Shown: piece by piece, positions 1 through 64,000 of the stretch | Numbering within the stretch: the first letter of the stretch is position 1 | How the letters are laid out: the number at the start of each line of letters is the position of its first letter | NCBI RefSeq assembly: GCF_000802385.1 | Contig: NZ_JTDN01000003.1 | Location: 62,001 to 126,000, forward strand | DNA: 64,000 nt | Direction: 5' to 3' | DNA from: Croceibacterium mercuriale | Lineage (GTDB): Bacteria > Pseudomonadota > Alphaproteobacteria > Sphingomonadales > Sphingomonadaceae | Program-made: the position numbers and the translations under genes | Notes under the pieces: model-generated | The model's database searches: none | Told to the model about the DNA's origin: nothing | Seen by the model: only the letters and a program-made list of their open reading frames with translations

Positions 1-9
1 CGCAATCAT
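1..9 (-). CDS. tnpB: IS66 TnpB, first three codons only (partial)
   Basis: The minus strand reads ATG ATT GCG from position 9 to the window edge, overlapping the tnpA stop by the ATGA arrangement. IS66 TnpB proteins commonly begin Met-Ile-Ala, so this is taken as the start of tnpB. The call rests on position and three codons only. Confidence 0.55.
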
Positions 10-437
10 GCGACATCCCTCAGCGCCCGCAGCACTCGGGCAAGTGCCTTCTCATTGACGTAGCTGTCGACCGACAGGCGAACGCCGCTTGCCAGGTCGA
101 TATCGATGCCGCCGGGTCGCGCACCCGGGTGCGGGCGGATCAAGTCCTCCGCCAGTGCGGCAGGTGACGACGGCTTGGCTGGTGTCGCCTGCGCTGATGT
201 CATGTCCGGCTCGGTCGATGTGGCGTGCGTCACCACGCCATATGGGATGAACTGCAAGGGCTCGCTGGCGATGCGCTGCGCCTCGCGCCTCGTCTTGCGC
301 CAGCCATGAATGAGGCTGGCCGAGACGCCGACAATCGTGGCACCCGGCTCATCACACTGCGCCAGCACCGCCTCGCGCTCCTCGTCCGAGTACCGCCGGC
401 GACGTTCGACCCGTGTGATGACTTCCATGTGGCTCAT
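6..437 (-). CDS. tnpA: IS66 accessory protein TnpA
   Basis: A small helix-turn-helix protein of about 143 residues that IS66 elements need, together with TnpB, for transposition. The N-terminal part (RRRRYSDEEREAVLAQC, then SASLIHGWRKTRREAQ) matches the IS66 OrfA pattern. An ATG at 437 is preceded by AAGGAG about 7 bases upstream and is preferred over the GTG at 443. Its stop codon overlaps the start of tnpB (ATGA arrangement), which suggests translational coupling. The C-terminal half is a low-complexity, proline-rich linker followed by a conserved tail. Confidence 0.85.
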   Translation of the reverse strand: MSHMEVITRVERRRRYSDEEREAVLAQCDEPGATIVGVSASLIHGWRKTRREAQRIASEPLQFIPYGVVTHATSTEPDMTSAQATPAKPSSPAALAEDLIRPHPGARPGGIDIDLASGVRLSVDSYVNEKALARVLRALRDVA

Positions 438-535
438 CCGCACTCTCCTTACGGAGTGCGAAAGGACACTCCCGAGAGCTCACCGCCTCGCGCAGCTGGG
501 CCGCGCCAGCAACACGCGTCAGGCCGGACGCTTAC

Positions 536-1262
536 ATCTCGCTCGCACATACGAACCGTTTGTCGGGATATGCGTAACCGCTCCTCTAAGTTCGCGCAAA
601 CTACCTCGCGCCTCGCCGGACTATCGGCCGAGCCAAGCCGTTTTGCTCGTTGATCCAATCCTCGCGTTGGGGTCGGTTTCGTATGTCATTTGAGCCGAGG
701 CGAACTACAAAGCGACATTAGGAACCTCTCAGGAATCCCTTCTCTTATCAGGATCAGGATACCCTTGGTATCGTCGCCGCTCAAGAATTTGCCCTGCTTC
801 GCTTCGTGTGCGTCAATGCTCTTGTTCTCCCTCAGCGTGGGCCCGGACAACCCCTCGCGGATGAAAGGCTGTCGCTGGCACTCGCTTGCCGTAACGCACG
901 CGACCCGCAGCAAATACCGGGAAGTATCAAATTGCCTTTACAACCCTTGCGTGCTCTCGCGACTGACCCGACCAGCCATTCAGCAACTGTCGAGTTCCAC
1001 GATCGCCTCCTAAGGCCAGCTTGCCGGCTCCCGCACGCAACCGGCCACATAGCCCGTCGTGAAAAGCGCATCTATATGATGGTACCGGAACATTCATGCT
1101 ATCAGGCTAATAGCGACATAGCCGCTAACGCATCCCAGACGGCCCTTCGGCCGCGTTCTGCAACGGGGTAAGGTCAAGGCCAGCGTAAGGCTCGAGGTTG
1201 CCCGCGTGCGTCGATTTCCGGCGTTTGCAGCATGATCCGGCGGTGGTAAGATTTCGAAGAGG
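536..1262. other. Gene-poor stretch next to the IS66 end
   Basis: No open frame here resembles a known family or has coding character. No RNA gene or clear repeat was seen. It separates the IS66 end from the first polysaccharide gene and is probably decayed sequence plus the promoter of the gene at 1263. Confidence 0.4.
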
Positions 1263-2132
1263 ATGGTACTAGTGACTACTGACACGAGTGGCGGCAATCC
1301 TACCGCCGTGCGCGACCTGTTCGCAGCTGGGCCGTTGCCGACCACCGCTAAGGGGCGGATGCTGTGGTACGTGCGGCAACCATTTATTTTGCCGTCCCGT
1401 TCGCTCTTAGGATCTCGCAGAATCCGTAGTCATGTGGATCGCAACACTACTCCAGCATCATGGCGTGAAGATTTTTCCTGTCGATCCACACTGGTAGTAG
1501 GCACCGGACCGAGCCTCGATAGGGTAGACCAAAGTTTTTTTGCTCGGTTTCAAACCATCATCTACATCAACTTTGCACTGCAACGAGCAACCTATCAAAG
1601 GCCAGAGTATTACTTTACTACCGATATTATGCCCACCCGTGATATCGTGGTTAAAATGGGCCCCGCTTGTCTGACACAACTTGGGCGCGATCGATGTATT
1701 TTTGCGCCGTTCTTCCTTGACCAGTGGTATTTATTGACACCTGAGGGACGGGAATTGTTTACATGGCTGAGTAGTGACTCTTCGTGTTGGACCGGCCAGA
1801 CCTTCAAAACTTTGCCGCTTCCGCTTATATGGCGATACTCCCCTCGACAGCCAGTCTGGACCAGCTTGAAGCTACCTACTGCAGAGCGCACTATTCCGAT
1901 ATTGCGTCATACTTCTGCATTGACTGCGGTATTGTTTGCGGCGCTTCAAGGTTCACGCGAGATTGGCTTGATCGGCTGCGATTTCTCTGCCGGACGAGCT
2001 CACTCGATTGCCGCTGCGCAGCCTGGAGCGACAACGAACATTTTCTCTGAAGCAATTGGTGAGTTAAGTGCCATGACTGAGGCGCTCAGCTGGCGGGGAG
2101 TGACAGTTACCAACCATTCTTGGCTTGTCTGA
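1263..2132 (+). CDS. GT42/DUF115-like glycosyltransferase, candidate sialyltransferase
   Basis: A protein of up to 289 residues. From about residue 77 it reads VVGTGPSLDRVD, which resembles the nucleotide-binding GNGPSL opening of Campylobacter Cst sialyltransferases (GT42) and of DUF115 proteins. Further on, HTSALTAVLFAALQGSREIG followed by LIGCDFS parallels the ITSG...LSGIDF segment of the same fold, and a His follows (AGRAHS). With a CMP-sugar synthetase and a NeuB-type gene nearby, transfer of a nonulosonic acid to a surface glycan is a reasonable inference, but the match is by motif only. The start is uncertain: a Met at 1359 (preceded by AAGGGGCGG) is an alternative. Confidence 0.55.
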   Translation: MVLVTTDTSGGNPTAVRDLFAAGPLPTTAKGRMLWYVRQPFILPSRSLLGSRRIRSHVDRNTTPASWREDFSCRSTLVVGTGPSLDRVDQSFFARFQTIIYINFALQRATYQRPEYYFTTDIMPTRDIVVKMGPACLTQLGRDRCIFAPFFLDQWYLLTPEGRELFTWLSSDSSCWTGQTFKTLPLPLIWRYSPRQPVWTSLKLPTAERTIPILRHTSALTAVLFAALQGSREIGLIGCDFSAGRAHSIAAAQPGATTNIFSEAIGELSAMTEALSWRGVTVTNHSWLV

Positions 2133-3002
2133 CAATGTGCGCTGGCTGGCAGGTATGCTTCGGTCACGTGATATACCGGATTAAGCACGCGGTACTGCAT
2201 TCTAGCCATGTGTCAAATGGCTAGCTCAAGGTAGTACTGCGAGTTCGTCAGGTCAGTACCTGAGACGGTTGCTTGGACCCGGGTCGGCAGTGAGCCGAGA
2301 TCCGCGTCGGGTTCTCAACTCGTCCGCGCGATGAAGTTTCTATTCTATTCTGGGTTGATCAAACGGCTTCGACTGAAAGGTGCAGGTGGCTGCTGTCATA
2401 GTGACTTAAGTTCGCTAGCTTGCGCAGCGAGCGTGTGAATGGCGAAGCGGATCACCACGGATTGTTTTATCTTCTTCGAGGTCACACTGTAAGGTATGAT
2501 ACCATAGCTGGGTACGAGTACTATTTTTCCAAGCAGGTGCGCTCGGGTGTGAATAAGTAACCTGCTGATCTTGTAATAAAACCTCCATCTCTCTTGGTAA
2601 CTCAACTTTAAGAAGCGATCTGATCGCAAGTACTAAATCTGCGCAGCCAACGTGTCATAGACCGCTCTCGACGAGCGGAGTTGCAAAGTGACTGAAGCAC
2701 ATGAGTAGAACGTCTTCCTAGCTTGTGTTGTTCTTATGATGAAAGCAGAGGGCTGCAGCGCAGATGGCGCCTGTTGCCGGTCGCTTATTACCCACTGTCA
2801 CAGCTCCGACCTGTTTTATGCACGGCTTGCGAATGTCCTGCCGGACATTGGAAGATAAGCTCTCGTTTCGCACACATGGTGATCTCGGTTTTTACGTCGC
2901 GGCAGGCGCTGGCGATGACCGGCGCAAAGGAGGAGGCATCGGCCTCAGTCTATAGCGCAATGGCAATATACCCGCAGGCGATAATTTGCCTCTCGCCACT
3001 AA
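2133..3002. other. Gene-poor intergenic stretch
   Basis: About 870 bases between two genes that point towards each other. Only short frames without recognisable motifs are present. No terminator hairpin or IS end was recognised. Confidence 0.4.
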
Positions 3003-3710
3003 TTAGATCAAACCCTCGCCCGCCTGCCGTTTTAAAAGCGCCAGTTTTTCGAGGGTTACGAATTGCGGTTCCCAGTCTATGTCCGCAGCATCGTGTTCGT
3101 CGATGTCGTAAAAGTAAGGCTGGCGTCCAATTCGATCGCCTACCTCTCGCATCGATTTGAAAGGCATTACATATAGGGCGTGATTGATCTCCAGCAGCGG
3201 CGTCAAGTCTTGGCTGCGTGGCCACTTCTCAACAGTGTTATCGTAGTTAACAGGCCCCTGCTCGGTCCAAAAAAAACGCTGCGTTCTTGTCACGGACACA
3301 AGGCAGTCATGACCATCTGATAGAGCCTGCTCGTAAGTGGCTAGACCATCACGGTAGATCGAACTGGTGATAAATGGCGATGTCACATGCGACCAGAAAA
3401 TCGTGCCGGTTGCGCGCAGCTGTGCGATATAGAGGATGAAATCGTCCATTGAAGTAGATGAACGGCCATACTCGTCGGGTCGCTCTAGCGGAACAATGCG
3501 ATCATCCACTTCGTGTGCATAGCGCTCGGTCGCGTCAAGCACTATCGGGTCGTTTGACGAGACAAGGATACTTTCAAGCTCAGGTATCTCAGCCATCTGT
3601 CGCAGCTTTAACTCTAACAGACCTCCAGTGAACCCGGCGAAGGGTCTCGTGTTTTTATTAGGAACTCGCTCGCTGCCGCTACGGCAAGGTATGAAACCGA
3701 TGTACTGCAT
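3003..3710 (-). CDS. neuA: CMP-nonulosonic acid synthetase (NeuA-like cytidylyltransferase)
   Basis: A 235-residue protein that would activate a sialic-type acid with CTP to give the CMP-sugar donor in the cytoplasm. The N-terminus IPCRSGSERVPNKNTRPF is the family's CTP-binding signature (RSGS...P.KN). The length agrees with bacterial single-domain NeuA/NeuA-like proteins; there is no fused esterase or phosphatase. It is a single gene on the minus strand, followed by a gap and then convergent with the GT42-like gene. Whether the substrate is Neu5Ac, legionaminic, pseudaminic or Kdn-type acid cannot be told; the absence of obvious dehydratase and aminotransferase genes in the window leaves this open. 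Confidence 0.85.
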   Translation of the reverse strand: MQYIGFIPCRSGSERVPNKNTRPFAGFTGGLLELKLRQMAEIPELESILVSSNDPIVLDATERYAHEVDDRIVPLERPDEYGRSSTSMDDFILYIAQLRATGTIFWSHVTSPFITSSIYRDGLATYEQALSDGHDCLVSVTRTQRFFWTEQGPVNYDNTVEKWPRSQDLTPLLEINHALYVMPFKSMREVGDRIGRQPYFYDIDEHDAADIDWEPQFVTLEKLALLKRQAGEGLI

Positions 3711-3856
3711 GGTGTAACTCTCGCTAATGTTAAATCTTCGGGTTATGGTTGTATTTGGAGGCGCATCGTGTGCTAACGTGCGACAGTCAACTCAGGAACA
3801 CCAATGCGATAAGCTGATGCTCAAAGTGTATCTGCAATGCAAGAAGATTGGCCTTA

Positions 3857-4763
3857 GAGTTGGTTCTAGAAATCATGCTGACCGCGATGCGTCTGACGAC
3901 CATGGTAGCGGTTGCGTAAAGCCTGGGCGGCGAGGCCGATAGTGGCCGAGAAGTCCTTGGCCAAGAGGCGATTGCGATCCATCCATCCAAAGGTTCGTTC
4001 AACCACCCAGCGCCTTGGATGGACGGTGAAGCCGATCTGGCTGGCGACTTTCCGGACGATCTCGATGTCGATCACTGTGGCTTCGGCGCCGCGATCCGAG
4101 TTGTAGGCGCTATCGGCAAAGGCGCGTTCAAAAAGGGGTGACGGTTGCGAGATTGCTTGAGGAGCAGGAGCGCTCCGTCGCGCTCCTGCATATCGCCAGG
4201 ATGGACCAGAAGCTCCAGGGCACGACCATCAATATCGACGATTGCGTGCCGCTTACGCGCCATGACTTTCTTGCCGGCGTCGTAGCCACGTGGCCCGGCG
4301 GCTTTGGTGGTCTTGACCGACTGGCTTTCAATGATCGCTGGCTAAGGCGTCGCTTCCCCGGCTTTGCCGGTCGGTCGGTGAGCACCAGCGCGTGGTTCAG
4401 GCTTTGAAAGAAGCCTTGATCTCGCGACCCGCGAACCAGCGGCAGGCCATCTGCCACGGCGGAAAGCAAGGCGGCAGGCACCGCCAGGGCGCCTCCGTGC
4501 GCAATACGAAAGGGATTGCGTTGAACAGGTCTCATCAAGGCAAGCGCCATGGCCAGCCTTTCGCCCGCTCCGCCGGCAGGTACGGCGCTACCGCCCGCCA
4601 TTCGGCGTCCGTGAGGCTGCTTGGGCATTGGCGATGATAGCGTCTATGCTGTCGTGGAGTGTCGCGGGTCCACATGGCGTTCTTCGAGCTGGCGTCAGAT
4701 ACCTCCTGGAACTACGCCGTGCCGCGATGCTCAACTTTCTGCAGGGACCTACAAAGCGGGCTC
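3857..4763 (-). mobile_element. IS5-family element, copy A (decayed; IS427/IS1031-like)
   Basis: The minus strand encodes pieces of an IS5-type DDE transposase in several frames: SLTDAEWR-type N-terminus, FQSLNHALVLTD, then AGPRGYDAGKKVMARKRHAIVD (4072-4330) and finally VERTFGWMDRNRLLAKDF (3866-4075). Frameshifts separate the pieces, so no functional transposase remains. Probable ends are GAGTTGGTTCTAGAAATC at 3857 and the complement of GAGCCCGCTTTGTAGGT at 4763, each next to a TA dinucleotide that may be the target duplication. A second copy lies in the opposite orientation at 37309-38209. Confidence 0.8.
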
Positions 4764-4861
4764 TAACTCAACAAACATCGATCATCCACCAGCAGCGCCT
4801 CCTCGCGCGACCATTGAGCCGACCCATTGCTGCTCCCGCAACCACTATTGAGCGTGTCCGA

Positions 4862-5785
4862 TCAGTCTGGGTCATAGCCACAGGAGCTGAAGTAGGTGGC
4901 GCATTCGTTGGGCTGGAACAGGTCGTCCAGCTTGCCGATTAGGCTCCTCCAGCCGGAGACAATCCGTTCGGCAGCCTTGCGCAGCATGGCATTGAGGCGG
5001 AAATACGCTTTCTCGATTGGGTTGAAGTCGGGGCTGAAGGGCGGGAGAAACGTAAGGCTTGTGCCAGCCGCCTCGATCCGCTCGCGGACAACGCTCCGCG
5101 TGTGGCTCGACAGATTGTCCATATTGACGATGTCGCCGTGCCGAAGCTCGGGCACAAGAAATCTGAGCGACGTAAGCTTCGAACCGGTCGCCATTTATCG
5201 GTCGGTCGAGCACCATGGGGCTAGCATGCCGCTCAACCTGAGGCCCGGGACCGGCGTAGTCGTCGTGCGATGGCCAGGCGGGCATCCCATTCGAAGCCGC
5301 TCGCCCGTGACGAAGCGGCAATGACTGCGTGTCATGTTGGTCCTGTCCACGTCTCATCGATCAAGACCAGGCGCTCCGGACCGACCTCCGGTTGCCCATC
5401 GAACCAGGCCTGCCGCTGCTTCAGGGACCTCGGGACGGTCCTGCTCGATTGCGTGGCCGGTCATTCTTTGCGCGTAATCTCGGGACGCACGAAGAACCGC
5501 TGCAGCGTGGCGCTCGAGAGCGTCAGCCCCGGCTGGGCGAGTTCCACCCACGATTCATCAAAAGTGATGTCCTTCGGATGTCTGCCGGATAGCCAGCACC
5601 GCATTGCAATCCGCCTCGAGCCGCCGCGCGCGTGTTTCACCGCCTTGCGGCCTTGGTGCATAACTGCCACTTGCACGACGTTGCGTGTGCCTTCGGATTG
5701 GCTTTACCGGTGCCATACCGAACCGCACGGCCGCGGCGCGGCAGCTGGCTTCCTCATCCACCGCATCGTTGCTGCGAAATCGAGG
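4862..5785 (-). pseudogene. IS630-family transposase remnant
   Basis: The C-terminal catalytic part is intact in one frame (4862-5194: NMDNLSSHTR, FLPPFSPDFNPIEKAYFRL), the typical DDE_3 end of IS630 transposases. Upstream pieces occur in other frames: VLDRPINGDRFEAYVAQ, a segment ending FFVRPEITRK (5461-5676), and SCRAAAVRFGM...SYAPRPQGGETRARRLEA (5558-5761). The helix-turn-helix N-terminus is cut off near 5785, about 110 bases upstream of the lipoprotein gene. Several frameshifts make it inactive. Confidence 0.8.
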
Positions 5786-5896
5786 TTCGGTGGACCGGCC
5801 TTGCTCATAAACTTGGGCCTGAGCTGGGATTGCGGTATCAGCGGCTGCGGCGCAGATGCGGCTAATTGTGAGTCGGTGGGGACGGGAACAGACTTT

Positions 5897-7135
5897 ATGT
5901 TTAACTGGAGCGAAGGGAGAGTTAGCGCATTCGCCTTGGCCGTCTTGTTGCTAGCGGCCTGCGGTGGTGAGGACGATGCACGGCCCGCGCCCACTCCACC
6001 TGGTGTGCCGACGACCCCCGATCCCACTCCGCCATCTTCGGTTGGACCATTGCCCGCGGGTGCCACAAACGACAGCCTCGTCGCTGAACCCCCGGTGCTC
6101 AGCTTTGACACGGCAACTTACGGCGTTCAGCGACGCACCTTCCAAGCGATCCCAACGATCACTTTCACAGGTAACCGCCTTTGGCTGGCATATTTCGGTT
6201 TCAATGGACTACCCACGGGCGAGGTGACCGGTACATATCAGATTCTGGTCTACAGCGATGATGGTGGACGGACTTGGTCGCGGGAGCATTATTTTGTCCC
6301 TGCCGATCCACGCGTAGATCGGGTGGGTGATGCGCGTTTGTGGACGGCACCCGACGGCAAGCTGTGGATGTTCTATTTTCAGTCGGGAGATGGACAAACC
6401 ATAGATCAGCAAAATGGAGCATGGGTGACCATCATTGATAGCCCGGAAGCTTCTGAGCCGCAGTTCGGCCGCGGCTTTTGGTTTGGGGATGGCATCGTCA
6501 ATCGGCCATTCCGCTACCAGGGCGATTGGTTGGTCCCCCTTGATTATGTGTTCTACAACAAGCCACGACAGCCACAGCGTGCCGGGCAGCATCTATACCG
6601 CATTGACTGGATGAACCGGCGATTCACTTACGTGACAACTCTACCCAGAAACCTTCGGGCCGACTTCAACGAACCAGCATTGGTGGAACTGCGCGACGGG
6701 TCGTTGCTGCTGTCTAACCGATCTCACGCTGGTAATCTGATAAGCCGGACAATCCCAGGAACCTGGCGCTGGAGCACGGCGGAACCGTTCAACGGCTTTC
6801 CGACCGATCAGACCCGCACCGCGTTGCAGCGCAGTCCTAGCGGACGGCTGGTGTTGGTGACTAACAAGAGCAACGTTACGCGCGAGAACATGACGATCGC
6901 GCTTAGCAACGATGAGGGTCAGACTTGGCCCCACCAATACACATTTGATATACGACCGGGAACGTCATATCCTGATATCGCATTTGCTCCTAACGGCGAC
7001 ATCTTGGTTGCATACGACTTCGGGCGATACTGGGGGGCCATTCTTCTAGCGCGGTTTAATGAAGAGTCTTTGGTGCGCGGTGAGCCGCAGCCAGCGCCTG
7101 TTTTGGTCAGCTTCGGCCAGGGGAAACGTAGCTAA
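5897..7135 (+). CDS. BNR/sialidase-fold lipoprotein
   Basis: A 412-residue exported protein. It begins with a lipoprotein signal (LAVLLLAACGG; lipid-modified Cys after LLAA) and a Pro/Thr-rich linker, then a beta-propeller-like domain. Two Asp-box motifs are visible: YSDDGGRTWS and LSNDEGQTWP. These are characteristic of sialidases and related BNR propellers. Near the N-terminus FQAIPTITFTGNRLW lies where sialidases have the FRIP arginine, and that Arg seems to be missing, so it may bind or cleave another sugar or be a lectin. The ATG at 5897 is chosen because it starts the signal peptide; the open frame extends back to 5270, but that part is the shadow of the IS630 remnant. The location beside sialic-acid-type genes suggests a role in remodelling the cell's own glycan. 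Confidence 0.75.
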   Translation: MFNWSEGRVSAFALAVLLLAACGGEDDARPAPTPPGVPTTPDPTPPSSVGPLPAGATNDSLVAEPPVLSFDTATYGVQRRTFQAIPTITFTGNRLWLAYFGFNGLPTGEVTGTYQILVYSDDGGRTWSREHYFVPADPRVDRVGDARLWTAPDGKLWMFYFQSGDGQTIDQQNGAWVTIIDSPEASEPQFGRGFWFGDGIVNRPFRYQGDWLVPLDYVFYNKPRQPQRAGQHLYRIDWMNRRFTYVTTLPRNLRADFNEPALVELRDGSLLLSNRSHAGNLISRTIPGTWRWSTAEPFNGFPTDQTRTALQRSPSGRLVLVTNKSNVTRENMTIALSNDEGQTWPHQYTFDIRPGTSYPDIAFAPNGDILVAYDFGRYWGAILLARFNEESLVRGEPQPAPVLVSFGQGKRS

Positions 7136-7790
7136 GCATCTAGTCCATTCCTGTTCCGAGTCGCTCGGCCATGCGCTGACGCCGACGTCGTGCAGAGAAG
7201 GCTTTTTACATGGACCGGTGTCTCGCCCTAGATGAAGCTTGCTAAATAGCGGTCAGGTCAGCACCGATGTCCTTAGCTGATCTGAACCGACTGAGATCAA
7301 TCAATATGAGAAAGTGAGTATGCCGCCGCCAGATGCTGTTTGTACGCGCAGCACAACATGACTGTATGTGGCAGCGACCTTAAAAGGATGCCATCTCTCG
7401 TCTTCCGCGCAGCAAGCGGGCAGAATCGGGTTTACCCGACCAAGTTCTTTCGAGACAGGCCACAAAGGTTACGGCGAGACGCAGCGCTTCTTCTAGTATG
7501 GCTCTAGTGGGATGGCAGGCCTGCCAAGGCCACTCTGACAACTATCGGTATCTTAGGTCGACTATCGGCTGCGATAGCTTGCGCTGCCACGTTGATAGTA
7601 GCGGCAGGCTGCTGGAGCGTGTCGGGGAGCGGTTGGCAGGTGCAATCATTTGCCCAGCTACGACACATTTCCGGCATGGGAGTTGCTGCAGGAGATTGGA
7701 GGGCTAATACCGATTTAATGTGTGATGCGCTGATGGCCAAACATGACTACAGGCGCGGCAGCGCGGCAGCGCGGGAGTGGCAGGCAAGGC
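7136..7790. other. Gene-poor intergenic stretch
   Basis: About 655 bases between two plus-strand genes. Short frames at 7498-7740 show no recognisable motif on either strand. It may contain the promoter of the GT14 gene, but no convincing promoter was identified. Confidence 0.4.
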
Positions 7791-8726
7791 ATGACTAATC
7801 TAGTGAGTTTCTGTGTTCTGGCGCATAGCGACGCCGCGATGCTGAAGCGGTTGTGCGGTCGCCTTGCGCCGCATCCAATCCATGTTCATATCGACAAAAA
7901 GTCCACTACCCTGTCGCTGGCCGAGGTTGAGGCTATTCCTAACGTTGTTACCGCTCTCCAAGAAGTCGAGGTTCACTGGGCCGATTTCAGCATGGTGCGG
8001 GCTGCCTTCTTGCTGCTGGAGAGGGCGCAGCAAGAGACGCCAGACGGGCACACACTGTTGCTGTCGGGCAGCTGCTACCCGCTAGTGCCGGTCGAGTGGC
8101 TGGTGCGCTACCTAGCGCAGCACCGAGACCGGGATATTATCCAATTGATTCGCGTAGGACCCCGCAGCGAGCTGCACCGGCTGGTCGCTCGCCGCTGGCG
8201 GATGAGGCCGTTTTTAACTACCGCGACGCGTGTCAGGGTCCCGCTGGTAGCAAAAGCCGACGATTTCGCCCGCCGGTTGTACAATGCTCTGACCCGCCGG
8301 TTGGGTCGAGACTTCTTGCGAGAGATCGGAGGTCGTACACCGCATCACGGTAGCTCTTGGTGGGCGATATCTCCTGCCTCGCGCGACTACCTGCTTGAGC
8401 TATGGCGTCAACATCCGCAATGGTTCACAGCATTCGAAAGCGTCTATGCGGTGGACGAGATTTTTATCCACACTCTACTGGCGAATGGGGAGCGGCGCGG
8501 GCACCAGATCGGGCCGACTACGGACCTAGGTACCGAGACAATCTATGACGCACCATTACACTTCGTATTCCAAGGCAATGCTAGGTCGGTCGAGGACACG
8601 CCGGAAACGCGGGTGGCTGTCGAACGAACAGAGAAGTTCTTCTTGCGGAAGCTCTCCTCATGTAACACGGATCTGCTTGATTGGATAGACACGCGTGCAG
8701 ACAACCTACATAGGACCGGTGCCTGA
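7791..8726 (+). CDS. Core-2/I-branching-type glycosyltransferase (GT14)
   Basis: A 311-residue cytoplasmic enzyme of the xylosyltransferase/beta-1,6-GlcNAc-transferase fold. The N-terminus (FCVLAHSDAAMLKRL, then HVHIDKKS) is the usual GT14 opening. HHGSSWWAISPASRDYLLE corresponds to the conserved GSxWWxLS segment, and VYAVDEIFIHTLLANG to the conserved acidic DE..F..T motif. The ATG at 7791 follows AGGCAAGGC; the upstream Met at 7743 gives a low-complexity leader and is less likely. It lies 171 bases upstream of the flippase gene and probably adds a sugar to the polysaccharide repeat unit before export. Confidence 0.8.
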   Translation: MTNLVSFCVLAHSDAAMLKRLCGRLAPHPIHVHIDKKSTTLSLAEVEAIPNVVTALQEVEVHWADFSMVRAAFLLLERAQQETPDGHTLLLSGSCYPLVPVEWLVRYLAQHRDRDIIQLIRVGPRSELHRLVARRWRMRPFLTTATRVRVPLVAKADDFARRLYNALTRRLGRDFLREIGGRTPHHGSSWWAISPASRDYLLELWRQHPQWFTAFESVYAVDEIFIHTLLANGERRGHQIGPTTDLGTETIYDAPLHFVFQGNARSVEDTPETRVAVERTEKFFLRKLSSCNTDLLDWIDTRADNLHRTGA

Positions 8727-8897
8727 TTTGCCTTACGACTTGGTCGGCAAGCGCGGCTGTACGGCAGCGCAGACGAGCATGGCAGGATCGGCCATCGCCT
8801 GCGAACCGGGACAGGTAGCTCTCGGTCGCTTGTCGCGGAATGCAGTGATGAACCAACTGGTGGCTCGCATCAGCGAAGTCGTGGCGGAAACACGACC

Positions 8898-10268
8898 GTG
8901 AGTTTACGACGATTGTCGTTGGGGATCGGATCCGGCCTGTTCGACAAAGTTGTAGTCGCTTTGGTTCAGCTGATCATGGTGCCGCTTCTTTCTAATGCTT
9001 GGGGGTTGCACCTCTATGGCACCTGGGCGATGATGATCACGATACCTTCGATGTTGGTGCTGAGCGATTTCGGCATAGTCAGTTCCGCTTGGGCGCGCAT
9101 GACGATGTTTATTTCGCGTGGTGAGATGGGCGAGGCTCGGAGTGTTCTCCATACCGCCTGGCTATCTGCTTCACTTAGTTGTTGCGTAGTAATCGTCGTC
9201 ACCGTGGCGACTAGCATGCTGCTGTCAGACGAAATGATTACGGGGGGTGAGCAGATGAATGCTTTTCAAACCCGCATAATCATAGTTCTTTTAGCTTTGT
9301 ATGGCTTGGGCGTGATCATGTTTCGCCTCAACACCGCGATATTTCGGGCTGCTGGTAATTTCACATTAGCGACATGGTGCAGCACTGCCTCGTTCACACT
9401 TGAGAATATGGCGCTCCTGGCTTGCGTCCTTTCAGGCGGGCGACCGCTTGCCGCAGCTATTACTCTGCTTATAGCGCGCTTGGTTGCGATAGGCTTCGTG
9501 TTTTGGCTCTCCCATCGTAGATTTCGCGAGGTGAGCCCCGGCTTCTCTCATGCTAGCCGCTTGCAATGGCGAGAGATGTGGCGTCCGGCGCTATCCTCCT
9601 CCCTGCTTGGCTTCGGTTCATTGGCTTTCCTGCAGACGAGCGTGCTTGCACTCGGATTTGTGGCTGGAAGCGCAGCGGTGCCCGCGTTCATGGCAGTACG
9701 GACTCTGTCACGTGTGGGCCTGCAAGTGGCAATGATGATCGCCAATCCAGCTGCACAGGAATTCGCGCAGGAGATGTCCTTGGGGCACTCATTCCGCGCT
9801 GGGCGCTATTTCGGGCTAGTAGGTGCGACCTCCATCATAATGGGACTTGGCATGGCCATCGGCTTGACGGTTCTAGGCTTGCCATTCATCGATCTGTGGA
9901 CAGGCGGTGCAATCGACGTGTCATTCTTGCTGATCGTGTTCATGGCGACGTCGTCGGCAGCGGCCGTCTTGTGGAATGCTCTGGCAGCACTGATAAGTGC
10001 GCTGAACCGGCAAGGCTCCATCGCACCCATCAATTTCGTGGTATGTGTCGTTGGGGTGGCGGTGATCCTGCTGCTTGGAGACAGAATAGGGGCGGACGCA
10101 GCGGGGCTGGCCTATGCAGTTACGGACGCGGTAACCGTATTTTCTCTAGCGCTGTTCGTGCGGCGAAGCTGGTGGCGGGATGCCGAGTTTCGGCGCGGCA
10201 CTTACGCGGCGCTATCTCAATTGCGGGCGCCTCGATCTGCTTTGAACGCGCTGCGGCGCGGCATCTAG
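8898..10268 (+). CDS. Wzx-type polysaccharide flippase
   Basis: A 456-residue integral membrane protein with about a dozen hydrophobic segments, starting at GTG 8898 (SLRRLSLGIGSGLFDKVVVALVQLIMVPLL). The N-terminal segment with a Leu-Tyr-Gly-Thr-Trp motif (WGLHLYGTWAMM) and the LSDFGIVSSAWARM loop are typical of the MOP/Wzx oligosaccharide exporter superfamily. It would flip undecaprenyl-linked repeat units to the periplasm. No polymerase (Wzy) or chain-length regulator was recognised in the window, so the rest of the pathway must lie elsewhere or be lost. Confidence 0.8.
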   Translation: MSLRRLSLGIGSGLFDKVVVALVQLIMVPLLSNAWGLHLYGTWAMMITIPSMLVLSDFGIVSSAWARMTMFISRGEMGEARSVLHTAWLSASLSCCVVIVVTVATSMLLSDEMITGGEQMNAFQTRIIIVLLALYGLGVIMFRLNTAIFRAAGNFTLATWCSTASFTLENMALLACVLSGGRPLAAAITLLIARLVAIGFVFWLSHRRFREVSPGFSHASRLQWREMWRPALSSSLLGFGSLAFLQTSVLALGFVAGSAAVPAFMAVRTLSRVGLQVAMMIANPAAQEFAQEMSLGHSFRAGRYFGLVGATSIIMGLGMAIGLTVLGLPFIDLWTGGAIDVSFLLIVFMATSSAAAVLWNALAALISALNRQGSIAPINFVVCVVGVAVILLLGDRIGADAAGLAYAVTDAVTVFSLALFVRRSWWRDAEFRRGTYAALSQLRAPRSALNALRRGI

Positions 10269-10288
10269 TGAAGCTTCACGCCGAAAAG

Positions 10289-10519
10289 TTAACTGACTCC
10301 TTGCACCGTCAATACTTGAGTGTCCTGTGCTGCTTGCTCGTGTAGTAGCGCCAAGCAGCGGATGCTAGCGGTTGATGGCTTGATGGCTTGATGGCGGACG
10401 CGGGCGACCTGTTCGGCCAGGCGTTGCGCCAGCCGGTCGTCGATCTCCGGCGCGTCGATCCGCTGCATGCCGGGCTGCGCGGCCTCCTCCACCCGCACAT
10501 CGCCGGGGCGGTTGACCAT
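10289..10519 (-). CDS. Short hypothetical or gene fragment beside an IS2-type element
   Basis: A 76-residue frame (RIDAPEIDDRLAQRLAEQVARVRHQ in two parts: RIDAPEIDDRLAQRL and AEQVARVRHQ) lying directly between the flippase gene and the IS. The middle part has the composition of a helical protein, but no family was recognised. It could be the interrupted C-terminus of a gene cut by the insertion. Confidence 0.2.
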   Translation of the reverse strand: MVNRPGDVRVEEAAQPGMQRIDAPEIDDRLAQRLAEQVARVRHQAIKPSTASIRCLALLHEQAAQDTQVLTVQGVS

Positions 10520-10530
10520 GTTGTTGCCCC

Positions 10531-11373
10531 CTAATTGCCTGACGGGGCCTCGCGGGTTTGGGTGATGTACTCACGGGGTGATCGGTAGCCCAGAGCCTTG
10601 TGCGGGTGGACCTCGTTGTAATGGGTGAGCCAGCGGGGCAGCTGCTCGAGGACCGTACGTGCATCGGGCGTGGGGTTCACGCGGACGTAGTCGCGCTTCA
10701 GGGTGCGGACGAAGGCTTCTGCTATCCCGTTCGATTGTGGCGAGCTGACCGGCGTCGTTCGCGGTACCAGGCCGATGTCGCGGGCGAACCGGCGGGTGTC
10801 CCCAGCAACGTAGGGGCTGCCATTGTCGGTGAGCCACTCGATGGGCACGGCCAGGCGGTTCACCGGGCCGAAGCGGTGCTCGACGGTGGCGACTATCAAA
10901 TCGCGGATGTCCTCGGCAGTGATGCCGCCTGTACTAGCGACGTGCCCCATGGCCTCCCGGTCACAGCAGTCGAGCGCGAAGGCCACGCGCACCTTCTCGC
11001 CGTTGTCGCAGGCGATCTCCAGCGCATCAGAGCACCAGCGGGTGTTACGCTGGTCCACTGCTACGCGGCCCTCATGGCGCCGCTCCTCCCGGCCTGAGTT
11101 GTGGCGCTGGAGCAGCAGGCCATGGATCTTCATGACCCGGTAGACCCGTTTAGGATTGGGCGCGGTGCGCCCGGTCCTGGCGGCATGGCGGCGCAGCAAG
11201 GCATGGACCCGGCGATAGCCGTAGGTGGGCAGGTCGGCGATCAACGCCCGGATGTCGCCGACCAGCTCGGCATCGGGCAGTGGCGGTCGCCCGCGCCGAC
11301 GTGGCGGTGGCCGATAGTGCATGGCAGACAGGTGCTGCCGGCTGATGCCCAGGGCCTCGGCCACGGCACTCAC
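10531..11373 (-). CDS. IS2-group transposase OrfB (DDE integrase catalytic domain)
   Basis: A 280-residue rve-type transposase. Domain order: N-terminal HTH_21-like segment (LPTYGYRRVHALLRR), then the integrase core with ALDCCDREAMGHV (first Asp region), EWLTDNGSPYVA (second Asp) and SNGIAEAFVRTLKRDY (Glu), and the C-terminal HYNEVHPHKALGYRSP motif that marks IS3 transposases. In IS2 elements OrfB is made as an OrfA-OrfB fusion by programmed -1 frameshifting; with orfA interrupted here the element may be immobile without help. Confidence 0.88.
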   Translation of the reverse strand: MSAVAEALGISRQHLSAMHYRPPPRRRGRPPLPDAELVGDIRALIADLPTYGYRRVHALLRRHAARTGRTAPNPKRVYRVMKIHGLLLQRHNSGREERRHEGRVAVDQRNTRWCSDALEIACDNGEKVRVAFALDCCDREAMGHVASTGGITAEDIRDLIVATVEHRFGPVNRLAVPIEWLTDNGSPYVAGDTRRFARDIGLVPRTTPVSSPQSNGIAEAFVRTLKRDYVRVNPTPDARTVLEQLPRWLTHYNEVHPHKALGYRSPREYITQTREAPSGN

Positions 11374-11507
11374 CGGTAGTCCCTCGGCAACGAGATCGAT
11401 CGCAAGAGCAGTTTTTTTGGGCCTGTGGCCCGGGACACGGCCTCCCGCAGGATCTCGGCTTCCATGGTCTTCCTGCCCAGCAGCCGCTGCAGCTCGGCGA
11501 TCTGGCC

Positions 11508-11771
11508 CTACAGCGCGCGGTACTCGGAAGCGGGTACCACCTCCTCCCCCGCACCGGCGGAGGTCAGCGCACCTTGGGCCATCAGCCTGCGCCAGGTGAA
11601 GATCTGGCTGCCGCTGATGCCATGCTGGCGGGCCACGAGCGACACGCTCATGCCCGGCAAGTACGTCTCCTCGACGATCCGAACCTTCTCTTCCGGGGTC
11701 CAGCGCCTCCGGCGCTGAACCCCGGAGAGGACCTCGCCATCGTGGTACCGCCTGGTCGTATGCTCGGTCAT
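11508..11771 (-). pseudogene. IS2-group OrfA, cut short by an amber stop
   Basis: The N-terminal helix-turn-helix part is clear: RRRRWTPEEKVRIVEETYL, then MSVSLVARQHGISGSQIFTW and EEVVPASEYRAL. IS2 OrfA continues with a leucine-zipper segment. Here a TAG codon at 11508 interrupts it; reading past the stop gives GQIAELQRLLGRKTMEAEIL, the expected continuation. A single CAG to TAG change explains it. The start is ATG 11771 (MTEHTTRRYHDGE). Confidence 0.75.
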
Positions 11772-11949
11772 ATGCCTCACTCTTATCTAAGAGCGAGACC
11801 CTGTCAGGTCATTTTAGGGGCCAGCTCAGACCATGACCTCAGTCACCATGTCCCATTCCAGCCACTGCCTTACGGGGCGAGATAGGCGTCAAGATAGACG
11901 CTGCGGCTGAGGATGCGCAGCGTATCTGATTTGGCCTTGCTCGGCAGCC

Positions 11950-12732
11950 TTAGTCGATTTTCTGATCGACACGGACCAGCGCTGCGGCGGCAGGTGGCGG
12001 CGCGTCGCAGAAACCCTCCACCTGGTCCGGCGTGCCCAGCATGCCGACATCCTCCAGCGCCAGCGTGCCCATGGTAACCAGCGCGCCCTCGGCGATCAGC
12101 TGGTTGTACATCGGCGCGATATACCGCTCGCCCTTTTCCGCGCCTCGCCCGTCGGAGAAGAAGCGCCGGTAAAGCGCGATATATTCGCCGGCCGAGGCGA
12201 ACCAGTATAGTCCCACCGTGGCATGCGGCGAGATGCGGACCTTCTCGCGCAGTTCCACCACACGGCCATCGGCATCCGTGCGGCAGAACGACCACCCGTC
12301 GCCAGGTCCGGGGAAGCACGGCACCCAGCCGGCGGAACCCGCGGGGATCTGCGCCGGGGCCATGGCGCGGGGGGCAACGAATGTGTCGATGTTGAACACG
12401 GCAAAGGGCGCGTCAGCGGCACTGCGTTCCGCCAGCAGCAGGGCGGTGGTCGCCTGCCCGTCCGTCACGCCATCCAGTTCGATGATCTCGCCCATGGTGA
12501 TGCCCAGCGCTTGGCAGCGGGCGGTCAGGAACGGACGCGCATCCTCCTCCCGCCGGGTGGCGAAGGTGAAGCGCCAGCCGGCCTCCCGGAACGCCTCCAG
12601 CGCCAGCATGGACCAGTCGAACAATGGCCGACCCAGCACCTCGATCTCGTATTTCGGGCGGGTGTAACCGGCCTTGGAGAAGCGGCTGCCCAGCCCGGCC
12701 ATGGTGACGGCGATCGTGCCGGGCACGGTCAC
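11950..12732 (-). CDS. Sugar/alcohol-phosphate nucleotidyltransferase
   Basis: A 260-residue NTP-transferase-fold enzyme. The N-terminus VTMAGLGSRFSKAGYTRPK is the G-x-G-x-R-F...PK nucleotide-binding signature, and FNIDTFV supplies the metal-binding Asp. It is the last gene of a six-gene operon; its start overlaps the HAD gene stop by 4 bases. Next to a kinase and a phosphatase it probably makes an activated NDP precursor for a surface glycan, by analogy with kinase-phosphatase-nucleotidyltransferase routes such as that for GDP-heptose. The substrate cannot be read from the sequence. Confidence 0.8.
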   Translation of the reverse strand: MTVPGTIAVTMAGLGSRFSKAGYTRPKYEIEVLGRPLFDWSMLALEAFREAGWRFTFATRREEDARPFLTARCQALGITMGEIIELDGVTDGQATTALLLAERSAADAPFAVFNIDTFVAPRAMAPAQIPAGSAGWVPCFPGPGDGWSFCRTDADGRVVELREKVRISPHATVGLYWFASAGEYIALYRRFFSDGRGAEKGERYIAPMYNQLIAEGALVTMGTLALEDVGMLGTPDQVEGFCDAPPPAAAALVRVDQKID

Positions 12733-13124
12733 AGCAAGCGGTCCCGGTCACAGATCGCGGCAAGTTCCTCCAGCGAGTTGTTGAGGAATTCGCGCGGGCG
12801 GACCGTGCGGTCATCGACATAGAACCCATCGCGGCCCGGCCAAGGTTTACCCATCCAGATCTCGTCATAAGGCACGCCATGCTCGTCCAGCCAGGCGGTT
12901 ACGACCGGCAGCACATGGCGCAGGATCTCGCCCAGATTGCCGTCATAAGTCCGCATTCCGCGGGACGAGGACAGGATGATGCGCCACCCCTGATCGTGGA
13001 GATCTATCAGCCGGGCCTTCATCTGCTGATCGCAGGCGAGGGTGGCGTAGTCCTCTTCCGGCCCCTTGATCTTGCACAAGGTGCCGTCGATATCGACGAC
13101 GAGCACGCGTTCCTTGGCTATCAA
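12729..13124 (-). CDS. HAD-family phosphatase
   Basis: A 131-residue haloacid-dehalogenase-like hydrolase with no large cap domain. Motif I is VVDIDGTLC near residue 10, motif II is the SSSRG segment, the Lys is in MGKPW, and motif III is YVDDRTV. The size and motifs resemble capsular-polysaccharide-associated HAD phosphatases. It overlaps the upstream kinase and downstream nucleotidyltransferase by 4 bases each, implying one pathway and coupled translation. Confidence 0.85.
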   Translation of the reverse strand: MIAKERVLVVDIDGTLCKIKGPEEDYATLACDQQMKARLIDLHDQGWRIILSSSRGMRTYDGNLGEILRHVLPVVTAWLDEHGVPYDEIWMGKPWPGRDGFYVDDRTVRPREFLNNSLEELAAICDRDRLL

Positions 13125-14581
13125 GCGCTCTTTCCTTCCAGTTCGTCCATGATGGCGCAGGCGATCAGGCAGAAGCCCGGCAGCTTGCGCGGCGTATCCA
13201 GATGCAGCGGCAGCATCGACAGGAACAGCGACAGTTCGTAGGCGCGGATGATCGCCTGGTCATGGCCTGCCGCCGCCAGCCGATCGGCCAGAGCTTTCTT
13301 CATCCAGCCCGGCGGGCCTTGTCCGTCAAGCTCCAGCACCAGCCGCAGATCGTCGCCCACGCGGCATTCGAACAGGCCGTTATTGACGAAGTCGTAGCCG
13401 CCCATGATCGAATGGCTGAACTTGGCCAGATCATACAGCGGGTGCATCCATGCCTCGTCCAGGCTGATCGCGCCCCGGGGGTCGATCAGGCGGAACAGGC
13501 CGATATTGCGGCTGAACAGGATGTTGGACAGGCACGGGTCGCCATGTCCGACGGCGAGCGTGGTGCTGCGATCGGTTGCGATCGCCCGCTCTATCAAGGC
13601 ACTCGCCTGCCGTCGCATGTCCGCGATGCCGCCCCGCGGGCCGCTGCTGGCCAGCAGCGCGTCCAGCCGGCGGCCGGCATCGGTGGTCAGCAGTTGGTCC
13701 AGCCGACCGTGCATCTTGGCGAGGATCGTGTCGCGCGCCACGGCCCGGACCTGATCGGCACCGCTTTCCTGCCTGCCGCGCGCGTCCAGGAATTCGAAGA
13801 ACCGGTCGAGCAGCCGGCCGAAGCTGGCCTCGTCGAAGCTGTGATGGACGATCTGCAAGGCCGCATCGGGCACCGACAGGTTCTCCATGGCGTAGCTCGC
13901 CCGGCCGCCGTCCTCGCGATAGTCGAAAGTCGGCAGCATGAACCGCTTCATGGCGTCAGGCACGACGTGGAAGAAGGCATGTTCGCCCCGCATCTTGGCG
14001 ATGTCGGTCGAAGATTTGCGGAACACGTCGCCCGAGACGTGGCCGGCATTGAAGAAGCGTACTTCCGTCGCGCCGATCATGTACCCCAGGAAACTGCTGA
14101 CGCTGCGCAGGTCGAGCAGCTTCATGGCATTGTCCACCGCCAGGCTGGTCTCGGCGACGCCATCTAGGAAGCTGTGCCGCTGCCGCGGCTCACGGATGTT
14201 CAGCAGCGTGATGGTGTCGACACGGGTCAGCAGTGTGACCGCCTCGTCATCGAAGCGCCCGCCGAACATGGCCGGACCTGGGGCATAGGGCAGCTTGCGC
14301 AGAGTGCGGGCGAACATGTCGAGGTCGGCGGGGATCAAGCTGCTCGGCAGGCGGATCACCCGGTCATCGTCCCGTCGCCGGGCCAGCCGATCCGCCAACG
14401 CCTCGCGCGATGCCGCATCGCTGATGCGCACGAAGTCGAACTGCCGTTCCTTCGTAACGGCACGCTCGACCATGTCGGCCAGTCGCTGCTTGCGCTTCAG
14501 CACCGCACCGAACCGTTCCACGCCGATGATCTCGCGGATCGCAGCCGGAGCCGGGTCACTGTCGTCATACACGAACAGCAT
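13121..14581 (-). CDS. APH/choline-kinase-like phosphotransferase
   Basis: A 486-residue protein. The C-terminal half carries the aminoglycoside-phosphotransferase-type catalytic loop VGHGDPCLSNILFS and the metal-binding LIDPRG. The first 230 or so residues are an extra region without a recognised family, which could recognise the substrate. Given its operon with a HAD phosphatase and a nucleotidyltransferase, it most likely phosphorylates a sugar or polyol intermediate, not an antibiotic. It starts 3 bases after the upstream membrane-protein stop. Confidence 0.75.
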   Translation of the reverse strand: MLFVYDDSDPAPAAIREIIGVERFGAVLKRKQRLADMVERAVTKERQFDFVRISDAASREALADRLARRRDDDRVIRLPSSLIPADLDMFARTLRKLPYAPGPAMFGGRFDDEAVTLLTRVDTITLLNIREPRQRHSFLDGVAETSLAVDNAMKLLDLRSVSSFLGYMIGATEVRFFNAGHVSGDVFRKSSTDIAKMRGEHAFFHVVPDAMKRFMLPTFDYREDGGRASYAMENLSVPDAALQIVHHSFDEASFGRLLDRFFEFLDARGRQESGADQVRAVARDTILAKMHGRLDQLLTTDAGRRLDALLASSGPRGGIADMRRQASALIERAIATDRSTTLAVGHGDPCLSNILFSRNIGLFRLIDPRGAISLDEAWMHPLYDLAKFSHSIMGGYDFVNNGLFECRVGDDLRLVLELDGQGPPGWMKKALADRLAAAGHDQAIIRAYELSLFLSMLPLHLDTPRKLPGFCLIACAIMDELEGKSA

Positions 14582-14584
14582 GGG

Positions 14585-15562
14585 TCAGACCTTTCCGGGG
14601 CCGGTCAGGACGATACCGGCGGCAGCCGGCAGTCGCACGCGTTGCGGCTCACCCGCCTGCCGCTTGCCATAGGGCAGCGGCACCCACAACCAGACCAGCA
14701 GCAGGGCATCGAAGAACACGAAGGTCGCCAGCGTGATCGCGGGGGAGGGTTGCTCCCCCAGCAGCATGATGCGCCAGCTGGCATCCGCCCGGCCGAGTGT
14801 CACCTCCACCACGCCGTGCAGCGACAGCATGCCGGGATCGATCGCCATGAGGATGGCCGCAATCGCGACCAGTTCCATGCTCCAGATGCCCAGGGTCGCC
14901 AGGATCAGGAACGCAGGCGCGGCACTGATGGTCCGCCGGCTGATGTCCAGCATCCCCCGCGCCTTGCTCACCAGCGCCAGCACATGCAGCGCACGATCCT
15001 GGTAGTGATTGACGAAGATGTGCCGCTGCACCTGTTCCAGCAGCACCGGCAGCAGGAAGAATGCCAGCACCAGCAGCGACAGGCAGGTGCCCAGCACAGC
15101 CACCGGCGCGGCGACGTTCCAGCCCCCCTCGGCCAGCAGCAGCAACGCCATGCCGATCAGCACCACGCCATCCATCGAGCGGTCGATCAGCAGGACGATG
15201 ATCGGCCGCGACCACGATTTTGCCGTGCGGGCCAGCTCCCCCAGGCGGATCAGCTCGTCCGTTTTCAGCGGCAGGATCAGAGACCAGGGCGCGACGAACA
15301 GGTGCAGCAGCACCACCGTGCGGAAGCTGGCGCCCAGCAGTGGCATGGCGATGACCGCCAGCCGGAAGGCCCGCATCAGGTGCGCGATGATGTACAGGAC
15401 AGCCGCAGCGATGCAGGCGACCAGCAGCCGGCCGGTCGCTTCCCAGCCACCCGCCGCCAGAGTGCGGTTGGCATGAACCAGCAGGACGGCGAAGATCACG
15501 GCCGAAACAGCCGTCACCAACCACCGTCCGCCGCGCGCAGATGGCTGCCTCTGGCGGGTCAC
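14585..15562 (-). CDS. UPF0104 / LPG-synthase-flippase-like membrane protein
   Basis: A 325-residue polytopic membrane protein with about seven or eight hydrophobic stretches (for example WLVTAVSAVIFAVLLVH, LVACIAAAVLYIIAHLMRAF and VVLIGMALLLLAEGG). The segment LILPLKTDELIRLGELAR corresponds to the family's conserved loop before a Lys/Arg-rich turn. This family (the flippase part of MprF and its stand-alone relatives) is often found with polyprenyl-phosphate glycosyltransferases. Here it overlaps the GT2 gene by 4 bases and may move the lipid-linked sugar across the membrane. Confidence 0.75.
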   Translation of the reverse strand: MTRQRQPSARGGRWLVTAVSAVIFAVLLVHANRTLAAGGWEATGRLLVACIAAAVLYIIAHLMRAFRLAVIAMPLLGASFRTVVLLHLFVAPWSLILPLKTDELIRLGELARTAKSWSRPIIVLLIDRSMDGVVLIGMALLLLAEGGWNVAAPVAVLGTCLSLLVLAFFLLPVLLEQVQRHIFVNHYQDRALHVLALVSKARGMLDISRRTISAAPAFLILATLGIWSMELVAIAAILMAIDPGMLSLHGVVEVTLGRADASWRIMLLGEQPSPAITLATFVFFDALLLVWLWVPLPYGKRQAGEPQRVRLPAAAGIVLTGPGKV

Positions 15563-16425
15563 GCCAGATCTTGCTGTGCGGACGCGGGCCAGCTGCGGAC
15601 CAGCGTGGCCGGGTAGCTGGCGCGGGGCACATCGCGATGCTCCGCTTCATGGAACCTGCGGGCCGAGAGCAGGCGCTGACGCAGCAGTTTCAGCATCCGG
15701 AGGCCTTGGCTGAACAGTTTGGCGTTGGAAACCTGGTCATCTTCCCGCCAGTTGATCGGGAAGAAGCGTAGGCGGTGGCCGTGATCGGCCAGGCCGAACA
15801 CAAGGTAATAGTTGAAGGTCAGGTTGTCGGCGTATTTCAGGTGGAAGCCGTCGGCGAAGATGCTTGTGCGGAACAGGTTCAGGCCCGACCCCAGATCGCT
15901 GAACCAGTGTCTGCCGATGATCGAGAAGATCGCATTGAACACGTGGTTCGCCGCGGTGCGCAGCGTCGAATACCCCTGCAGCGTGGCGCCGCGCATGAAG
16001 CGTGCGCCCAGCAGGGCATCCACCGTGCGATGCGTGCCAGCGGCGAGATGCGGCTGCAAATCGGCGATGGAGCCTTGATCGTCGCCATGCAGCACCACCA
16101 GATAGTCGAAGCCCTGCGCCTGCGCGAATGCGATGGCGACCTTGTGCGATCCGCCGAGACCGTAATTGTCGTCATTGCGCAGCAGGTATTTCTCCTGCAC
16201 CGGGCTGGCGGCGAGTGCCGCCTCGGCAGCCGCCAGGGTCCCATCGGGTGACTGGTTGTCAATGCATAGCACCGCCAGGTCGGCGGACAGGCCGGGCACG
16301 CGCGCGAACTGCTCGATCACCCGCGGTATCTGCGGCGCGCAGCGGTACATCGGCACGAAGACGAGGATCCGCTCGCTGCCGGGCCTTGCGGTGTTCACCT
16401 CACCGGAAGCGGATGCGTTGTTCAA
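15559..16425 (-). CDS. Family 2 glycosyltransferase, polyprenyl-phosphate type
   Basis: A 288-residue GT-A enzyme resembling dolichol/undecaprenyl-phosphate sugar synthases. ILVFVPMYRCAPQIPRVIEQ opens the nucleotide-binding fold, VLCIDNQSPDGT replaces the usual VVDDGSxDGT, and VVLHGDDQGS is the metal-binding DxD-like region. There are no obvious transmembrane helices at the C-terminus, so a partner membrane protein is expected. The adjacent GtrA-like gene, overlapping by 26 bases, fits that role. Confidence 0.85.
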   Translation of the reverse strand: MNNASASGEVNTARPGSERILVFVPMYRCAPQIPRVIEQFARVPGLSADLAVLCIDNQSPDGTLAAAEAALAASPVQEKYLLRNDDNYGLGGSHKVAIAFAQAQGFDYLVVLHGDDQGSIADLQPHLAAGTHRTVDALLGARFMRGATLQGYSTLRTAANHVFNAIFSIIGRHWFSDLGSGLNLFRTSIFADGFHLKYADNLTFNYYLVFGLADHGHRLRFFPINWREDDQVSNAKLFSQGLRMLKLLRQRLLSARRFHEAEHRDVPRASYPATLVRSWPASAQQDLA

Positions 16426-16918
16426 TGATGATCCCCATGGCTAGATAGTTCAGGTACATGGTGACGGGCGTCACCGCGACCTTGGCGAGTGGCGGCACGA
16501 GGTACAAAGGATCGAGCGGCAGGCCAAGGCTGCTGAACGCATTGCCGGCGGGTATCATGATTGCCGGATCGGCCAGCAGCAGACCCAGCATCGCCACGGC
16601 CTGAGACGCGAGCAGGATCGCCGCGGCGTTCCACGCGATGTAGGCCGCGATGGCGAGGGGCAGCGCGGTGCGGCTGTCGCGGAAGATGAAGCGCCTTCCG
16701 GCCACAAAGACCAGCGACACCGCCACCCCGGCGCCGACCAGATTGGCGAGGAACAGCGACACGCCCGCGGCGGCGAGCAGGTTGAACAGGGTGAAGTCGA
16801 TCAGCCAGCCGATGCCCGATATCAGGGCAAAGGCATGAACCCTGACCGGCGCGCGCGCGGCTGTCAGCACAACGCTCTTGCCCGGCAGTCGCGCCGGCCA
16901 GCAGCTGCCATGATCCAT
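16400..16918 (-). CDS. GtrA-like membrane protein
   Basis: A small protein of about 172 residues with four hydrophobic segments in the GtrA pattern: FALISGIGWLIDFTLFNLLA, then SLFLANLVGAGVAVSLVFVAGRRFIF in two parts, and VAVTPVTMYLNYLAMG at the end. GtrA partners flip or hold undecaprenyl-phosphate-linked sugars in O-antigen modification. It is first in the six-gene operon. The start is uncertain: ATG 16918 follows GGACGAGA; the frame is open to 16960, and residues 1-20 have no clear hydrophobic character. Confidence 0.75.
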   Translation of the reverse strand: MDHGSCWPARLPGKSVVLTAARAPVRVHAFALISGIGWLIDFTLFNLLAAAGVSLFLANLVGAGVAVSLVFVAGRRFIFRDSRTALPLAIAAYIAWNAAAILLASQAVAMLGLLLADPAIMIPAGNAFSSLGLPLDPLYLVPPLAKVAVTPVTMYLNYLAMGIIIEQRIRFR

Positions 16919-17549
16919 TCTCGTCCACCAGGTGGAAATCGCGGGCGATCTGGGGTGCATAGGTCACCGTTGCCATCAACTTGATTGCCTGACGGCAGTT
17001 CAGGATCGAGCTCGATCCTCGGAGGGAATGTCCGGTTCGCATGCCTCGCTACGAGGAAGCCAGTTAAATTAGCCACAATGACACGCTCCGACGCCCGAGT
17101 GCCAGCGCGGCAGTCGCAACCAAGACTATGATCAACAGCTTGAGGTAAGTCAGTATCTCGGCAGAAACTAGCGACGCTAGCTCCAGAATGGAGTAATGGA
17201 CGAGGTGGAGGAGACCAATAAGAGAGAGCAAGGATGCTGGCATGCAGACTCCAAGGTGTCGATGCAGTTAACTGTGCGTTGCATCATAGCAAGGAGAAGA
17301 TCGGGATGTCGAAAAGCTAGCGCCCATAAGGAGTGTCAGACATGCCGTTCATGAGAAATGCGTTGCTGAAGCGGCATGTTAGGTGATCCGAACCAAAGAA
17401 AGTTTATTTTAGAGTGAACTCCATGAAAGACCTTCCCACGGCAGGTGCATGGACCCACGCGCTTTACATGCCATAACCTGATTGCAGCAGATTGTATGTT
17501 TCCCAACGTCGGGCAAAACCTTACGCCGATGCTGGCCACGCTCAAGCCA
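16919..17549. other. Intergenic stretch upstream of the six-gene operon
   Basis: About 630 bases between the GtrA-like gene and the end of the NeuB-fusion gene, both on the minus strand. A neighbouring frame at about 16880-16980 encodes MATVTYAPQIARDFHLVDEN, which has coding-like character and could be a lost or shifted N-terminal extension of GtrA. Nothing else was recognised. Confidence 0.35.
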
Positions 17550-19091
17550 TCAGGCCGCGTCGGCTCTGGAATATTTGTGGTGCTCGCTTTCGTTCACTCG
17601 TTTTTGGTCTGTGCCGACGATTAGCTCCGCCTCCCGCACATGATCCACGAACTCACGGAAGGCGCCGGTTTCTAAGTCCACTGCAACCGCATCGAAATGC
17701 GCCCACTCCGTGTTGCCCAGCTTTACATGTTTTTCGATCATCCGGGCGCCTGCCGCAACCGCCAACTGGCTAGCTAACCAGCCAAAATCGTGGCTGGAAT
17801 AGCCGGGTACAATGCGCGGATCGTGCTGCGACAGATCGTGATAATGGCGCACCACGCCGACGTCACAATCATGCAACGGAGTAGGATAAGCGCTATTGCA
17901 CTGCAGCATGTAGAAGGTCGACATGCCTGCAAAGTTTTCCAGCACCCAACGCTCGTAGCGTTCATCTGTCATTCCGGTCGAGAGAATCAATCCTTTAGAA
18001 TAGTTGCGCCCGACGAACTCAAGATAGTTCCGGTGCTCGGAGATTGTTGAAGGTAGTTTGATCATACAAGGATCGAACTGAAGCATGAACTGAAAGCTTT
18101 GCTGATCCAGCAATGAGGCAAACCAACCGATCTCCAACTCTTGACACAGGCCGTCCAGAAAGTTGAAGTCATCAGCGCTCAATTCCAGCGCGTGACGATA
18201 GTCGCGGAAGGTTGGACCAAACGGTGAGCGGTAGGGACTGGCGAGCTGCTCGGGCGTGTAGAATGTCTCTACGTCGCGCTTCTGCACCTTTACGAAATCG
18301 GCGCCGCCAGCCTTGGCCGAACGGACCATGCGCTCCAGACGGCCGCGATCGCCGAAATGATTGGTGGTAAGTTCCGCAATTATGTCGACGTGCAAGCCTT
18401 CGCGCTTGCGATTGCCTTCAGCCTTGGCAACGCGGCGGCTCAATCGTTCATTCAACTGGTCAGGGCTTAGTGCACTGAAGGGACGATGGCCGACATGCTC
18501 AATCTCGATCTCGCTGCCGCGTGCAAAGTAGAGTGCATTTAGCAGGAAGAACTCTTGAATGGAGATCTTGGCGCTCTTCTCGGCCTCGCTGCTGGAGGAG
18601 AAGTCATGTGTGATCGCACTGGAATAGCCGGTTTCGGTCGAGAAATCGAACCCGACCATGTAAACCTTCTGCGTCCTACCGCGCTGGCGGGCCATCAACC
18701 GTGCGATCTTCAACGCGGTAAGGAACATCACATCCTCAACCACCAGATCATCCGAGAGGAAGCGCTGCATCACCAAGTCGCTGCTCTCTTGCGTCTGCGG
18801 GACGTAGGGCACGCGTACCTGTGGCGTTGCCACCGGCACTAGGTCGCTGGACGTGATATACAGGCGCGAGCGCCATCCATTGACCTTCAGCGCATCTGCC
18901 ACCCAATCGGCATGGAACACTGTTATGTCGGCTGGCGCAATAGCTTCCGCATCGTTGATTGCGATCACCGTGCCGCGATCGAACACGTCGCCTTCAATCT
19001 GATCGGCTGAGGCGCCCTTACCCAGGATGAAGATCGTATCGGTGCCGTATGTCGACGCGATGTCGCCGAGCCGGGTCGAGATATCCGCCAT
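17550..19091 (-). CDS. NeuB-type nonulosonic acid synthase fused to an N-terminal GT42/DUF115-like domain
   Basis: A 513-residue two-domain protein. Residues about 18-205 form a Rossmann-like domain: FILGKGASAD, VIAIND, VFHADW, then FLTALKIARLM and VYMVGFDFS. This matches the general pattern of GT42/DUF115 proteins. Residues about 233-513 are a NeuB TIM barrel: IIAELTTNHFGDRGRLERMV, FVKVQKRD, LILSTGM, LQCNSAYPTP, and GYSSHDFGW with MIEKHVKLG. NeuB condenses phosphoenolpyruvate with a hexosamine to make a nine-carbon acid. The usual C-terminal SAF (antifreeze-like) domain is missing. ATG 19091 gives the domain start; the gene overlaps the upstream IMPase gene by 74 bases, so a later start is possible. 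Confidence 0.8.
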   Translation of the reverse strand: MADISTRLGDIASTYGTDTIFILGKGASADQIEGDVFDRGTVIAINDAEAIAPADITVFHADWVADALKVNGWRSRLYITSSDLVPVATPQVRVPYVPQTQESSDLVMQRFLSDDLVVEDVMFLTALKIARLMARQRGRTQKVYMVGFDFSTETGYSSAITHDFSSSSEAEKSAKISIQEFFLLNALYFARGSEIEIEHVGHRPFSALSPDQLNERLSRRVAKAEGNRKREGLHVDIIAELTTNHFGDRGRLERMVRSAKAGGADFVKVQKRDVETFYTPEQLASPYRSPFGPTFRDYRHALELSADDFNFLDGLCQELEIGWFASLLDQQSFQFMLQFDPCMIKLPSTISEHRNYLEFVGRNYSKGLILSTGMTDERYERWVLENFAGMSTFYMLQCNSAYPTPLHDCDVGVVRHYHDLSQHDPRIVPGYSSHDFGWLASQLAVAAGARMIEKHVKLGNTEWAHFDAVAVDLETGAFREFVDHVREAELIVGTDQKRVNESEHHKYSRADAA

Positions 19092-19719
19092 TAAAAGCTT
19101 CTCCATTGATCTCGATGTCGCAGCCATGTTCCGCCGCGAGCATAATACCAGGCAGCAGGTCCCATACGTAAGCCCCACGAGGGTTCAGGAACCTGGTGTA
19201 GGCGCCGCGCACCACGTTGTAGAGGTTGTACACGGCACAGCCGATTATCCGGAACTCGCCATCAGCTTCAAGCGCCTCACGGACGTTGTCATCGATAGTG
19301 GAGGAAAGACCGGTGATGCGGCTGTGCAGCTTGGGAATGCCATCCCCCGTTACTAGCCGCTCACTTAGTTCAGGCATCAGGAGCATCGAGCCCAAATGGG
19401 TGCCATGGTCCCACACGCTAATGCCGGTGCCCCATTCCTTGAGGCCAGCGGCGAAGTTCTCCGTCCCATCAATCGGATCAACAATGACGAACAGTCCATC
19501 GTCCAGACGCTGAGCGGGCAGGATGCGCTCTTCAGACAGCAGGATGGCATCAGGTAGATGCTCGGCCATCGCCTCTTCCACCAGAGACTCGACATAGAGG
19601 TCACCCGCGGTCACCAACGAGCCGTCGGGCTTCTCGACGACGTCAGTACGCCCGGCAAGGATTTTAGGGAGCGCACCTTCGATAATGTCACCAAGCTGGT
19701 GAAGCCATTGCGGAATCAA
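19018..19719 (-). CDS. Inositol-monophosphatase-family phosphatase
   Basis: A 233-residue metal-dependent phosphatase. LLSEER supplies the first metal-binding acid, FVIVDPIDGTENFAAGLKEW is the WVDPIDGT signature, and AYVWDLLPGIMLAAEHG is the C-terminal WD...A motif. It lies immediately upstream of the NeuB-type gene with overlapping frames and probably shares its transcript. A role in removing phosphate from a pathway intermediate (for example a sugar phosphate made before or after the NeuB step) is an inference; CysQ-like or inositol phosphatase activity cannot be excluded. Confidence 0.85.
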   Translation of the reverse strand: MIPQWLHQLGDIIEGALPKILAGRTDVVEKPDGSLVTAGDLYVESLVEEAMAEHLPDAILLSEERILPAQRLDDGLFVIVDPIDGTENFAAGLKEWGTGISVWDHGTHLGSMLLMPELSERLVTGDGIPKLHSRITGLSSTIDDNVREALEADGEFRIIGCAVYNLYNVVRGAYTRFLNPRGAYVWDLLPGIMLAAEHGCDIEINGEAFNGGYLDPARRHRVDIRHRYDLHPG

Positions 19720-21044
19720 ATGACACTCCTGTCAGCTCTGCTACGTAACCTCCTGTAGCTGGCTACGCTGCATCGCACAATGGCATGCCACATTTTAGTG
19801 AGCAACTTTTGTGAGGCGCGCGTTGCGTGCCCGCTTGTCCTTCTGGGTTTCAGCAGCCGGCCATGCTGTGTACAAACCCGCCTGCGGGGCTCGAAGGTGC
19901 AGAAACAGCGCGTAGTATCTTCCGCAATCTTCCGGAAGACGATGTATCTCACGGGCGGCTTTACGCTCCCATCGGCAAACATTCGGGTCAGAGAAAGTTC
20001 CTTGCATATCGGTTGATCGCCATCGGTTGCCTTCAAGGTTTGGCTTTGGAGCTCATAATAGTGCCTGCTCATAAGTTATGCTTGGAGAAAGACATTGTTG
20101 CCAGCTATCACGTCGGTCAGTGACCGACTAAGTCTGGTCCAAAGAAGGGTGCGGGTAGGGCGATCGACCTTATAAGGACCACCGAGTTCGTCTGCCGCCT
20201 GACCTACCAGCCGGCTAATCGTTCGGCGCCCCCGCCCAAGGCATCGAAGCAGCTGATTAGAGGCTCCTGAGCTCAGCACACCAACATGCACACGCACAAC
20301 GCTCGTTGGCACGTGCGCGGTACCTCGACGTAGCTACGTTCGAGACTGGAACCATTGCGCTCAGCGTAGGGCGTATCCATCCACAACCTCATGGCGTCAG
20401 CGGTGGTCAGCAGCAAGCTTAGTCATCATGATAAGCTTCGTATCTTTCAAAGCGCGAAAAGATGTCGAGGGCGCGGGCAATAAGCTTATTTGCCTCGCCT
20501 GCGGCGAGCCTCTCAAGCCCCTCGCGTCCGCCGGAAGAGCCAGTCAATCGTCTTAAAGAAGAATGACTGTCGGTGCCGAGCCGCTATATAACGCACAAAG
20601 AGATTTGCACGTTAAGCGATAATCCGCAAATAAGATCACCCGCACTGGCAGCCTGATCATCCTTGACCTGCCGAGGATTGGTGACCCTTCCCCCCTTGGT
20701 GCATCATCCTAATCAGTAGCGGTGAATGGCAGACGGCGTATGCGCCGCAGCCTTTCGGGCGGCGAGCACAGCAAGGTGCTTCGATCTTCTTTCGGCCGGG
20801 CCGCTGGGGCGACATCACAAAGTGGCTTGTCACCCCACCTCCGGATTGCCGGCAAGTGGACAATCTGACCGCGCCAGCTATGGAGCGAACTCCTGCCGCG
20901 ATCGTGCATTGCCGACCGCCGCATGTCGCGGCCGGATAGTACGCAAAAGAATTTGATGCGAAGACTATGCCGACCTACCCTGTCCCGTTCACATAACGGG
21001 AGCCCGCTGATTGGTAGATCGTGCCACCATGGAGATAGTAGACT
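19720..21044. other. Long gene-poor stretch
   Basis: About 1.3 kb without a recognisable gene. Small minus-strand frames around 20076-20312 and 20657-20924 have no known motifs. No IS ends, tRNA or hairpin terminator were recognised. It separates the minus-strand NeuB/IMPase pair from the plus-strand SGNH gene and must hold the promoters of both. Confidence 0.4.
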
Positions 21045-21878
21045 TTGAGGCGCTGGATCATTGCAGTTGCGGTGGCGACTTGTGCATTTCTCGGAACGGA
21101 AGGCTTAGCGCGCCTTGCCTTCGATTTCCCGCTTTACGCGGCGGATCAACGGCTCGGCTATTGGCCGCGCCCGAATCAACGGGGTACCTTTCTGTTCGTC
21201 AATGATTGGGCCTTCAACGAACATAGCCTCGGCGTGGCACAGCCGTTTGCGCCGTCCAATCGTATGGATATCCTGCTCGTCGGCGATAGTCTGGTCTATG
21301 GTGGCAACGAACTTAAGCAGGCCGAAAAGTTGGGGCCGCTGATCGCCGAGCAGAGCGGCTGGTCTGTCTGGCCGGCGGCAGCCGGCAGCTGGGGACTGCA
21401 GAACGAGCTTGAGTTCCTGCGTCGCCATCCGGACTTGGTCAAGGGCAGCGATGCCATCGTGGTCGTAGTCAATTCAGGTGACCTCACGGCACCTTCGGCG
21501 TGGAAGTCGCCGCATTCTCATCCGCTAGAGCGCCCGCGCTTGTACCTACCCTATCTCTTTAATCGTTACGTTCGGAAGGTACGAGCGCCGTCGACATCGC
21601 CCTTGCCCGTTCCGGAGCTAGACGTATTTGACGAGTGGGCCCGGTTCGTGGCCCACACGGACGTTCCAATCCTACTGGTGGCCTACTCTTCCTCCTCGGA
21701 AAGGCACCAGGAATGTCGCTGGTTGCCGCTCAAGTATCGCAAGACCACGCCGACGTTCTGTTACGACGCGGGTAAGCGCGGCGGCGATGGGCTGTTCCGG
21801 GACGCTATTCACCCCAGCGTGTTAGGCAATCGCTTGTTTGCCCGCTGGATCGTTCGGCGGCTGAGCGGTGCCGTCTAG
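21045..21878 (+). CDS. Exported SGNH/GDSL-type hydrolase
   Basis: A 277-residue protein with an N-terminal hydrophobic signal or anchor (RRWIIAVAVATCAFLGTEGLA). ILLVGDSLVYGG is the block I nucleophile motif (Ser in GDS), VVVVNSGD may be block III, and DAIHPSVLGN supplies the Asp-x-x-His of block V. Such proteins add or remove O-acetyl groups on polysaccharides, which would fit this locus. The frame begins at TTG 21045, preceded by GGAGATAG; no upstream start is possible because a stop codon lies at 21039. Confidence 0.75.
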   Translation: MRRWIIAVAVATCAFLGTEGLARLAFDFPLYAADQRLGYWPRPNQRGTFLFVNDWAFNEHSLGVAQPFAPSNRMDILLVGDSLVYGGNELKQAEKLGPLIAEQSGWSVWPAAAGSWGLQNELEFLRRHPDLVKGSDAIVVVVNSGDLTAPSAWKSPHSHPLERPRLYLPYLFNRYVRKVRAPSTSPLPVPELDVFDEWARFVAHTDVPILLVAYSSSSERHQECRWLPLKYRKTTPTFCYDAGKRGGDGLFRDAIHPSVLGNRLFARWIVRRLSGAV

Positions 21879-22216
21879 TCAGAATTGTCTGCCGTCGCGC
21901 AGTGCCGCAAGAACCACGCCGGTAGAGCGAGTGCATCCTCCAAGTTGCAGGCGCGGAGGCATCGGACGTACGGTTCTGCTGCGGGGTTGATCGTTGGCTA
22001 CCCATTTTCACGCATAAAGTGCCGCCCGCTCGCAGAGGAAGCCCTTTTCAGCGGGCGTCAGCGGTCTGAATTGCAGGGAAGGGGACGACAACGAGGCCTA
22101 TAATAAGCCGGTCGTTTCCCTCAGTTAATCGTGCGGTGGATTCATCAGCACAAAGGAAGCAGGTTTGAGGCCGGCGGCTGAATGCCTCATTGGGGGCAAA
22201 GCAGAATCGGTTCGTG
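21879..22216. other. Short gene-free stretch
   Basis: About 340 bases between the SGNH gene and an IS110-derived segment. Nothing recognisable on either strand. Confidence 0.35.
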
Positions 22217-22431
22217 AACGTACGTTCTCGTGACTGCCATCTGGGACGCTGGCCGAGTTTACTCCTTCGCCGGTCGCGAGGCCAGCGGTTGTATTGCCTT
22301 GGCGGGTGTGCCGCGGACGCCTGATCGACGACGATTGATCACGCTCTCATCCGCGGGTTGGTTACCGCACTACCCGTATCCGTCGCTGGGCCTATCCCCC
22401 CGTCTAAGCTCGGGCGCCGGACGAACCTGCC
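22217..22431 (+). repeat. Inverted-copy repeat, left copy (non-coding end of an IS110-type element)
   Basis: About 215 bases that recur, inverted and nearly identical, at 36735-36949. The copy starts AACGTACGTTCT and ends ACGAACCTGCC. It lies just beyond the 3' end of the IS110 transposase remnant at 22540-23205. The segment TGCCTTGGCGGGTGTGCCGC (about 22296) also reappears, inverted and imperfect, at about 22455-22500, so the region can fold back on itself. Confidence 0.8.
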
Positions 22432-22539
22432 CCACCGTACGCCGTGGATTGCCCATCACAGTCGGGTGCCCGCGGCACGCCGGCCAAGGCTATGCAGTTG
22501 GTGCGCTGGCGCCTCCTTTCGTAGCCGCTGCCGAGGGGA

Positions 22540-23205
22540 TTAACCCGCCACCGCAGGCGACACCCGCCTGGCGATATCCCATGCATAGCCCATCAGTTCG
22601 CGAGCGATCGCTGTCGTCACCTTCGGCTGAGGTTTGCCGGCAGCCGACAGGCGGCGAAAGCGCTGGCATAATCGCACCTGGGCCTTCCAGCCTATCGCCT
22701 GAATCTCGTCCGGCAAGTCTGCGATCCGTTCACGCTATCGCCGCTTCTCGCGTGCTGGCAATCGATACGACCATCCCGCCTCGATCAGCGTGGTGCGCGC
22801 CTGAGCATTTCCCGCACACGTGATGCGGCCGCGCTGGGGCCGGGCACCGCTGGAGTGCTCCGACGGCACCAAACCGACATACGCCATCAACTGCTTGGGA
22901 TTGTCGAAACGGGTAAGATCGCCAACCTCGGCGATCAGCGTCGCCGCACAGCGGTAACGACGTCAGATTGAGGGCACCAGCCGAATGGTAGCTGCAGATC
23001 GTCGGATGAGGGAAGGGACGTCGAGCCGCTGATGAGCGCAACGTCTGCTATCCTGCAGGTGCAACTCACGCCGTTCCAGCAATTCATGATCGCTGCTAGC
23101 CGTGCCCAAAAGCTGCAACCCAGTTTCGCCCGTTAAACGGCGTTTTAGCGCAACCTCTCGCTGCCGATGGTAGAACAATGGCAAGCTCAATCAGTCGACG
23201 TGTTC
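22540..23205 (-). pseudogene. IS110-family transposase remnant (C-terminal half)
   Basis: Read on the minus strand, shifted frames give LAEVGDLTRFDNPKQLMAYV, GLVPSEHSSG, RGRITCAGNAQARTTLIEAG and then WKAQVRLCQRFRRLSAAGK and TAIARELMGYAWDIARRV before a TAA at 22540. These are the transposase_20 and C-terminal segments of IS110/IS1111 enzymes. The region upstream of 23040 is more decayed and the RuvC-like N-terminal domain was not found. Frameshifts mean it is not functional. Confidence 0.75.
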
Positions 23206-23875
23206 AACCACGGGTCTACGCACTTCAAGTCAACGTCTGCATAGGAGCGACGCACGTAGGTGACAGTCTCACAGCGATATAAAGCAGAATACAAAAAGCG
23301 AAAAGAATCGATGGTATGTTATGCTTAAACAAAGGTCATAGCTACAGTGCACGACTTCGAAGTTTTGCGCTGCCAGAAAGTCTCAATCTTCACGGGGTGA
23401 AGTAATTCCTGCGAAGTCAGAAGACTCCCGGCCTAAAACCGCGACTCGTGCGAACACTTCCTGCACTTTCTCCTGTAGCTCATGTTAGAAACTCGTTCGA
23501 ATAGATGGTGCTTGGAATGAAATAAGTAACAAAACGTTCCCCTAATGATCTTAGTCATGCTTCACCTTCTTTCTTATCATCTACGGCGTTTGATAGCCTT
23601 GCTATACCAACGCAAGGTTGTTCCGATTGCTAGCGTTCTGCGATCTTAGTCGATCGCAGAACTCAACCGGAAACGCGATTAGCTTTTTCTACTATGGCGC
23701 ACTGCGAACGTCCAAAAAGAAAAAAATCGGTTAGAATAGAGAGATTGGACCAGATCTCCATGCTTGCAGCAAGGAGGCATCAGCGCCGGTGCAAAGGATT
23801 GATAAGGGACCGGGATACCTGCTCGGCTAGCTAGAGATCGTCATGATCGCGGGCCGGCATTTCGCAATGTTCAAA
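23206..23875. other. AT-richer gene-poor stretch
   Basis: About 670 bases between two IS remnants, noticeably richer in A and T than the surroundings. No open frame of interest and no repeats recognised. Confidence 0.35.
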
Positions 23876-25027
23876 TCACCCCTCAGGTCATGACGGCTAG
23901 GTTAACCGCACTAGCCCGAGGGCTTTGCAAGAAGCAAGATTGATCTACCCAGCGGTCACTACAACAGCACCTCGGGAATTAGCGGCTCCTCTGAATGGCC
24001 GCGGGCGCCCGCGCAGGCGAGGAGGCGATCCCTGCATGCGAGTGCGGTGGGCTGCAGAGCCGGATTGCCGAGCGTCAGCGCCTAGTCGGCAACAAGACGA
24101 TAGAAGCCAAGATCCTGCGGGAGGCTGTGTCCCGAGTCGAAGGCCAAAAACTCCTCTTTCGCTGAAATTTATTGCTAGGGGACTACCGGTGAGTGCCGTG
24201 GCCGAGGCCCCGGGCATCTGTCGGCAGCACCTGTCCGCCTTGCACGACCTGCCACCTCCACGCGGGCGACCGTCACTGCCTGATGGCGAGCTGGTCTGCG
24301 ACATCCGCATCCTGATCGCCGATCGGCCCATCTATGGCTATCGCAGCGCCCATGCCCTGCTGTGCGGCAGGCGCCCACGACCAAATGCACAGCGCCCGAT
24401 CCCAGCGGGTCTACCGGGTTATGAAGGTGCATTGCCTCTGGTGCATTGCCTCAGCGCAAACAGGGCAGCGGCGCAATGAAGGTCGTGTCGCCGTGGATCG
24501 CCATAACACTCGCTGGTGCTCTGACGCTCTGGAGATCGCCTGCGACAATGGCGAGAAGGTGCGCACCGCCTCCACGCTCGAATCTTGTGATCTCAAAGCG
24601 ATGGCACACGTTGCGATCACTGACGGCATCACTGCCAAAGAAATTCGCGGTCTGATAGTCGCCACCATCGAGCAACGCTCCGCCGCTGGGGAGCGGCTAG
24701 CTGGGCCTATCAAATGGCTCACCAACGATGGCAGGCCTTACGTCACCGATGACACCCGCCGCTTCGCTCGCGGCATCGGCCTGGTACCGGAGATGACGCC
24801 GGTCAGCTCACCCCCATCGAGCGGCATGGCGGACGCCTTCTCGGCATCGTCAAGCGCGACTATGTCCGCGTGAACTTCGGGCGCAGTGCGTGCACCGTCC
24901 GCAAACAGCTGCCTCTCTGGCTCACCCATCACACCGAGGTCCCCCCGCAAAAGGCTCCGGGCCCCCGGGGCACACCGCGAGTACATCATTCGGCCCCACG
25001 AGACCTCGTCAGGCGATTAGGGCGCAA
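23876..25027 (+). mobile_element. IS3-family, IS2-group element, copy B (decayed)
   Basis: Diverged relative of the element at 10524-11824, in the opposite orientation. An OrfA piece reads IAERQRLVGNKTIEAKILRE at about 24060-24130; OrfB pieces follow in several frames (ICRQHLSALHDLPPPR; NTRWCSDALEIACDNGEKV; DDTRRFARGIGLVPEMTPV). The right end GTCAGGCGATTAGGGCGCAA near 25027 matches the right end of copy A; the left end near 23876 (TCACCCCTCAGGTCATGAC) is less sure. It is about 150 bases shorter than copy A and has frameshifts and stops, so it is inactive. Confidence 0.7.
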
Positions 25028-25210
25028 CAACACCTTCTGCCTACCAGATGCACGATCTCAGGAGTTCATCACATTAGAGAAAAGGCTTGCCTCATCTGAT
25101 GCCGTCCGGCCTTTCCTGTCGAACTTCCAGCATCTAAGAGCCGCTTGAAAGGCAGCATGGTCAGTGCACTCATGCGCCATTGCAGCTCTGACAGCAGCGT
25201 GGAGAGAACG

Positions 25211-26137
25211 ATGTCGCAACTCTTGAATGCACGGCAAAGGGCCAAGGCGATGCTCCAACAAGTTAAAGGGTCTGCTCCGGTTACGGCGATCAAGCGAGCG
25301 CCGCAATATTGTGCCTGGAAGCTGGCGCCCCTGCAGGCAGGAGACTCATTTACGGTGGATTTATCTTTGCGCGTCGGCATGGGCGCGCTAATGGCCTATG
25401 CATTGCGAGTGGCACACTGGGCAGCGGAAAACCGGATGGCTCTTAAAGTTCGTGCTAGCTCCCCGCTTTACGGAGAGAGGCAGGATATCTTTCCACTTTA
25501 TTTCCTCTCGCGATTCGAGAGCGACGGCCGTGCGATCGGTACGCAACGACGAGAGTGGCTGCTCACCCGCGAGATTGCTTCGCACATCCCGCATGAAGCG
25601 GCCAAAGATTTATTCGCGACCCACTTCACACCAAACCAACGGCTAGCAGCGGAGATCGATGCAGCTTCTGGTGGGCGTGATTTCGATCTCTCAATTCACT
25701 TTCGTGGCACCGATAAATTCATGGAGACGGGGCTTACTGATGCACAGCTTATGCTAACTGCTCTGAAGCCGCACATGCCGAGCGCGCGAAACGTGTTCCT
25801 TGCGACAGATGACGCTAACTTCTCGGTGCTCGTGCGGCAAGCTTGGCCTGAAGTGACGTTCACGTCGTACGACCGGGGTGTCGTTATGCCTGGCAAGGCA
25901 AGGCATTTTTCTGCCATGTCACCCGAAGACAAGGCGTTGGAGGCATTGGTAAACATGTATGCTCTAGCGCGTGCGCCTCATTGCGTACGAACTATGTCTT
26001 ATATGTCGTCTTTCGTTGGACTTATCAGGCCGTCAGTTGGAACCACAACGATCAACGGCAAGATCGATGAAAACACCCCGTTTCCGGAACGTGACCTGCT
26101 GCTCCGCGAACGGGCCGCTGGCGGTGAAGGCGGCTGA
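25211..26137 (+). CDS. Fucosyltransferase-like (NodZ/O-fucosyltransferase fold) enzyme
   Basis: A 308-residue protein. The segment DLSIHFRGTDKF resembles the HxRRxDK peptide-binding/donor loop of alpha-1,6-fucosyltransferases and NodZ, and VFLATDDANFSVLVRQAWP matches the conserved ATDD segment that follows it. LSLRVGMGALMAYALRVAHW near the N-terminus is typical of the GT-B-like N-terminal domain. ATG 25211 is preceded by GGAGAG and preferred over the Met at 25145. It probably adds fucose or a similar deoxy sugar to the glycan. It is monocistronic, downstream of the IS2 copy B remnant. Confidence 0.6.
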   Translation: MSQLLNARQRAKAMLQQVKGSAPVTAIKRAPQYCAWKLAPLQAGDSFTVDLSLRVGMGALMAYALRVAHWAAENRMALKVRASSPLYGERQDIFPLYFLSRFESDGRAIGTQRREWLLTREIASHIPHEAAKDLFATHFTPNQRLAAEIDAASGGRDFDLSIHFRGTDKFMETGLTDAQLMLTALKPHMPSARNVFLATDDANFSVLVRQAWPEVTFTSYDRGVVMPGKARHFSAMSPEDKALEALVNMYALARAPHCVRTMSYMSSFVGLIRPSVGTTTINGKIDENTPFPERDLLLRERAAGGEGG

Positions 26138-26505
26138 CTACACCGAAGTTGAACCAATAGGTGCAGACTTGGTGTTGCTGACCCCTCCGGACTGGTGACT
26201 AGAGCGATTGAGCGCGACCAGGAAGGACGATGAGCCGGCGGGTGAACAGCCTCACACCGTTATCAATGTATGATAGCGTAGTGTAGGGACCAACTCTGCG
26301 CCTTAACAACCCAAGAGTTCATCACCTTCTCTCCGTCGACCTGCAGCCGAAAGGTAGTTTCCCCGATGTGACGTCATCACCTTAACGGCTGCGGCTCACA
26401 AACGCCGCGCAACGTTGCCTCGAGGATTGCTGTGACTGCACGCTCCCCCTAGTTCGCACCACGAGGATTGGCCGGTAGGATGGCAGATATCAAAATGAGG
26501 CGACA
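26138..26505. other. Intergenic stretch
   Basis: About 370 bases, no recognisable feature. It precedes a well-spaced GAGG ribosome-binding site for the gene at 26506. Confidence 0.35.
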
Positions 26506-26973
26506 ATGATAATTGTCCTATTGGGCGACCTGATCAGCAAGTTGGCAGCTAAGCGAAGCGAGAATAAGCATGCTCTTGAGGCCGCATCAAGGGCCGCAGA
26601 GGCAGATGTCGCTCGGACGAAACGGATAGAGAACTTGTGGCTCCTTGGAGTGGATGTGTTCACGGAGATCTTGGAAGAGACTAACTCTGCTCTTCAGGCT
26701 GCGAATAACGAAGCCTCCATCGTGGCAGCACTCGGCAAAAACCCGATTGGAGCCACCTGGCTTGGCAACCTGATCATCTATGATCCAGACGAAGATGCAC
26801 GCCCTGAGATGCTTACTGGAAAAGTGATCCTTACGGCAAAGGGGAAGGTGATCTTCATCCTCAGCCGAGCCGGGAAGCATATCAACCGCACAATGATGGA
26901 CCTCGACCAGGTCGACGCTGCCACTTGGCGCGCTTGGATCGCGGAGTTCCTCGCAGCCCACCTCCAGCAGTAG
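26506..26973 (+). CDS. Hypothetical protein
   Basis: A 155-residue protein that was not recognised. It begins with a short hydrophobic stretch (MIIVLLGDLISKLAA), then a charged, helical region up to about residue 75 and a probable alpha/beta part (GKVILTAKGKVIFILSRAGKH in two pieces). The ATG is preceded by GAGG at 5 bases, which supports a real gene. No neighbour suggests its role; it stands alone between the fucosyltransferase-like gene and an IS66 remnant. Confidence 0.5.
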   Translation: MIIVLLGDLISKLAAKRSENKHALEAASRAAEADVARTKRIENLWLLGVDVFTEILEETNSALQAANNEASIVAALGKNPIGATWLGNLIIYDPDEDARPEMLTGKVILTAKGKVIFILSRAGKHINRTMMDLDQVDAATWRAWIAEFLAAHLQQ

Positions 26974-27439
26974 CTCCGGAGTATTGTTGACCCGTATAGA
27001 TGTGGAGCGCCGTAAAGCCGAGCGTTCATAGGCGTAAGTGTTCATTCGCTCGGAGCCGCTCGAACGTCCCCTATGATCGTCGATTTGTCCGGATGCTGCG
27101 GTATTCTAAAGACGCCCGCGACCTGATCGGCGGTTCATCGTTTATCCCGCGTGAGGAACTAGTGTTTGTCACCTATGCTGCACAGCGGCTCGCGCAACCG
27201 AACCAAGAGCGGAGCACCGACCGCGGCTAACGCTAAGAGGAGGGAAGGTAGCTCTTGAATCTGCAGCACCAAGCTGGAGTTGCGCGCATGGACATATTGG
27301 CTGCCGGTATCGTGTTGTGCGCGGCTCATAAAGGTTGTCGCGACGCGTAGCGCCTGCATCGCGGAGCTTTGCTGCACGGTCGTGACGACCGCCTCCATGG
27401 TAAGCGGTGTTCTCAGGCCACGCGAGCGGCATGCCTGCC
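26974..27439. other. Gene-poor stretch next to IS66 remnant
   Basis: About 465 bases. A minus-strand frame continues from the IS66 remnant to 27159, but this part has no IS66 similarity. Nothing else seen. Confidence 0.3.
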
Positions 27440-27800
27440 ACGGCATGAGGCCATCCAGGGCCGTTGCAGGATGGCCTGCTGCAAGGCGGGCCAGCGTGCT
27501 GGCGAGCCAGGCTTGAGGATCAACGCCGTTCAGCTTGGCGGTTTCGATGAGCGAGGCGATCACCGCCCAGTGCTGGCCACCTTCGTCCGAGCCGGCGAAG
27601 AGCGCGTTCTTGCGGCCCAGCGCGAGCGGACGGATCGCTCGTTCGACCGTGTTTCTGTCGAGCTCGACCCGGCCGTCATCGAGGAAGCGGGTCAGCCCCT
27701 CCCAGCGGGTGAGCGCATAGCGGATCGCCTCGGCAAGGACGCTTTTGCGGCTCGCCTGGACAAAGACTCCTTCAGATCAGCCAGAGCGGTACCGGAAGAA
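27440..27800 (-). pseudogene. IS66 transposase TnpC, C-terminal remnant
   Basis: On the minus strand the sequence reads RYALTRWEGLTRFLDDGRVE, then NTVERAIRPLALGRKNALFA, GSDEGGQHWAVIASLIETAK and LNGVDPQAWLASTLARL, ending ALDGLMPW. This is the conserved C-terminal part of IS66 TnpC including the catalytic Glu region. A frameshift lies near 27735 and everything upstream is missing. It cannot be matched to the IS66 end at the left edge because different parts of the element are preserved. Confidence 0.8.
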
Positions 27801-27805
27801 CAAGG

Positions 27806-28096
27806 GTGACTGAGTACAGGGAAGAGTCGGGCGACGTGACGAGAGTCGTTTATATCGGGACTGACCTCTCGGACTCTACATTTCGCGTTTCCACCAAGGC
27901 CGGGATGACCCAAATTTTCGACGGGCTCCGTAACAGTCGCGTGGCGATCTCTGACGGGACAGTGCTGATGCTCCTCCAGTCGTCAGCGGAAGATACGGCA
28001 GGGAACTACTTTGATTTTTTTATCGCGTCGGGCCAAACGGTGACTACACGATTGAAGAAGTTCAATATACTGGCAATAGGTCGGCGAATGGCGTAG
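27806..28096 (+). CDS. Possible small hypothetical protein
   Basis: A 96-residue frame beginning at GTG. Parts such as STFRVSTKAGMTQIFDGLRN and AISDGTVLMLLQSS have coding-like composition, but no family was recognised and no strong ribosome-binding site is present. It lies directly beside the IS66 remnant and may be a fragment. Confidence 0.25.
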   Translation: MTEYREESGDVTRVVYIGTDLSDSTFRVSTKAGMTQIFDGLRNSRVAISDGTVLMLLQSSAEDTAGNYFDFFIASGQTVTTRLKKFNILAIGRRMA

Positions 28097-28150
28097 AATC
28101 TCAAGCCGTATGCATCGATCTTTTTCGAGTTCGCGCCGGCGGCCAGATCG

Positions 28151-28510
28151 GTGCCGTTTTACCTGTCGGGCCGCTTGCTTGAACGCAAGCAGCGGCTGGT
28201 ATCAATCACATCGCACGTCGCTACGTCCAGGATCGGCCCGAATCCGAGTTGGCAACGCTTCCGCAAATACACATTCGACTACGAGGATAGGCCGACCTTT
28301 GCCCGCCATGTGCTAACTCAGGTGCGTCAGTTTGGACGCGTCGATGCCGCAGAGTTCATGCCGACGCGCTTCTCCTATTCCGAGGCCGAGACTGGGTGGC
28401 ATTCCTCGCTGAACGCGTTGCCAGCGATCGTGCTCGCAATTACAGGTCCAACGAGCCCGGACCCGATGTGCACGGGTGCGGGAACGGCCAATCGGCCGAT
28501 TGCGTCGTGA
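28151..28510 (+). CDS. Possible hypothetical protein
   Basis: A 119-residue frame beginning at GTG 28151; the frame is open back to a stop at 28096. WQRFRKYTFDYEDRPTFARH and VLTQVRQFGRVDAAEFMPTR look like protein-coding sequence, but no family was recognised. No convincing ribosome-binding site. Confidence 0.25.
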   Translation: MPFYLSGRLLERKQRLVSITSHVATSRIGPNPSWQRFRKYTFDYEDRPTFARHVLTQVRQFGRVDAAEFMPTRFSYSEAETGWHSSLNALPAIVLAITGPTSPDPMCTGAGTANRPIAS

Positions 28511-28714
28511 CGAGTTCGCGCTCATCGGCGGCCGGGTAGCCGCCTGGTCACCCCCGCTTTTCGCGCCGGGTACCGCCCGGTAGCCGAGCGCCGCCGCGGC
28601 CCTCAGCCCCCTTTTTGTTACCGACAAGATTCACCAGCTCAAGGTGCCGGGCTGGCTTGACCAGACCTGCGCGAGCGACCATCGGCTAACGAGCAACCCC
28701 GGAATCGCACGACA

Positions 28715-28813
28715 TGGATCTAAGGCTCTGGTACATATGCATCGGTGCGTTGCTGCTCATATGTGGCACTTGGGTGATATGCGGTATCTTCAAGCGCCCA
28801 GGTTCTGATTGAA
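28715..28813 (+). CDS. Possible 32-residue membrane microprotein
   Basis: ATG 28715 opens a short frame with a charged N-terminus (MDLRLWY), one strongly hydrophobic segment (ICIGALLLICGTWVICGIF), and a basic tail (KRPGSD). The charge pattern fits a single-pass membrane peptide. The ribosome-binding site is weak, so the call rests on composition alone. Confidence 0.3.
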
Positions 28814-28889
28814 GACAGGCCCAGCTCTTCTGTCCTGATGGGGAGCCGACTTCAGCGGCCTGCTCAGGGGACGATCACCGCCGTAGGCA

Positions 28890-29869
28890 TCAACCCGCGA
28901 GCATCTGTCCCCAGCGGTCGAACAGCCCGCGCCGGCGTCCTAGCAGCGTGGACCGGTTGTACGCCGCCTCGACCTTGTCGCTCTTCGCATGGCCCAACGC
29001 CGCGTCGATTGAGGTCGACCAGCCTTCGCCCAGCTGCTCGTTGAGGATCGTGCTGAAGCTCGCGCGCCAGCCATGCGGCACATGCCGGCCGGCGAACCCG
29101 GCGCGCTGGTAGAGCTCGCCGATCGCGCCCTCGCCGATCGGTGTGGCACCGCTCCTGCCGGAGAAGACAAGCGCGTCGCCGGCGTGCAGATTTGCATCTT
29201 CGTTTTGCGAAATAGCGCGATCGTGCAAACTCGCTGCCTCCCGGAGGACATGCACGGCCGCGGCCGACAGCGGCACCAAGTGCTCGAATCGCGCTTCGTC
29301 CTTCTTCGACCGCTTCAGCTTCAGCCGCTCCGGCGGCACGCGCCACAACGGCGCCGGTCCGTCCAGGTATTCGACCTCGCTCCAGCGCATGCAGCGCACG
29401 GAATCGCGCCGCTTCGCGGTCAGCGCCGGGAAGCGAGGCGAGCAACGTCGATGCGCGGCCGCCAGCGCGATCGCACGTCGCCAGCAGTTCGCGGCAATCC
29501 TCGATCGCGGCAAGGGAAGGGTGGGGCACCGCCGGCGGTGCTTGCTTCATGGCGGCGCCGAGGTCGGCCGCCGGGTTGGTCGCACACAGGCCCTCGGCGA
29601 TGCCGAACGCGAAGATCTCGGCCAGATGCTGTCGGATGCGCTGTGCTGTCGTCACCCGGCCGCGCCGCTCGACTGAACGCAAGGAATTCAGCAGCGCGGG
29701 CGCGTCGATGTCGGCCGGTGCCGTCGCGCCAATATCGGGCAGGATGTCCCGCTCCAGGCTGGTCAGCACATCGATTGCGTGCGCCGGCGACCAGGTCGGC
29801 TGATTGTGCCGGTGCGAGGCGCGGGCGAGCTGCTCGAAAGTTCCGGGGCCAAGTTTTACGAGTAATCTT
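28890..29869 (-). pseudogene. P4-type tyrosine integrase, truncated and frameshifted
   Basis: The catalytic half is open at 28890-29513: MRWSEVEYLDGPAPLWRVP holds the first Arg region, HVPHGWRASFSTILNEQLG the HxxR box, and DAALGHAKSDKVEAAYNRS the end of the domain with its Tyr. The core-binding half lies in the next frame (29440-29869: NQPTWSPAHAIDVLTSLERD, RIRQHLAEIFAFGIAEGL). The two join at about 29435, where one indel has shifted the frame. The N-terminal DUF4102 arm-binding domain is missing altogether. It marks the remains of an integrated element. Confidence 0.8.
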
Positions 29870-30010
29870 CAGGTCACGCTGCTATTGGCGTGCTGTTGCC
29901 ATCCAAGCGACAAGCGGTCGGCGGCTGCAAATGCGATTCGGCCAGTGCTGGGTAACGCGGCTCGTATAACCCTACGAGCCGCGCCGTTTTAGCAAGCTGA
30001 GCGTTACCGA

Positions 30011-30029
30011 GGCGGAGGACCCCTCCGCC
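30011..30029 (-). terminator. GC-rich hairpin T1
   Basis: Perfect 8-bp arms GGCGGAGG and CCTCCGCC with a 3-base loop (ACC). On the minus strand it follows the spanin-like gene. No run of T follows, so a role in termination is likely but not certain. Two similar hairpins lie at 31985 and 34564. Confidence 0.5.
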
Positions 30030-30094
30030 CCGATCGCCATTTACGGGTAGGCTGGCGGTGATTGGCCTCGCCTATACCCCGCCGATACCCGGCA

Positions 30095-30615
30095 TCATCG
30101 GTTCAGATCGACAGCCGCTTGGCGTTCGACCCAGTTGATCACCTCGTCTAGCTGGATGGCCTGCTCGGTGGCAGTCAGCCGCCATGCGAGCTCGCCGGCG
30201 TCGAAACGAAGTCGACGATCGCTGGCCGACGCAGCAGCTCCGCCGGCGGTACTGCCGGTGCGGGCAGACCGACTGCTGCGGCCGCACCGCCAGCACCGGC
30301 TCCGACCTGTGCGAGCTGCTTGCGCAGGCGCTCGGCAGTACCGCGAGCAGCAGCAAGGCGGGCGCGATAATCCTGTGTGACGTCATCGGTGATGGTCTCC
30401 TGTTCGGCTGCGACGCGCGCAAGCCGCTTCTCTTCAAGCTCATGCGCGGCGAGCTGCGCCGCGACGTATTCCCGCTTGGTCTGCTGGTGAGCGGCCCTCT
30501 CGCGATCGCGCTCGGCCGTGCGGGTCTCGATCGTTGCGATCTGGTCGGCGATCGTCGCCTGGTGGCTCGGAAGCGTCACGAGCAGCACCCAGGCGAGCGC
30601 CGCCAGTGCGGACAC
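30095..30615 (-). pseudogene. Spanin (Rz)-like phage lysis protein, frameshifted
   Basis: From GTG 30615 the minus strand encodes a membrane anchor (SALAALAWVLLVTLP) and a long coiled coil (ADQIATIETRTAERDRERAA, RLAAARGTAERLRKQLAQVG). The frame then ends at 30175 in an unrelated-looking tail. In the next frame a tail continues instead (GSTAGGAAASASDRRLRF, DAGELAWRLTATEQAIQLDE, VINWVERQAAVDLNR) to a stop at 30095. One indel near 30280 would join them. The architecture is that of i-spanins; family assignment is by layout, not by a specific motif. Confidence 0.5.
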
Positions 30616-30728
30616 CAGCGCTTCTTCGCGGATCCATTGCGCATGCCGAAGCGCCGCTCCGCCTGCCGGCAGGCAACGTCCTCGACCACGATCGCCAGCA
30701 CGACGTCGGCGCGCTTCAGTGATGCGCG

Positions 30729-31154
30729 CTACATCGTATAGGCAACCTCGGCGCGCACCAGGCCGAGCTTCTCGAAGAAGGTGCCGTCGCCGCCGCGACC
30801 GCCATTGTCGACGCGCGCCTCGATGCTCATGCTGCCGACCTTCACGTCGGCCGAGATACGATCGTGCACCCGGACGATCTCGGCCGCGAAGGCGAGCTGG
30901 TCCGCGTCGATCTGGCCGCTCAGGTACATCCTGGACAGCGTGCCCTCGCTGACCAGGCTTAGCTTCTGCAGCGTCTCCGGCGTGGCGACCGGGCGGTACC
31001 GGCCGTGATCGCGATGGAGGTTGGCCTGCTCCATGCGCAGGGAGCGCTGCTCGGCCGCGCGCTCCGGATGACGCTCGCAATAGCCGCGGTGGATCTTCTC
31101 ACGCAGCGGGTTGGATGGTGCTGCCTTGGTCTTCGCTGCTGCCCGCTTTGCCAT
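30729..31154 (-). CDS. Phage-type hypothetical protein with C-terminal HTH-like part, cut by a stop
   Basis: A 141-residue protein with a basic N-terminus (MAKRAAAKTKAAPSNPLREK). LSLVSEGTLSRMYLSGQID and QLAFAAEIVRVHDRIS are helical. The frame stops with TAG at 30729; reading on gives RASLKRADVVLAIVVEDVAC and RQAERRFGMRNGSAKK, a helix-turn-helix-like tail resembling DUF6456-type endings. This suggests a nonsense mutation has removed the last 35 or so residues. It is upstream of the spanin-like gene on the same strand. Confidence 0.45.
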   Translation of the reverse strand: MAKRAAAKTKAAPSNPLREKIHRGYCERHPERAAEQRSLRMEQANLHRDHGRYRPVATPETLQKLSLVSEGTLSRMYLSGQIDADQLAFAAEIVRVHDRISADVKVGSMSIEARVDNGGRGGDGTFFEKLGLVRAEVAYTM

Positions 31155-31192
31155 GGAGGTCCTTCGTCGAGCCTCCGGATGGCGGCGTCGCC

Positions 31193-31636
31193 TCAGGCAG
31201 ATAGTCGAGCGCCGCGGCCGTCAGCAGACCCCTTTTTTGTTACCGGCAGCAAGTGGGCCGCGTACCGCTCGAACCAGCTCTCGGGCGGCACCGGCGCAGC
31301 AATCTTCAGATCCTCGTCGATGAAGAAGCCGGCATCCCGCAGCTGGCGGATCGCCGCGTCCCGCAAACTTGGCAGGCGCAGACCGCGCGGCCCCGCAGCA
31401 CGGATCAGCAGGCCATCACGCTCCAGCGATCGCACCGCCTTCATCACCCGCTTGCGACTGGAGTCCAGCTCAGCGGCGATCTCGCCGTAGCTGGGGCTCG
31501 CGTGCATCAGGCCGATGTAATCGCGGACGAAGCCGAGCACGAGAAGCCGGAAGCTTGCCATGTCTGGCGCCAGGCTGGTGATCCGTGTCGGCGTGCCTGA
31601 AGTCGCCGGCGACGGGTGTGCTGCAGTCATTCCCAC
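31193..31636 (-). CDS. Winged-helix (LexA/MarR-like) DNA-binding protein
   Basis: A 147-residue protein. Residues about 28-80 form a winged helix: FRLLVLGFVRDYIGLMHASP, YGEIAAELDSSRKRVMKAV and RSLERDGLLIRAAGPRGLRL, similar to the LexA N-terminal domain and MarR-type regulators. No peptidase domain follows. It is probably the first gene of a minus-strand group (31636 to 30095), diverging from a small membrane-protein gene at 31752, and could regulate the remnant element. Confidence 0.65.
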   Translation of the reverse strand: MGMTAAHPSPATSGTPTRITSLAPDMASFRLLVLGFVRDYIGLMHASPSYGEIAAELDSSRKRVMKAVRSLERDGLLIRAAGPRGLRLPSLRDAAIRQLRDAGFFIDEDLKIAAPVPPESWFERYAAHLLPVTKKGSADGRGARLSA

Positions 31637-31751
31637 GGCGTCTTCCTGCCATGGAACATAGCGGAAATGTCGATGGATTGCCAGATATGATGGATGAATG
31701 GAGCCGAAGCGATGCTACGATCGCGTTGGTATCCGCGGCGTGAGGACAGCA

Positions 31752-31979
31752 ATGCTTTGGTGGGTGATTATCATAGCCGGTGCTCTGGCGTTAAGCATCT
31801 CGGCGGCGAAAGGGGCGAACGCAGTCTGGGGCACGGCCACGCTTGGTGTCGTGGTCGGCCTGGTGCTCTCGGCCTTCTACCCGGGGCAGTTCTGGCGGAC
31901 GGTGATCCGGTCGATCGCGGTCGCCGCGCTGGTCGGCGCGGCCTTCGAAGCGCTCGCGAAACTGTCACCGAGGTCGTGA
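31752..31979 (+). CDS. Small membrane protein
   Basis: A 75-residue protein with two hydrophobic segments (MLWWVIIIAGALALSISA and AVWGTATLGVVVGLVLSAFY) and perhaps a third (VIRSIAVAALVGAAFEALA). ATG 31752 has GAGG six bases upstream; the longer frame from 31698 lacks one. A hairpin follows directly at 31985. Size and layout would suit a holin-like or other phage membrane protein, but no family match was recognised. Confidence 0.5.
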   Translation: MLWWVIIIAGALALSISAAKGANAVWGTATLGVVVGLVLSAFYPGQFWRTVIRSIAVAALVGAAFEALAKLSPRS

Positions 31980-31984
31980 TCGCA

Positions 31985-32001
31985 GCGGAGGCTCCCTCCG
32001 C
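31985..32001 (+). terminator. GC-rich hairpin T2
   Basis: Seven-bp arms GCGGAGG and CCTCCGC around CTC, 6 bases after the stop of the small membrane-protein gene. Related in sequence to the hairpins at 30011 and 34564. Confidence 0.5.
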
Positions 32002-32206
32002 CCCGATTGGCGCGGCCTTCGATTTACGCTCTGGCATCAAGCGGCCCCGCGCGTCGATACCCCAAGGCGAGGGCTTGGTACCCCGACCTGGGACGGACAG
32101 AAGCAGGAAGGTCATCAAGCAGTAGCGCTGGTAGAGGCGATCACGGCGAATTGCACACCCGTTCGAAACGTTGCAGCACACTGTGCGCTGCGGCATTGAG
32201 GCGCCA

Positions 32207-33210
32207 ATGCAAAGCGTAGCGCCCCTTATGCCATCACGATTCGCAACGCTTGATGGCATGCGGGGCATAGCTGCTTTGATCGTCGTGATGTTCCACTTCG
32301 ACGGGATCTTTCCGATCTCAGCTAAGGGCGGCTACTTGGCGGTCGACCTGTTCTTCATGTTGAGCGGTTTCGTTCTGGCAGCCGTCTACGTGCCTCGGTT
32401 CCAGCGAGGAATGGGGTGCGCGCCTTCATGATCAGCCGGGCTCGACGCCTCTACCCGTTCTACTTCGTCGGGCTGATGCTGGGGCTCGCGGTGCGGTCCT
32501 ATCAGGATCCTACAGGCGCTTTCGTGGCCCTACCGATGGGTCTCCTAGGGTTGCCGACGCCCGGTAGCCCGGCGGACTATCTCTACCCGCTGAACTCGTC
32601 GTACTGGTCGCTTTTCGCAGAGTGGCTGGCGAACGTTGCCCTGGTGTTATTTTTCTGGCGCCTTCGTTCGCAGGCGCTGCTGATAGTAACTGTGGCAGGT
32701 GCTGGCGCCTTGCTCTGGGTCTGGCGAGAGACTGGCACGCTTCACGGCGGTTTTCACTGGGCCGACATTGGCGTCGGGTTGGCCCGCGTCGCTTTTGCGT
32801 TCCCGCTCGGAATGCTGCTTTACCAAGCGTTCGTACGTTTCGATCTCGGCCGGTTTCGAGCTCAGCCAAGTTGGCTTGGAGCGGCCCTACCGATCCTCAT
32901 CCTGCCCTGCTTCTTCGGTTTGCCGGACCTGCTGATTGTACTGATCGTATTCCCCGTTCTGGTACTTGCAGGCGCCGCCTTTGAGCCGCACTGGCCTAGC
33001 CTACCGCTCTGGTTAGGTGAGGTTTCCTACCCTCTGTACTGCTTGCACGCGCCACTTCAGGTTGCTGTTCGCTTCGTCGCTGTCCGGTCACCATGGCCGG
33101 AAGTGGTCGGCCTACTTGGATTTTGCGCTGTGCTTATGGTGACGGCCGTCGCTGTCTATGTTGTGCAGCGGCAACGACGCTATACCTCCCCAATCCCTGC
33201 CACAACTTGA
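32207..33210 (+). pseudogene. Acyltransferase-3 (OafA-like) O-acyltransferase, frameshifted
   Basis: The N-terminal part (32207-32431) holds the family opening RFATLDGMRGIAALIVVMFH, with the presumed catalytic His, and the membrane segment YLAVDLFFMLSGFVLA. The rest (32416-33210) continues in another frame with FMISRARRLYPFYFVG, the conserved Arg-x-x-Arg-Leu-x-Pro motif, and eight or so membrane segments. The junction is a run of four Gs near 32412-32415; one additional G would restore a protein of about 335 residues. ATG 32207 has GAGG six bases upstream. When intact it would acetylate a surface sugar. It may be a mutation, a sequence error or a switchable tract. Confidence 0.75.
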
Positions 33211-33241
33211 CGCACGCTTTGCGATGGAGAGCCTCTCGGAC

Positions 33242-34528
33242 ATGCAATTGACGATCGCTCTTCCAACGTCTACGCAGCGTGAAGATCATTCTCGCCGAAC
33301 CTTCTTGCTGGGTGGCGGATCCGTGCTGTTGCTGGCAGCCTGTGGCGGTGATGATGGTGGCTCGGCTCCAACACCCACGCCGCCGCCGTCGGCTGCGCTG
33401 CCACCGGCTCCTGAGCCTATCAGCTTCCCCCCCGCACGTCGCAATTTGGCTGTGGCTACGCAGAATTGGGCCAGCCAAGCTTATCTCCCATTTGGTGGAG
33501 CTACTATCGGTGCTGGTGTGCCCGCAACGGCAGAGGACGGGACCGCGCTGCGGCTTTTCACCGTCAACCTGGCAAGCGCCGAAGCCTCCATCCGTTATGC
33601 GCCGACAGTTTCGCCCTTTGTGGCCGGCCGCACATACATGATCAGCTTCTACGTGCGTTCAGCTGGTAACAGCGAAGGCTTCGTTTGGAGCCGCTTGGTA
33701 GAGCGCGGCGGAGAGGGCCATGAGCCCAAATGGCATACGCCCAACCTGCGCCGGGTTTTCACGATGGTTTATGCACTTACCGCTAGAGATCTGGCGCCGC
33801 TTAGCCGAGCTGGTTTAGCTACCGCCTCGAACCCGGGACAGGGCATGCCGGTGTTGCTGTACCGGGGCGAGCACGCAGGCGGAGCGCCGATCACCTTGCA
33901 AGCGGGCGGGCTGCAGATTGAGGAGGTTGCCCCTGATCGACGCTGCATCGCGCTCATCGGGGACTCGACACAAAATTTCGACAGCAATCAACGTGACGCG
34001 CAAGAAGCGCTCACGCCTGCCAAGTGGCTAGCGGGCAGGCTCGATATGCCAGTCTTCAATCGGGCAATTTCGGGTCAGGCGACCGCCACTATGGTTTCGC
34101 GCTGGTCGAGCGACATGACGCCGCTCGCCGTGAACGCGAGCTGGGCGCTGATCCAAGGCGGGATCAATGATGTCCACCGAGGCCAGCCGCTCGCAACGAT
34201 CCAAGCCAATCTCAGGCTGATGGCAACTCGCGCCGAACGTGACGGGATGCGCCCTGTGGTCTGCACTGCCACACCCACCCACTTTGCGAATTCCGCGGGC
34301 CGGATCGTCCGCGATCAGCTGAACACATGGATCCGTACGAACTTTCCCCGCGTGATCGATCTTGATGCAGCACTTTGCGATCCGGCCAATCCACAGCTGA
34401 TGGCGGCCGCTTACACCACCGATGGCACACACTACACCGATGCTGGGAACCGAGCAGCCGGCCTGGTCATGGCTGATCAGCCATTCTGGTCTCGACCGAC
34501 GCCGAGCGTGTACGAGCCAGTCGCCTGA
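33242..34528 (+). CDS. Tat-type lipoprotein SGNH/GDSL hydrolase
   Basis: A 428-residue exported enzyme. The signal has a twin-arginine motif (HSRRTFLLGGGSVLLLAACGG in two parts: HSRRTFLLGGG and SVLLLAACGG) ending in a lipobox, then a Pro-rich linker. A carbohydrate-binding-like beta domain (about residues 65-240) precedes the SGNH domain: CIALIGDSTQNFD (nucleophile Ser), a GGINDVHRG segment (block III Asn) and TDGTHYTDAGNR (Asp/His). It would act at the outer surface as an acetylesterase or similar. It follows the O-acyltransferase gene by 31 bases, so the two may add and remove the same acetyl groups. A hairpin ends the unit. Confidence 0.8.
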   Translation: MQLTIALPTSTQREDHSRRTFLLGGGSVLLLAACGGDDGGSAPTPTPPPSAALPPAPEPISFPPARRNLAVATQNWASQAYLPFGGATIGAGVPATAEDGTALRLFTVNLASAEASIRYAPTVSPFVAGRTYMISFYVRSAGNSEGFVWSRLVERGGEGHEPKWHTPNLRRVFTMVYALTARDLAPLSRAGLATASNPGQGMPVLLYRGEHAGGAPITLQAGGLQIEEVAPDRRCIALIGDSTQNFDSNQRDAQEALTPAKWLAGRLDMPVFNRAISGQATATMVSRWSSDMTPLAVNASWALIQGGINDVHRGQPLATIQANLRLMATRAERDGMRPVVCTATPTHFANSAGRIVRDQLNTWIRTNFPRVIDLDAALCDPANPQLMAAAYTTDGTHYTDAGNRAAGLVMADQPFWSRPTPSVYEPVA

Positions 34529-34563
34529 AGATCTAAGTCAATTTGAGCGCAAATGGCGTTACC

Positions 34564-34586
34564 GGGGCGGAAGATACATCCGCCCC
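34564..34586 (+). terminator. GC-rich hairpin T3
   Basis: Eight-bp arms GGGGCGGA and TCCGCCCC with a 7-base loop, 35 bases after the stop of the SGNH lipoprotein. It shares the leading GCGTTACCG with hairpin T1. Confidence 0.55.
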
Positions 34587-34601
34587 GCTCGCCAGATCGG
34601 A

Positions 34602-34976
34602 CTACTTTACGCCTGCTGATGGTGCCAGCTGACCGGGCGATACCCCAACCGGGCGCTGCTCATACCCCGGCTCAAGAGAAGTTGTCCTGGGCGTCCAGTC
34701 GGCATTGATCGCACTCGTCCCGGGCGGTGCAGCGGCAATCCCATGCGGGCACTGGTGCGGCCCGATCGGATTGAGTCCGCCGCGCAGCAGCTTGGTTAGG
34801 GCCCGGAGGAAATCGGAAATCATGGTTGTGTTACCTGCTATGTATTGGGTTTGGTTCAGCCGTCCGACCTCCCGAAGTCGGGGCACCGGGACGGACGCTC
34901 GGGTGAGTGCCTCCACAACCCGGAGCACGGCCGGCCGGTCAAACGCAGTCAGGCTGCGGATCGTCGCCAGGTGCAA
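34602..34976 (-). CDS. Small hypothetical protein, start uncertain
   Basis: The frame is open for 124 residues from TTG 34976. A better start may be ATG 34820 (MISDFLRALTKLLRGGLNPI), preceded by AGGT at 8 bases, giving 73 residues. Cys and Pro-rich C-terminal half; no family recognised. It follows the gene at 34986-35156 on the same strand. Confidence 0.3.
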   Translation of the reverse strand: MHLATIRSLTAFDRPAVLRVVEALTRASVPVPRLREVGRLNQTQYIAGNTTMISDFLRALTKLLRGGLNPIGPHQCPHGIAAAPPGTSAINADWTPRTTSLEPGYEQRPVGVSPGQLAPSAGVK

Positions 34977-34985
34977 GACGCAGCA

Positions 34986-35156
34986 TCAATCGTCGTCGCC
35001 CAACAGCGGCAGTGCCGCCTCCACCGCTTCCAGCGCCTCCGGCAGGTAGCTCGCCCACATGGGCATTCCCTCCACCTCAAGATCTTCCCGCATGCCGGCG
35101 TAACGGCACAGAGCGCGTGCAGCAGCCTCAAGCGCCTTTTTCGGTATAGGGGTCAT
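34986..35156 (-). CDS. Small hypothetical protein
   Basis: A 56-residue protein (MTPIPKKALEAAARALCRYA, then EALEAVEAALPLLGDDD). The amphipathic helical composition resembles small hypothetical proteins common in phages and islands of alphaproteobacteria, but no function is known. Its ATG lies just inside the stop region of the gene at 35153, so the four minus-strand genes from 36141 to 34602 are probably one transcript. Confidence 0.45.
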   Translation of the reverse strand: MTPIPKKALEAAARALCRYAGMREDLEVEGMPMWASYLPEALEAVEAALPLLGDDD

Positions 35157-35707
35157 CCCGCCATGTCCTTGCTGACGACGGCCGTCGAGAGCGCCTCCAA
35201 GCTTTCCGCGCGGACGGAAAGGAGGACATCGAGGCAATCGAAGTAACTCCAGCCTGTGAGCTCGTTCTCCGTCATGATCGTCTTGACGTCATCACCGGCC
35301 CAGCGCGCTTCTTCGGCCTCAAGCTGATTGGTAGCGAGGACGTAGCCGTCTCTGCTGACCCGCTCGTATAGGTCGCCCTCGATGCCGCAGCTGTACCCAT
35401 TGAAAGCGTGCACCACCGGAGAGACCATTTGTGGCAGCGACCTTTCCCATGCGCTCGTCACCGTCACGGACTCAAGCGAAGCGGATCGCCCTGCTTTGAG
35501 GCAGCGGTAACCACCTCCATCCAGCCAGCAGCGGATTGCGACCAGGTTATCGCCGCCGGGACTGCTGACCACGGCAAACCGGCTGCCATCGTCGAGCTTG
35601 CGCCATTGCGGCCTGAGGTCGCTGTCGCCGAGAACGGGGTCGATTGGGTCCCCGCCTGCGGTGAGAGCCAATAGGACGACGGCAGCGATCACCCAACGCA
35701 TAAGCAT
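35153..35707 (-). CDS. Exported hypothetical protein
   Basis: A 184-residue protein starting MLMRWVIAAVVLLALTAGGD, a short signal peptide or anchor. Four to five Cys in the mature part may form disulfides. No family recognised. The start overlaps the stop of the upstream gene (TGATG at 35705-35709), indicating coupled translation. Confidence 0.5.
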   Translation of the reverse strand: MLMRWVIAAVVLLALTAGGDPIDPVLGDSDLRPQWRKLDDGSRFAVVSSPGGDNLVAIRCWLDGGGYRCLKAGRSASLESVTVTSAWERSLPQMVSPVVHAFNGYSCGIEGDLYERVSRDGYVLATNQLEAEEARWAGDDVKTIMTENELTGWSYFDCLDVLLSVRAESLEALSTAVVSKDMAG

Positions 35708-36141
35708 CAGCCTTTGGCCTGAACCGGGAACACTTCCCATTCGCCGATCTGGGGGACCGCGAAGCTCTTGTCCTGCTTTCGGTTCAGGCAGTAGCCCGTG
35801 AGTTGCCCGCCTTCGCAGCGCCAGTTGCCGACTGGGCGCTCGCAGATCAGGCCATGCTCGTCGGTGTAAGTGAACTGGATTAGGTCGCCCGATTGACCAT
35901 CGCGGAAGCCCATGCGGCGCTCGATACCTGCGCGCCATCCTGGACGCTGCTTCGGCACCGGTGCTTCTGTTACGGCGCCAGATTGCAAGCCGGGCACCTC
36001 CGCTGGTGCGGCCCTGTCGTTTTGCCGTTTACCCCATGCTTCCACGCCGTTGTCCCATAACGACTTTGCGGCGCGCTGCGCGCGCTCGTCCTGGGCGATC
36101 TTCGTGGCCGCCGCGATCAGCATAGCTACCGGAATAGCCAT
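35707..36141 (-). CDS. Hypothetical protein with a WYL-like C-terminal part
   Basis: A 144-residue protein. The N-terminal 40 residues are helical (MLIAAATKIAQDERAQRAAK). From about residue 85, LIQFTYTDEHGLICERPVGN, then LTGYCLNRKQDKSFAVPQI, follows the spacing of a WYL/ligand-sensing domain, but the Trp-Tyr-Leu signature is incomplete. Coupled to the downstream exported protein; both are next to the XRE repressor gene. Confidence 0.45.
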   Translation of the reverse strand: MAIPVAMLIAAATKIAQDERAQRAAKSLWDNGVEAWGKRQNDRAAPAEVPGLQSGAVTEAPVPKQRPGWRAGIERRMGFRDGQSGDLIQFTYTDEHGLICERPVGNWRCEGGQLTGYCLNRKQDKSFAVPQIGEWEVFPVQAKG

Positions 36142-36169
36142 CTAAGTCCGTGGATCTTCTGCATGCGTG

Positions 36170-36556
36170 TCACCCGCCATGCGCAAGCTCGGAAGAAGCG
36201 GCGCGCTGCTGTAATCCGACCGCCTCAGCCGAAACCCGGGCGAGCGTGCGCGCCAGCTGCATCATCGCCTTGCGATCCTTCGGCGTGATCGCGCGGAGAA
36301 GATCCAGCCAATCGCGTTCCTCGGCGGTGATCTCCGGCGCATTGCCTTCACTTTCCGGATCATCGCTATCTCCGGTCAGGTATCCGGCGGTGGTCTGAAG
36401 CTCTCGTGCGATTTTCACCAAGTGAGGAGATGACCGTCGGCCGCGACGGATCATGCTGTTCATGGTCGATTGTGGGATATCAGCCCGACGAGCCAACTCC
36501 GCTTGGGTCATGCCCAAAGCTTGTAGCCGCTCTTCGATTCGGTCGCTCAGTTGCAC
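36170..36556 (-). CDS. XRE-family transcriptional repressor (CI-like)
   Basis: A 128-residue regulator. Residues about 6-60 form a Cro/CI helix-turn-helix: RIEERLQALGMTQAELARRA, DIPQSTMNSMIRRGRRSSPH, LVKIARELQTTAGYLTGD. The C-terminal half is acidic and helical and lacks a LexA-type peptidase, so it is a simple repressor. Three copies of an 8-bp element lie at 36577-36633, upstream of its start. It probably controls the minus-strand genes down to 34602 and itself. Confidence 0.8.
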   Translation of the reverse strand: MQLSDRIEERLQALGMTQAELARRADIPQSTMNSMIRRGRRSSPHLVKIARELQTTAGYLTGDSDDPESEGNAPEITAEERDWLDLLRAITPKDRKAMMQLARTLARVSAEAVGLQQRAASSELAHGG

Positions 36557-36576
36557 TTCATCAACCTACCGGAACG

Positions 36577-36633
36577 GCGTTAGGACGAACACAACGGAAG
36601 GGCGGTTGATGGAGCTAACGCCAAGACGTTAGA
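36577..36633. promoter_or_regulatory. Candidate operator repeats for the XRE repressor
   Basis: GGCGTTAG at 36577-36584, its exact complement CTAACGCC at 36616-36623 and a near-copy GACGTTAG at 36626-36633 lie 20-75 bases upstream of the repressor start. Such spaced half-sites are typical of autoregulated XRE repressors; binding is inferred. Confidence 0.45.
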
Positions 36634-36734
36634 ACATGACTCCGACTCACCATTAGCTCTCGCGCTCCGAGCTGCGGGCTCGCAGCCGGCGTTCGGGAAG
36701 CTGATCGGCAAGCGTCAGTCCGTCGTTCATGACT

Positions 36735-36949
36735 GGCAGGTTCGTCCGACGCCCGAGCTTAGACGGGGGATAGGCCCAACGACGGATACGGGTAGTGCGG
36801 TAACCAACTCGCGGATGAGAGCGTGATCAATCGTCGTCGATCAGGCGTCCGCGGCACACCCGCTAAGGTCAATACAACCGCTGGTCTCGCGACCGGCGAA
36901 GGAGTAAACTCGGCCAGCGTCCCAGATGGCAGTCATGAGAACGTACGTT
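36735..36949 (-). repeat. Inverted-copy repeat, right copy (non-coding end of an IS110-type element)
   Basis: Complement of 22217-22431 with roughly 96 percent identity judged by eye. No transposase gene accompanies this copy. The flanking sequence differs from that of the left copy on both sides. Confidence 0.8.
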
Positions 36950-37308
36950 TTCGACCATCCTCTCACCGGTCCCCTAACCGCACGGGCATGTTCGGGGTGG
37001 CGCTTCATGCAGGTGTCTTCGAGCTCGAAAAGGTGGCGGAAGCTGCGGCCGATCCCAAAAGTGGCCTTCAGCATCGAGAGCCCTTCGCGATAACTGCGGA
37101 GGAGATCGAGGGGGGCGGGCGGAAATGGTACGCAGGTGCCTGGCCGATGCTGGGAACTCGAACACCATGGGCGCCTGTGTCAGTGCTGAGTTGGACAGGC
37201 AGGATGACAAATTGTTCCGTGCTGTCATGAGGCAGCTGGTGATGCGGGCAGGGTCCGCCTTCGCTATGAAGAACTCGCTTAGATCCGCGAGCGCGATGCC
37301 GGCTGTAA
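36950..37308. other. Gene-poor stretch
   Basis: About 360 bases between the repeat and the IS5 copy B. Short minus- and plus-strand frames only; nothing recognised. Confidence 0.35.
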
Positions 37309-38209
37309 GAGCCCGTTTCGTAAGTGGCTGCAGGGGGTTGAGCATCGCGGGTCGGCGTGGTTCGGGAAGGTATCTGGCGCTATCTCGGAAACGCCATGTG
37401 GACCCGCGACACTCGACGGCAGCATAGTTGCAATCCTCTCCAATATCCAAGCAGCCTCACGGACGCCGAATGGCGGGTGGTAGCCTCGTATCTGCCTGCA
37501 GGGCCGGCTAGAGGTCGGCCACGGCGCTGGCCTTGGCGAGGCCTGTTTGATGCCATCCTGTTCGTATTGCGGACCGGCGCGCCGTGGCGGTGCCTGCTGC
37601 CTGGCTTTCCGCCTTGGCAGACGGTCTATTGTTGGTTCGCCCGGTTGCGAGATCAAGACTTCTTCCAAAGCCTGAACCATGCGCTGGTGCTCGCCGACCG
37701 CAACCGGCAACGCCGGGACGCGGCGCCTTCAGCAGCCGTCATCGACAGCCAGTCGGTCAAGACCACCGAAGCCGGCGGGCCGCGCGGCTACGACGCTGGC
37801 AAGAAAGTCATGGGGCGTAAGCGGCACGCGATGGTCGATACCGATGGTCGTGCCTTGGAGCTTTTGGTCCATCCTGGCGACGTCCAAGACCGCGACGGAG
37901 CGGTCCCGCTGCTTAGGCAATCTCGCAGCCGTCACCCCTTTGTCGAACGCGCCTTTGCCGATAGCGCCACAACTCGGATCGCGTCGCCGAAGCCACAGTG
38001 ATCGACATCCAGATCGTCCGAGATCGGCTTCACCGTCCATCCAAGGCGCTGGGTGGTCGAACGAACCTTTGCATGGATGGGCCGCAATCTCCGCTTGGCC
38101 AATGACTTCGAGGCAACCATCGGCTCCGCCACCGCATTCCTCTACGCAGCCGCCGCCATGGTCCTCGTCAGGCGCATCGCACGATCAGCATGACTTATGA
38201 AATGGACCC
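37309..38209 (+). mobile_element. IS5-family element, copy B (one main frameshift)
   Basis: About 900 bases bounded by GAGCCCGTTTCGTAAGT at 37309 and ACTTATGAAATGGACCC at 38209, which are imperfect inverted repeats. It is the same type as the element at 3857-4763 but in the opposite orientation and better preserved. The transposase is described separately. Confidence 0.82.
37396..38194 (+). pseudogene. IS5-family transposase, frameshifted near the C-terminus
   Basis: The frame 37396-38001 covers the N-terminus (SSLTDAEWRVVASYLPAGPA), RTGAPWRCLLPGFPPWQTVY, VIDSQSVKTTEAGGPRGYDA and GKKVMGRKRHAMVDTDGRAL. It then ends in an out-of-frame tail after FADSA. The remainder, [20 protein letters not shown] and the closing [14 protein letters not shown], lies in another frame to 38194. 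A small deletion around 37970-38035 explains the break; the part that normally links the two pieces is shortened. The DDE domain is therefore incomplete. Confidence 0.8.
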
Positions 38210-38976
38210 TTAGAACGCTCGTTCACCTCCCGAACAAAGCGGCCTCTACAGGCTTGCTACAATACAACTGCTTGCAATACATTTGACTACGAACTGTGGA
38301 CCACATCCAACTGTGAAATCAGGTATCTTCCAGCGCATCTTGAAAGACCTAAGTGAATCACGTAGTATGGTGGAGGATTACGCCGAGCGGCCTCTGACAT
38401 TCCTCTTACGGCGTGACCTTCAATAGTAACGCTCGTCCTCACAATCAGGGCAGGGTCCCACAGGATTACAGTGTGCGCGCCCATAGTGGCAGCCCCCAAC
38501 TGAGGTACCTGGATTGGTATCGTTGGAGTGACCACCAAGGATACCACGAACCCAAAATAGAATCTTGCTCATTGATGCTCCATAAGCTGCTTTGTCTCGG
38601 CTCGCAATCGCGGTGCCGCCAATCTCGCTGCAGCCGGCGCTTCTAACTAGTTGATTTACCTCATTTCGATCCGCTGAGCAGCTCTTGCCGGGTATGATCC
38701 TTGGCAATACGCACCGGAATGGCATCTCATATCTCATGATCGCCAGACGCGGTGGCAGCGACAAATGTGGCCGCTAATTAGAAAGGACACTTTCGCCGCC
38801 AATTAGAGATGATGTCACCATCGGTGGCAGCGGGGGCAGCGTGGAGCATTCCACATAGCGCAGCGCTTATTCTGCTGCGGCGCAACGTTTGCGGTGAGGT
38901 GTCTTGGACCCGCTGCGCCAGCAGTGGGCTTGGCCAACGCTTGAATGAACGCCGCGATGCGCAAACACACCGAAGT
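38210..38976. other. Gene-poor stretch
   Basis: About 770 bases. One minus-strand frame (38420-38737, MRYEMPFRCVLPRIIPGKSC at its start, Cys-rich and ending CPDCEDERYY) could be a small gene but has no recognisable family or ribosome-binding site. Otherwise nothing seen. Confidence 0.3.
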
Positions 38977-39215
38977 TCAATCTTCGTGGTCGAGAAATGA
39001 TTCGGGAGTGATGTGACATGGTAAACACGATCGGGACGGTTGACGCTCCTCCGTTATATCGAGCGCGAGTGCCAGCGGGCGCTCGTGGCTATCCAGAGCA
39101 GTGCGAATGTCGACGGCATTGCGGGCGGTCGCGACCACATTGTGGCCCCGTGCCAGTGCCAGCCGCGCGACCCGCAAGCCGGACCCACGCGATGCGCCGG
39201 TGGTACCAGATTGTC
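38977..39215 (-). pseudogene. Short-chain dehydrogenase fragment
   Basis: On the minus strand: TTGASRGSGLRVARLALARG, then HNVVATARNAVDIRTALDSH and PLALALDIT. This is the N-terminal nucleotide-binding TGxxxGxG fold of an SDR enzyme. The frame has no proper start and breaks off after about 75 residues, so only the first third of the gene is left. Confidence 0.65.
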
Positions 39216-39960
39216 ATCAGCCCATTCCTCACTCCATCTCCAGCCTGTCCCGTGTCATTAAGATGAGCGGCAAGACAGGGGGTTGGTGGCCGAAGCAGGG
39301 AGGGGCCTTGGTTGGCTGGCATCCGTGTCCAACTGCTATCAAGGCTGATCCGGTGGTGGACGGACCGGCTGCTTTTCAGGCTAAACGGGTGGAGAGCGGT
39401 CCGACCGCTTTCGGGCAGCCGATCGTATCCTGATCGCCCACGGTGCCGAGAAGCTGGAAACCCGCACCGATCCCGCCATGACGCGAGAGTGGATGGCCGG
39501 CAGAGCTTTCCCGACTTGGACTATGTCGTTCAGTGATCACAGAGCCGAGCCGTTGGACACACAGTTGCTCTTCTCGCAAAGAAGAATGCAGTCTTGTTAG
39601 CGCCAGCTCAATAAGTTCGCTTGAAATATTTTCTGAGGGTTAGTGATATCGGCTTCCGACCCGCTGATGCGTCCTGACTACTGAACTAGGATGCCTCAAG
39701 GAAGCCGAGGGGCCTCATGAACAATCGACCGGAGTTGGGAACGGCGAGGAAGCGTTGAACGTCCACAATGGGGTCTTGGAGTTTGGGTCTGTCGGCTGAA
39801 CTAAGGTCAACTTACCCGCGATCGACGCTTGGAACCTGGTTGTCCGCTGACGGGCCCAAGACTGGTGTTTGTCACAAGGAAAGACACCGAAGCATCGCCA
39901 AGTAGGTTGATCCGTGTACACGCATGTCCTACATCGTGTCACAGATTGGAGTCGAGGCAA
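39216..39960. other. Gene-poor stretch upstream of the PIN-patatin operon
   Basis: About 745 bases. A plus-strand stretch near 39420-39600 (ILIAHGAEKLETRTDPAMTR and on) has weak coding character but no family. The promoter of the operon at 39961 should lie at the right end; no clear -35/-10 pair was identified. Confidence 0.3.
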
Positions 39961-40385
39961 TGGCGACGAACAGCAAGATAGCGGACGACGCAGACGATGG
40001 GGTGACGCTCGGCACCTTGATCGACCGGCTTGGCAAAGGGGCCGCGGAGGAGTTCTTCGGGCGGATCGACGGCTCTTTGCGAACGGGCGATGTCGTTCAC
40101 GGGACCAACGTGCGAGAATCCCGCGTCGCGTTTAGCAAGGCGCGGCTCGACGGGCATGCGCAACTCGTCGTGCCCGGCCGGGCGTCCGATGGACGTCGTG
40201 GGGCTGCTGACATCGGCGACAGCGTTGTGGTCATCAAGATGGACGACTTCCAAGCTGTCGTGCGTGCCGGTCGCGACGAGTTCGATTGGGGCAGCGCCTT
40301 CGCTCCGCGCAGCGGGCTTGAGGCCGCAACGTCTGGCGCTTCTATCGTGCGTGGCGCGCGCGGCGCACGCCTTCTGCGCGCCTGA
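39961..40385 (+). CDS. Putative antitoxin or partner protein of the PIN-patatin operon
   Basis: A 140-residue acidic/basic-mixed protein of no recognised family. The middle part (GDVVHGTNVRESRVAFSKAR; IGDSVVVIKMDDFQAVVRAG) recalls the end of Phd/YefM-type antitoxins (a VxI...DF.A.V pattern), but the match is weak. The C-terminus is Arg/Ala/Gly-rich. ATG 39961 is chosen because it has a GAGG nearby; the frame is open from 39924. Its stop overlaps the PIN gene start (TGATG), so the two are translated together, which is the usual layout of an antitoxin-toxin pair. Confidence 0.5.
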
Positions 40386-40828
40386 TGTACCTGCTGGATT
40401 CTCAGCAGGCCATGGACTTGCTGAGCAGGGATACGGGCCGGCCGATCTTCCGGTGGGTCGAAGCAACCAAGCCGGGGCGCAATGACCTCTTCGTCAGTGT
40501 GCTCTCCCTAGGGCAAATCGCTGACACCATCGAGCACATGGCGCCGGGACAGCGCAATCACTGGCGCCGCCTACTGCAAGAGGGACGCCGCGAACTCGAG
40601 GAAGCTGGGAGCTTGATCGACATCGACTTGCCGATCGTCGACGCCTGGCAGACAAACCTGCGCGGTGACCTGCTCGCCGATATCGATGGCGCGCATGAGG
40701 ACCTCCCCGAGGATGATCGGCTGATTGTCGCCACCGCGATCGCTCGCAACTACACGCTTGTCACGGCAAGCGCGGAGGTCATCGACAGAATCGCCGAGCG
40801 AACGTCTTTGACGATCATGGAGCCGTGA
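40385..40828 (+). CDS. PIN-domain protein (VapC-like)
   Basis: A 147-residue PIN-fold protein; the family cleaves RNA, often tRNA, as toxins. It starts MYLLDSQQAMDLL, with Asp5 in the first acidic position. PEDDRLIVATAIARNYTLVT carries the third acidic position (Asp111) and the family's usual beta-strand. At the second position, where VapC proteins have Glu in a TLGEI-type motif, this one has SLGQI (Gln44), which may weaken or alter metal binding. Overlaps both neighbours (TGATG upstream, GTGA downstream). Probably toxin or effector of the operon, or a catalytically altered sensor. Confidence 0.75.
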   Translation: MYLLDSQQAMDLLSRDTGRPIFRWVEATKPGRNDLFVSVLSLGQIADTIEHMAPGQRNHWRRLLQEGRRELEEAGSLIDIDLPIVDAWQTNLRGDLLADIDGAHEDLPEDDRLIVATAIARNYTLVTASAEVIDRIAERTSLTIMEP

Positions 40829-41823
40829 GCGGACGCCAACTGATCGCTGGCACCCTGCCAAGAGCGGAGCGGCGAGGGCGCGTCGAACGCCATCTGCTGG
40901 CCCTGTCGGGCGGCGGCTATCGCGGACTGTTCACCGCAACCGTTCTGGCGCGGCTGGAGGACGAGATAGGCGGCGTTTCCGTTGCTCGCCGCTTCGACAT
41001 GGTGGCAGGCACATCCATCGGCGGCATCCTTGCCATCGGATTGGCGTGCGGCGTTCCTGGCGCAAGCCTGGCTGCAGTACTACGCGGTCATGCGCCGGCG
41101 ATCTTTCGGCCAAGGCCGGTCACCTTCGGAGGATTGGTAGGCGCTCGCTACGGGAGTGCCGGACTGGCAAAGGCAATCACGACTGCGCTGACGCCATCGA
41201 TGGCCCAGCGGCCATTCCGCGAGATCCCCGCTCCGTTGATCATCTGCGCCATAGACGAGCTGACCAGCGCACCGCGGATCTTCCGCACTGACGCCGCAAG
41301 CGGCGGCCAGGGTGATGACGTCCCTACCATCGACGTGGCACTCGCGACCTCCGCCGCACCGACTTACTTTCCGCCGCACAGGATAGACGGGCGAAACCAT
41401 GTGGACGGCGGGCTGATCGCAAACGCTCCTGATATGCTCCTGCTCACAGAAGCCATCCGCCTGTACGGCTCGTCTGTCGAGGAGTGCCACCTGCTGAGCG
41501 TCGGCACGGCAGGCAGCCCCCGGCTAGGACGGGTGACAGGTTCACCGGGCAAGTTCGGCTGGGCCGCGCGGCACGGACTTATCGACCTCATCATGTCAGC
41601 GCAGGAGGTCCTTGCACTTCGTCAGGCCGAAGCGCTTGGCCCCGGTACCTTCATGCGCATCGACGCAGAGCCACCGCAGCCGATAGCGCTCGACACCGTG
41701 GACACACCCACAACCGAGCTTCTCGTGACTCTGGCCCATCAAGCGGTCGACAAGGTGAAGGGAACGCGGGCGGAGAAAGTGCGCAGGTTCCTTGCGCATG
41801 TTCCGGCCCGGGAAGCACGGTAA
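40825..41823 (+). CDS. Patatin-like phospholipase
   Basis: A 332-residue lipid hydrolase. The oxyanion loop is LSGGGYRG near residue 28, the nucleophile elbow VAGTSIGG puts the catalytic Ser at residue 64, and NHVDGGLIANAP supplies the Asp at residue 194; all parts of the Ser-Asp dyad are present. Size and motifs resemble the CapV/patatin phospholipases that degrade membranes in CBASS and related defence systems, but no cyclase is next to it. It begins at GTG 40825 and overlaps the PIN gene by 4 bases, so the PIN protein and phospholipase are co-produced. Confidence 0.85.
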   Translation: MSGRQLIAGTLPRAERRGRVERHLLALSGGGYRGLFTATVLARLEDEIGGVSVARRFDMVAGTSIGGILAIGLACGVPGASLAAVLRGHAPAIFRPRPVTFGGLVGARYGSAGLAKAITTALTPSMAQRPFREIPAPLIICAIDELTSAPRIFRTDAASGGQGDDVPTIDVALATSAAPTYFPPHRIDGRNHVDGGLIANAPDMLLLTEAIRLYGSSVEECHLLSVGTAGSPRLGRVTGSPGKFGWAARHGLIDLIMSAQEVLALRQAEALGPGTFMRIDAEPPQPIALDTVDTPTTELLVTLAHQAVDKVKGTRAEKVRRFLAHVPAREAR

Positions 41824-41926
41824 CTCGTGAGACTGTCACGCTGATCGAGGATGACGGAAGACTGCCCTTGAAGGTCACATGTGCAAGCGTAGCAGAGCCT
41901 CAAAGGTGACCTCTGCGGCCATCATG

Positions 41927-41968
41927 CCATCAGCGGCACTTTACCCGCCGGTAAAGTGCCGCTGATGG
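41927..41968. repeat. 42-bp perfect palindrome (19-bp arms, 4-base loop)
   Basis: Left arm CCATCAGCGGCACTTTACC (41927-41945), loop CGCC, right arm the exact complement (41950-41968). It lies 104 bases after the patatin stop and 65 before the next gene. No run of T follows, so it is not an ordinary intrinsic terminator on the plus strand; a bidirectional terminator, protein-binding site or recombination/replication site are alternatives. Confidence 0.85.
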
Positions 41969-42032
41969 TTAAACGGTGGGTCGGCGCAATTTGGGGATTC
42001 ACGGCCGAGTCCGGCTGTGCTTGATATGTTCC

Positions 42033-42605
42033 ATGATCCAGCCCGATCTCTTCCAGCTTGATGAGCCCGGCCAGGCAACTAAGCCCGACGCACAGCCTCA
42101 TCCGACCACCCCTCCAAACCTGCCCGCAATTCTCGAGCGACTAGCAACAACCTGTGAGCGGCCACGTTACAGCTTCATGGTGCTGAACCTGATTGCTCAG
42201 GCGAGCGCTGTCTCCGGCAAGGCCGGCCCCTACATCGAGCACGAGGATCAGCGCCTGCCAGTGCGGGACTGGTTGTGGGCGGCGCTTTCACCAGTCGGCC
42301 GGCGCGAGCACCATCGCCTCGCGATGGTCGAGCGCGCCCGACGCGATCTCGCCGGGGCGGGACGACTGCCGGCCGATCCAGCTCCACGCGAGGCCGCCGT
42401 CACGGCCGAGGTGCAACGCCGACTCCAGCACTCGGGACGGACCAATGTTAGCCGCGCCGTCTCTGAACTTGTACGGGCAGGCCTGGTACAGCGCCATTAT
42501 CAGGGCTTCCGCGTCGACCATGTCAATCGCGGGGCGCAACGGCACGCCGTATACACCATCGCCCGGGAGGTACGTCTCGCCTTGGCCAACGCACGGCAAG
42601 CGTAA
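42033..42605 (+). CDS. Hypothetical protein with C-terminal winged-helix part
   Basis: A 190-residue protein. The N-terminal 40 residues are Pro-rich. A middle helical part (RYSFMVLNLIAQASAVSGKA) precedes a winged-helix-like region: VQRRLQHSGRTNVSRAVSEL, VRAGLVQRHYQGFRVDHVNR, RHAVYTIAREV, with a probable recognition helix at NVSRAVSELVRAG. ATG 42033 is at MIQPDLFQLDEP; an upstream Met at 41976 would lie next to the palindrome. Its place just before transfer genes suggests a plasmid regulator, which is an inference. Confidence 0.55.
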   Translation: MIQPDLFQLDEPGQATKPDAQPHPTTPPNLPAILERLATTCERPRYSFMVLNLIAQASAVSGKAGPYIEHEDQRLPVRDWLWAALSPVGRREHHRLAMVERARRDLAGAGRLPADPAPREAAVTAEVQRRLQHSGRTNVSRAVSELVRAGLVQRHYQGFRVDHVNRGAQRHAVYTIAREVRLALANARQA

Positions 42606-42752
42606 CGATGATCTCTGGTTTGCAGGAGCACCTGCGTGCCACCGGCTTGCTGCTCATACACAAACGGCGACGATCCTGCTTGAACTGGATCTCACCAACG
42701 CGCTAAGCTCGCGGTGCGATATCCGAGCCATGCCCCAAGGAGGGCATGCTTG

Positions 42753-43583
42753 ATGAAAAGATCTCTGTTCTGCATCGCGTTGCTTTTGGCGTCCTCGAAG
42801 GCCGTCGCCCGCGACGTCGAAGTTCACGTATTTAAGCGTTCGCCGTCCTCCGAGTTTCAGCTGATTGAACCCGGCCGCGATCCCGACGCGATTGCACGGG
42901 GTGAACCGCCTGCAATTCTTAAGCGCGAAGCCTCCGCCGTCCAATCCGGTCCGGTACCCTCGAAACTGGACATCGTGCCACAGCGGCTTGCCATTCCAGT
43001 GCCAGCCTGGATGCGCGGCGGGCGCCAGAGTGCAGCTGTCGACCGCACATACGAAGTAACAGCGCGCAATTCCGCGGGTTGCAGCTTCGCTCCGTATCGG
43101 CCCTATGTAGGGCTTTCACCAAGCGGCGAGACGCGACGGCAGCTCTACTACCGAGATATGGTGCAAGCCGCCTGCACAGCGGGCGTTCCCGTCGCCCTCT
43201 TTGACAGCCTGATCGTGCAAGAGAGCCGCTACAGTCCTCGTGCAATAAGCTCGGCCGGCGCGATCGGCATCGCTCAACTTATGCCTGGCACCGCACGTGG
43301 GCTTCGGGTCGCCAATCCTTGGGACGTTCGCGAGAACCTCTCGGGAGGCGCGCGCTACCTCCGTCAGCAGCTTGATGAGTTCGGCCAATGGCATCTGGCG
43401 CTTAGCGCCTACAACGCCGGCCCCGGGAATGTGCGCCGGCATGGTGGGGTACCCCCCTTTCGCGAAACAACCCGCTACGTACGCGCTATCCTGTCCGGCA
43501 CCCGACTGAACCACGTGATGGCGCAGCGCTCCGAGTTCAATGCAGGCCGCCGAATAGCGCACATCTCCTATCCGGGATCATAG
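42753..43583 (+). CDS. Lytic transglycosylase (VirB1/SLT type)
   Basis: A 276-residue exported muramidase that would open peptidoglycan for the conjugation channel. Signal peptide MKRSLFCIALLLASSKAVA, then a linker to about residue 130. The SLT domain has FDSLIVQESRYSPRAISSAG (catalytic Glu in QESRY), GAIGIAQLMPGTARGL and LSAYNAGPGNVRR, the complete family 1 set of motifs. AAGGAGG lies 9 bases upstream of ATG 42753. It is 1.65 kb upstream of the tra operon on the same strand. Confidence 0.9.
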   Translation: MKRSLFCIALLLASSKAVARDVEVHVFKRSPSSEFQLIEPGRDPDAIARGEPPAILKREASAVQSGPVPSKLDIVPQRLAIPVPAWMRGGRQSAAVDRTYEVTARNSAGCSFAPYRPYVGLSPSGETRRQLYYRDMVQAACTAGVPVALFDSLIVQESRYSPRAISSAGAIGIAQLMPGTARGLRVANPWDVRENLSGGARYLRQQLDEFGQWHLALSAYNAGPGNVRRHGGVPPFRETTRYVRAILSGTRLNHVMAQRSEFNAGRRIAHISYPGS

Positions 43584-43883
43584 ATCCCAAAATACGTGCA
43601 AGCCAACGCTCCAGGCATAGTAGAGCGCGACGGCTAGGATGACCGGCGCACCGCGCAGATAATTGAGTTGCCAACGGATCCAAAGTTTCGGCAGCAGCAG
43701 GGCCGCATCCAAGTGGGTCGCAACCGAGGGGCGCCAGCGTCCGCTACGCCAATCCACAAACGTTGCCGCCGCCGCGAGGCAGGCACACAGCAAAGCCATC
43801 AGGCCGACGCCGACGTAAAGGGAGGTCCAGGCGTTGAGGGCGTCGTGCTTTACAACAAGATCATGGTTCCGCAAGAGCTTCAA
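43578..43883 (-). CDS. Small membrane protein
   Basis: A 101-residue protein with two hydrophobic segments (YVGVGLMALLCACLAAAATF and APVILAVALYYAWSVGLHVF) separated by a basic loop. The last codons overlap the end of the lytic transglycosylase gene by 6 bases, in convergent orientation. No family recognised. Confidence 0.5.
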   Translation of the reverse strand: MKLLRNHDLVVKHDALNAWTSLYVGVGLMALLCACLAAAATFVDWRSGRWRPSVATHLDAALLLPKLWIRWQLNYLRGAPVILAVALYYAWSVGLHVFWDL

Positions 43884-43929
43884 ACTGGTTAATCAACCCG
43901 CTGTGCTCGAGTTCCGGAAGGCTGCGTAC

Positions 43930-44409
43930 TCAGTCGAGGCTAAGGTCCCGTGCCTGCAGTTCACTGAGGCGACGCTGGTGCTCGATCAGGTTGCTGGCAT
44001 GTCGCTCTCCGATAGACGCACACAAGGCTTGCTTTAGCGGATTGAAGTTTCCGTCCAGCAAAGTCACTTGCTGCGTAAGCGAGACTATCAAGGCTTGTGC
44101 CAGCAACGCTGCCGTCTCGCATGTCGGCTCGAAGTATTCATCCGCGTTGCCAAGACAGACCAAAGCGAGCGATGCCTGAACGAGATTGATGTCAAGATAT
44201 CGGAGGATACGCTCCATCTCGGCTGCGCTAATGTCGCCCCTGTCCAATCGATCATCGAAGCAGCGCCATGTGCATTTGCGGATGATCTTCGCATCCTTGA
44301 GCTGCGTCTTGGTGACGCGCTTGTCACGCATCACTGCGCGTATCAGGCCTGGATAGTTGAGCCGGATCTCTAAAAAGGAACCATAGTCGTTCGACGGCAG
44401 CATCTGCAT
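43930..44409 (-). CDS. Hypothetical protein near transfer genes
   Basis: A 159-residue protein beginning MQMLPSNDYGSFLEIRLNYP. The middle part (MRDKRVTKTQLKDAKIIRKC, MERILRYLDINLVQASLALV) could form a helix-turn-helix. GGGGGG lies 5 bases upstream of ATG 44409; the frame is open from 44472. No family recognised. It is one of three minus-strand genes diverging from the tra operon and may be a regulator, by position only. Confidence 0.45.
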   Translation of the reverse strand: MQMLPSNDYGSFLEIRLNYPGLIRAVMRDKRVTKTQLKDAKIIRKCTWRCFDDRLDRGDISAAEMERILRYLDINLVQASLALVCLGNADEYFEPTCETAALLAQALIVSLTQQVTLLDGNFNPLKQALCASIGERHASNLIEHQRRLSELQARDLSLD

Positions 44410-44484
44410 GAGAACCCCCCAGGTATCTCGTGAGCGCGACATCCTCATGCATTTGCATGAACGTAATGTCACCGTGGACCGAGA

Positions 44485-44883
44485 TTAACCAAGCTCGTGA
44501 GCAATTTGCAAGCAACAAAAGCAGACAAGATCTCGCGTCTTCACTTCTCTCTGCAGGTGCTTGGCCAGCTCCGCCTTCATCGGCTCCACTCGACCGATTT
44601 GCCGCTGACCAAGCCGCAGGTAAATTCGGATATGCCCCTCCAGGGGAGCCAAGTCCTTCATCGTGGAGAGCACAAGCGGGTGGGCCGACGGCGAGCCCTC
44701 CATGCATTGGACCATGACGTCGCGGAGGGTGACGAAGGTGCCTCGCTTGAGGCTGAGCTTGGCGATCGCTTCAACCATCGCACCGAATACCCGATCATTG
44801 ACGAGGATCGGGTACACACCAGAGCGCGGCGCTACGCTACTCCCATCCTCGGTCAATACTGCGGTCCTTGTTCGGCCAGGCAC
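44485..44883 (-). CDS. Hypothetical protein divergent from the tra operon
   Basis: A 132-residue protein, first gene on the minus strand to the left of the tra promoter region. FGAMVEAIAKLSLKRGTFVT, LRDVMVQCMEGSPSAHPLVL and LREVKTRDLVCFCCLQIAHE (approximately) are its clearest stretches, with two pairs of Cys near the C-terminus. No family recognised. Divergent position across a repeat-rich 350-base region suggests a transfer regulator. Confidence 0.45.
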   Translation of the reverse strand: MPGRTRTAVLTEDGSSVAPRSGVYPILVNDRVFGAMVEAIAKLSLKRGTFVTLRDVMVQCMEGSPSAHPLVLSTMKDLAPLEGHIRIYLRLGQRQIGRVEPMKAELAKHLQREVKTRDLVCFCCLQIAHELG

Positions 44884-45235
44884 ACTACCTGGTTAACGGC
44901 ATACCGTAGCACGAGGCGCAGCTGAGGTATCGAGTGCCGCTGCGTGCTCCACAGGAACGGTGACGGCCTGATCCGGGATATGACGGGTCCTGGCTTGAGC
45001 GCCGTAGCCACCGGAACCGGCCCAAGCGGGAGACGAACAGAGGCTGTGCGGCAGCCTGTTTTGGGCCGGCCCATAGCCCAGTCTGGGCCACTGGCCAGCT
45101 CAGTCCGGGCCAACACGACTCTAAACAGCAGCGAATGGTTATAACCATTCGCGCAGTTGGTTGAGAAATCGTTCCGAGGATCCCCTGATTGTCGTGGCGC
45201 TGCTGTTAGCGCTGCAATCCCAGAGGGGGGATCAC
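44884..45235 (+). promoter_or_regulatory. Regulatory region upstream of traA
   Basis: Rich in short repeats: TGGGCCGGCCCA, a 12-bp palindrome at 45062-45073; two near-identical direct repeats CAGTCTGGGCCA (45079-45090) and CAGTCCGGGCCA (45101-45112), 22 bases apart; and a 22-bp perfect palindrome at 45131-45152 (arm GCGAATGGTTA). A long untranslated leader then runs to the traA start at 45236. These are candidate operators for regulators of the transfer operon. Confidence 0.6.
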
Positions 45236-45556
45236 ATGAAGGCACTGAACCTGAATGGTGGGGTGACGGGCAATCTCGCCGTCGCCGCCGCAACCGTCGC
45301 TGCTGTGGCGATCGTGGGCAGCGAAGCTGCGCTGGCCGGGACCGACGCAACCTTCAACACCGCGCTGGATGCCTTTACCGGCTTCCTGGAAGGCTCGGGC
45401 GGCAAGATCATCACCGTGCTGTCGCTGGCCGGCGGTGTGGTCGGTCTGGCCTCCGGCCGGTTCTCGCTCGGCCAGGTGGCGATCCCGGTCGGCGTCGGCG
45501 TGGGCGCCGGCACCGGTATCCCGATCGTGACCTCCACCGTCACCGGGACCGTCTGA
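45236..45556 (+). CDS. traA: F-type conjugative pilin precursor TraA
   Basis: A 106-residue precursor. A long leader with an Ala-rich hydrophobic core (LAVAAATVAAVAIVGSEAAL) ends in an AxA-type site, leaving a mature pilin of about 72 residues, close to F pilin. The mature protein has two hydrophobic segments (KIITVLSLAGGVVGLASGRF and QVAIPVGVGVGAGTGIPIV) joined by a short basic loop. ATG 45236 has an AGGGGGG about 6 bases upstream. First gene of the transfer operon. Confidence 0.85.
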   Translation: MKALNLNGGVTGNLAVAAATVAAVAIVGSEAALAGTDATFNTALDAFTGFLEGSGGKIITVLSLAGGVVGLASGRFSLGQVAIPVGVGVGAGTGIPIVTSTVTGTV

Positions 45557-45640
45557 CCGGACTCGTTCACCCCTGATGAACGACGGCCGTGTCCAGCAGC
45601 AACTCGGATGCGGCCGTCGCCCTACCTAGCGGAGTGACCG

Positions 45641-45925
45641 GTGGACCAGTTCATCATCCCCAAACATCTCGATGACCCAGAGCTTATCGGCTTCTGGACC
45701 CTCGACGAGTTCCTCGTGATGCTCATCCCTTTTGCTTGGGGGATTGTCGCGCAACACATCGTCGTCGGCCTCATCATCTCTATAGTGGCTTGGCTCGGTT
45801 ATCGCAAAATACGCGCTGGACGCTCGATGTATTGGGTTCTCCACTATGCCTACTGGCATCTGCCTGGGGAGTTCTTCGGTCTCAAGGTCGCTCCGCCTTC
45901 CTCTTATCGGGTGATGGCGGGCTGA
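45641..45925 (+). CDS. traL: Conjugation pilus assembly protein TraL
   Basis: A 94-residue inner-membrane protein of the F-type system (VirB3-like). It starts at GTG 45641 with GGAG 7 bases upstream. IPKHLDDPELIGFWTLDEFL is the conserved TraL N-terminus, followed by hydrophobic stretches (VMLIPFAWGIVAQHIVVGLI) and the conserved HYAYWHLPGEFFGLK end. Confidence 0.9.
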   Translation: MDQFIIPKHLDDPELIGFWTLDEFLVMLIPFAWGIVAQHIVVGLIISIVAWLGYRKIRAGRSMYWVLHYAYWHLPGEFFGLKVAPPSSYRVMAG

Positions 45926-45926
45926 C

Positions 45927-46496
45927 ATGGACCATTCTTTCGCTCACGAAACCTCCCAGCGGACGCTCAAGCAGCGCAACGCGCTGGGCATCGCCGTACT
46001 GGCACTCGGCGGCGGACTGCTGATTACGCTGTTCGCCGCCGGCAGCCGCGATCGCGAGATCGTGCTGCAACCTATCCTGCCCAACACCATGACGCTTTCG
46101 AGCGCCGGCGTGTCGGCGGACTACCTGGAAGCGGTTACCCGCGACACGGCGCAGCTGGCGCTGAACCGTTCGCCCGAGACCCTGCAATACTGGGTCGACA
46201 GCCTCATCGAAATCGCCGCGCCCGAGGCGCAGGGCAAGCTCAAGACAGATCTGATGGGCGTGCTGAAGGAACAGCAGGGCTCGCAGATCACGCAGTTCGT
46301 GACGATCGACTGGATCAAGGTCGATCCCGAAGCCCTGACCAGTCAGGTGGGCGGGGTGGTGCATACCATCGTCGGCTCACGCGACGTGCGCCGCGAGCAC
46401 CGGGTCTTCCAGTTCAACTGGAAGTACACCGGCGTGTCGCTGCGCCTGCTCAGCTTCGGCCTGGTCGTGCCCGTCGAAGAAGGAGAGGAAGCGTGA
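45927..46496 (+). CDS. traE: Conjugation pilus assembly protein TraE
   Basis: A 189-residue VirB5/VirB8-class inner-membrane protein with a single N-terminal anchor (ALGIAVLALGGGLLITLFAA) and a periplasmic domain. The conserved VSADYLEAVTRDTAQLALNR segment and the ending EHRVFQFNWKYTGVSLRLLS are typical of TraE. It follows traL by one base, and its stop overlaps the traK start. Confidence 0.9.
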   Translation: MDHSFAHETSQRTLKQRNALGIAVLALGGGLLITLFAAGSRDREIVLQPILPNTMTLSSAGVSADYLEAVTRDTAQLALNRSPETLQYWVDSLIEIAAPEAQGKLKTDLMGVLKEQQGSQITQFVTIDWIKVDPEALTSQVGGVVHTIVGSRDVRREHRVFQFNWKYTGVSLRLLSFGLVVPVEEGEEA

Positions 46497-47239
46497 TGCG
46501 CCGTTCGCTGCAGCGGCTCGCCGCCTGCTCTGTTATGTCGGTCGCAGCTTTGCTCGCTGTTCCGGCATTCGCCGATCAGTCGATCATGGTCGCCGACAAT
46601 GGTGAGGTGCAGTGCGAGGTGTCTGAACAGGACCTCACCCGCATTTCGCTGAAGGACGATGCCTTCGCCGCGGTGTCCAAGATCGAGGCCGGCAGTCCGC
46701 TGGAAGACTTTTCGGTCGTGCACGAGCCGACCCGCGGCGATCTCTATATCTCGGTGCCGGAAGGCTACACCCGCCCGAGCGTGTCGTTCTTCGGGACGAC
46801 GCAGAAGGGGTTCGTCTACAAGTTCAGCTGCCAGGTGGGCGGCGCCGATGCGCGGCAGGTGTTCGTCACCAATGCCGACCTCGAGAACCCGCAACCGCCG
46901 GCCACCGAGCTTGCCAGCGCGGCGCCGTTGAACGATCAGGCGCTTGGCCTGGTCGGCGCGATGTTCGAGCAGCGCACCGTGCGCGGGTTCGAGATCCGCG
47001 ACGAACCGCGCGCGCCGGTCAATGTCGGCGACCTCAAGGTCCAGCTGGTCAGCGAGTATCTGAGCCCCACGCTCGCCGGCAAGGTCCTGCGGATCGAGAA
47101 CACCGGCGGCGCCCCCATGACGCTGGCCGAGGAGCTGGTCGCCGCCGACGGCGCGATCGCGGTCAGCATCGCCAATCGTGAACTGCAGCCCGGACAGGTG
47201 ACGGCGGCCTACGTCGTCACGCCGGCACAAGGATTTTGA
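46496..47239 (+). CDS. traK: Secretin-like outer-membrane component TraK
   Basis: A 247-residue periplasmic/outer-membrane protein (VirB9-like) with a signal peptide (LAACSVMSVAALLAVPAFA). With TraB and TraV it forms the outer core ring. The C-terminal part (SEYLSPTLAGKVLRIENTGG and so on) is a beta domain as in TraK. ATG 46496 overlaps the traE stop (TGATG); the GTG one codon earlier is less likely. Confidence 0.88.
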   Translation: MRRSLQRLAACSVMSVAALLAVPAFADQSIMVADNGEVQCEVSEQDLTRISLKDDAFAAVSKIEAGSPLEDFSVVHEPTRGDLYISVPEGYTRPSVSFFGTTQKGFVYKFSCQVGGADARQVFVTNADLENPQPPATELASAAPLNDQALGLVGAMFEQRTVRGFEIRDEPRAPVNVGDLKVQLVSEYLSPTLAGKVLRIENTGGAPMTLAEELVAADGAIAVSIANRELQPGQVTAAYVVTPAQGF

Positions 47240-47242
47240 GCC

Positions 47243-48556
47243 ATGGAATTCCTTAAGCGTAAGCCCAAGGACCTCGACGCCTCCGAAGCTGACGGCGAGC
47301 GCGACGAGCATGACGAGGTTGAGGCCGATGGCGCCATCGCCGAGAACGCCGCCACCGCCCGCAAGCAGAAGCTGGTGATGATCGGCGTGTGCAGCGTGCT
47401 GGCCCTCGCTGCCATGTGGTACGTCATGGACGACACCACCGAGACGATCGAGCAGGCGACCGGCACCGGCTCCGCCGTCAAGACCACGGTCTCCACCGAT
47501 GCGATGGTCAATCGTCAGGTCGCTGATCGCGAGTGGATGAGCGTCTACGAGCACCAGCAGAACGATCAGGGCAAGCGCCTGGCCGGTATCGAAGGTGGCG
47601 GGGGCGACCAGTTCGCCACTCTGGAGGCCCAGATCGAGGCGCTGCGCGGCGAAAACGCCGCGATGGCGGCTGACGGCACGCGCGTGCTCGATGCCTACGA
47701 GCGCGAGAACCAGCAGTTGCAGCAGCAGCTATCGCAGTCGCAATCGCGCCCCAGCGCGCCCGGGCCGATGGCCGCCGCTGCTGCGATGGGCGTGCCGTCG
47801 GCACCGGGACCGGGTGCAGCAGCTGCACCGGGCCCGCGCTCCAGTAATGTCCGGCTGACCAGCTTCGCCGCTGCATCCGGAACCGCTTCACGGATCGATT
47901 CCGCAAACGGTGTCACCACCTACACCGACAGCGCCAATTACCTGCCGCCAAACTCGATGGCGCGGGCAACGGTGATCGTCGGTGCGGACGCCACCACCAA
48001 CACTCGCAGCCAGAGCGATCCGCTGCCGGTGGTGATGCGTATCACCGGGCCGGCGCGCTCGGTGTTCCACGATGGACGGCTGCTGGCCACGCGAGTGCAG
48101 GGCTGTGTCGTCAACGGCGCCGCTTACGGTGATCTCTCGAGTGAGAAGGTCTACGTGAAGCTGCTGCGCATGACCTGTCCGCAACCGGGCGGTCGCTACG
48201 CTGTAACGGAGGTCAAAGGCTTCCTCGCCTATGGCGGCAAGGTCGGCATCCGTGGCCGGGTCGTCAGCCGGGAGGGCGGGCTCACCACGCAAGCGTTCCT
48301 CGCGGGCCTTGTGAGCGGCGCCGGCAATGCGTTCACCACTGCCAACCAGATCCCGCGGATCACGCAGGGCAACCCTGTGCTGCCTGATGCTGAAAGCGTC
48401 GGGATCGCCGCGGTCGGTGGTGGCGCAGCGCAGGCCGGGACCACGCTGTCTGATTATCTGATCGAGCGAGCCGAGCAGTACCAGCCCGTCGTCGAGATGC
48501 CGACCGGCGCCCAGGTCGAGGTCGTGTTCCTCGACGGCACCTTCATCCGCAACTGA
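47243..48556 (+). CDS. traB: T4SS core protein TraB (VirB10-like)
   Basis: A 437-residue protein spanning the envelope. N-terminal cytoplasmic acidic part, one anchor (LVMIGVCSVLALAAMWYVM), a coiled coil (TLEAQIEALRGENAAMAADG; ENQQLQQQLSQSQSR), a Pro/Ala linker, and the C-terminal TrbI/VirB10 barrel (about residues 210-437: PVVMRITGPARSVFHDGRLL, KVGIRGRVVSREGGLTTQAF, ending VEVVFLDGTFIRN). The length is close to F TraB. Confidence 0.9.
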   Translation: MEFLKRKPKDLDASEADGERDEHDEVEADGAIAENAATARKQKLVMIGVCSVLALAAMWYVMDDTTETIEQATGTGSAVKTTVSTDAMVNRQVADREWMSVYEHQQNDQGKRLAGIEGGGGDQFATLEAQIEALRGENAAMAADGTRVLDAYERENQQLQQQLSQSQSRPSAPGPMAAAAAMGVPSAPGPGAAAAPGPRSSNVRLTSFAAASGTASRIDSANGVTTYTDSANYLPPNSMARATVIVGADATTNTRSQSDPLPVVMRITGPARSVFHDGRLLATRVQGCVVNGAAYGDLSSEKVYVKLLRMTCPQPGGRYAVTEVKGFLAYGGKVGIRGRVVSREGGLTTQAFLAGLVSGAGNAFTTANQIPRITQGNPVLPDAESVGIAAVGGGAAQAGTTLSDYLIERAEQYQPVVEMPTGAQVEVVFLDGTFIRN

Positions 48557-48566
48557 GGAGCCAACG

Positions 48567-49424
48567 ATGCTCAAGCGTTTCAAGCACGGCAACAAGCTCC
48601 TTCCGTTGCTCGCGATCGCCGGCTCCGGTCTTGTGGCAGGTTTCGGCGTCCAGGCAGTCGCGCAGAGCGTGATGGGCGGCAGCACCGTCCAGGCCGCCCT
48701 TGCGGAGCGTTTGCCCAAGACGCCGTTGACCGCAGTCGACTGCGACAAGATCAACGGCATCTGCGAAATCCAGGCCGGGCAGAACCTGTTCTACACCGAT
48801 GCCAGCGGCCGCTACCTCATCATCGGCCGGGTGTATGACATGGAGACGCGGCAGGACCTGACCGCCGCGCGCCTGCTCGACATCAATCCCGACATGCTGG
48901 TGGGTGCGGCCGCGAGCGGTGGCGCCAGCGCCGGTGGAGCTGGCGAGGCGGAGACAGAGGCCGCGCCGATCGCCGCAGCCGGACAGCAGAACGCCGCCAA
49001 GGTCGATCCGTCTGCGCTTGCCGCATTGCCGGCGAGTGGCGCGATCAGCTGGGGCAGGGCGGGGCCGGCGGTCACCGTCTTCTCCGACATGCGCTGCGGC
49101 TACTGTCAGCGCCTCCACGACGTGCTCGCCGACATGAACGTACGAGTCAGCGAGCGGCCGATCTCCATCCTCGGCACCCGCGCGATCTCGGATGCGGTAA
49201 TCTGCTCCAGCAATCGCCGCCGGGCGCTCGACCAGGCCTATGCCGGCGAGCCCGTGTCGGGGACCGGCGAGTGCGACACCGCCGGCCTCGATGCCAACGA
49301 GGCATTCGCCCGGCAGCACGGCTTCACCGGCACCCCGGTGATCGTGCGCGCCGATGGCGCTGTGATCCAGGGTTACCGCCCGCGCGAGTTCCTCGAAGCC
49401 TGGCTCAAGGGAGACGCCTCATGA
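48567..49424 (+). CDS. dsbC: DsbC-like thiol-disulfide isomerase of the transfer operon
   Basis: A 285-residue periplasmic protein with a membrane anchor or signal (LLPLLAIAGSGLVAGFGVQA). Residues about 50-120 resemble the DsbC dimerisation domain, then an Ala/Gly linker leads to a thioredoxin fold with a FSDMRCGYCQR active site (Cys177 and Cys180) and the cis-Pro region GFTGTPVIV. It probably corrects disulfides in the many Cys-rich Tra proteins (TraN, TraU, TraH). Its stop overlaps traV (ATGA). Confidence 0.87.
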   Translation: MLKRFKHGNKLLPLLAIAGSGLVAGFGVQAVAQSVMGGSTVQAALAERLPKTPLTAVDCDKINGICEIQAGQNLFYTDASGRYLIIGRVYDMETRQDLTAARLLDINPDMLVGAAASGGASAGGAGEAETEAAPIAAAGQQNAAKVDPSALAALPASGAISWGRAGPAVTVFSDMRCGYCQRLHDVLADMNVRVSERPISILGTRAISDAVICSSNRRRALDQAYAGEPVSGTGECDTAGLDANEAFARQHGFTGTPVIVRADGAVIQGYRPREFLEAWLKGDAS

Positions 49425-50089
49425 TCCGCCTATCCGCTCTCTTCCTGTTCGGCTGCGCCACGCTCGCCGTCGGGGGCTGCACCACGCTCGGCACGAACGT
49501 GTCCGGATCCTTTGTCTGTGAAGGCCCGCAAGGGGTGTGCGCTCCCTCCAGCTCGATTGACGATGGCGCACTGGCCGAGATTGCCCGGTCTGAAGGCCCT
49601 GATCAGCTCACGCCTGCAGGTCCCTATCCGATCGACGAGGGCATGGGCCGCTCGGTCGGGCCGGTTCTCGCCGCGGCGGCGCCAGCAACCTCCGCTCCGG
49701 TTCAAACCGCCGACAGCCGCTACACGCTCAAGGTCGTGTTCCCGGCCTACGTCGATGCGGCCGGGCAGCTGCATGAGCGCGCCAGCGTCGACACCAGCGT
49801 CCAATTGCCGGGCTATGGCGATGCGGTGACCTCGCTTGCTCAGCGCGGCAGCGGGTCAGGGCGCCAGGGATTGCTTGCAGCAGCGGAGCGCGCGCCATCG
49901 CTGCTGGCGCTGGCAGCACCTTCAGCTGCTCCGGCCGCAGTTGCGGCTGAAAGTGCAGCTGCGCAGCCGACTGGCGAGACCGTTGCGACGGCCGATCCGG
50001 TGAGCCGCATTCGTGAGCAGGTGCAGACCGCGCTCAACGCGCAAGCGCCCCGTCGCCAGGCGGCCTCCTTCCCCGCGACACCGGAGTAA
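49421..50089 (+). CDS. traV: Conjugal transfer lipoprotein TraV
   Basis: A 222-residue outer-membrane lipoprotein (VirB7-like). The signal ends in a lipobox (LFGCATLAVGGCTTLGTN; Cys before TTL). GSFVCEGPQGVCAPSSSI carries the TraV-type CxxxxxxC pair. Residues 60-210 are Ala/Pro-rich and probably extended. ATG 49421 overlaps the dsbC stop and the frame is otherwise open from 49271. Confidence 0.85.
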   Translation: MIRLSALFLFGCATLAVGGCTTLGTNVSGSFVCEGPQGVCAPSSSIDDGALAEIARSEGPDQLTPAGPYPIDEGMGRSVGPVLAAAAPATSAPVQTADSRYTLKVVFPAYVDAAGQLHERASVDTSVQLPGYGDAVTSLAQRGSGSGRQGLLAAAERAPSLLALAAPSAAPAAVAAESAAAQPTGETVATADPVSRIREQVQTALNAQAPRRQAASFPATPE

Positions 50090-50095
50090 TCGGCC

Positions 50096-52654
50096 ATGGG
50101 CGCTCTCACCAACATCCTCGAGTTCGTCCGCGGCGACGCGCGCAAGCCCGAGAAGAAGCAGCGTGCTGCGGCAGCGCCGATGCTGTCCGAGTTCCTGTCC
50201 TATCGCTCCTACGACGAGGGCAAGCAGGTCTTCTATCAGACCCGCTCCAAGGGCTTCATCATGGAGCTGGCGCCGCTGGTCGGCGCGGATGAGCGGATCT
50301 CTGACATCCTCGGGACCATCTTCGCCGACATCCTGCTGCCCGGCGCGAAGTTCTCCGTTACCAGCTATGCCTCTCCGCGGGTTTCCGAGAAGCTGCTGGA
50401 ATGGGTGCTGCCGCGCTACAAGGCCGGCGGCGTTTTCAAGACGCTGGCGCGTCATCGGCTCGACAAGCTGCGGAACGGCGCCTGGTCGACGCTGGCCAGT
50501 GACGGCCCGTTCTTCGTGCGCAACTTCCGCTGCATCCTGTCGGTCGGCATCACCGATGGCAGCGGGCTGAAGCTTACCGATCTCATCAGTATGCGCGACG
50601 GCATCGTCTCGGCGCTGGAATCGATCAACGTCCCGGTGCGGCTCTATGAGCCGGTCGATCTGATCCGCCTGTTCGACGAGATCCTTTCGCCGTCCACCGG
50701 CGCCGGCGACGAGGTGCCCGGCTATAATCGGTTCGACCCGATCAACGAGCAGTGCGTTCGCCGTGACCTGGTGCTGCATGTCGAGCGCGACCGGCTGCTC
50801 CTGCACGCACAATCGCTGCGACCGACCGGCGACACCACCGATGGTGTGCCCGACCTCGCCGACTTCGTGCCCGAGCGGTTCGACGTGCGGACCATGGCGG
50901 TGCGCAACTTCCCCGATCGCTGGGCGCCATGGGACACGCAGAAGACCATCGGCGATGTGTTCAACACCAAGCTCAACTTGCCATGCCCGACCGTGCAGAC
51001 GATCTGCGGGATCATCCCGGGACAGGAGGTCTCCGAGGGCAAGGCCGGCTACAAGTTCGCTCGTACCCGCTCACTGGCCGACGGGCAGGGCGCCAAGCTG
51101 GTCCCCAAGATCAAGGCGCAGGCCGCCGAGTGGGAGCACATCCAGACCCTCGTCAAAGCCGGCGAGAAGCTGATCCCCTGCTATTACGCCGTCTCGATCC
51201 TGGCCCCCAAGGGCCGCGGCGAGTCCTGCGAGCGGACCATGAAGGCGCTCTACAAGGCGGCCGGATGGGACCTGATCGACGAGACGCACATCCAGCTGAT
51301 GGCGTTCATGAGCCACTTCCCGCTGCTGCTGGCTGACGGGCTCGACAGCGACCTGAAGCGCATGAAGCGCCTGCGCACCATGCGCTCGGCCAACGTCGCG
51401 GCAATTGCGCCGCTGCAGGGTGAGTATGTCGGCGGCCATCAGCCGCACCTCATGTTCATCGGTCGGCGCGGTCAGCCGCAGTTCTGGTCACCGTTCCAGA
51501 ACACCGCCGGCAACCACAACGTGGCGATCGCCGGCAAGTCCGGCTCTGGCAAGTCGGTGATGCTGCAGGACCTGACCGCGAGCCTTGCCGGCGTCGGGGC
51601 CAAGATCATCGTGATCGATGACGGCCGCTCGTTCGAGCATATGGCCAAGGCGCTCGGCGGCACCTTCACCGAGTTCAAGCTGTCCTCCGGCATCTCGATC
51701 AATCCGTTCGGCATGATCGACGACAGCGTGGCGGACGGCGATGAGGATTACCTCGTCGATTGCCTCGCGATGCTGAAGGCGATCATCTCACAGATGGCGC
51801 GGCACGAAACCCGGCTCAACGACACCGAGCGCGGGCTGATCGACAAGGCGGTCAACGATGTCTGGAACGCCCATGGCAGCGCCGGGACGATCGATGCGAT
51901 CATCGCCGCGCTGAAGGAAGACGGTCACCCGCTCGGGCACGATCTGGCGACCTCACTGCTGTCCTACTCGTCCTCCGGCACGTTCGGCCGCTTCTTCACT
52001 GGCGCCGCCAACCTCGATTTGTCGGCCGATCTGACAGTGTTCGAGCTGTCGGATCTCGCCACGCGCGAGGAACTGCGCGGCGTGGTGCTGACCTCGATCA
52101 TGTTCGTGGCATCGCAGACCATGCGGCGGATGGATCGCTCGATCTCCAAGGCGTTGCTGATCGATGAAGCCTGGCAGATGCTCAAGGGCGGCGCGATGGC
52201 CGATTTCGTCGAGACCTACTCGCGCACCTGCCGCAAGTATGGCGCGTCGCTCATCACCGCCACGCAGTCGATCAACGACTACTACAAGTCCGATGGCAGC
52301 CGCGCGGCGCTGGAGAACTCCGACTGGATGCTGATCCTGCAGCAGAAGGCCGAGACCATCGCCGACTTCCGCAAGAGCGACCGGTTCGAGATGGACAGCC
52401 ATACCGAGGCGCTGCTCCGGTCGCTGAAGCGCAACGGCATCGACTATTCCGACGTGCTGATCCGTGGGCCGGAAATGCAGAGCGTCTGTCGCCTGGTCCT
52501 CGATGCATTTTCCGGCACGCTGTACTCGTCCTCGCCAAAGACGTTCGCGGCGATCGAGGAGTACGTTCACGCCGGCCTGCCAATGGCCCAGGCGATTGAG
52601 GCAGTCGCCTTTCCTGAGCTCTACCAGCAGACGTTTGCGGAGGCAGCCGAATGA
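50096..52654 (+). CDS. traC: T4SS ATPase TraC (VirB4-like)
   Basis: An 852-residue cytoplasmic ATPase that powers pilus assembly. N-terminal TraC_F_IV domain (about 25-300: LSEFLSYRSYDEGKQVFYQT). The Walker A motif is AIAGKSGSGKSVML near residues 479-486 and Walker B is KALLIDEAWQML around residue 690; the segment GASLITATQSINDYY follows as in VirB4/TraC. The full length matches F TraC, and the next gene overlaps by 4 bases. Confidence 0.93.
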   Translation: MGALTNILEFVRGDARKPEKKQRAAAAPMLSEFLSYRSYDEGKQVFYQTRSKGFIMELAPLVGADERISDILGTIFADILLPGAKFSVTSYASPRVSEKLLEWVLPRYKAGGVFKTLARHRLDKLRNGAWSTLASDGPFFVRNFRCILSVGITDGSGLKLTDLISMRDGIVSALESINVPVRLYEPVDLIRLFDEILSPSTGAGDEVPGYNRFDPINEQCVRRDLVLHVERDRLLLHAQSLRPTGDTTDGVPDLADFVPERFDVRTMAVRNFPDRWAPWDTQKTIGDVFNTKLNLPCPTVQTICGIIPGQEVSEGKAGYKFARTRSLADGQGAKLVPKIKAQAAEWEHIQTLVKAGEKLIPCYYAVSILAPKGRGESCERTMKALYKAAGWDLIDETHIQLMAFMSHFPLLLADGLDSDLKRMKRLRTMRSANVAAIAPLQGEYVGGHQPHLMFIGRRGQPQFWSPFQNTAGNHNVAIAGKSGSGKSVMLQDLTASLAGVGAKIIVIDDGRSFEHMAKALGGTFTEFKLSSGISINPFGMIDDSVADGDEDYLVDCLAMLKAIISQMARHETRLNDTERGLIDKAVNDVWNAHGSAGTIDAIIAALKEDGHPLGHDLATSLLSYSSSGTFGRFFTGAANLDLSADLTVFELSDLATREELRGVVLTSIMFVASQTMRRMDRSISKALLIDEAWQMLKGGAMADFVETYSRTCRKYGASLITATQSINDYYKSDGSRAALENSDWMLILQQKAETIADFRKSDRFEMDSHTEALLRSLKRNGIDYSDVLIRGPEMQSVCRLVLDAFSGTLYSSSPKTFAAIEEYVHAGLPMAQAIEAVAFPELYQQTFAEAAE

Positions 52655-53016
52655 ACCGGCCTGGCTCCTCGCTCGCCCGCATGGGCAGCAACGCACGCCT
52701 GCAGAGAGCGGTACATGGATCGCAGACCTCGATGGCGATCGGGCTGCGCCTGACCGGGTGGATGGCGGTGACCCTGCTCTCCTCGCTGGGCCTTGTGGCC
52801 CTGCTGTTCGTCACACTTGGCGGCTTCACGCCGTCGGGCACCATGCTCCAGCTCGACAATCTCGCCTCGCGCTATGTCGCGGCCGATGCTGCGCGCCAGG
52901 CGCAGTTCAATGGCTTCCTGCTGGCAGCGCTCGCGCTGTTCACCGCCTGTATCGCCTTCTTCCGCCGGTCGAGCCTCCTGCGGATCCTCAAGCCCACGGA
53001 GCTGCCCCATGGCTGA
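52651..53016 (+). CDS. Two-pass membrane protein within the tra operon (between traC and trbI)
   Basis: A 121-residue protein with two hydrophobic segments (WMAVTLLSSLGLVALLFVTL and FLLAALALFTACIAFFRRS). Overlaps traC by 4 bases (ATGA) and trbI by 8, so it is made with the apparatus. F has no clear equivalent in this position that was recognised; family not known. It could anchor TrbI or TraC. Confidence 0.6.
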   Translation: MNRPGSSLARMGSNARLQRAVHGSQTSMAIGLRLTGWMAVTLLSSLGLVALLFVTLGGFTPSGTMLQLDNLASRYVAADAARQAQFNGFLLAALALFTACIAFFRRSSLLRILKPTELPHG

Positions 53017-53605
53017 CCTGCACGACGCTGATGGCGAGGCCTCAACCCCCGTCACCACCACCGCCGCCCCCCACAAATCCGCGTCCCCTGCCACCACCGG
53101 GCGCCGCAAGGCGCCCGCCCGCAGCATGACCTTCGCCGGGTTCGATCGCCAGCAGCTGATCCTGCTGGTCGCGGCGATCGCCCTGCTCGCATGGGGCGCC
53201 TGGGTCACCAAGACGCTGACCCGTCCGGCGGCCAACCACGATTTCGTGCAGCTCGAGCTGCAGGGCATCATCGGTGACTACCTGCAGGCGCAGGCACGCT
53301 CGGGCAATGATGAGCGCACGGCCGCGCAGCAGACCGCGGTGTTCATGGCCAAGCTGGACGAGATTGTCGGCAGCTATGCCGCGGACGGCAAGGTGGTGCT
53401 GGTCCACCAGGCGATCATCGGCGGCGAACTGCCCGATATCACCGAGGCGGTGAAGGCCGAGGCCTATGCCGCTGCGCCGCTTCCGGCAGCGCCCGGACCG
53501 GGCGGCGTCGCAGGCGAAATGCGGGCGTACATGCAGGGTAGCGGCCCGGTCAGCGGCACAGCCGCCTTGCCGGGCACCGGGGGCAGTAATGGCGCTGGTC
53601 TCTAA
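53009..53605 (+). CDS. trbI: Conjugation protein TrbI (F type)
   Basis: A 198-residue inner-membrane protein. A disordered N-terminus of about 45 residues, one membrane segment (LILLVAAIALLAWGAWVTKT) and a periplasmic TrbI_Ftype domain (VQLELQGIIGDYLQAQARSG; VVLVHQAIIGGELPDITEAV). In F, TrbI affects pilus retraction. ATG 53009 overlaps the upstream gene; the longer open frame from 52793 is a shadow. Confidence 0.83.
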   Translation: MADLHDADGEASTPVTTTAAPHKSASPATTGRRKAPARSMTFAGFDRQQLILLVAAIALLAWGAWVTKTLTRPAANHDFVQLELQGIIGDYLQAQARSGNDERTAAQQTAVFMAKLDEIVGSYAADGKVVLVHQAIIGGELPDITEAVKAEAYAAAPLPAAPGPGGVAGEMRAYMQGSGPVSGTAALPGTGGSNGAGL

Positions 53606-54110
53606 GCGCTCGCTCTCCACCAGCGGCAAGCTGGCGGCGATCGCCGCACTGACGATCGCGGCCACCGCCTACACCTCTCTGGCCCGGTGGAGCGACACTC
53701 ACGCGTTCATGGTCAATCAGACAGACTCGCTGCCTAATTGGGGGTTCTTCGTCGAGAGCGGCCGGTTCCCGGACCGCGGCGATTACGTGATCTTCGATCC
53801 CGGCCATGATCCGCTGACCGAGAAGTTCTTCGGCAAGAAGCCCGCTGCGTTCGCCAAGATCGCCTATGGCGTTCCGGGCGATGTGGTGGAGCGGCAGGGC
53901 GACACCGTGTTGGTCAATGGCACGCCGGTGGTCCGCACCAAGCCGCTCACCCGGCTCGGTGATCCCCTGACGCTGGGGCCGACCGGCGTAATACCGGAGA
54001 ACTGCGTGTTTGCCGGCACCACGCACAAGGACGGCTTCGACAGCCGCTACGCGCATATCGGCTTTGTCTGCACCGACCGGCTTGTCGGTACTGCGACGCC
54101 CGTCCTGTGA
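53589..54110 (+). CDS. S26-family signal peptidase of the transfer operon
   Basis: A 173-residue membrane-anchored peptidase of the type often named TraF in sphingomonad plasmids (related to RP4 TraF and LepB). After an N-terminal anchor (LAAIAALTIAATAYTSLA), SLPNWGFFVESG places the nucleophile Ser at residue 47, and FAKIAYGVPGDVV the general-base Lys at residue 90 with the GxPGD box. It probably matures the pilin or another Tra precursor. Overlaps trbI by 17 bases and traW by 4. Confidence 0.85.
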   Translation: MALVSKRSLSTSGKLAAIAALTIAATAYTSLARWSDTHAFMVNQTDSLPNWGFFVESGRFPDRGDYVIFDPGHDPLTEKFFGKKPAAFAKIAYGVPGDVVERQGDTVLVNGTPVVRTKPLTRLGDPLTLGPTGVIPENCVFAGTTHKDGFDSRYAHIGFVCTDRLVGTATPVL

Positions 54111-54754
54111 AGCGCGTTCTCGCCTCCGCCGCCCTCGGGCTTGCCATCGGTCCGCTGCTGCCCGGTCTGGCACCGGCCGGTGCGGTCGATCATGGCCAGA
54201 TGGGCGAGACCTGGGCGATTGCCGAGCCCGACCTGATGGAGGTGATCCGTGCCCGGCTCGAGCGCGCGGCGGCTGACGGCAGCCTCGACGACATGCAGCA
54301 GCGGTTCTCCCAGCGTGTGCAGAGCCGGGTGATGCGGCCGGTCCCGGTCGCCGGCATCCGCCCGGCAGAGGAGACGCGGGAGTGGGAGTTCGATCCTGCC
54401 ATCACCATCGAGCGCGACATCCTCGACGACAAAGGCAACGTGCTCGCCGTCGCCGGCCAGCGGGTCAATCCGCTCGACACCGTGCAGATGCGCCAGAAGC
54501 TGGTGTTCGTGAACGGCGATCGGCCGACAGAGGTCGAATGGGCGCTGCAACAGGGGGACGACGGCGAGGCCAAGCTGATCCTGGTCAACGGCTCTCCCTT
54601 CGACCTGATGAAGGCGCACAAGCGCCGGTTCTATTTCGACCAGAGCGGCACGCTGACTCGGCATTTCGGCATTGGCCACACGCCGGCGTCGGTGTCGCAG
54701 GACGGCCAGGTACTCCGCGTCCGTGAGACCGCGATTCCGGGAGATATCCTATGA
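54107..54754 (+). CDS. traW: Conjugal transfer protein TraW
   Basis: A 215-residue periplasmic protein starting at GTG 54107, which overlaps the peptidase stop. Signal peptide LASAALGLAIGPLLPGLAPA; then GETWAIAEPDLMEVIRARLE, the conserved TraW N-terminus, and later LVFVNGDRPTEVEWA and KAHKRRFYFDQSGTLTRHFG. TraW is needed for F-pilus assembly with TraU and TrbC. Confidence 0.9.
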   Translation: MKRVLASAALGLAIGPLLPGLAPAGAVDHGQMGETWAIAEPDLMEVIRARLERAAADGSLDDMQQRFSQRVQSRVMRPVPVAGIRPAEETREWEFDPAITIERDILDDKGNVLAVAGQRVNPLDTVQMRQKLVFVNGDRPTEVEWALQQGDDGEAKLILVNGSPFDLMKAHKRRFYFDQSGTLTRHFGIGHTPASVSQDGQVLRVRETAIPGDIL

Positions 54755-55029
54755 AGCCTCGCCTCGCTGATGTGCTGATTCCGGTGCCGATGGCAGCGCC
54801 CGAGACGCGGACGTTGCGCCGTGCGCGCGTCAGCCTGATCGTCTCGGCCGTGCTGCTGGCGCTTTCGCTGCTGTTCTTCACCACGGTGCTGGCGCTGTTC
54901 GGCCGCGGCGTTGCGCTGGCGCTGCCCGTTGGCTTGCTGGTGTTCGCCGCCATCCAGGGACCAGTGTGGCTGCGAGCCAAGAACAAGGCCGACGACTACT
55001 TCCTGCTCAACGGTAAGGTGGGCAGGTGA
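54751..55029 (+). CDS. Two-pass membrane protein between traW and traU
   Basis: A 92-residue protein. Two hydrophobic segments (LIVSAVLLALSLLFFTTVLA and ALALPVGLLVFAAIQGPVWL) with a basic stretch before the first. Overlaps traW by 4 bases and traU by 4 bases, so it is part of the operon. Not recognised as a standard F tra gene. Confidence 0.55.
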   Translation: MKPRLADVLIPVPMAAPETRTLRRARVSLIVSAVLLALSLLFFTTVLALFGRGVALALPVGLLVFAAIQGPVWLRAKNKADDYFLLNGKVGR

Positions 55030-56054
55030 CCAGGCTCCGCCTGTTCCTTGCGCTGCTTGTGCTCGTTCTTGCGGGCGGTACTGCCGTTGCGCAGACGGTG
55101 CCGGACGCGCCCGGAACTGGCCGCTGCTCGGGCAGCTTCGTCAATCCGATCACCGATGTGTGCTGGGGCTGCATGTTCCCGCTGTCGCTCGGCGCACTCA
55201 AGATCTGGCCGTCCGACCGGTCGGACACCAACAATCCCGACCTGCCGATCTGTGCCTGCGGCACGCCGGTCCCGCGGATTGGGGTGGCAATGGGGTTTTG
55301 GGAGCCGGTGCGGCTTGTCGACGTGACCACGCGGCCGTTCTGCTTCCCCAACATTGGTGGCGTAAAGATGGACCCAGGCCTCGACGTCGGGCGCGGCTTT
55401 GTCTCGGGCGGTTCGCAGGTGGGCGGGCAGGGGCAGAACACCGCCAAGTACCACGTCCACTACTACGTCTACCCGCTGCTCTACTGGCTCGAGATCCTGA
55501 CGGACTTCCTGTGCTTCGAGCAAAGCACCTTCGATATCGCCTACATCACCGAGATCGATCCGCTGTGGCAGGATGACGAGCTGACCACGCTGCTCAATCC
55601 CGAAGCGGCAATCTTCGCCAATCCGATCGCGCAGGCCGCCTGCGCCGCCGACTGCCTGACCGCCACGGCGCGTCTGCCAAACGATGCGCTGTTCTGGTGC
55701 GCCGGGTGCCAGGGTTCGATGTACCCGATGAACGGCAATATCGGATCCAACGTGGCGGTGACGCAGAGCGCGCGGCTCGCCGCCGAGCGGATGATCTACA
55801 AGATGCACCGCACCGGGCTCGCCTGGGGCACGATGGGCTCCAAGGGCCTGTGCTCCAAGTACCTGATGCCGATCCTCAAGAAGAGCCAGTACCGCATCCA
55901 GCAGGTCAATCCGACCCCGATGGTCAACGGCCGCGAGAGCTGCTCGCCGATCGGCGCCAGCACCCTGCCGCCCAACGCGGCGCAGACCTTTCCGGTGAAG
56001 GGCGAGGACATCGGCTTCCTGGTGTGGCGCAAGCGCAATTGCTGCGTGCTGTGA
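55026..56054 (+). CDS. traU: Conjugal transfer protein TraU
   Basis: A 342-residue periplasmic protein starting at GTG 55026. Signal peptide LFLALLVLVLAGGTAVAQ. Cys-rich; FVNPITDVCWGCMFPLSLGA, CACGTPVPRIGVAMGFWEPV and CFPNIGGVKM are the conserved TraU blocks, and the protein ends GFLVWRKRNCCVL. The size matches F TraU (about 330 residues). It works with TrbC and TraW in pilus assembly and DNA transfer. Confidence 0.93.
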   Translation: MTRLRLFLALLVLVLAGGTAVAQTVPDAPGTGRCSGSFVNPITDVCWGCMFPLSLGALKIWPSDRSDTNNPDLPICACGTPVPRIGVAMGFWEPVRLVDVTTRPFCFPNIGGVKMDPGLDVGRGFVSGGSQVGGQGQNTAKYHVHYYVYPLLYWLEILTDFLCFEQSTFDIAYITEIDPLWQDDELTTLLNPEAAIFANPIAQAACAADCLTATARLPNDALFWCAGCQGSMYPMNGNIGSNVAVTQSARLAAERMIYKMHRTGLAWGTMGSKGLCSKYLMPILKKSQYRIQQVNPTPMVNGRESCSPIGASTLPPNAAQTFPVKGEDIGFLVWRKRNCCVL

Positions 56055-56068
56055 GGAAGGAAACCACC

Positions 56069-56806
56069 ATGATCCGCAAAGCGCTCGTCCCGGCTTTCGC
56101 CATGCTTGCGTGCGGCGCCTTCTCGGCCGTCGTCGCGCAGTCGATCGAGGGGCTCGATCTCGGCGCCATCGAGAGCCGCGCGGCCGAACATGCCGCCGAG
56201 GCGCAGGCGCTGTTCGAATTCGCTACCGCCAATGCCGAGGTGCAGCAGGAGGATGCCCGCGAAGTGGTGGACGCCGGCCACGACGCGATGCGCGGCGTTG
56301 ATCCGGGCATGGGCGGCGATAGCGCCGGTCCGGTCGATTTCGATGCCATGCTGGCCGGCGCGCAAGGTCTGAACGCTGCTCCTGAAGGCGCGCCGCTGTT
56401 CATCGCCTTTGCCAGCCTCTCGATGCCCGAGGATGCGCTGCGCCGGCTGATCGCCGATACGACCCGCGCCGGCGGCGTGGTGGTGTTCCGCGGGCTCTCT
56501 GCCGGCTCGCCGCAGGCCTTCATGCAGGGCATCCAGAAGGTGGTCGATCAGCAGGGCGCCAGCAACATGGCGATTGATCCGCGCCTGTTCCGCGCTTTCG
56601 GGGTCGACCGGGTGCCGACCTATGTGGCGTTGTCGCGCAGCTTCGAGCCGTGTGACCAGCTGGTCTGCACAAGCCAGACCCCGCCCTACGACAAGATCTC
56701 GGGCAACGTCTCGGCGCAGTATGCGCTCACGACCTTTGTCGAAGGCAATGGTCCTGGCGCGGCCGTCTCGCGCACCGCGCTGACCAATCTCGGCCGCACC
56801 AGCTGA
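56069..56806 (+). CDS. trbC: Conjugation protein TrbC
   Basis: A 245-residue periplasmic protein with a signal peptide (LVPAFAMLACGAFSAVVAQ). The TrbC_Ftype domain covers about residues 110-215: LFIAFASLSMPEDALRRLIA, GGVVVFRGLSAGSPQAFMQG, DPRLFRAFGVDRVPTYV, a thioredoxin-like fold without a CxxC. AGGAAGG lies upstream of ATG 56069. The stop overlaps traN (TGATG). Confidence 0.9.
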   Translation: MIRKALVPAFAMLACGAFSAVVAQSIEGLDLGAIESRAAEHAAEAQALFEFATANAEVQQEDAREVVDAGHDAMRGVDPGMGGDSAGPVDFDAMLAGAQGLNAAPEGAPLFIAFASLSMPEDALRRLIADTTRAGGVVVFRGLSAGSPQAFMQGIQKVVDQQGASNMAIDPRLFRAFGVDRVPTYVALSRSFEPCDQLVCTSQTPPYDKISGNVSAQYALTTFVEGNGPGAAVSRTALTNLGRTS

Positions 56807-58557
56807 TGCGCTGGCCCTGGCTCCTGTTTGCACCGGCTGCACTGCTCGGCGCCAGCATGGCGTCGGGTCAGTCCGTGGCCGACATCCGCTCCGATGCGGA
56901 GGCGTTCGCGCGCGACATGCGCGAGGCCGCGCTGGGCAGCGTGCTCGAGACGGGCGCGGAAGAGGCGGTGCCGGGCTACCAGGGCACGGACATCCCCGCG
57001 AGCGACATGGCCGACGATCCGGATCGGCTGACGTCCCAGGGTGAGGCGCAGCGGTCGGGTGACACCTATCGCACGGTGATCGACCCGCATCGTCCGGTGT
57101 TCGATCCGACCACGATCGATCTGTCGTCCGCCCGCTCGATCGCGGCCGATCCCGATGCGGTGCTCGGCATCGGCATGGACCTTGGCGGTGGCGCCGGCTC
57201 CTGTGAGCCGCTGCCGGGCGGTGGGGGAGGGGACAGCACCTATCTCGACAGCTGCAACCAGGGTTCGCAGGTCTACTCCGAAGCGCGCAGCTGTCAGGCG
57301 CCGCTGGTGGTGAACGTGACCGGCAGCGGCGACGATCGGTGGGAGTATCTGTGCCATAGCGTCTTCACCAAGTTCCCGAACAATTCAAATCGGATGTGCA
57401 ATCGCCTCCGGACCCTCGACAAGAACAACAGCTGCGAGCTGGTCCGCGAGGATTATGACTACGATTATCAGATCTGCCTGAACAACAACAATGGTCCGGG
57501 CGGCGAAACCTTGCCGGAGCTGTGCACTGAGCCATCTCCGATGCCGGCGATGGTCTACCAGTGCTCGGAGGATATCGGTTTCGCTGGCGGCGTGAAGATC
57601 CCCGGCGATCGCGAGGTCACCGAGACCGTCGATGAGACGCAATGCTCCCCGATCGCCGGCAATCAGGACTGCCGGATGACCGCGGAGGTCTGCACGGACG
57701 CTTCGCCTGCGACCCGGATCATCAACGGTGTCGAGGTGACCCGGGCGTGCTGGGGCTGGCAGCGCCAATTCCAGTGCGATGGTCTGCGCCCCGCCAACGA
57801 CTGCAGCGAGCTGGAAGGGCGGTCCGACTGCTCGTTCCACCATGACGAATGCCTGAGCGAGGACGCGAACGGCACCTGCAACGTTTACGATCGCTGGTTC
57901 CAGTGCCGCTTGCCCGGGGCTGAGGCAGAGGCGTCGCAATATGTCTGCTCGGGCGACCTGTATTGCATGAACGGCGAATGCTCGTCCGTGGAGCGCCAGG
58001 CATCGACCGAGTTCAAGGACGCCATGGTTGCGGTCCAGACCATGGGCGAAGTCCGCGCCGACTTCGATCCCGCTTCGCTGCGGCTGTTCACCGGCGAGGT
58101 TGGCAAGTGCTCGCGCAAGGTGTTCGGGATCTCCAACTGCTGCTCGGGCAAGGGCGTTCCGCTGCTGACGCCATGGCTTTGCAACGCCGAGGACCGCGCC
58201 GTCGACGAACGCGATGACAAAGGGCTGTGCCACCAGGTCGGGACCTATTGCAGCGACAAGATCCTTGGCGTCTGCGTCACCCGCAAGCAGTCCTACTGCT
58301 GCTTCTCCTCCAAGCTGACCCGGATCCTTCAGGAGCAGGGCAGGGCACAGCTCGGGCTGAGCTGGGGCACGGCCAAGGATCCCACCTGCGATGGCTTTCT
58401 GGTCGCCCAATTCCAGCAGCTGGACCTCAGCCGAATGGATTTCAGCGAGGTCTATGCCGAGTTCACGGAGGCCGCCCGCCTGCCCGATGAGATCGAGGCG
58501 AGCATGATGATCCAGCAGAAGATCGGCCAATACTACACAGTTAACGGTGCGCCATGA
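56806..58557 (+). CDS. traN: Mating-pair stabilisation protein TraN
   Basis: A 583-residue outer-membrane adhesin. Signal peptide FAPAALLGASMASG. It has 32 Cys, mostly in the region 140-540, which is the hallmark of TraN and explains the DsbC homologue in the operon. Conserved pieces include YLDSCNQGSQVYSEARSCQ and the C-terminal FGISNCCSGKGVPLLTPWLC and QSYCCFSSKLTRILQEQGRA. In F it recognises the recipient's outer membrane; recipient specificity cannot be judged. Confidence 0.92.
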   Translation: MRWPWLLFAPAALLGASMASGQSVADIRSDAEAFARDMREAALGSVLETGAEEAVPGYQGTDIPASDMADDPDRLTSQGEAQRSGDTYRTVIDPHRPVFDPTTIDLSSARSIAADPDAVLGIGMDLGGGAGSCEPLPGGGGGDSTYLDSCNQGSQVYSEARSCQAPLVVNVTGSGDDRWEYLCHSVFTKFPNNSNRMCNRLRTLDKNNSCELVREDYDYDYQICLNNNNGPGGETLPELCTEPSPMPAMVYQCSEDIGFAGGVKIPGDREVTETVDETQCSPIAGNQDCRMTAEVCTDASPATRIINGVEVTRACWGWQRQFQCDGLRPANDCSELEGRSDCSFHHDECLSEDANGTCNVYDRWFQCRLPGAEAEASQYVCSGDLYCMNGECSSVERQASTEFKDAMVAVQTMGEVRADFDPASLRLFTGEVGKCSRKVFGISNCCSGKGVPLLTPWLCNAEDRAVDERDDKGLCHQVGTYCSDKILGVCVTRKQSYCCFSSKLTRILQEQGRAQLGLSWGTAKDPTCDGFLVAQFQQLDLSRMDFSEVYAEFTEAARLPDEIEASMMIQQKIGQYYTVNGAP

Positions 58558-58931
58558 GGGGGGTTATGGCTCAAGTTTCTACGATCAAGCCGTATAAGTG
58601 GCGAACGATGTCGGTGTTCGAGCTCGCGGTAGCGAATGCGATTACGCACGAGGACATGCGCTCGGCCCCGCAGACCGCAGCGCGGCTCGCTCACTGGTTT
58701 CTGCAGCCGGTTGCTGACAGCCAGGTCATGGAGTCGATCGCGAGGATGCACGCGCAGGGCTGGCTTACCAGCGCCGGCCAACGCTTCTCGGATTGGCATC
58801 TGACGCCTGAAGGCATCGATACCATCACCACCCTGACCGGCGGCTCGATCCGCATGATCGACCGCGGGCAGGGCCTCATCAAAGCCTCGATTCTGATGGG
58901 TCTGGTCAACACCTCCAAGGAGCCTTCGTGA
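58554..58931 (+). CDS. PadR-like winged-helix protein within the tra operon
   Basis: A 125-residue protein (121 if it starts at ATG 58566, which has GGGGGG just upstream). MSVFELAVANAITHEDMRSA, VADSQVMESIARMHAQGWLT and SDWHLTPEGIDTITTL follow the layout of a PadR/MarR winged helix: helix, recognition-helix region and a wing ending in LTPEG. Overlaps traN by 4 bases and touches traF (TGATG). A small DNA-binding protein here is not part of the standard F set; it could regulate transfer or have lost that role. Confidence 0.55.
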   Translation: MRGVMAQVSTIKPYKWRTMSVFELAVANAITHEDMRSAPQTAARLAHWFLQPVADSQVMESIARMHAQGWLTSAGQRFSDWHLTPEGIDTITTLTGGSIRMIDRGQGLIKASILMGLVNTSKEPS

Positions 58932-59746
58932 TGGCAGCTCGTCCCGTCTCGGCCGCGGTTCTGGCCACTCTGGTCTTCTCCGCGATCCTGCCGCCGGCAG
59001 GTATGGCCCAGGATCAAGCGCAGTCGCGTGACCCGTTCTATTGCGAGCAGCGCCAGCTCGGCAGCTGGTTCTACTGCGATCCGAGCAAGCGGCCGAAGCC
59101 AGAGGCTGATCCAGCGACGCCGGCGGTGCCGGCGCAATCTGCCACGGCGCAGCTGGCGGCGATCACCCAGGAACTGGATGAGTTGAAGGCCAAGGCGGTG
59201 CTGGATCCCTCGACTGAGAACCTGACCTCCTACATCACCTTCCAGCGCCAGCAGCTCGACCGAGCATCGACATTCGCTGACGTTTGGAGCCGGACGATCT
59301 GGCAGAACCCGGAGCTGGATTACACGCTGCAGCGCCCGGTCAACACGCTCGGCAAGCAGACCTGGATGGATCAGCGCAAGGCCGATCGGCAGGGCACCAT
59401 GGCTGGGCTCTCCGAGCGGTATGGCGTGTTCTACTTCTACTCCTCTGCCTGCGCCGCGTGCCAGGTGTTCGGGCCGATCATGCGCAGCCTGTCCGATCAG
59501 TACGGGCTCGAGGTCCTGGCTGTGTCGATGGACGGTGGCGGTAACGCCGCCTTCCCCAATTACGTGGTCGATACCGGCCAGTACGAGCGCATGGGTCTTG
59601 GCACGAACCGGCAGGTGCCGGCGCTGGTTCTGTTCGACACGGAGACCAAGCAGCCGGTGCCGATCGGCTACGGGTTGATGGCCGCTGACGAGGTGATGGG
59701 CCGCATCTACGCGCTCACGCAATCCGCGCCCGGGAGGGACTTCTAA
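58931..59746 (+). CDS. traF: Conjugal pilus assembly protein TraF (thioredoxin-like)
   Basis: A 271-residue periplasmic protein. Signal peptide AAVLATLVFSAILPPAGMAQ; DPFYCEQRQLGSWFYCDPSK is the TraF N-terminal motif. The thioredoxin domain has an active-site motif FYSSACAACQVFGP (Cys174, Cys177), unlike F TraF, which lacks CxxC, so this one may be an active oxidoreductase. Cis-Pro region VPALVLFD. ATG 58931 overlaps the previous stop; the traH start overlaps its stop (TAATG). Confidence 0.92.
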   Translation: MAARPVSAAVLATLVFSAILPPAGMAQDQAQSRDPFYCEQRQLGSWFYCDPSKRPKPEADPATPAVPAQSATAQLAAITQELDELKAKAVLDPSTENLTSYITFQRQQLDRASTFADVWSRTIWQNPELDYTLQRPVNTLGKQTWMDQRKADRQGTMAGLSERYGVFYFYSSACAACQVFGPIMRSLSDQYGLEVLAVSMDGGGNAAFPNYVVDTGQYERMGLGTNRQVPALVLFDTETKQPVPIGYGLMAADEVMGRIYALTQSAPGRDF

Positions 59747-61182
59747 TGGATAAGCCGCCACGTCCTCGCCGGCGGCCGCTCCTGTGCCGTCTTGGCGTCC
59801 TTCTCTCTGCGGTTGCCTCCCTGCCGCTGGCGGTGGTGCCAGCGAACGCCAACGTCGGCACCGAGCTCAACACCTTCTTCAACGACATGGGCGGCGCCGC
59901 CAATGCGACCGGTCCCACCGCCTATGAGGGGCAATCCGCTGGCTACTACTCGGGCGGTTCTGTCTGGACCCGCTTCCCGCAGCGCAACGTCACTCCGGCG
60001 ACGCTCAACCTGCCCTCGGTCAAGGCCGGTTGCGGCGGCATCGACGTGTTCTCGGGCTCCTTCAGCTTCATCAACTCGGACGAGATCGTCGCCATGCTCA
60101 AGGCGACGGCCAACAACGCGCTGGGCTTTGCTTTCCAGCTCGCCATCAAGTCGATCAGCCCGCAGATCTCTTCGACGATCGAGGAGTTCGCGCAAAAGGT
60201 TCAGCAGATGAACCAGTTCAACATGAGCTCGTGCGAGATGGCGCAGGGGCTCGTCGGCGGACTGTGGGGCAAGGCGCAGGGGCGCGACAGCGAGATCTGC
60301 AAGGCCATCGCCAACAGCCAGGGCTGGGCGACCGATTGGGCCAAGGGCCGGCAGCAGTGCAATGGCGGCGGCGAGCGGGAGGAGATCATCGACAGCAACA
60401 GCGATGAGGCGCTCTCGGCCGAGAGCACCAACTACACCTGGCACATGTTGAAGACGACCTATCCGAGCTTCAGCAAGGAGTTCCGCGAGTACCTGATGAG
60501 CCTGGTCGGAACGGTCATATTCGACCGGGACGGCAACGAGGGCAACGGGTCCTACCGCTATGAGGGCATCGGCGATCAGGCTCTTCTGACGGCGCTCCTC
60601 ACTGGTTCGACCGACGGCACCACCATGCTGCGTTGCGATGATGACGATTGCATCAATCCGACCAGGCAGGCGTTGAATGTCTCGCCTACGGTTGCCCTTC
60701 AGAACCGCGTGTTCACGATGATCCAGAGCATGGATGGCAAGGTCCGGACGGATGCTGCGCTGACCACCGACGAGATCGGACTGCTCGGCGCTACCAGCGT
60801 GCCGCTCTACAAGATCATCACCGTGAACTCCGCGGCGAAGCTGGGCGGGATGTCACACGCCGAGATGCAGGGTCTGGCCGAGATCGTCGCTGTCGACATG
60901 CTCGAGGTCATCGCCGACCAGTTCCATTCCTACTCCTCGCAAGGTTCGGCATCGTTTCAGCGCGCGGATCCTGACAGTCTCGCCCAGTGGCGGGCGCAGA
61001 TCGCTCAGGCTCGCGAGATCATGAACGAACGTGGGCAGCAGATGAACGAGCGCCTGGTCCGCACACAGGGCGTGATCGAGCGGACGCTGTTCCTCGAACG
61101 CACTCTCCGTAATTCCATCTCGCCGCAGATGTCCGCCGCGCTCTCCTTCAGCCGCTCCATGTCCTCCCAGGGCATCCAGTAA
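59746..61182 (+). CDS. traH: Conjugal transfer protein TraH
   Basis: A 478-residue protein with a basic N-terminus and signal peptide (LGVLLSAVASLPLAVVPANA). VGTELNTFFNDMGGAANATG is the conserved opening; GCGGIDVFSGSFSFINSDEI and SCEMAQGLVGGLWGKAQGRD are further TraH blocks. The C-terminal part is helical and may form a coiled coil (REIMNERGQQMNERLVRTQG). TraH works with TraF and TraG in pilus assembly and mating-pair stabilisation. Confidence 0.93.
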   Translation: MDKPPRPRRRPLLCRLGVLLSAVASLPLAVVPANANVGTELNTFFNDMGGAANATGPTAYEGQSAGYYSGGSVWTRFPQRNVTPATLNLPSVKAGCGGIDVFSGSFSFINSDEIVAMLKATANNALGFAFQLAIKSISPQISSTIEEFAQKVQQMNQFNMSSCEMAQGLVGGLWGKAQGRDSEICKAIANSQGWATDWAKGRQQCNGGGEREEIIDSNSDEALSAESTNYTWHMLKTTYPSFSKEFREYLMSLVGTVIFDRDGNEGNGSYRYEGIGDQALLTALLTGSTDGTTMLRCDDDDCINPTRQALNVSPTVALQNRVFTMIQSMDGKVRTDAALTTDEIGLLGATSVPLYKIITVNSAAKLGGMSHAEMQGLAEIVAVDMLEVIADQFHSYSSQGSASFQRADPDSLAQWRAQIAQAREIMNERGQQMNERLVRTQGVIERTLFLERTLRNSISPQMSAALSFSRSMSSQGIQ

Positions 61183-61194
61183 GGACCAACAGCC

Positions 61195-64000
61195 ATGCTC
61201 GAGATCTTCACGATCGGTGGCGGTGAGTACATCGTCAATGTGCTGAACGCCGTTTCGGCATGGTGTGGGGGAGGGGGGTTCCGCTCGCTCCTGCGCGTCG
61301 TGATGGTGATCGGGCTGATGTACTCGCTGCTGGTCGTCGCTTTTTCGATGAACTGGCGCGCATGGCTCAACTGGTTCCTGGGCGCGACGCTGATGTACGG
61401 CGCGCTGATTGTCCCCACCACCAGCGTGAAGGTGACCGACCGGCTCAACCCGGCGCTGCCGGCGGCGGTAGTCGACAACGTGCCGGTGGGTCTCGCCGTG
61501 GTGGCGTCGATCTCGAGCCAGATGGGCGACTGGATGACCCGCACGGCCGAGACCGTCTTCACCATGCCTGAGGCGCTCAAGCTCAGCACCAATGGTATGA
61601 TCTACGGCTCGCGCCTGTTCGACCGCACTCGCGAGTTCCGCATCCGCGATCCGCGCGCCAAGGCGAATGTGGAAGAGTACATCCGCCAGTGCCTGTTCTA
61701 CGACTTCATGCTGGGTCACAAGGATATCGGCGCGGTCGCTAACTCGGCCAATCTCCTCGAGGCGATCGGGCCCGGGTCGCCGGCACGCGGGATGCGGTTC
61801 GTACTTGATGACGGCACGTCCGAGATCCGCACCTGCAACTCCGGCTATGCGACGCTCGCCAATACGACCATGACGAGCGAGACGAATGTGGGACTGCTCT
61901 ACGCGGCGCGGCGTCTGTACCCGAACCTCGCCGATGCTGCCGCACGCACCAAGCTCGACACCGACTTGCCGCTGATCGGCAACGCCTTTTTCGGCAGCAG
62001 TCAGACGGCCGCTCAGCTGTTCCAGCAACGTGCGTTGGTAGATGCCTTCCTTGAAGCCCGGGCCAATCTCGGCGGCGCCGACGGGGACACCTTCTCCAGT
62101 ATGCGCGCCGACGAACAGGCACGGAATACTTACACCTCGATCGCCGACCAGGCGATGACCTGGGTGCCGCTGCTCAACATCGTGCTGACGGTGGTGTTCT
62201 ACGCCATGTTCCCCGTCATCTTCCCGCTGTTCCTGCTGCCGCAGACCGGCGTGCCAGCGGTGAAGGGGTACTTCACCGGCTTTTTCTATCTAGCTGCTTG
62301 GGGTCCGCTCTATGCGGTCCTGCACATGTTCATCATGGATCGCAGCGCTAAGGGGATGCAGGCGGTCACCGATGGCGCCGTCACCATGGCGACACTCGCC
62401 GACATCGATGCAGTCAACGCTGACACCGCGACGATCGCCGGTTTCATGATGATGTCGATCCCGTTCCTCGCTGCCGGCATGGCGCGGGGCGCAATGGCGA
62501 TCTCTTCGCAGGCGACCTCAATGCTGGCACCGGCGCAGAGCGCGGCCGAGGCGGCTGCGGTGGAGCGGACCACCGGCAACTACTCCTACGGCAACCTCGC
62601 CTACCAGAACCTCACCGGCAATGTCCGCCAGTCCGATCAGTGGAACACCGCACCTTCGCAGATGGGTGGGTTCGGGAAGACAGGCTTCCAGCAGGCCGAC
62701 GGCACCAGCGCATTCTCGACGGCGGACGGTACATCCGTTTTCGACACCCGGGGCGGTCAATCATCGCTGGCCCAAACCCCTTCGGGCAGCAGCGGCTTTT
62801 CTACCGACATGAAGCGGGCGCTTTCAGACGGCTATGGTCGAGTTCAGTCCACGCGGCAGACCGCGACAGATCGCTGGTCCGCGACAGCGACCACCGCCAG
62901 CGAGCTGATGCAAGCTGTCGAGCAGCGGCGAGGAAGCTCTGTTGAGACTGGCTCCGGCCTCAATAACAGCATTTCAGATCTTCATGATGTATCGAGCAAT
63001 ATCTCGAGCACGTTGCAGTCGCGCTTCGGTCTTTCCGCCAATGAAGCTGACCGAATTGCCCGAACCTCGACACTGACGGGAGACGGAAGCCTCAGTGCAG
63101 GTATACCTGGGCTCGCAGGTATTGGCGTTCGCGCCGCCGCTTTGGCGACGCGCGAAACCGGCAGGACGGTGACAGCTGAGGAAGCTCTCAGCGACATGCG
63201 CGATTACGTATCTCGTGAGAGCAACAGTAGTCAGGCGCGACAGGCTCGAGAGGACTTCACGCGCGAGACAAGTAGCAGCAGCGACAGCACAGTCAGAAGC
63301 CTCTCCAACCGGCTTGGCGCAAGCATCGAGCAATCGCGTGCGGCCTCTCTTGAAGCATCGCAGAGCGAAGAAACCTATCGCCGGATCAGCGAGGACGTCA
63401 GCCAAGCTGAAGCCCGTGGCTTCAGGCTCGATCATAATGAGACACAGGAGTTTGTTACCTACGCTCAGAACGAGCTGGCGAAGGACCCCATTCTTGCGGC
63501 TAGTGGTTGGACCCCAGGTGTTGTGGTTCCGAAGACGGCGCAGCAGGAGCAGGTGCGTGACTATATGCTTGACGGCTACATGCGCCAGCGGGTCAATGAA
63601 GTTCGCGAGGAGCTGGGGGTAGCGGTCCCGGACTTGCCGTCTGCTACGATGCAAGGTCCGTCCGTTGCTACTTCTGATGACGTCGTTGCTTGGGGCAATG
63701 CCAGGATGGCCGGTGTTCAGAGCCAAGGGCCTGACGTGGATGTTCGTGCATCATCGGGTGATCCAGACGTTGCTCGCACTGTTAGTGACCGGCTCGAGGC
63801 GAGCGACGATCGTATTATTCAATCCGGTGTGGGGCTCGGTAATGAATTGGCGAGCGGACGGCAGCAGGCACGTGCAGTCGGCGCCGAAGTAGGCGAGCGC
63901 AATCATGCCACCCTTGCTCGAACCATGCCTGGCTTGTCCAACGCGCTTGAAGCCCTGGATGGCGGCCGTAGCGGAACCAGTGCGGTGGTGCCTCTTGATC
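61195..64000 (+). CDS. traG: Mating-pair protein TraG (3' end beyond the window)
   Basis: At least 935 residues are visible and the frame is open to the window end. The N-terminal TraG_N part (about 1-470) has several membrane segments (LLRVVMVIGLMYSLLVVAFS; VPLLNIVLTVVFYAMFPVIF; IAGFMMMSIPFLAAGMARGA). A long Ser/Gln/Thr-rich periplasmic or cytoplasmic region follows (from about 500), with composition like the part of F TraG implicated in mating-pair stabilisation and entry exclusion. ATG 61195, 12 bases after traH. The missing end would normally hold the region that contacts the partner's TraS-like protein. Confidence 0.92.
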   Translation, partial: MLEIFTIGGGEYIVNVLNAVSAWCGGGGFRSLLRVVMVIGLMYSLLVVAFSMNWRAWLNWFLGATLMYGALIVPTTSVKVTDRLNPALPAAVVDNVPVGLAVVASISSQMGDWMTRTAETVFTMPEALKLSTNGMIYGSRLFDRTREFRIRDPRAKANVEEYIRQCLFYDFMLGHKDIGAVANSANLLEAIGPGSPARGMRFVLDDGTSEIRTCNSGYATLANTTMTSETNVGLLYAARRLYPNLADAAARTKLDTDLPLIGNAFFGSSQTAAQLFQQRALVDAFLEARANLGGADGDTFSSMRADEQARNTYTSIADQAMTWVPLLNIVLTVVFYAMFPVIFPLFLLPQTGVPAVKGYFTGFFYLAAWGPLYAVLHMFIMDRSAKGMQAVTDGAVTMATLADIDAVNADTATIAGFMMMSIPFLAAGMARGAMAISSQATSMLAPAQSAAEAAAVERTTGNYSYGNLAYQNLTGNVRQSDQWNTAPSQMGGFGKTGFQQADGTSAFSTADGTSVFDTRGGQSSLAQTPSGSSGFSTDMKRALSDGYGRVQSTRQTATDRWSATATTASELMQAVEQRRGSSVETGSGLNNSISDLHDVSSNISSTLQSRFGLSANEADRIARTSTLTGDGSLSAGIPGLAGIGVRAAALATRETGRTVTAEEALSDMRDYVSRESNSSQARQAREDFTRETSSSSDSTVRSLSNRLGASIEQSRAASLEASQSEETYRRISEDVSQAEARGFRLDHNETQEFVTYAQNELAKDPILAASGWTPGVVVPKTAQQEQVRDYMLDGYMRQRVNEVREELGVAVPDLPSATMQGPSVATSDDVVAWGNARMAGVQSQGPDVDVRASSGDPDVARTVSDRLEASDDRIIQSGVGLGNELASGRQQARAVGAEVGERNHATLARTMPGLSNALEALDGGRSGTSAVVPLD

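Follow-up and report, generated by a model that had tools for sequence, protein, structure and literature searches.

CapV, the phospholipase of CBASS, belongs to the same patatin family as the phospholipase of the three-gene module analyzed here, in which the catalytic motifs are intact. However, no cyclase was found in the module loci, their phospholipases form a separate clade, five residues that are invariant in cyclase-linked relatives are largely lost, and the enzyme is presumably under the control of a toxin-antitoxin (TA) type pair. Type II TA systems of the Phd-VapC, FitAB and VapBC kinds have in common with the module the VapC fold and, if gene 1 is indeed Phd-like, the antitoxin-toxin order with an overlap, whereas in the module the toxin-like protein has no ribonuclease site, the putative antitoxin has approximately 40 extra N-terminal residues, and a third gene for a likely toxic enzyme is added. 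In the excerpted text of PMC13092281, the DefensePredictor system DS-2 also places a phospholipase in a defense operon but keeps its cyclases (cGAS and a diadenylate cyclase), DS-3 and DS-5 resemble the module in having a PIN domain in a defense operon but require an active PIN, and no Phd-pseudoPIN-patatin trio appears. A further point of comparison is the inactive long pAgo systems, whose effectors are separate; a PADLOC pAgo_II gene and a Cas4-like nuclease gene are found beside six modules, whereas 14 other modules and the one in the window, by which we mean the whole 64,000-nucleotide stretch of Croceibacterium mercuriale DNA that was analyzed, have no pAgo nearby. The words patatin, phospholipase and VapC are absent from PMC10620215, and no description of a PIN/Phd module paired with a patatin was found in the open-license PMC full texts, which were judged on titles and the starts of abstracts and which leave preprints and most subscription papers outside. 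The parts are known, and their combination into a trio, in which a pseudo-toxin sits between the antitoxin and the effector, appears to be new.

In the window, three plus-strand genes occupy positions 39960-41823, with overlaps of 1 base between genes 1 and 2 and of 4 bases between genes 2 and 3, which confirms the overlapping arrangement described in the original prediction. Gene 1 (39960..40385, 141 aa) encodes a putative Phd/YefM-like, antitoxin-type protein with an N-terminal extension before its Phd-like core, as judged from the family profile and from sub-cut-off PF02604 matches in homologues. Gene 2 (40385..40828, 147 aa) encodes a VapC-fold protein that is classed as a pseudo-PIN from its fold and from the alignment of the active site, and gene 3 (40825..41823, 332 aa) encodes a CapV-family patatin phospholipase on the basis of NF041079, PADLOC and CapV relatives in the PDB. 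The module is carried on a 171-kb contig whose F-type transfer genes are similar to those of sphingomonad plasmids; the C. mercuriale module is plasmid-borne. No promoter, terminator or operator was recognized in the window. Upstream of the module, at 37357-38001, is part of an IS4/IS5-type transposase (DUF4096, DDE_Tnp_1).

The original prediction had treated the genes as one coupled unit, and we searched for the three-gene order elsewhere. Among plasmid phospholipases, the closest ones (38-43% identity) are preceded by two small genes without a name and have no cyclase, while the controls had cyclase operons. Gene 1 or gene 2 of the window as a single query gave almost no matches in plasmids or genomes, and the module was seen only via its phospholipase. 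We scanned genomes with a phospholipase alignment and analyzed the best 80 of 542 relatives by HMM and by reading the upstream frames, with HMMs for genes 1 and 2 that had been made from the same loci; gene 1 of L052, L055, L059 and L106 was located by eye or with an iterated HMM. Among these 80 loci, the module is present in 24, a cyclase gene in 37 and neither of them in 19, and the figure of 24/80 comes from a ranking of the loci by likeness to the window. The 24 include seven identical sphingomonad copies, and together with L024, L027 and the window they give 21 distinct modules, of which 20 are complete and one (L044) is truncated by the contig end before gene 1. By record title, the hosts are Proteobacteria of the alpha, beta and gamma classes as well as two MAGs of Acidobacteria, and several of the modules are, like that of the window, located on plasmids. 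An unbiased class sample of 385 genomes contained the module once, in the genome of the window, and of the 30 phospholipase loci read there, the 29 others had no genes 1-2 within a distance of 1.5 kb; the family sample had the module in 3 of 199. The module is rare. None of the 54 phospholipase loci in IMG/VR has gene 1 or gene 2, and one gene 2 query had no match in the phage records.

In a tree of 86 distinct phospholipase sequences (phospholipase HMM, E<=1e-60), the 21 module proteins fall on one branch with a support of 99/98. When seven long-branch rows (four viral and three actinobacterial sequences) were left out, the module label required 1 change, with a support of 100/100, and this was recovered in 100% of 200 bootstrap trees. 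The Phd-VapC-like pair is absent from every compared phospholipase outside the module clade. An accidental neighborhood was ruled out: both partners are present in 20/20 complete loci, and these fall in one phospholipase clade. The occurrence of the phospholipase without its partners, which the original prediction had named as the sign of an accidental link, was thus not seen within the clade, although 56 of the best 80 loci in the wider CapV family are without the pair. The gene order and tight junctions are kept in 20/20 complete modules with all frames intact; with start codons picked near the junctions, genes 1-2 are separated by -14 to +10 nt and genes 2-3 by -8 to +14 nt, and the latter junction is a 4-base overlap in 12 of the 20. 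For L052-L059, the single unsaturated pair (five other pairs had a dS >1 or were not computable), dN/dS was about 0.16, 0.16 and 0.19 for genes 1, 2 and 3. Purifying selection acts on all three genes. The tree distances correlate at 0.79 between genes 1 and 2, 0.56 between genes 2 and 3 and 0.38 between genes 1 and 3 (Mantel p 0.0005 each), a ranking that is compatible with gene 2 as the middle partner, while shared descent alone could produce the correlations.

The window gene 1 protein itself has no Pfam, NCBIfam or PADLOC family match. The profile of the gene 1 family (A5) has 10 PDB matches at E<=1 (E 0.0028-0.8), of which 9 are named Phd, YefM or antitoxin and 1 is a hypothetical protein, and PF02604 is found below its cut-off in 8 of 10 gene 1 homologues but not in the window protein. 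The structure model of gene 1 is weak (pLDDT 65.7), and its five best Foldseek matches are Phd/YefM or TA chains (E 0.07-0.22). These matches tentatively suggest that the gene 1 product is an antitoxin-type, Phd/YefM-like protein, which agrees with the antitoxin proposed for the first gene in the original prediction. In 18/18 module gene 1 proteins, 35-58 residues (median 40) precede the Phd-like core; ordinary Phd proteins have 5-18 residues there (median 5.5), as counted from the nearest Met in 18 of the 19 compared. The gene 1 and gene 2 profiles also retrieve ordinary adjacent Phd-VapC pairs without a phospholipase in alphaproteobacteria; the gene 2 profile matched in 19/19 inspected loci of this kind, and the gene 1 profile matched beside it in most. 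An ordinary Phd-VapC pair is therefore likely, as judged from these profiles, to be the ancestor of genes 1-2.

Gene 2 has a VapC/PIN fold, although 7 of 10 gene 2 homologues have no Pfam PIN match. The window protein retains Asp5 and Asp111, has Gln44 where Glu is expected, as had been read from the sequence in the original prediction, and lacks the C-terminal Asn/Asp. The catalytic Glu is present in 0/21 module gene 2 proteins versus 23/23 ordinary VapCs, and each of the two catalytic Asp residues is present in 2/21 (the window and its nearest relative L028) versus 23/23; since the ordinary VapCs were chosen by a motif containing the first Asp (although this motif removed no sequence), only the counts of Glu and of the second Asp are unbiased. 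At the position of the second Asp, 5 further modules have Glu, and 6 have an Asp one residue earlier. In the pocket, Gln stands in place of Asn in 16 of the 21. The gene 2 product thus seems, from these alignments, to be a pseudo-toxin in which the ribonuclease site is lost while the fold is kept under selection, and the RNA-cutting PIN toxin of the original prediction was not borne out. Because the window and L028 proteins keep two acidic residues, they may have residual activity. An ordinary VapBC was ruled out, as the PIN active site is gone. In L021 and L023, the annotated start of gene 2 cuts off the first PIN strand.

The gene 3 product scores 229.3 bits against NF041079 (the NCBIfam equivalog for the CBASS phospholipase, cut-off 200), matches the PADLOC CBASS phospholipase effector at 1.2e-70, and also matches solved CapV structures in the PDB. 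Its catalytic dyad Ser64-Asp194 is intact, as the original prediction had stated, and the Gly-rich loop, the GxSxG Ser and the DGG Asp are present in 21/21 module phospholipases. In the excerpt of PMC12802263, the S62A change abolished the activity of Vibrio CapV. Lys154, Thr155, His157, Asp163 and His208 are each present in 42/42 cyclase-linked relatives and His270 in 40/42, whereas the counts in the 21 modules are 0 for Lys154, 4 for Thr155, 0 for His157, 1 for Asp163, 0 for His208 and 0 for His270; the window protein retains Thr155 alone. The CBASS-associated residues may form the pocket that binds the cyclic nucleotide. The residue pattern tracks the clade rather than an adjacent cyclase, since the first five residues are kept in sixteen relatives without a visible adjacent cyclase (9 + 6 + L050). 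Fifteen of these CapV-like proteins (L080, L084, L089-L094, L097, L099-L104; 15/15 at five positions) may be orphan effectors or under another control.

No HMM match to a cyclase, E1 (Cap2) or JAB (Cap3) was found in 24/24 module loci of the genome scan (the cyclase HMM was built from two cyclases), and the SMODS cyclase family has no match in the window's genome, in line with the missing cyclase of the original prediction. Ordinary CBASS was ruled out, as there is no cyclase and the CBASS-associated residues are lost. Because members of the clade have neither a cyclase nor these residues, the NCBI name 'CBASS cGAMP-activated phospholipase' (records under L020, L021 and L023) is probably wrong for the module clade, and the label would be corrected for this clade. 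The idea of a patatin effector as in CBASS holds for the family, which is that of CapV, and fails for the residues common to cyclase-linked CapV, which are gone. Taken together, these results support the original prediction in part, namely for a conserved unit with an antitoxin-like gene 1 and a CapV-like gene 3, and do not support an RNA-cutting PIN toxin.

A pAgo gene adjoins 6 of the 21 distinct modules (L029-L034), with PADLOC pAgo_II matches in the five that were scanned (L030-L034) and 37% identity to the L031 protein for L029. A Cas4-like nuclease gene and an HTH gene are beside all six (PADLOC/Pfam for L031 and L032, blastp for the rest); this operon lies at about 6.9-12.2 kb in L029, L030, L031, L033 and L034 and at 1.3-5.0 kb in L032, where it is on the opposite side of the module and the patatin is outside the clade of the other five pAgo-linked ones. 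Five pAgo loci have an extra protein of ~380-410 aa, with no Pfam match in the three scanned; the copy in L031 has a HELAH motif, which is HExxH-like and metalloprotease-type. No trace of the pAgo-operon genes (tblastn, E<=1e-5) was found near the other 15 distinct modules including the window, in flanks of a few kb and on contigs of which some are short, and there is no Piwi match in the window's genome. The neighboring pAgos are presumably of the long-B type; in the excerpt of PMC6299218, long-B pAgo proteins are all without the catalytic tetrad. With the pAgo-operon genes excluded, a PADLOC scan of 90 of the 150 neighbor ORFs around modules matched 26 families (e.g., PD-T7-1, HmaB, RmrA, PD-T7-5 and PD-Lambda-4). 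The control consisted of 87 ORFs near orphan phospholipases (a random draw of 90 out of 139, minus three very long ones), which matched 41 families (e.g., MTase_II, RmrA, LeoA and E1-E2), and there was no clear excess of defense genes over the control when families rather than proteins were counted. The 31 window ORFs gave no further PADLOC match. By analogy with the CapV family and from the pAgo neighbor in 6/21, the module may have a role in defense.

We propose, with a probability of roughly 55%, that the operon is a TA-derived switch for a membrane-damaging, cyclase-independent phospholipase, in which the dead toxin serves as an adaptor; the module is probably an undescribed self-destruct switch. 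The sequences show that a pair of the Phd-VapC type and a patatin of the CapV family have stayed together in a compact unit. According to the model, the Phd-like protein would still associate with the dead VapC in the manner of a TA complex, and this VapC would also contact the patatin and either hold it inactive or load it, which leaves room for an inhibitor or an activator role. Phage take-over, stress or plasmid loss could then remove or alter the labile Phd-like protein, and the patatin, freed or activated, would hydrolyze membrane phospholipids until the cell stops. The outcome, with no cyclic-nucleotide signal involved, would be abortive infection or plasmid addiction.

Other readings were weighed against this switch. 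An active VapC ribonuclease could be encoded together with the patatin as a second toxin, with gene 1 neutralizing one or both, as the PIN fold of gene 2, the Phd-like gene 1 and the retention of Asp5 and Asp111 by the window and L028 proteins would allow. We consider such a two-toxin operon very unlikely, since Glu is missing in 21/21 modules and both Asp residues in 19/21, whereas 23/23 ordinary VapCs retain all three; moreover, in the excerpt of PMC13092281, DS-3 and DS-5 lose defense upon mutation of PIN catalytic residues, which indicates that genuine PIN effectors keep them. It is unlikely that the patatin answers a cyclic nucleotide from a cyclase elsewhere while genes 1-2 only control expression: Lys154, His157 and His208 are found in 0/21 and Asp163 in 1/21 modules versus 42/42 cyclase-linked relatives (if these residues have the proposed pocket role), and SMODS was not found in the window's genome. 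Gene 3 nevertheless exceeds the cut-off of the NCBIfam CBASS lipase equivalog, and effectors with no cyclase next to them may exist, given the sixteen relatives in which the CBASS-associated residues are kept although no adjacent cyclase is visible.

The pAgo_II, Cas4-like nuclease and HTH genes beside L029-L034 would also fit a module that acts as the effector arm of an Argonaute defense, triggered by the neighboring, catalytically inactive pAgo. This is highly doubtful, since flanks of a few kb around the other 15 modules showed no such genes, the window's genome has no Piwi match, and the pAgo already comes with a nuclease partner. A function in plasmid or island addiction (post-segregational killing) or in lipid housekeeping, unrelated to phage, is in keeping with the location of the window and several relatives on plasmids, with the TA origin, and with the absence of the module from the examined phage records and IMG/VR loci. 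However, the nearest functional relatives are anti-phage effectors, and a TA-derived regulator suits a toxic product better than a housekeeping one, which makes a function of this kind unlikely.

A further step from the TA-derived switch, which we hold only tentatively, is that the TA pair is itself the sensor: the remodeled pocket of the pseudo-enzyme might bind the Phd-like protein or an infection signal such as RNA, and relay its state to a CapV-type phospholipase freed from cyclic-nucleotide control, which would make the module a distinct class of immune or addiction switch. If the TA-derived switch is correct, a TA pair with a dead toxin has been recycled to control a killing enzyme of another kind, and CapV-type phospholipases have departed from cyclic-nucleotide signaling. 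Under the more tentative sensor reading, the module would contain, to our knowledge, the first pseudo-toxin adaptor that directly gates a separate membrane-lysing effector, and in some lineages it would be Argonaute-coupled.

Two features beside the module recur on Sphingobium plasmids. A palindrome, ACTTTACC..GGTAAAGT, recognized in the sequence at 41938..41957 (no strand assigned), lies outside the module, between it and the next plasmid gene, and a similar palindrome is beside the module in Sphingobium plasmids. The module adjoins the same plasmid gene in the window (41976-42605) and in L020 (2273-3004), which encodes a winged-helix-like protein that is 48% identical between the two. Since the plasmid gene and the palindrome are common although the modules themselves are very different, the site next to the transfer genes is perhaps a cargo hotspot. 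The Sphingobium modules are then followed by a second, unrelated PIN protein, PF16289 PIN_12 (L035, 7015-8076; L020, 5012-6076).
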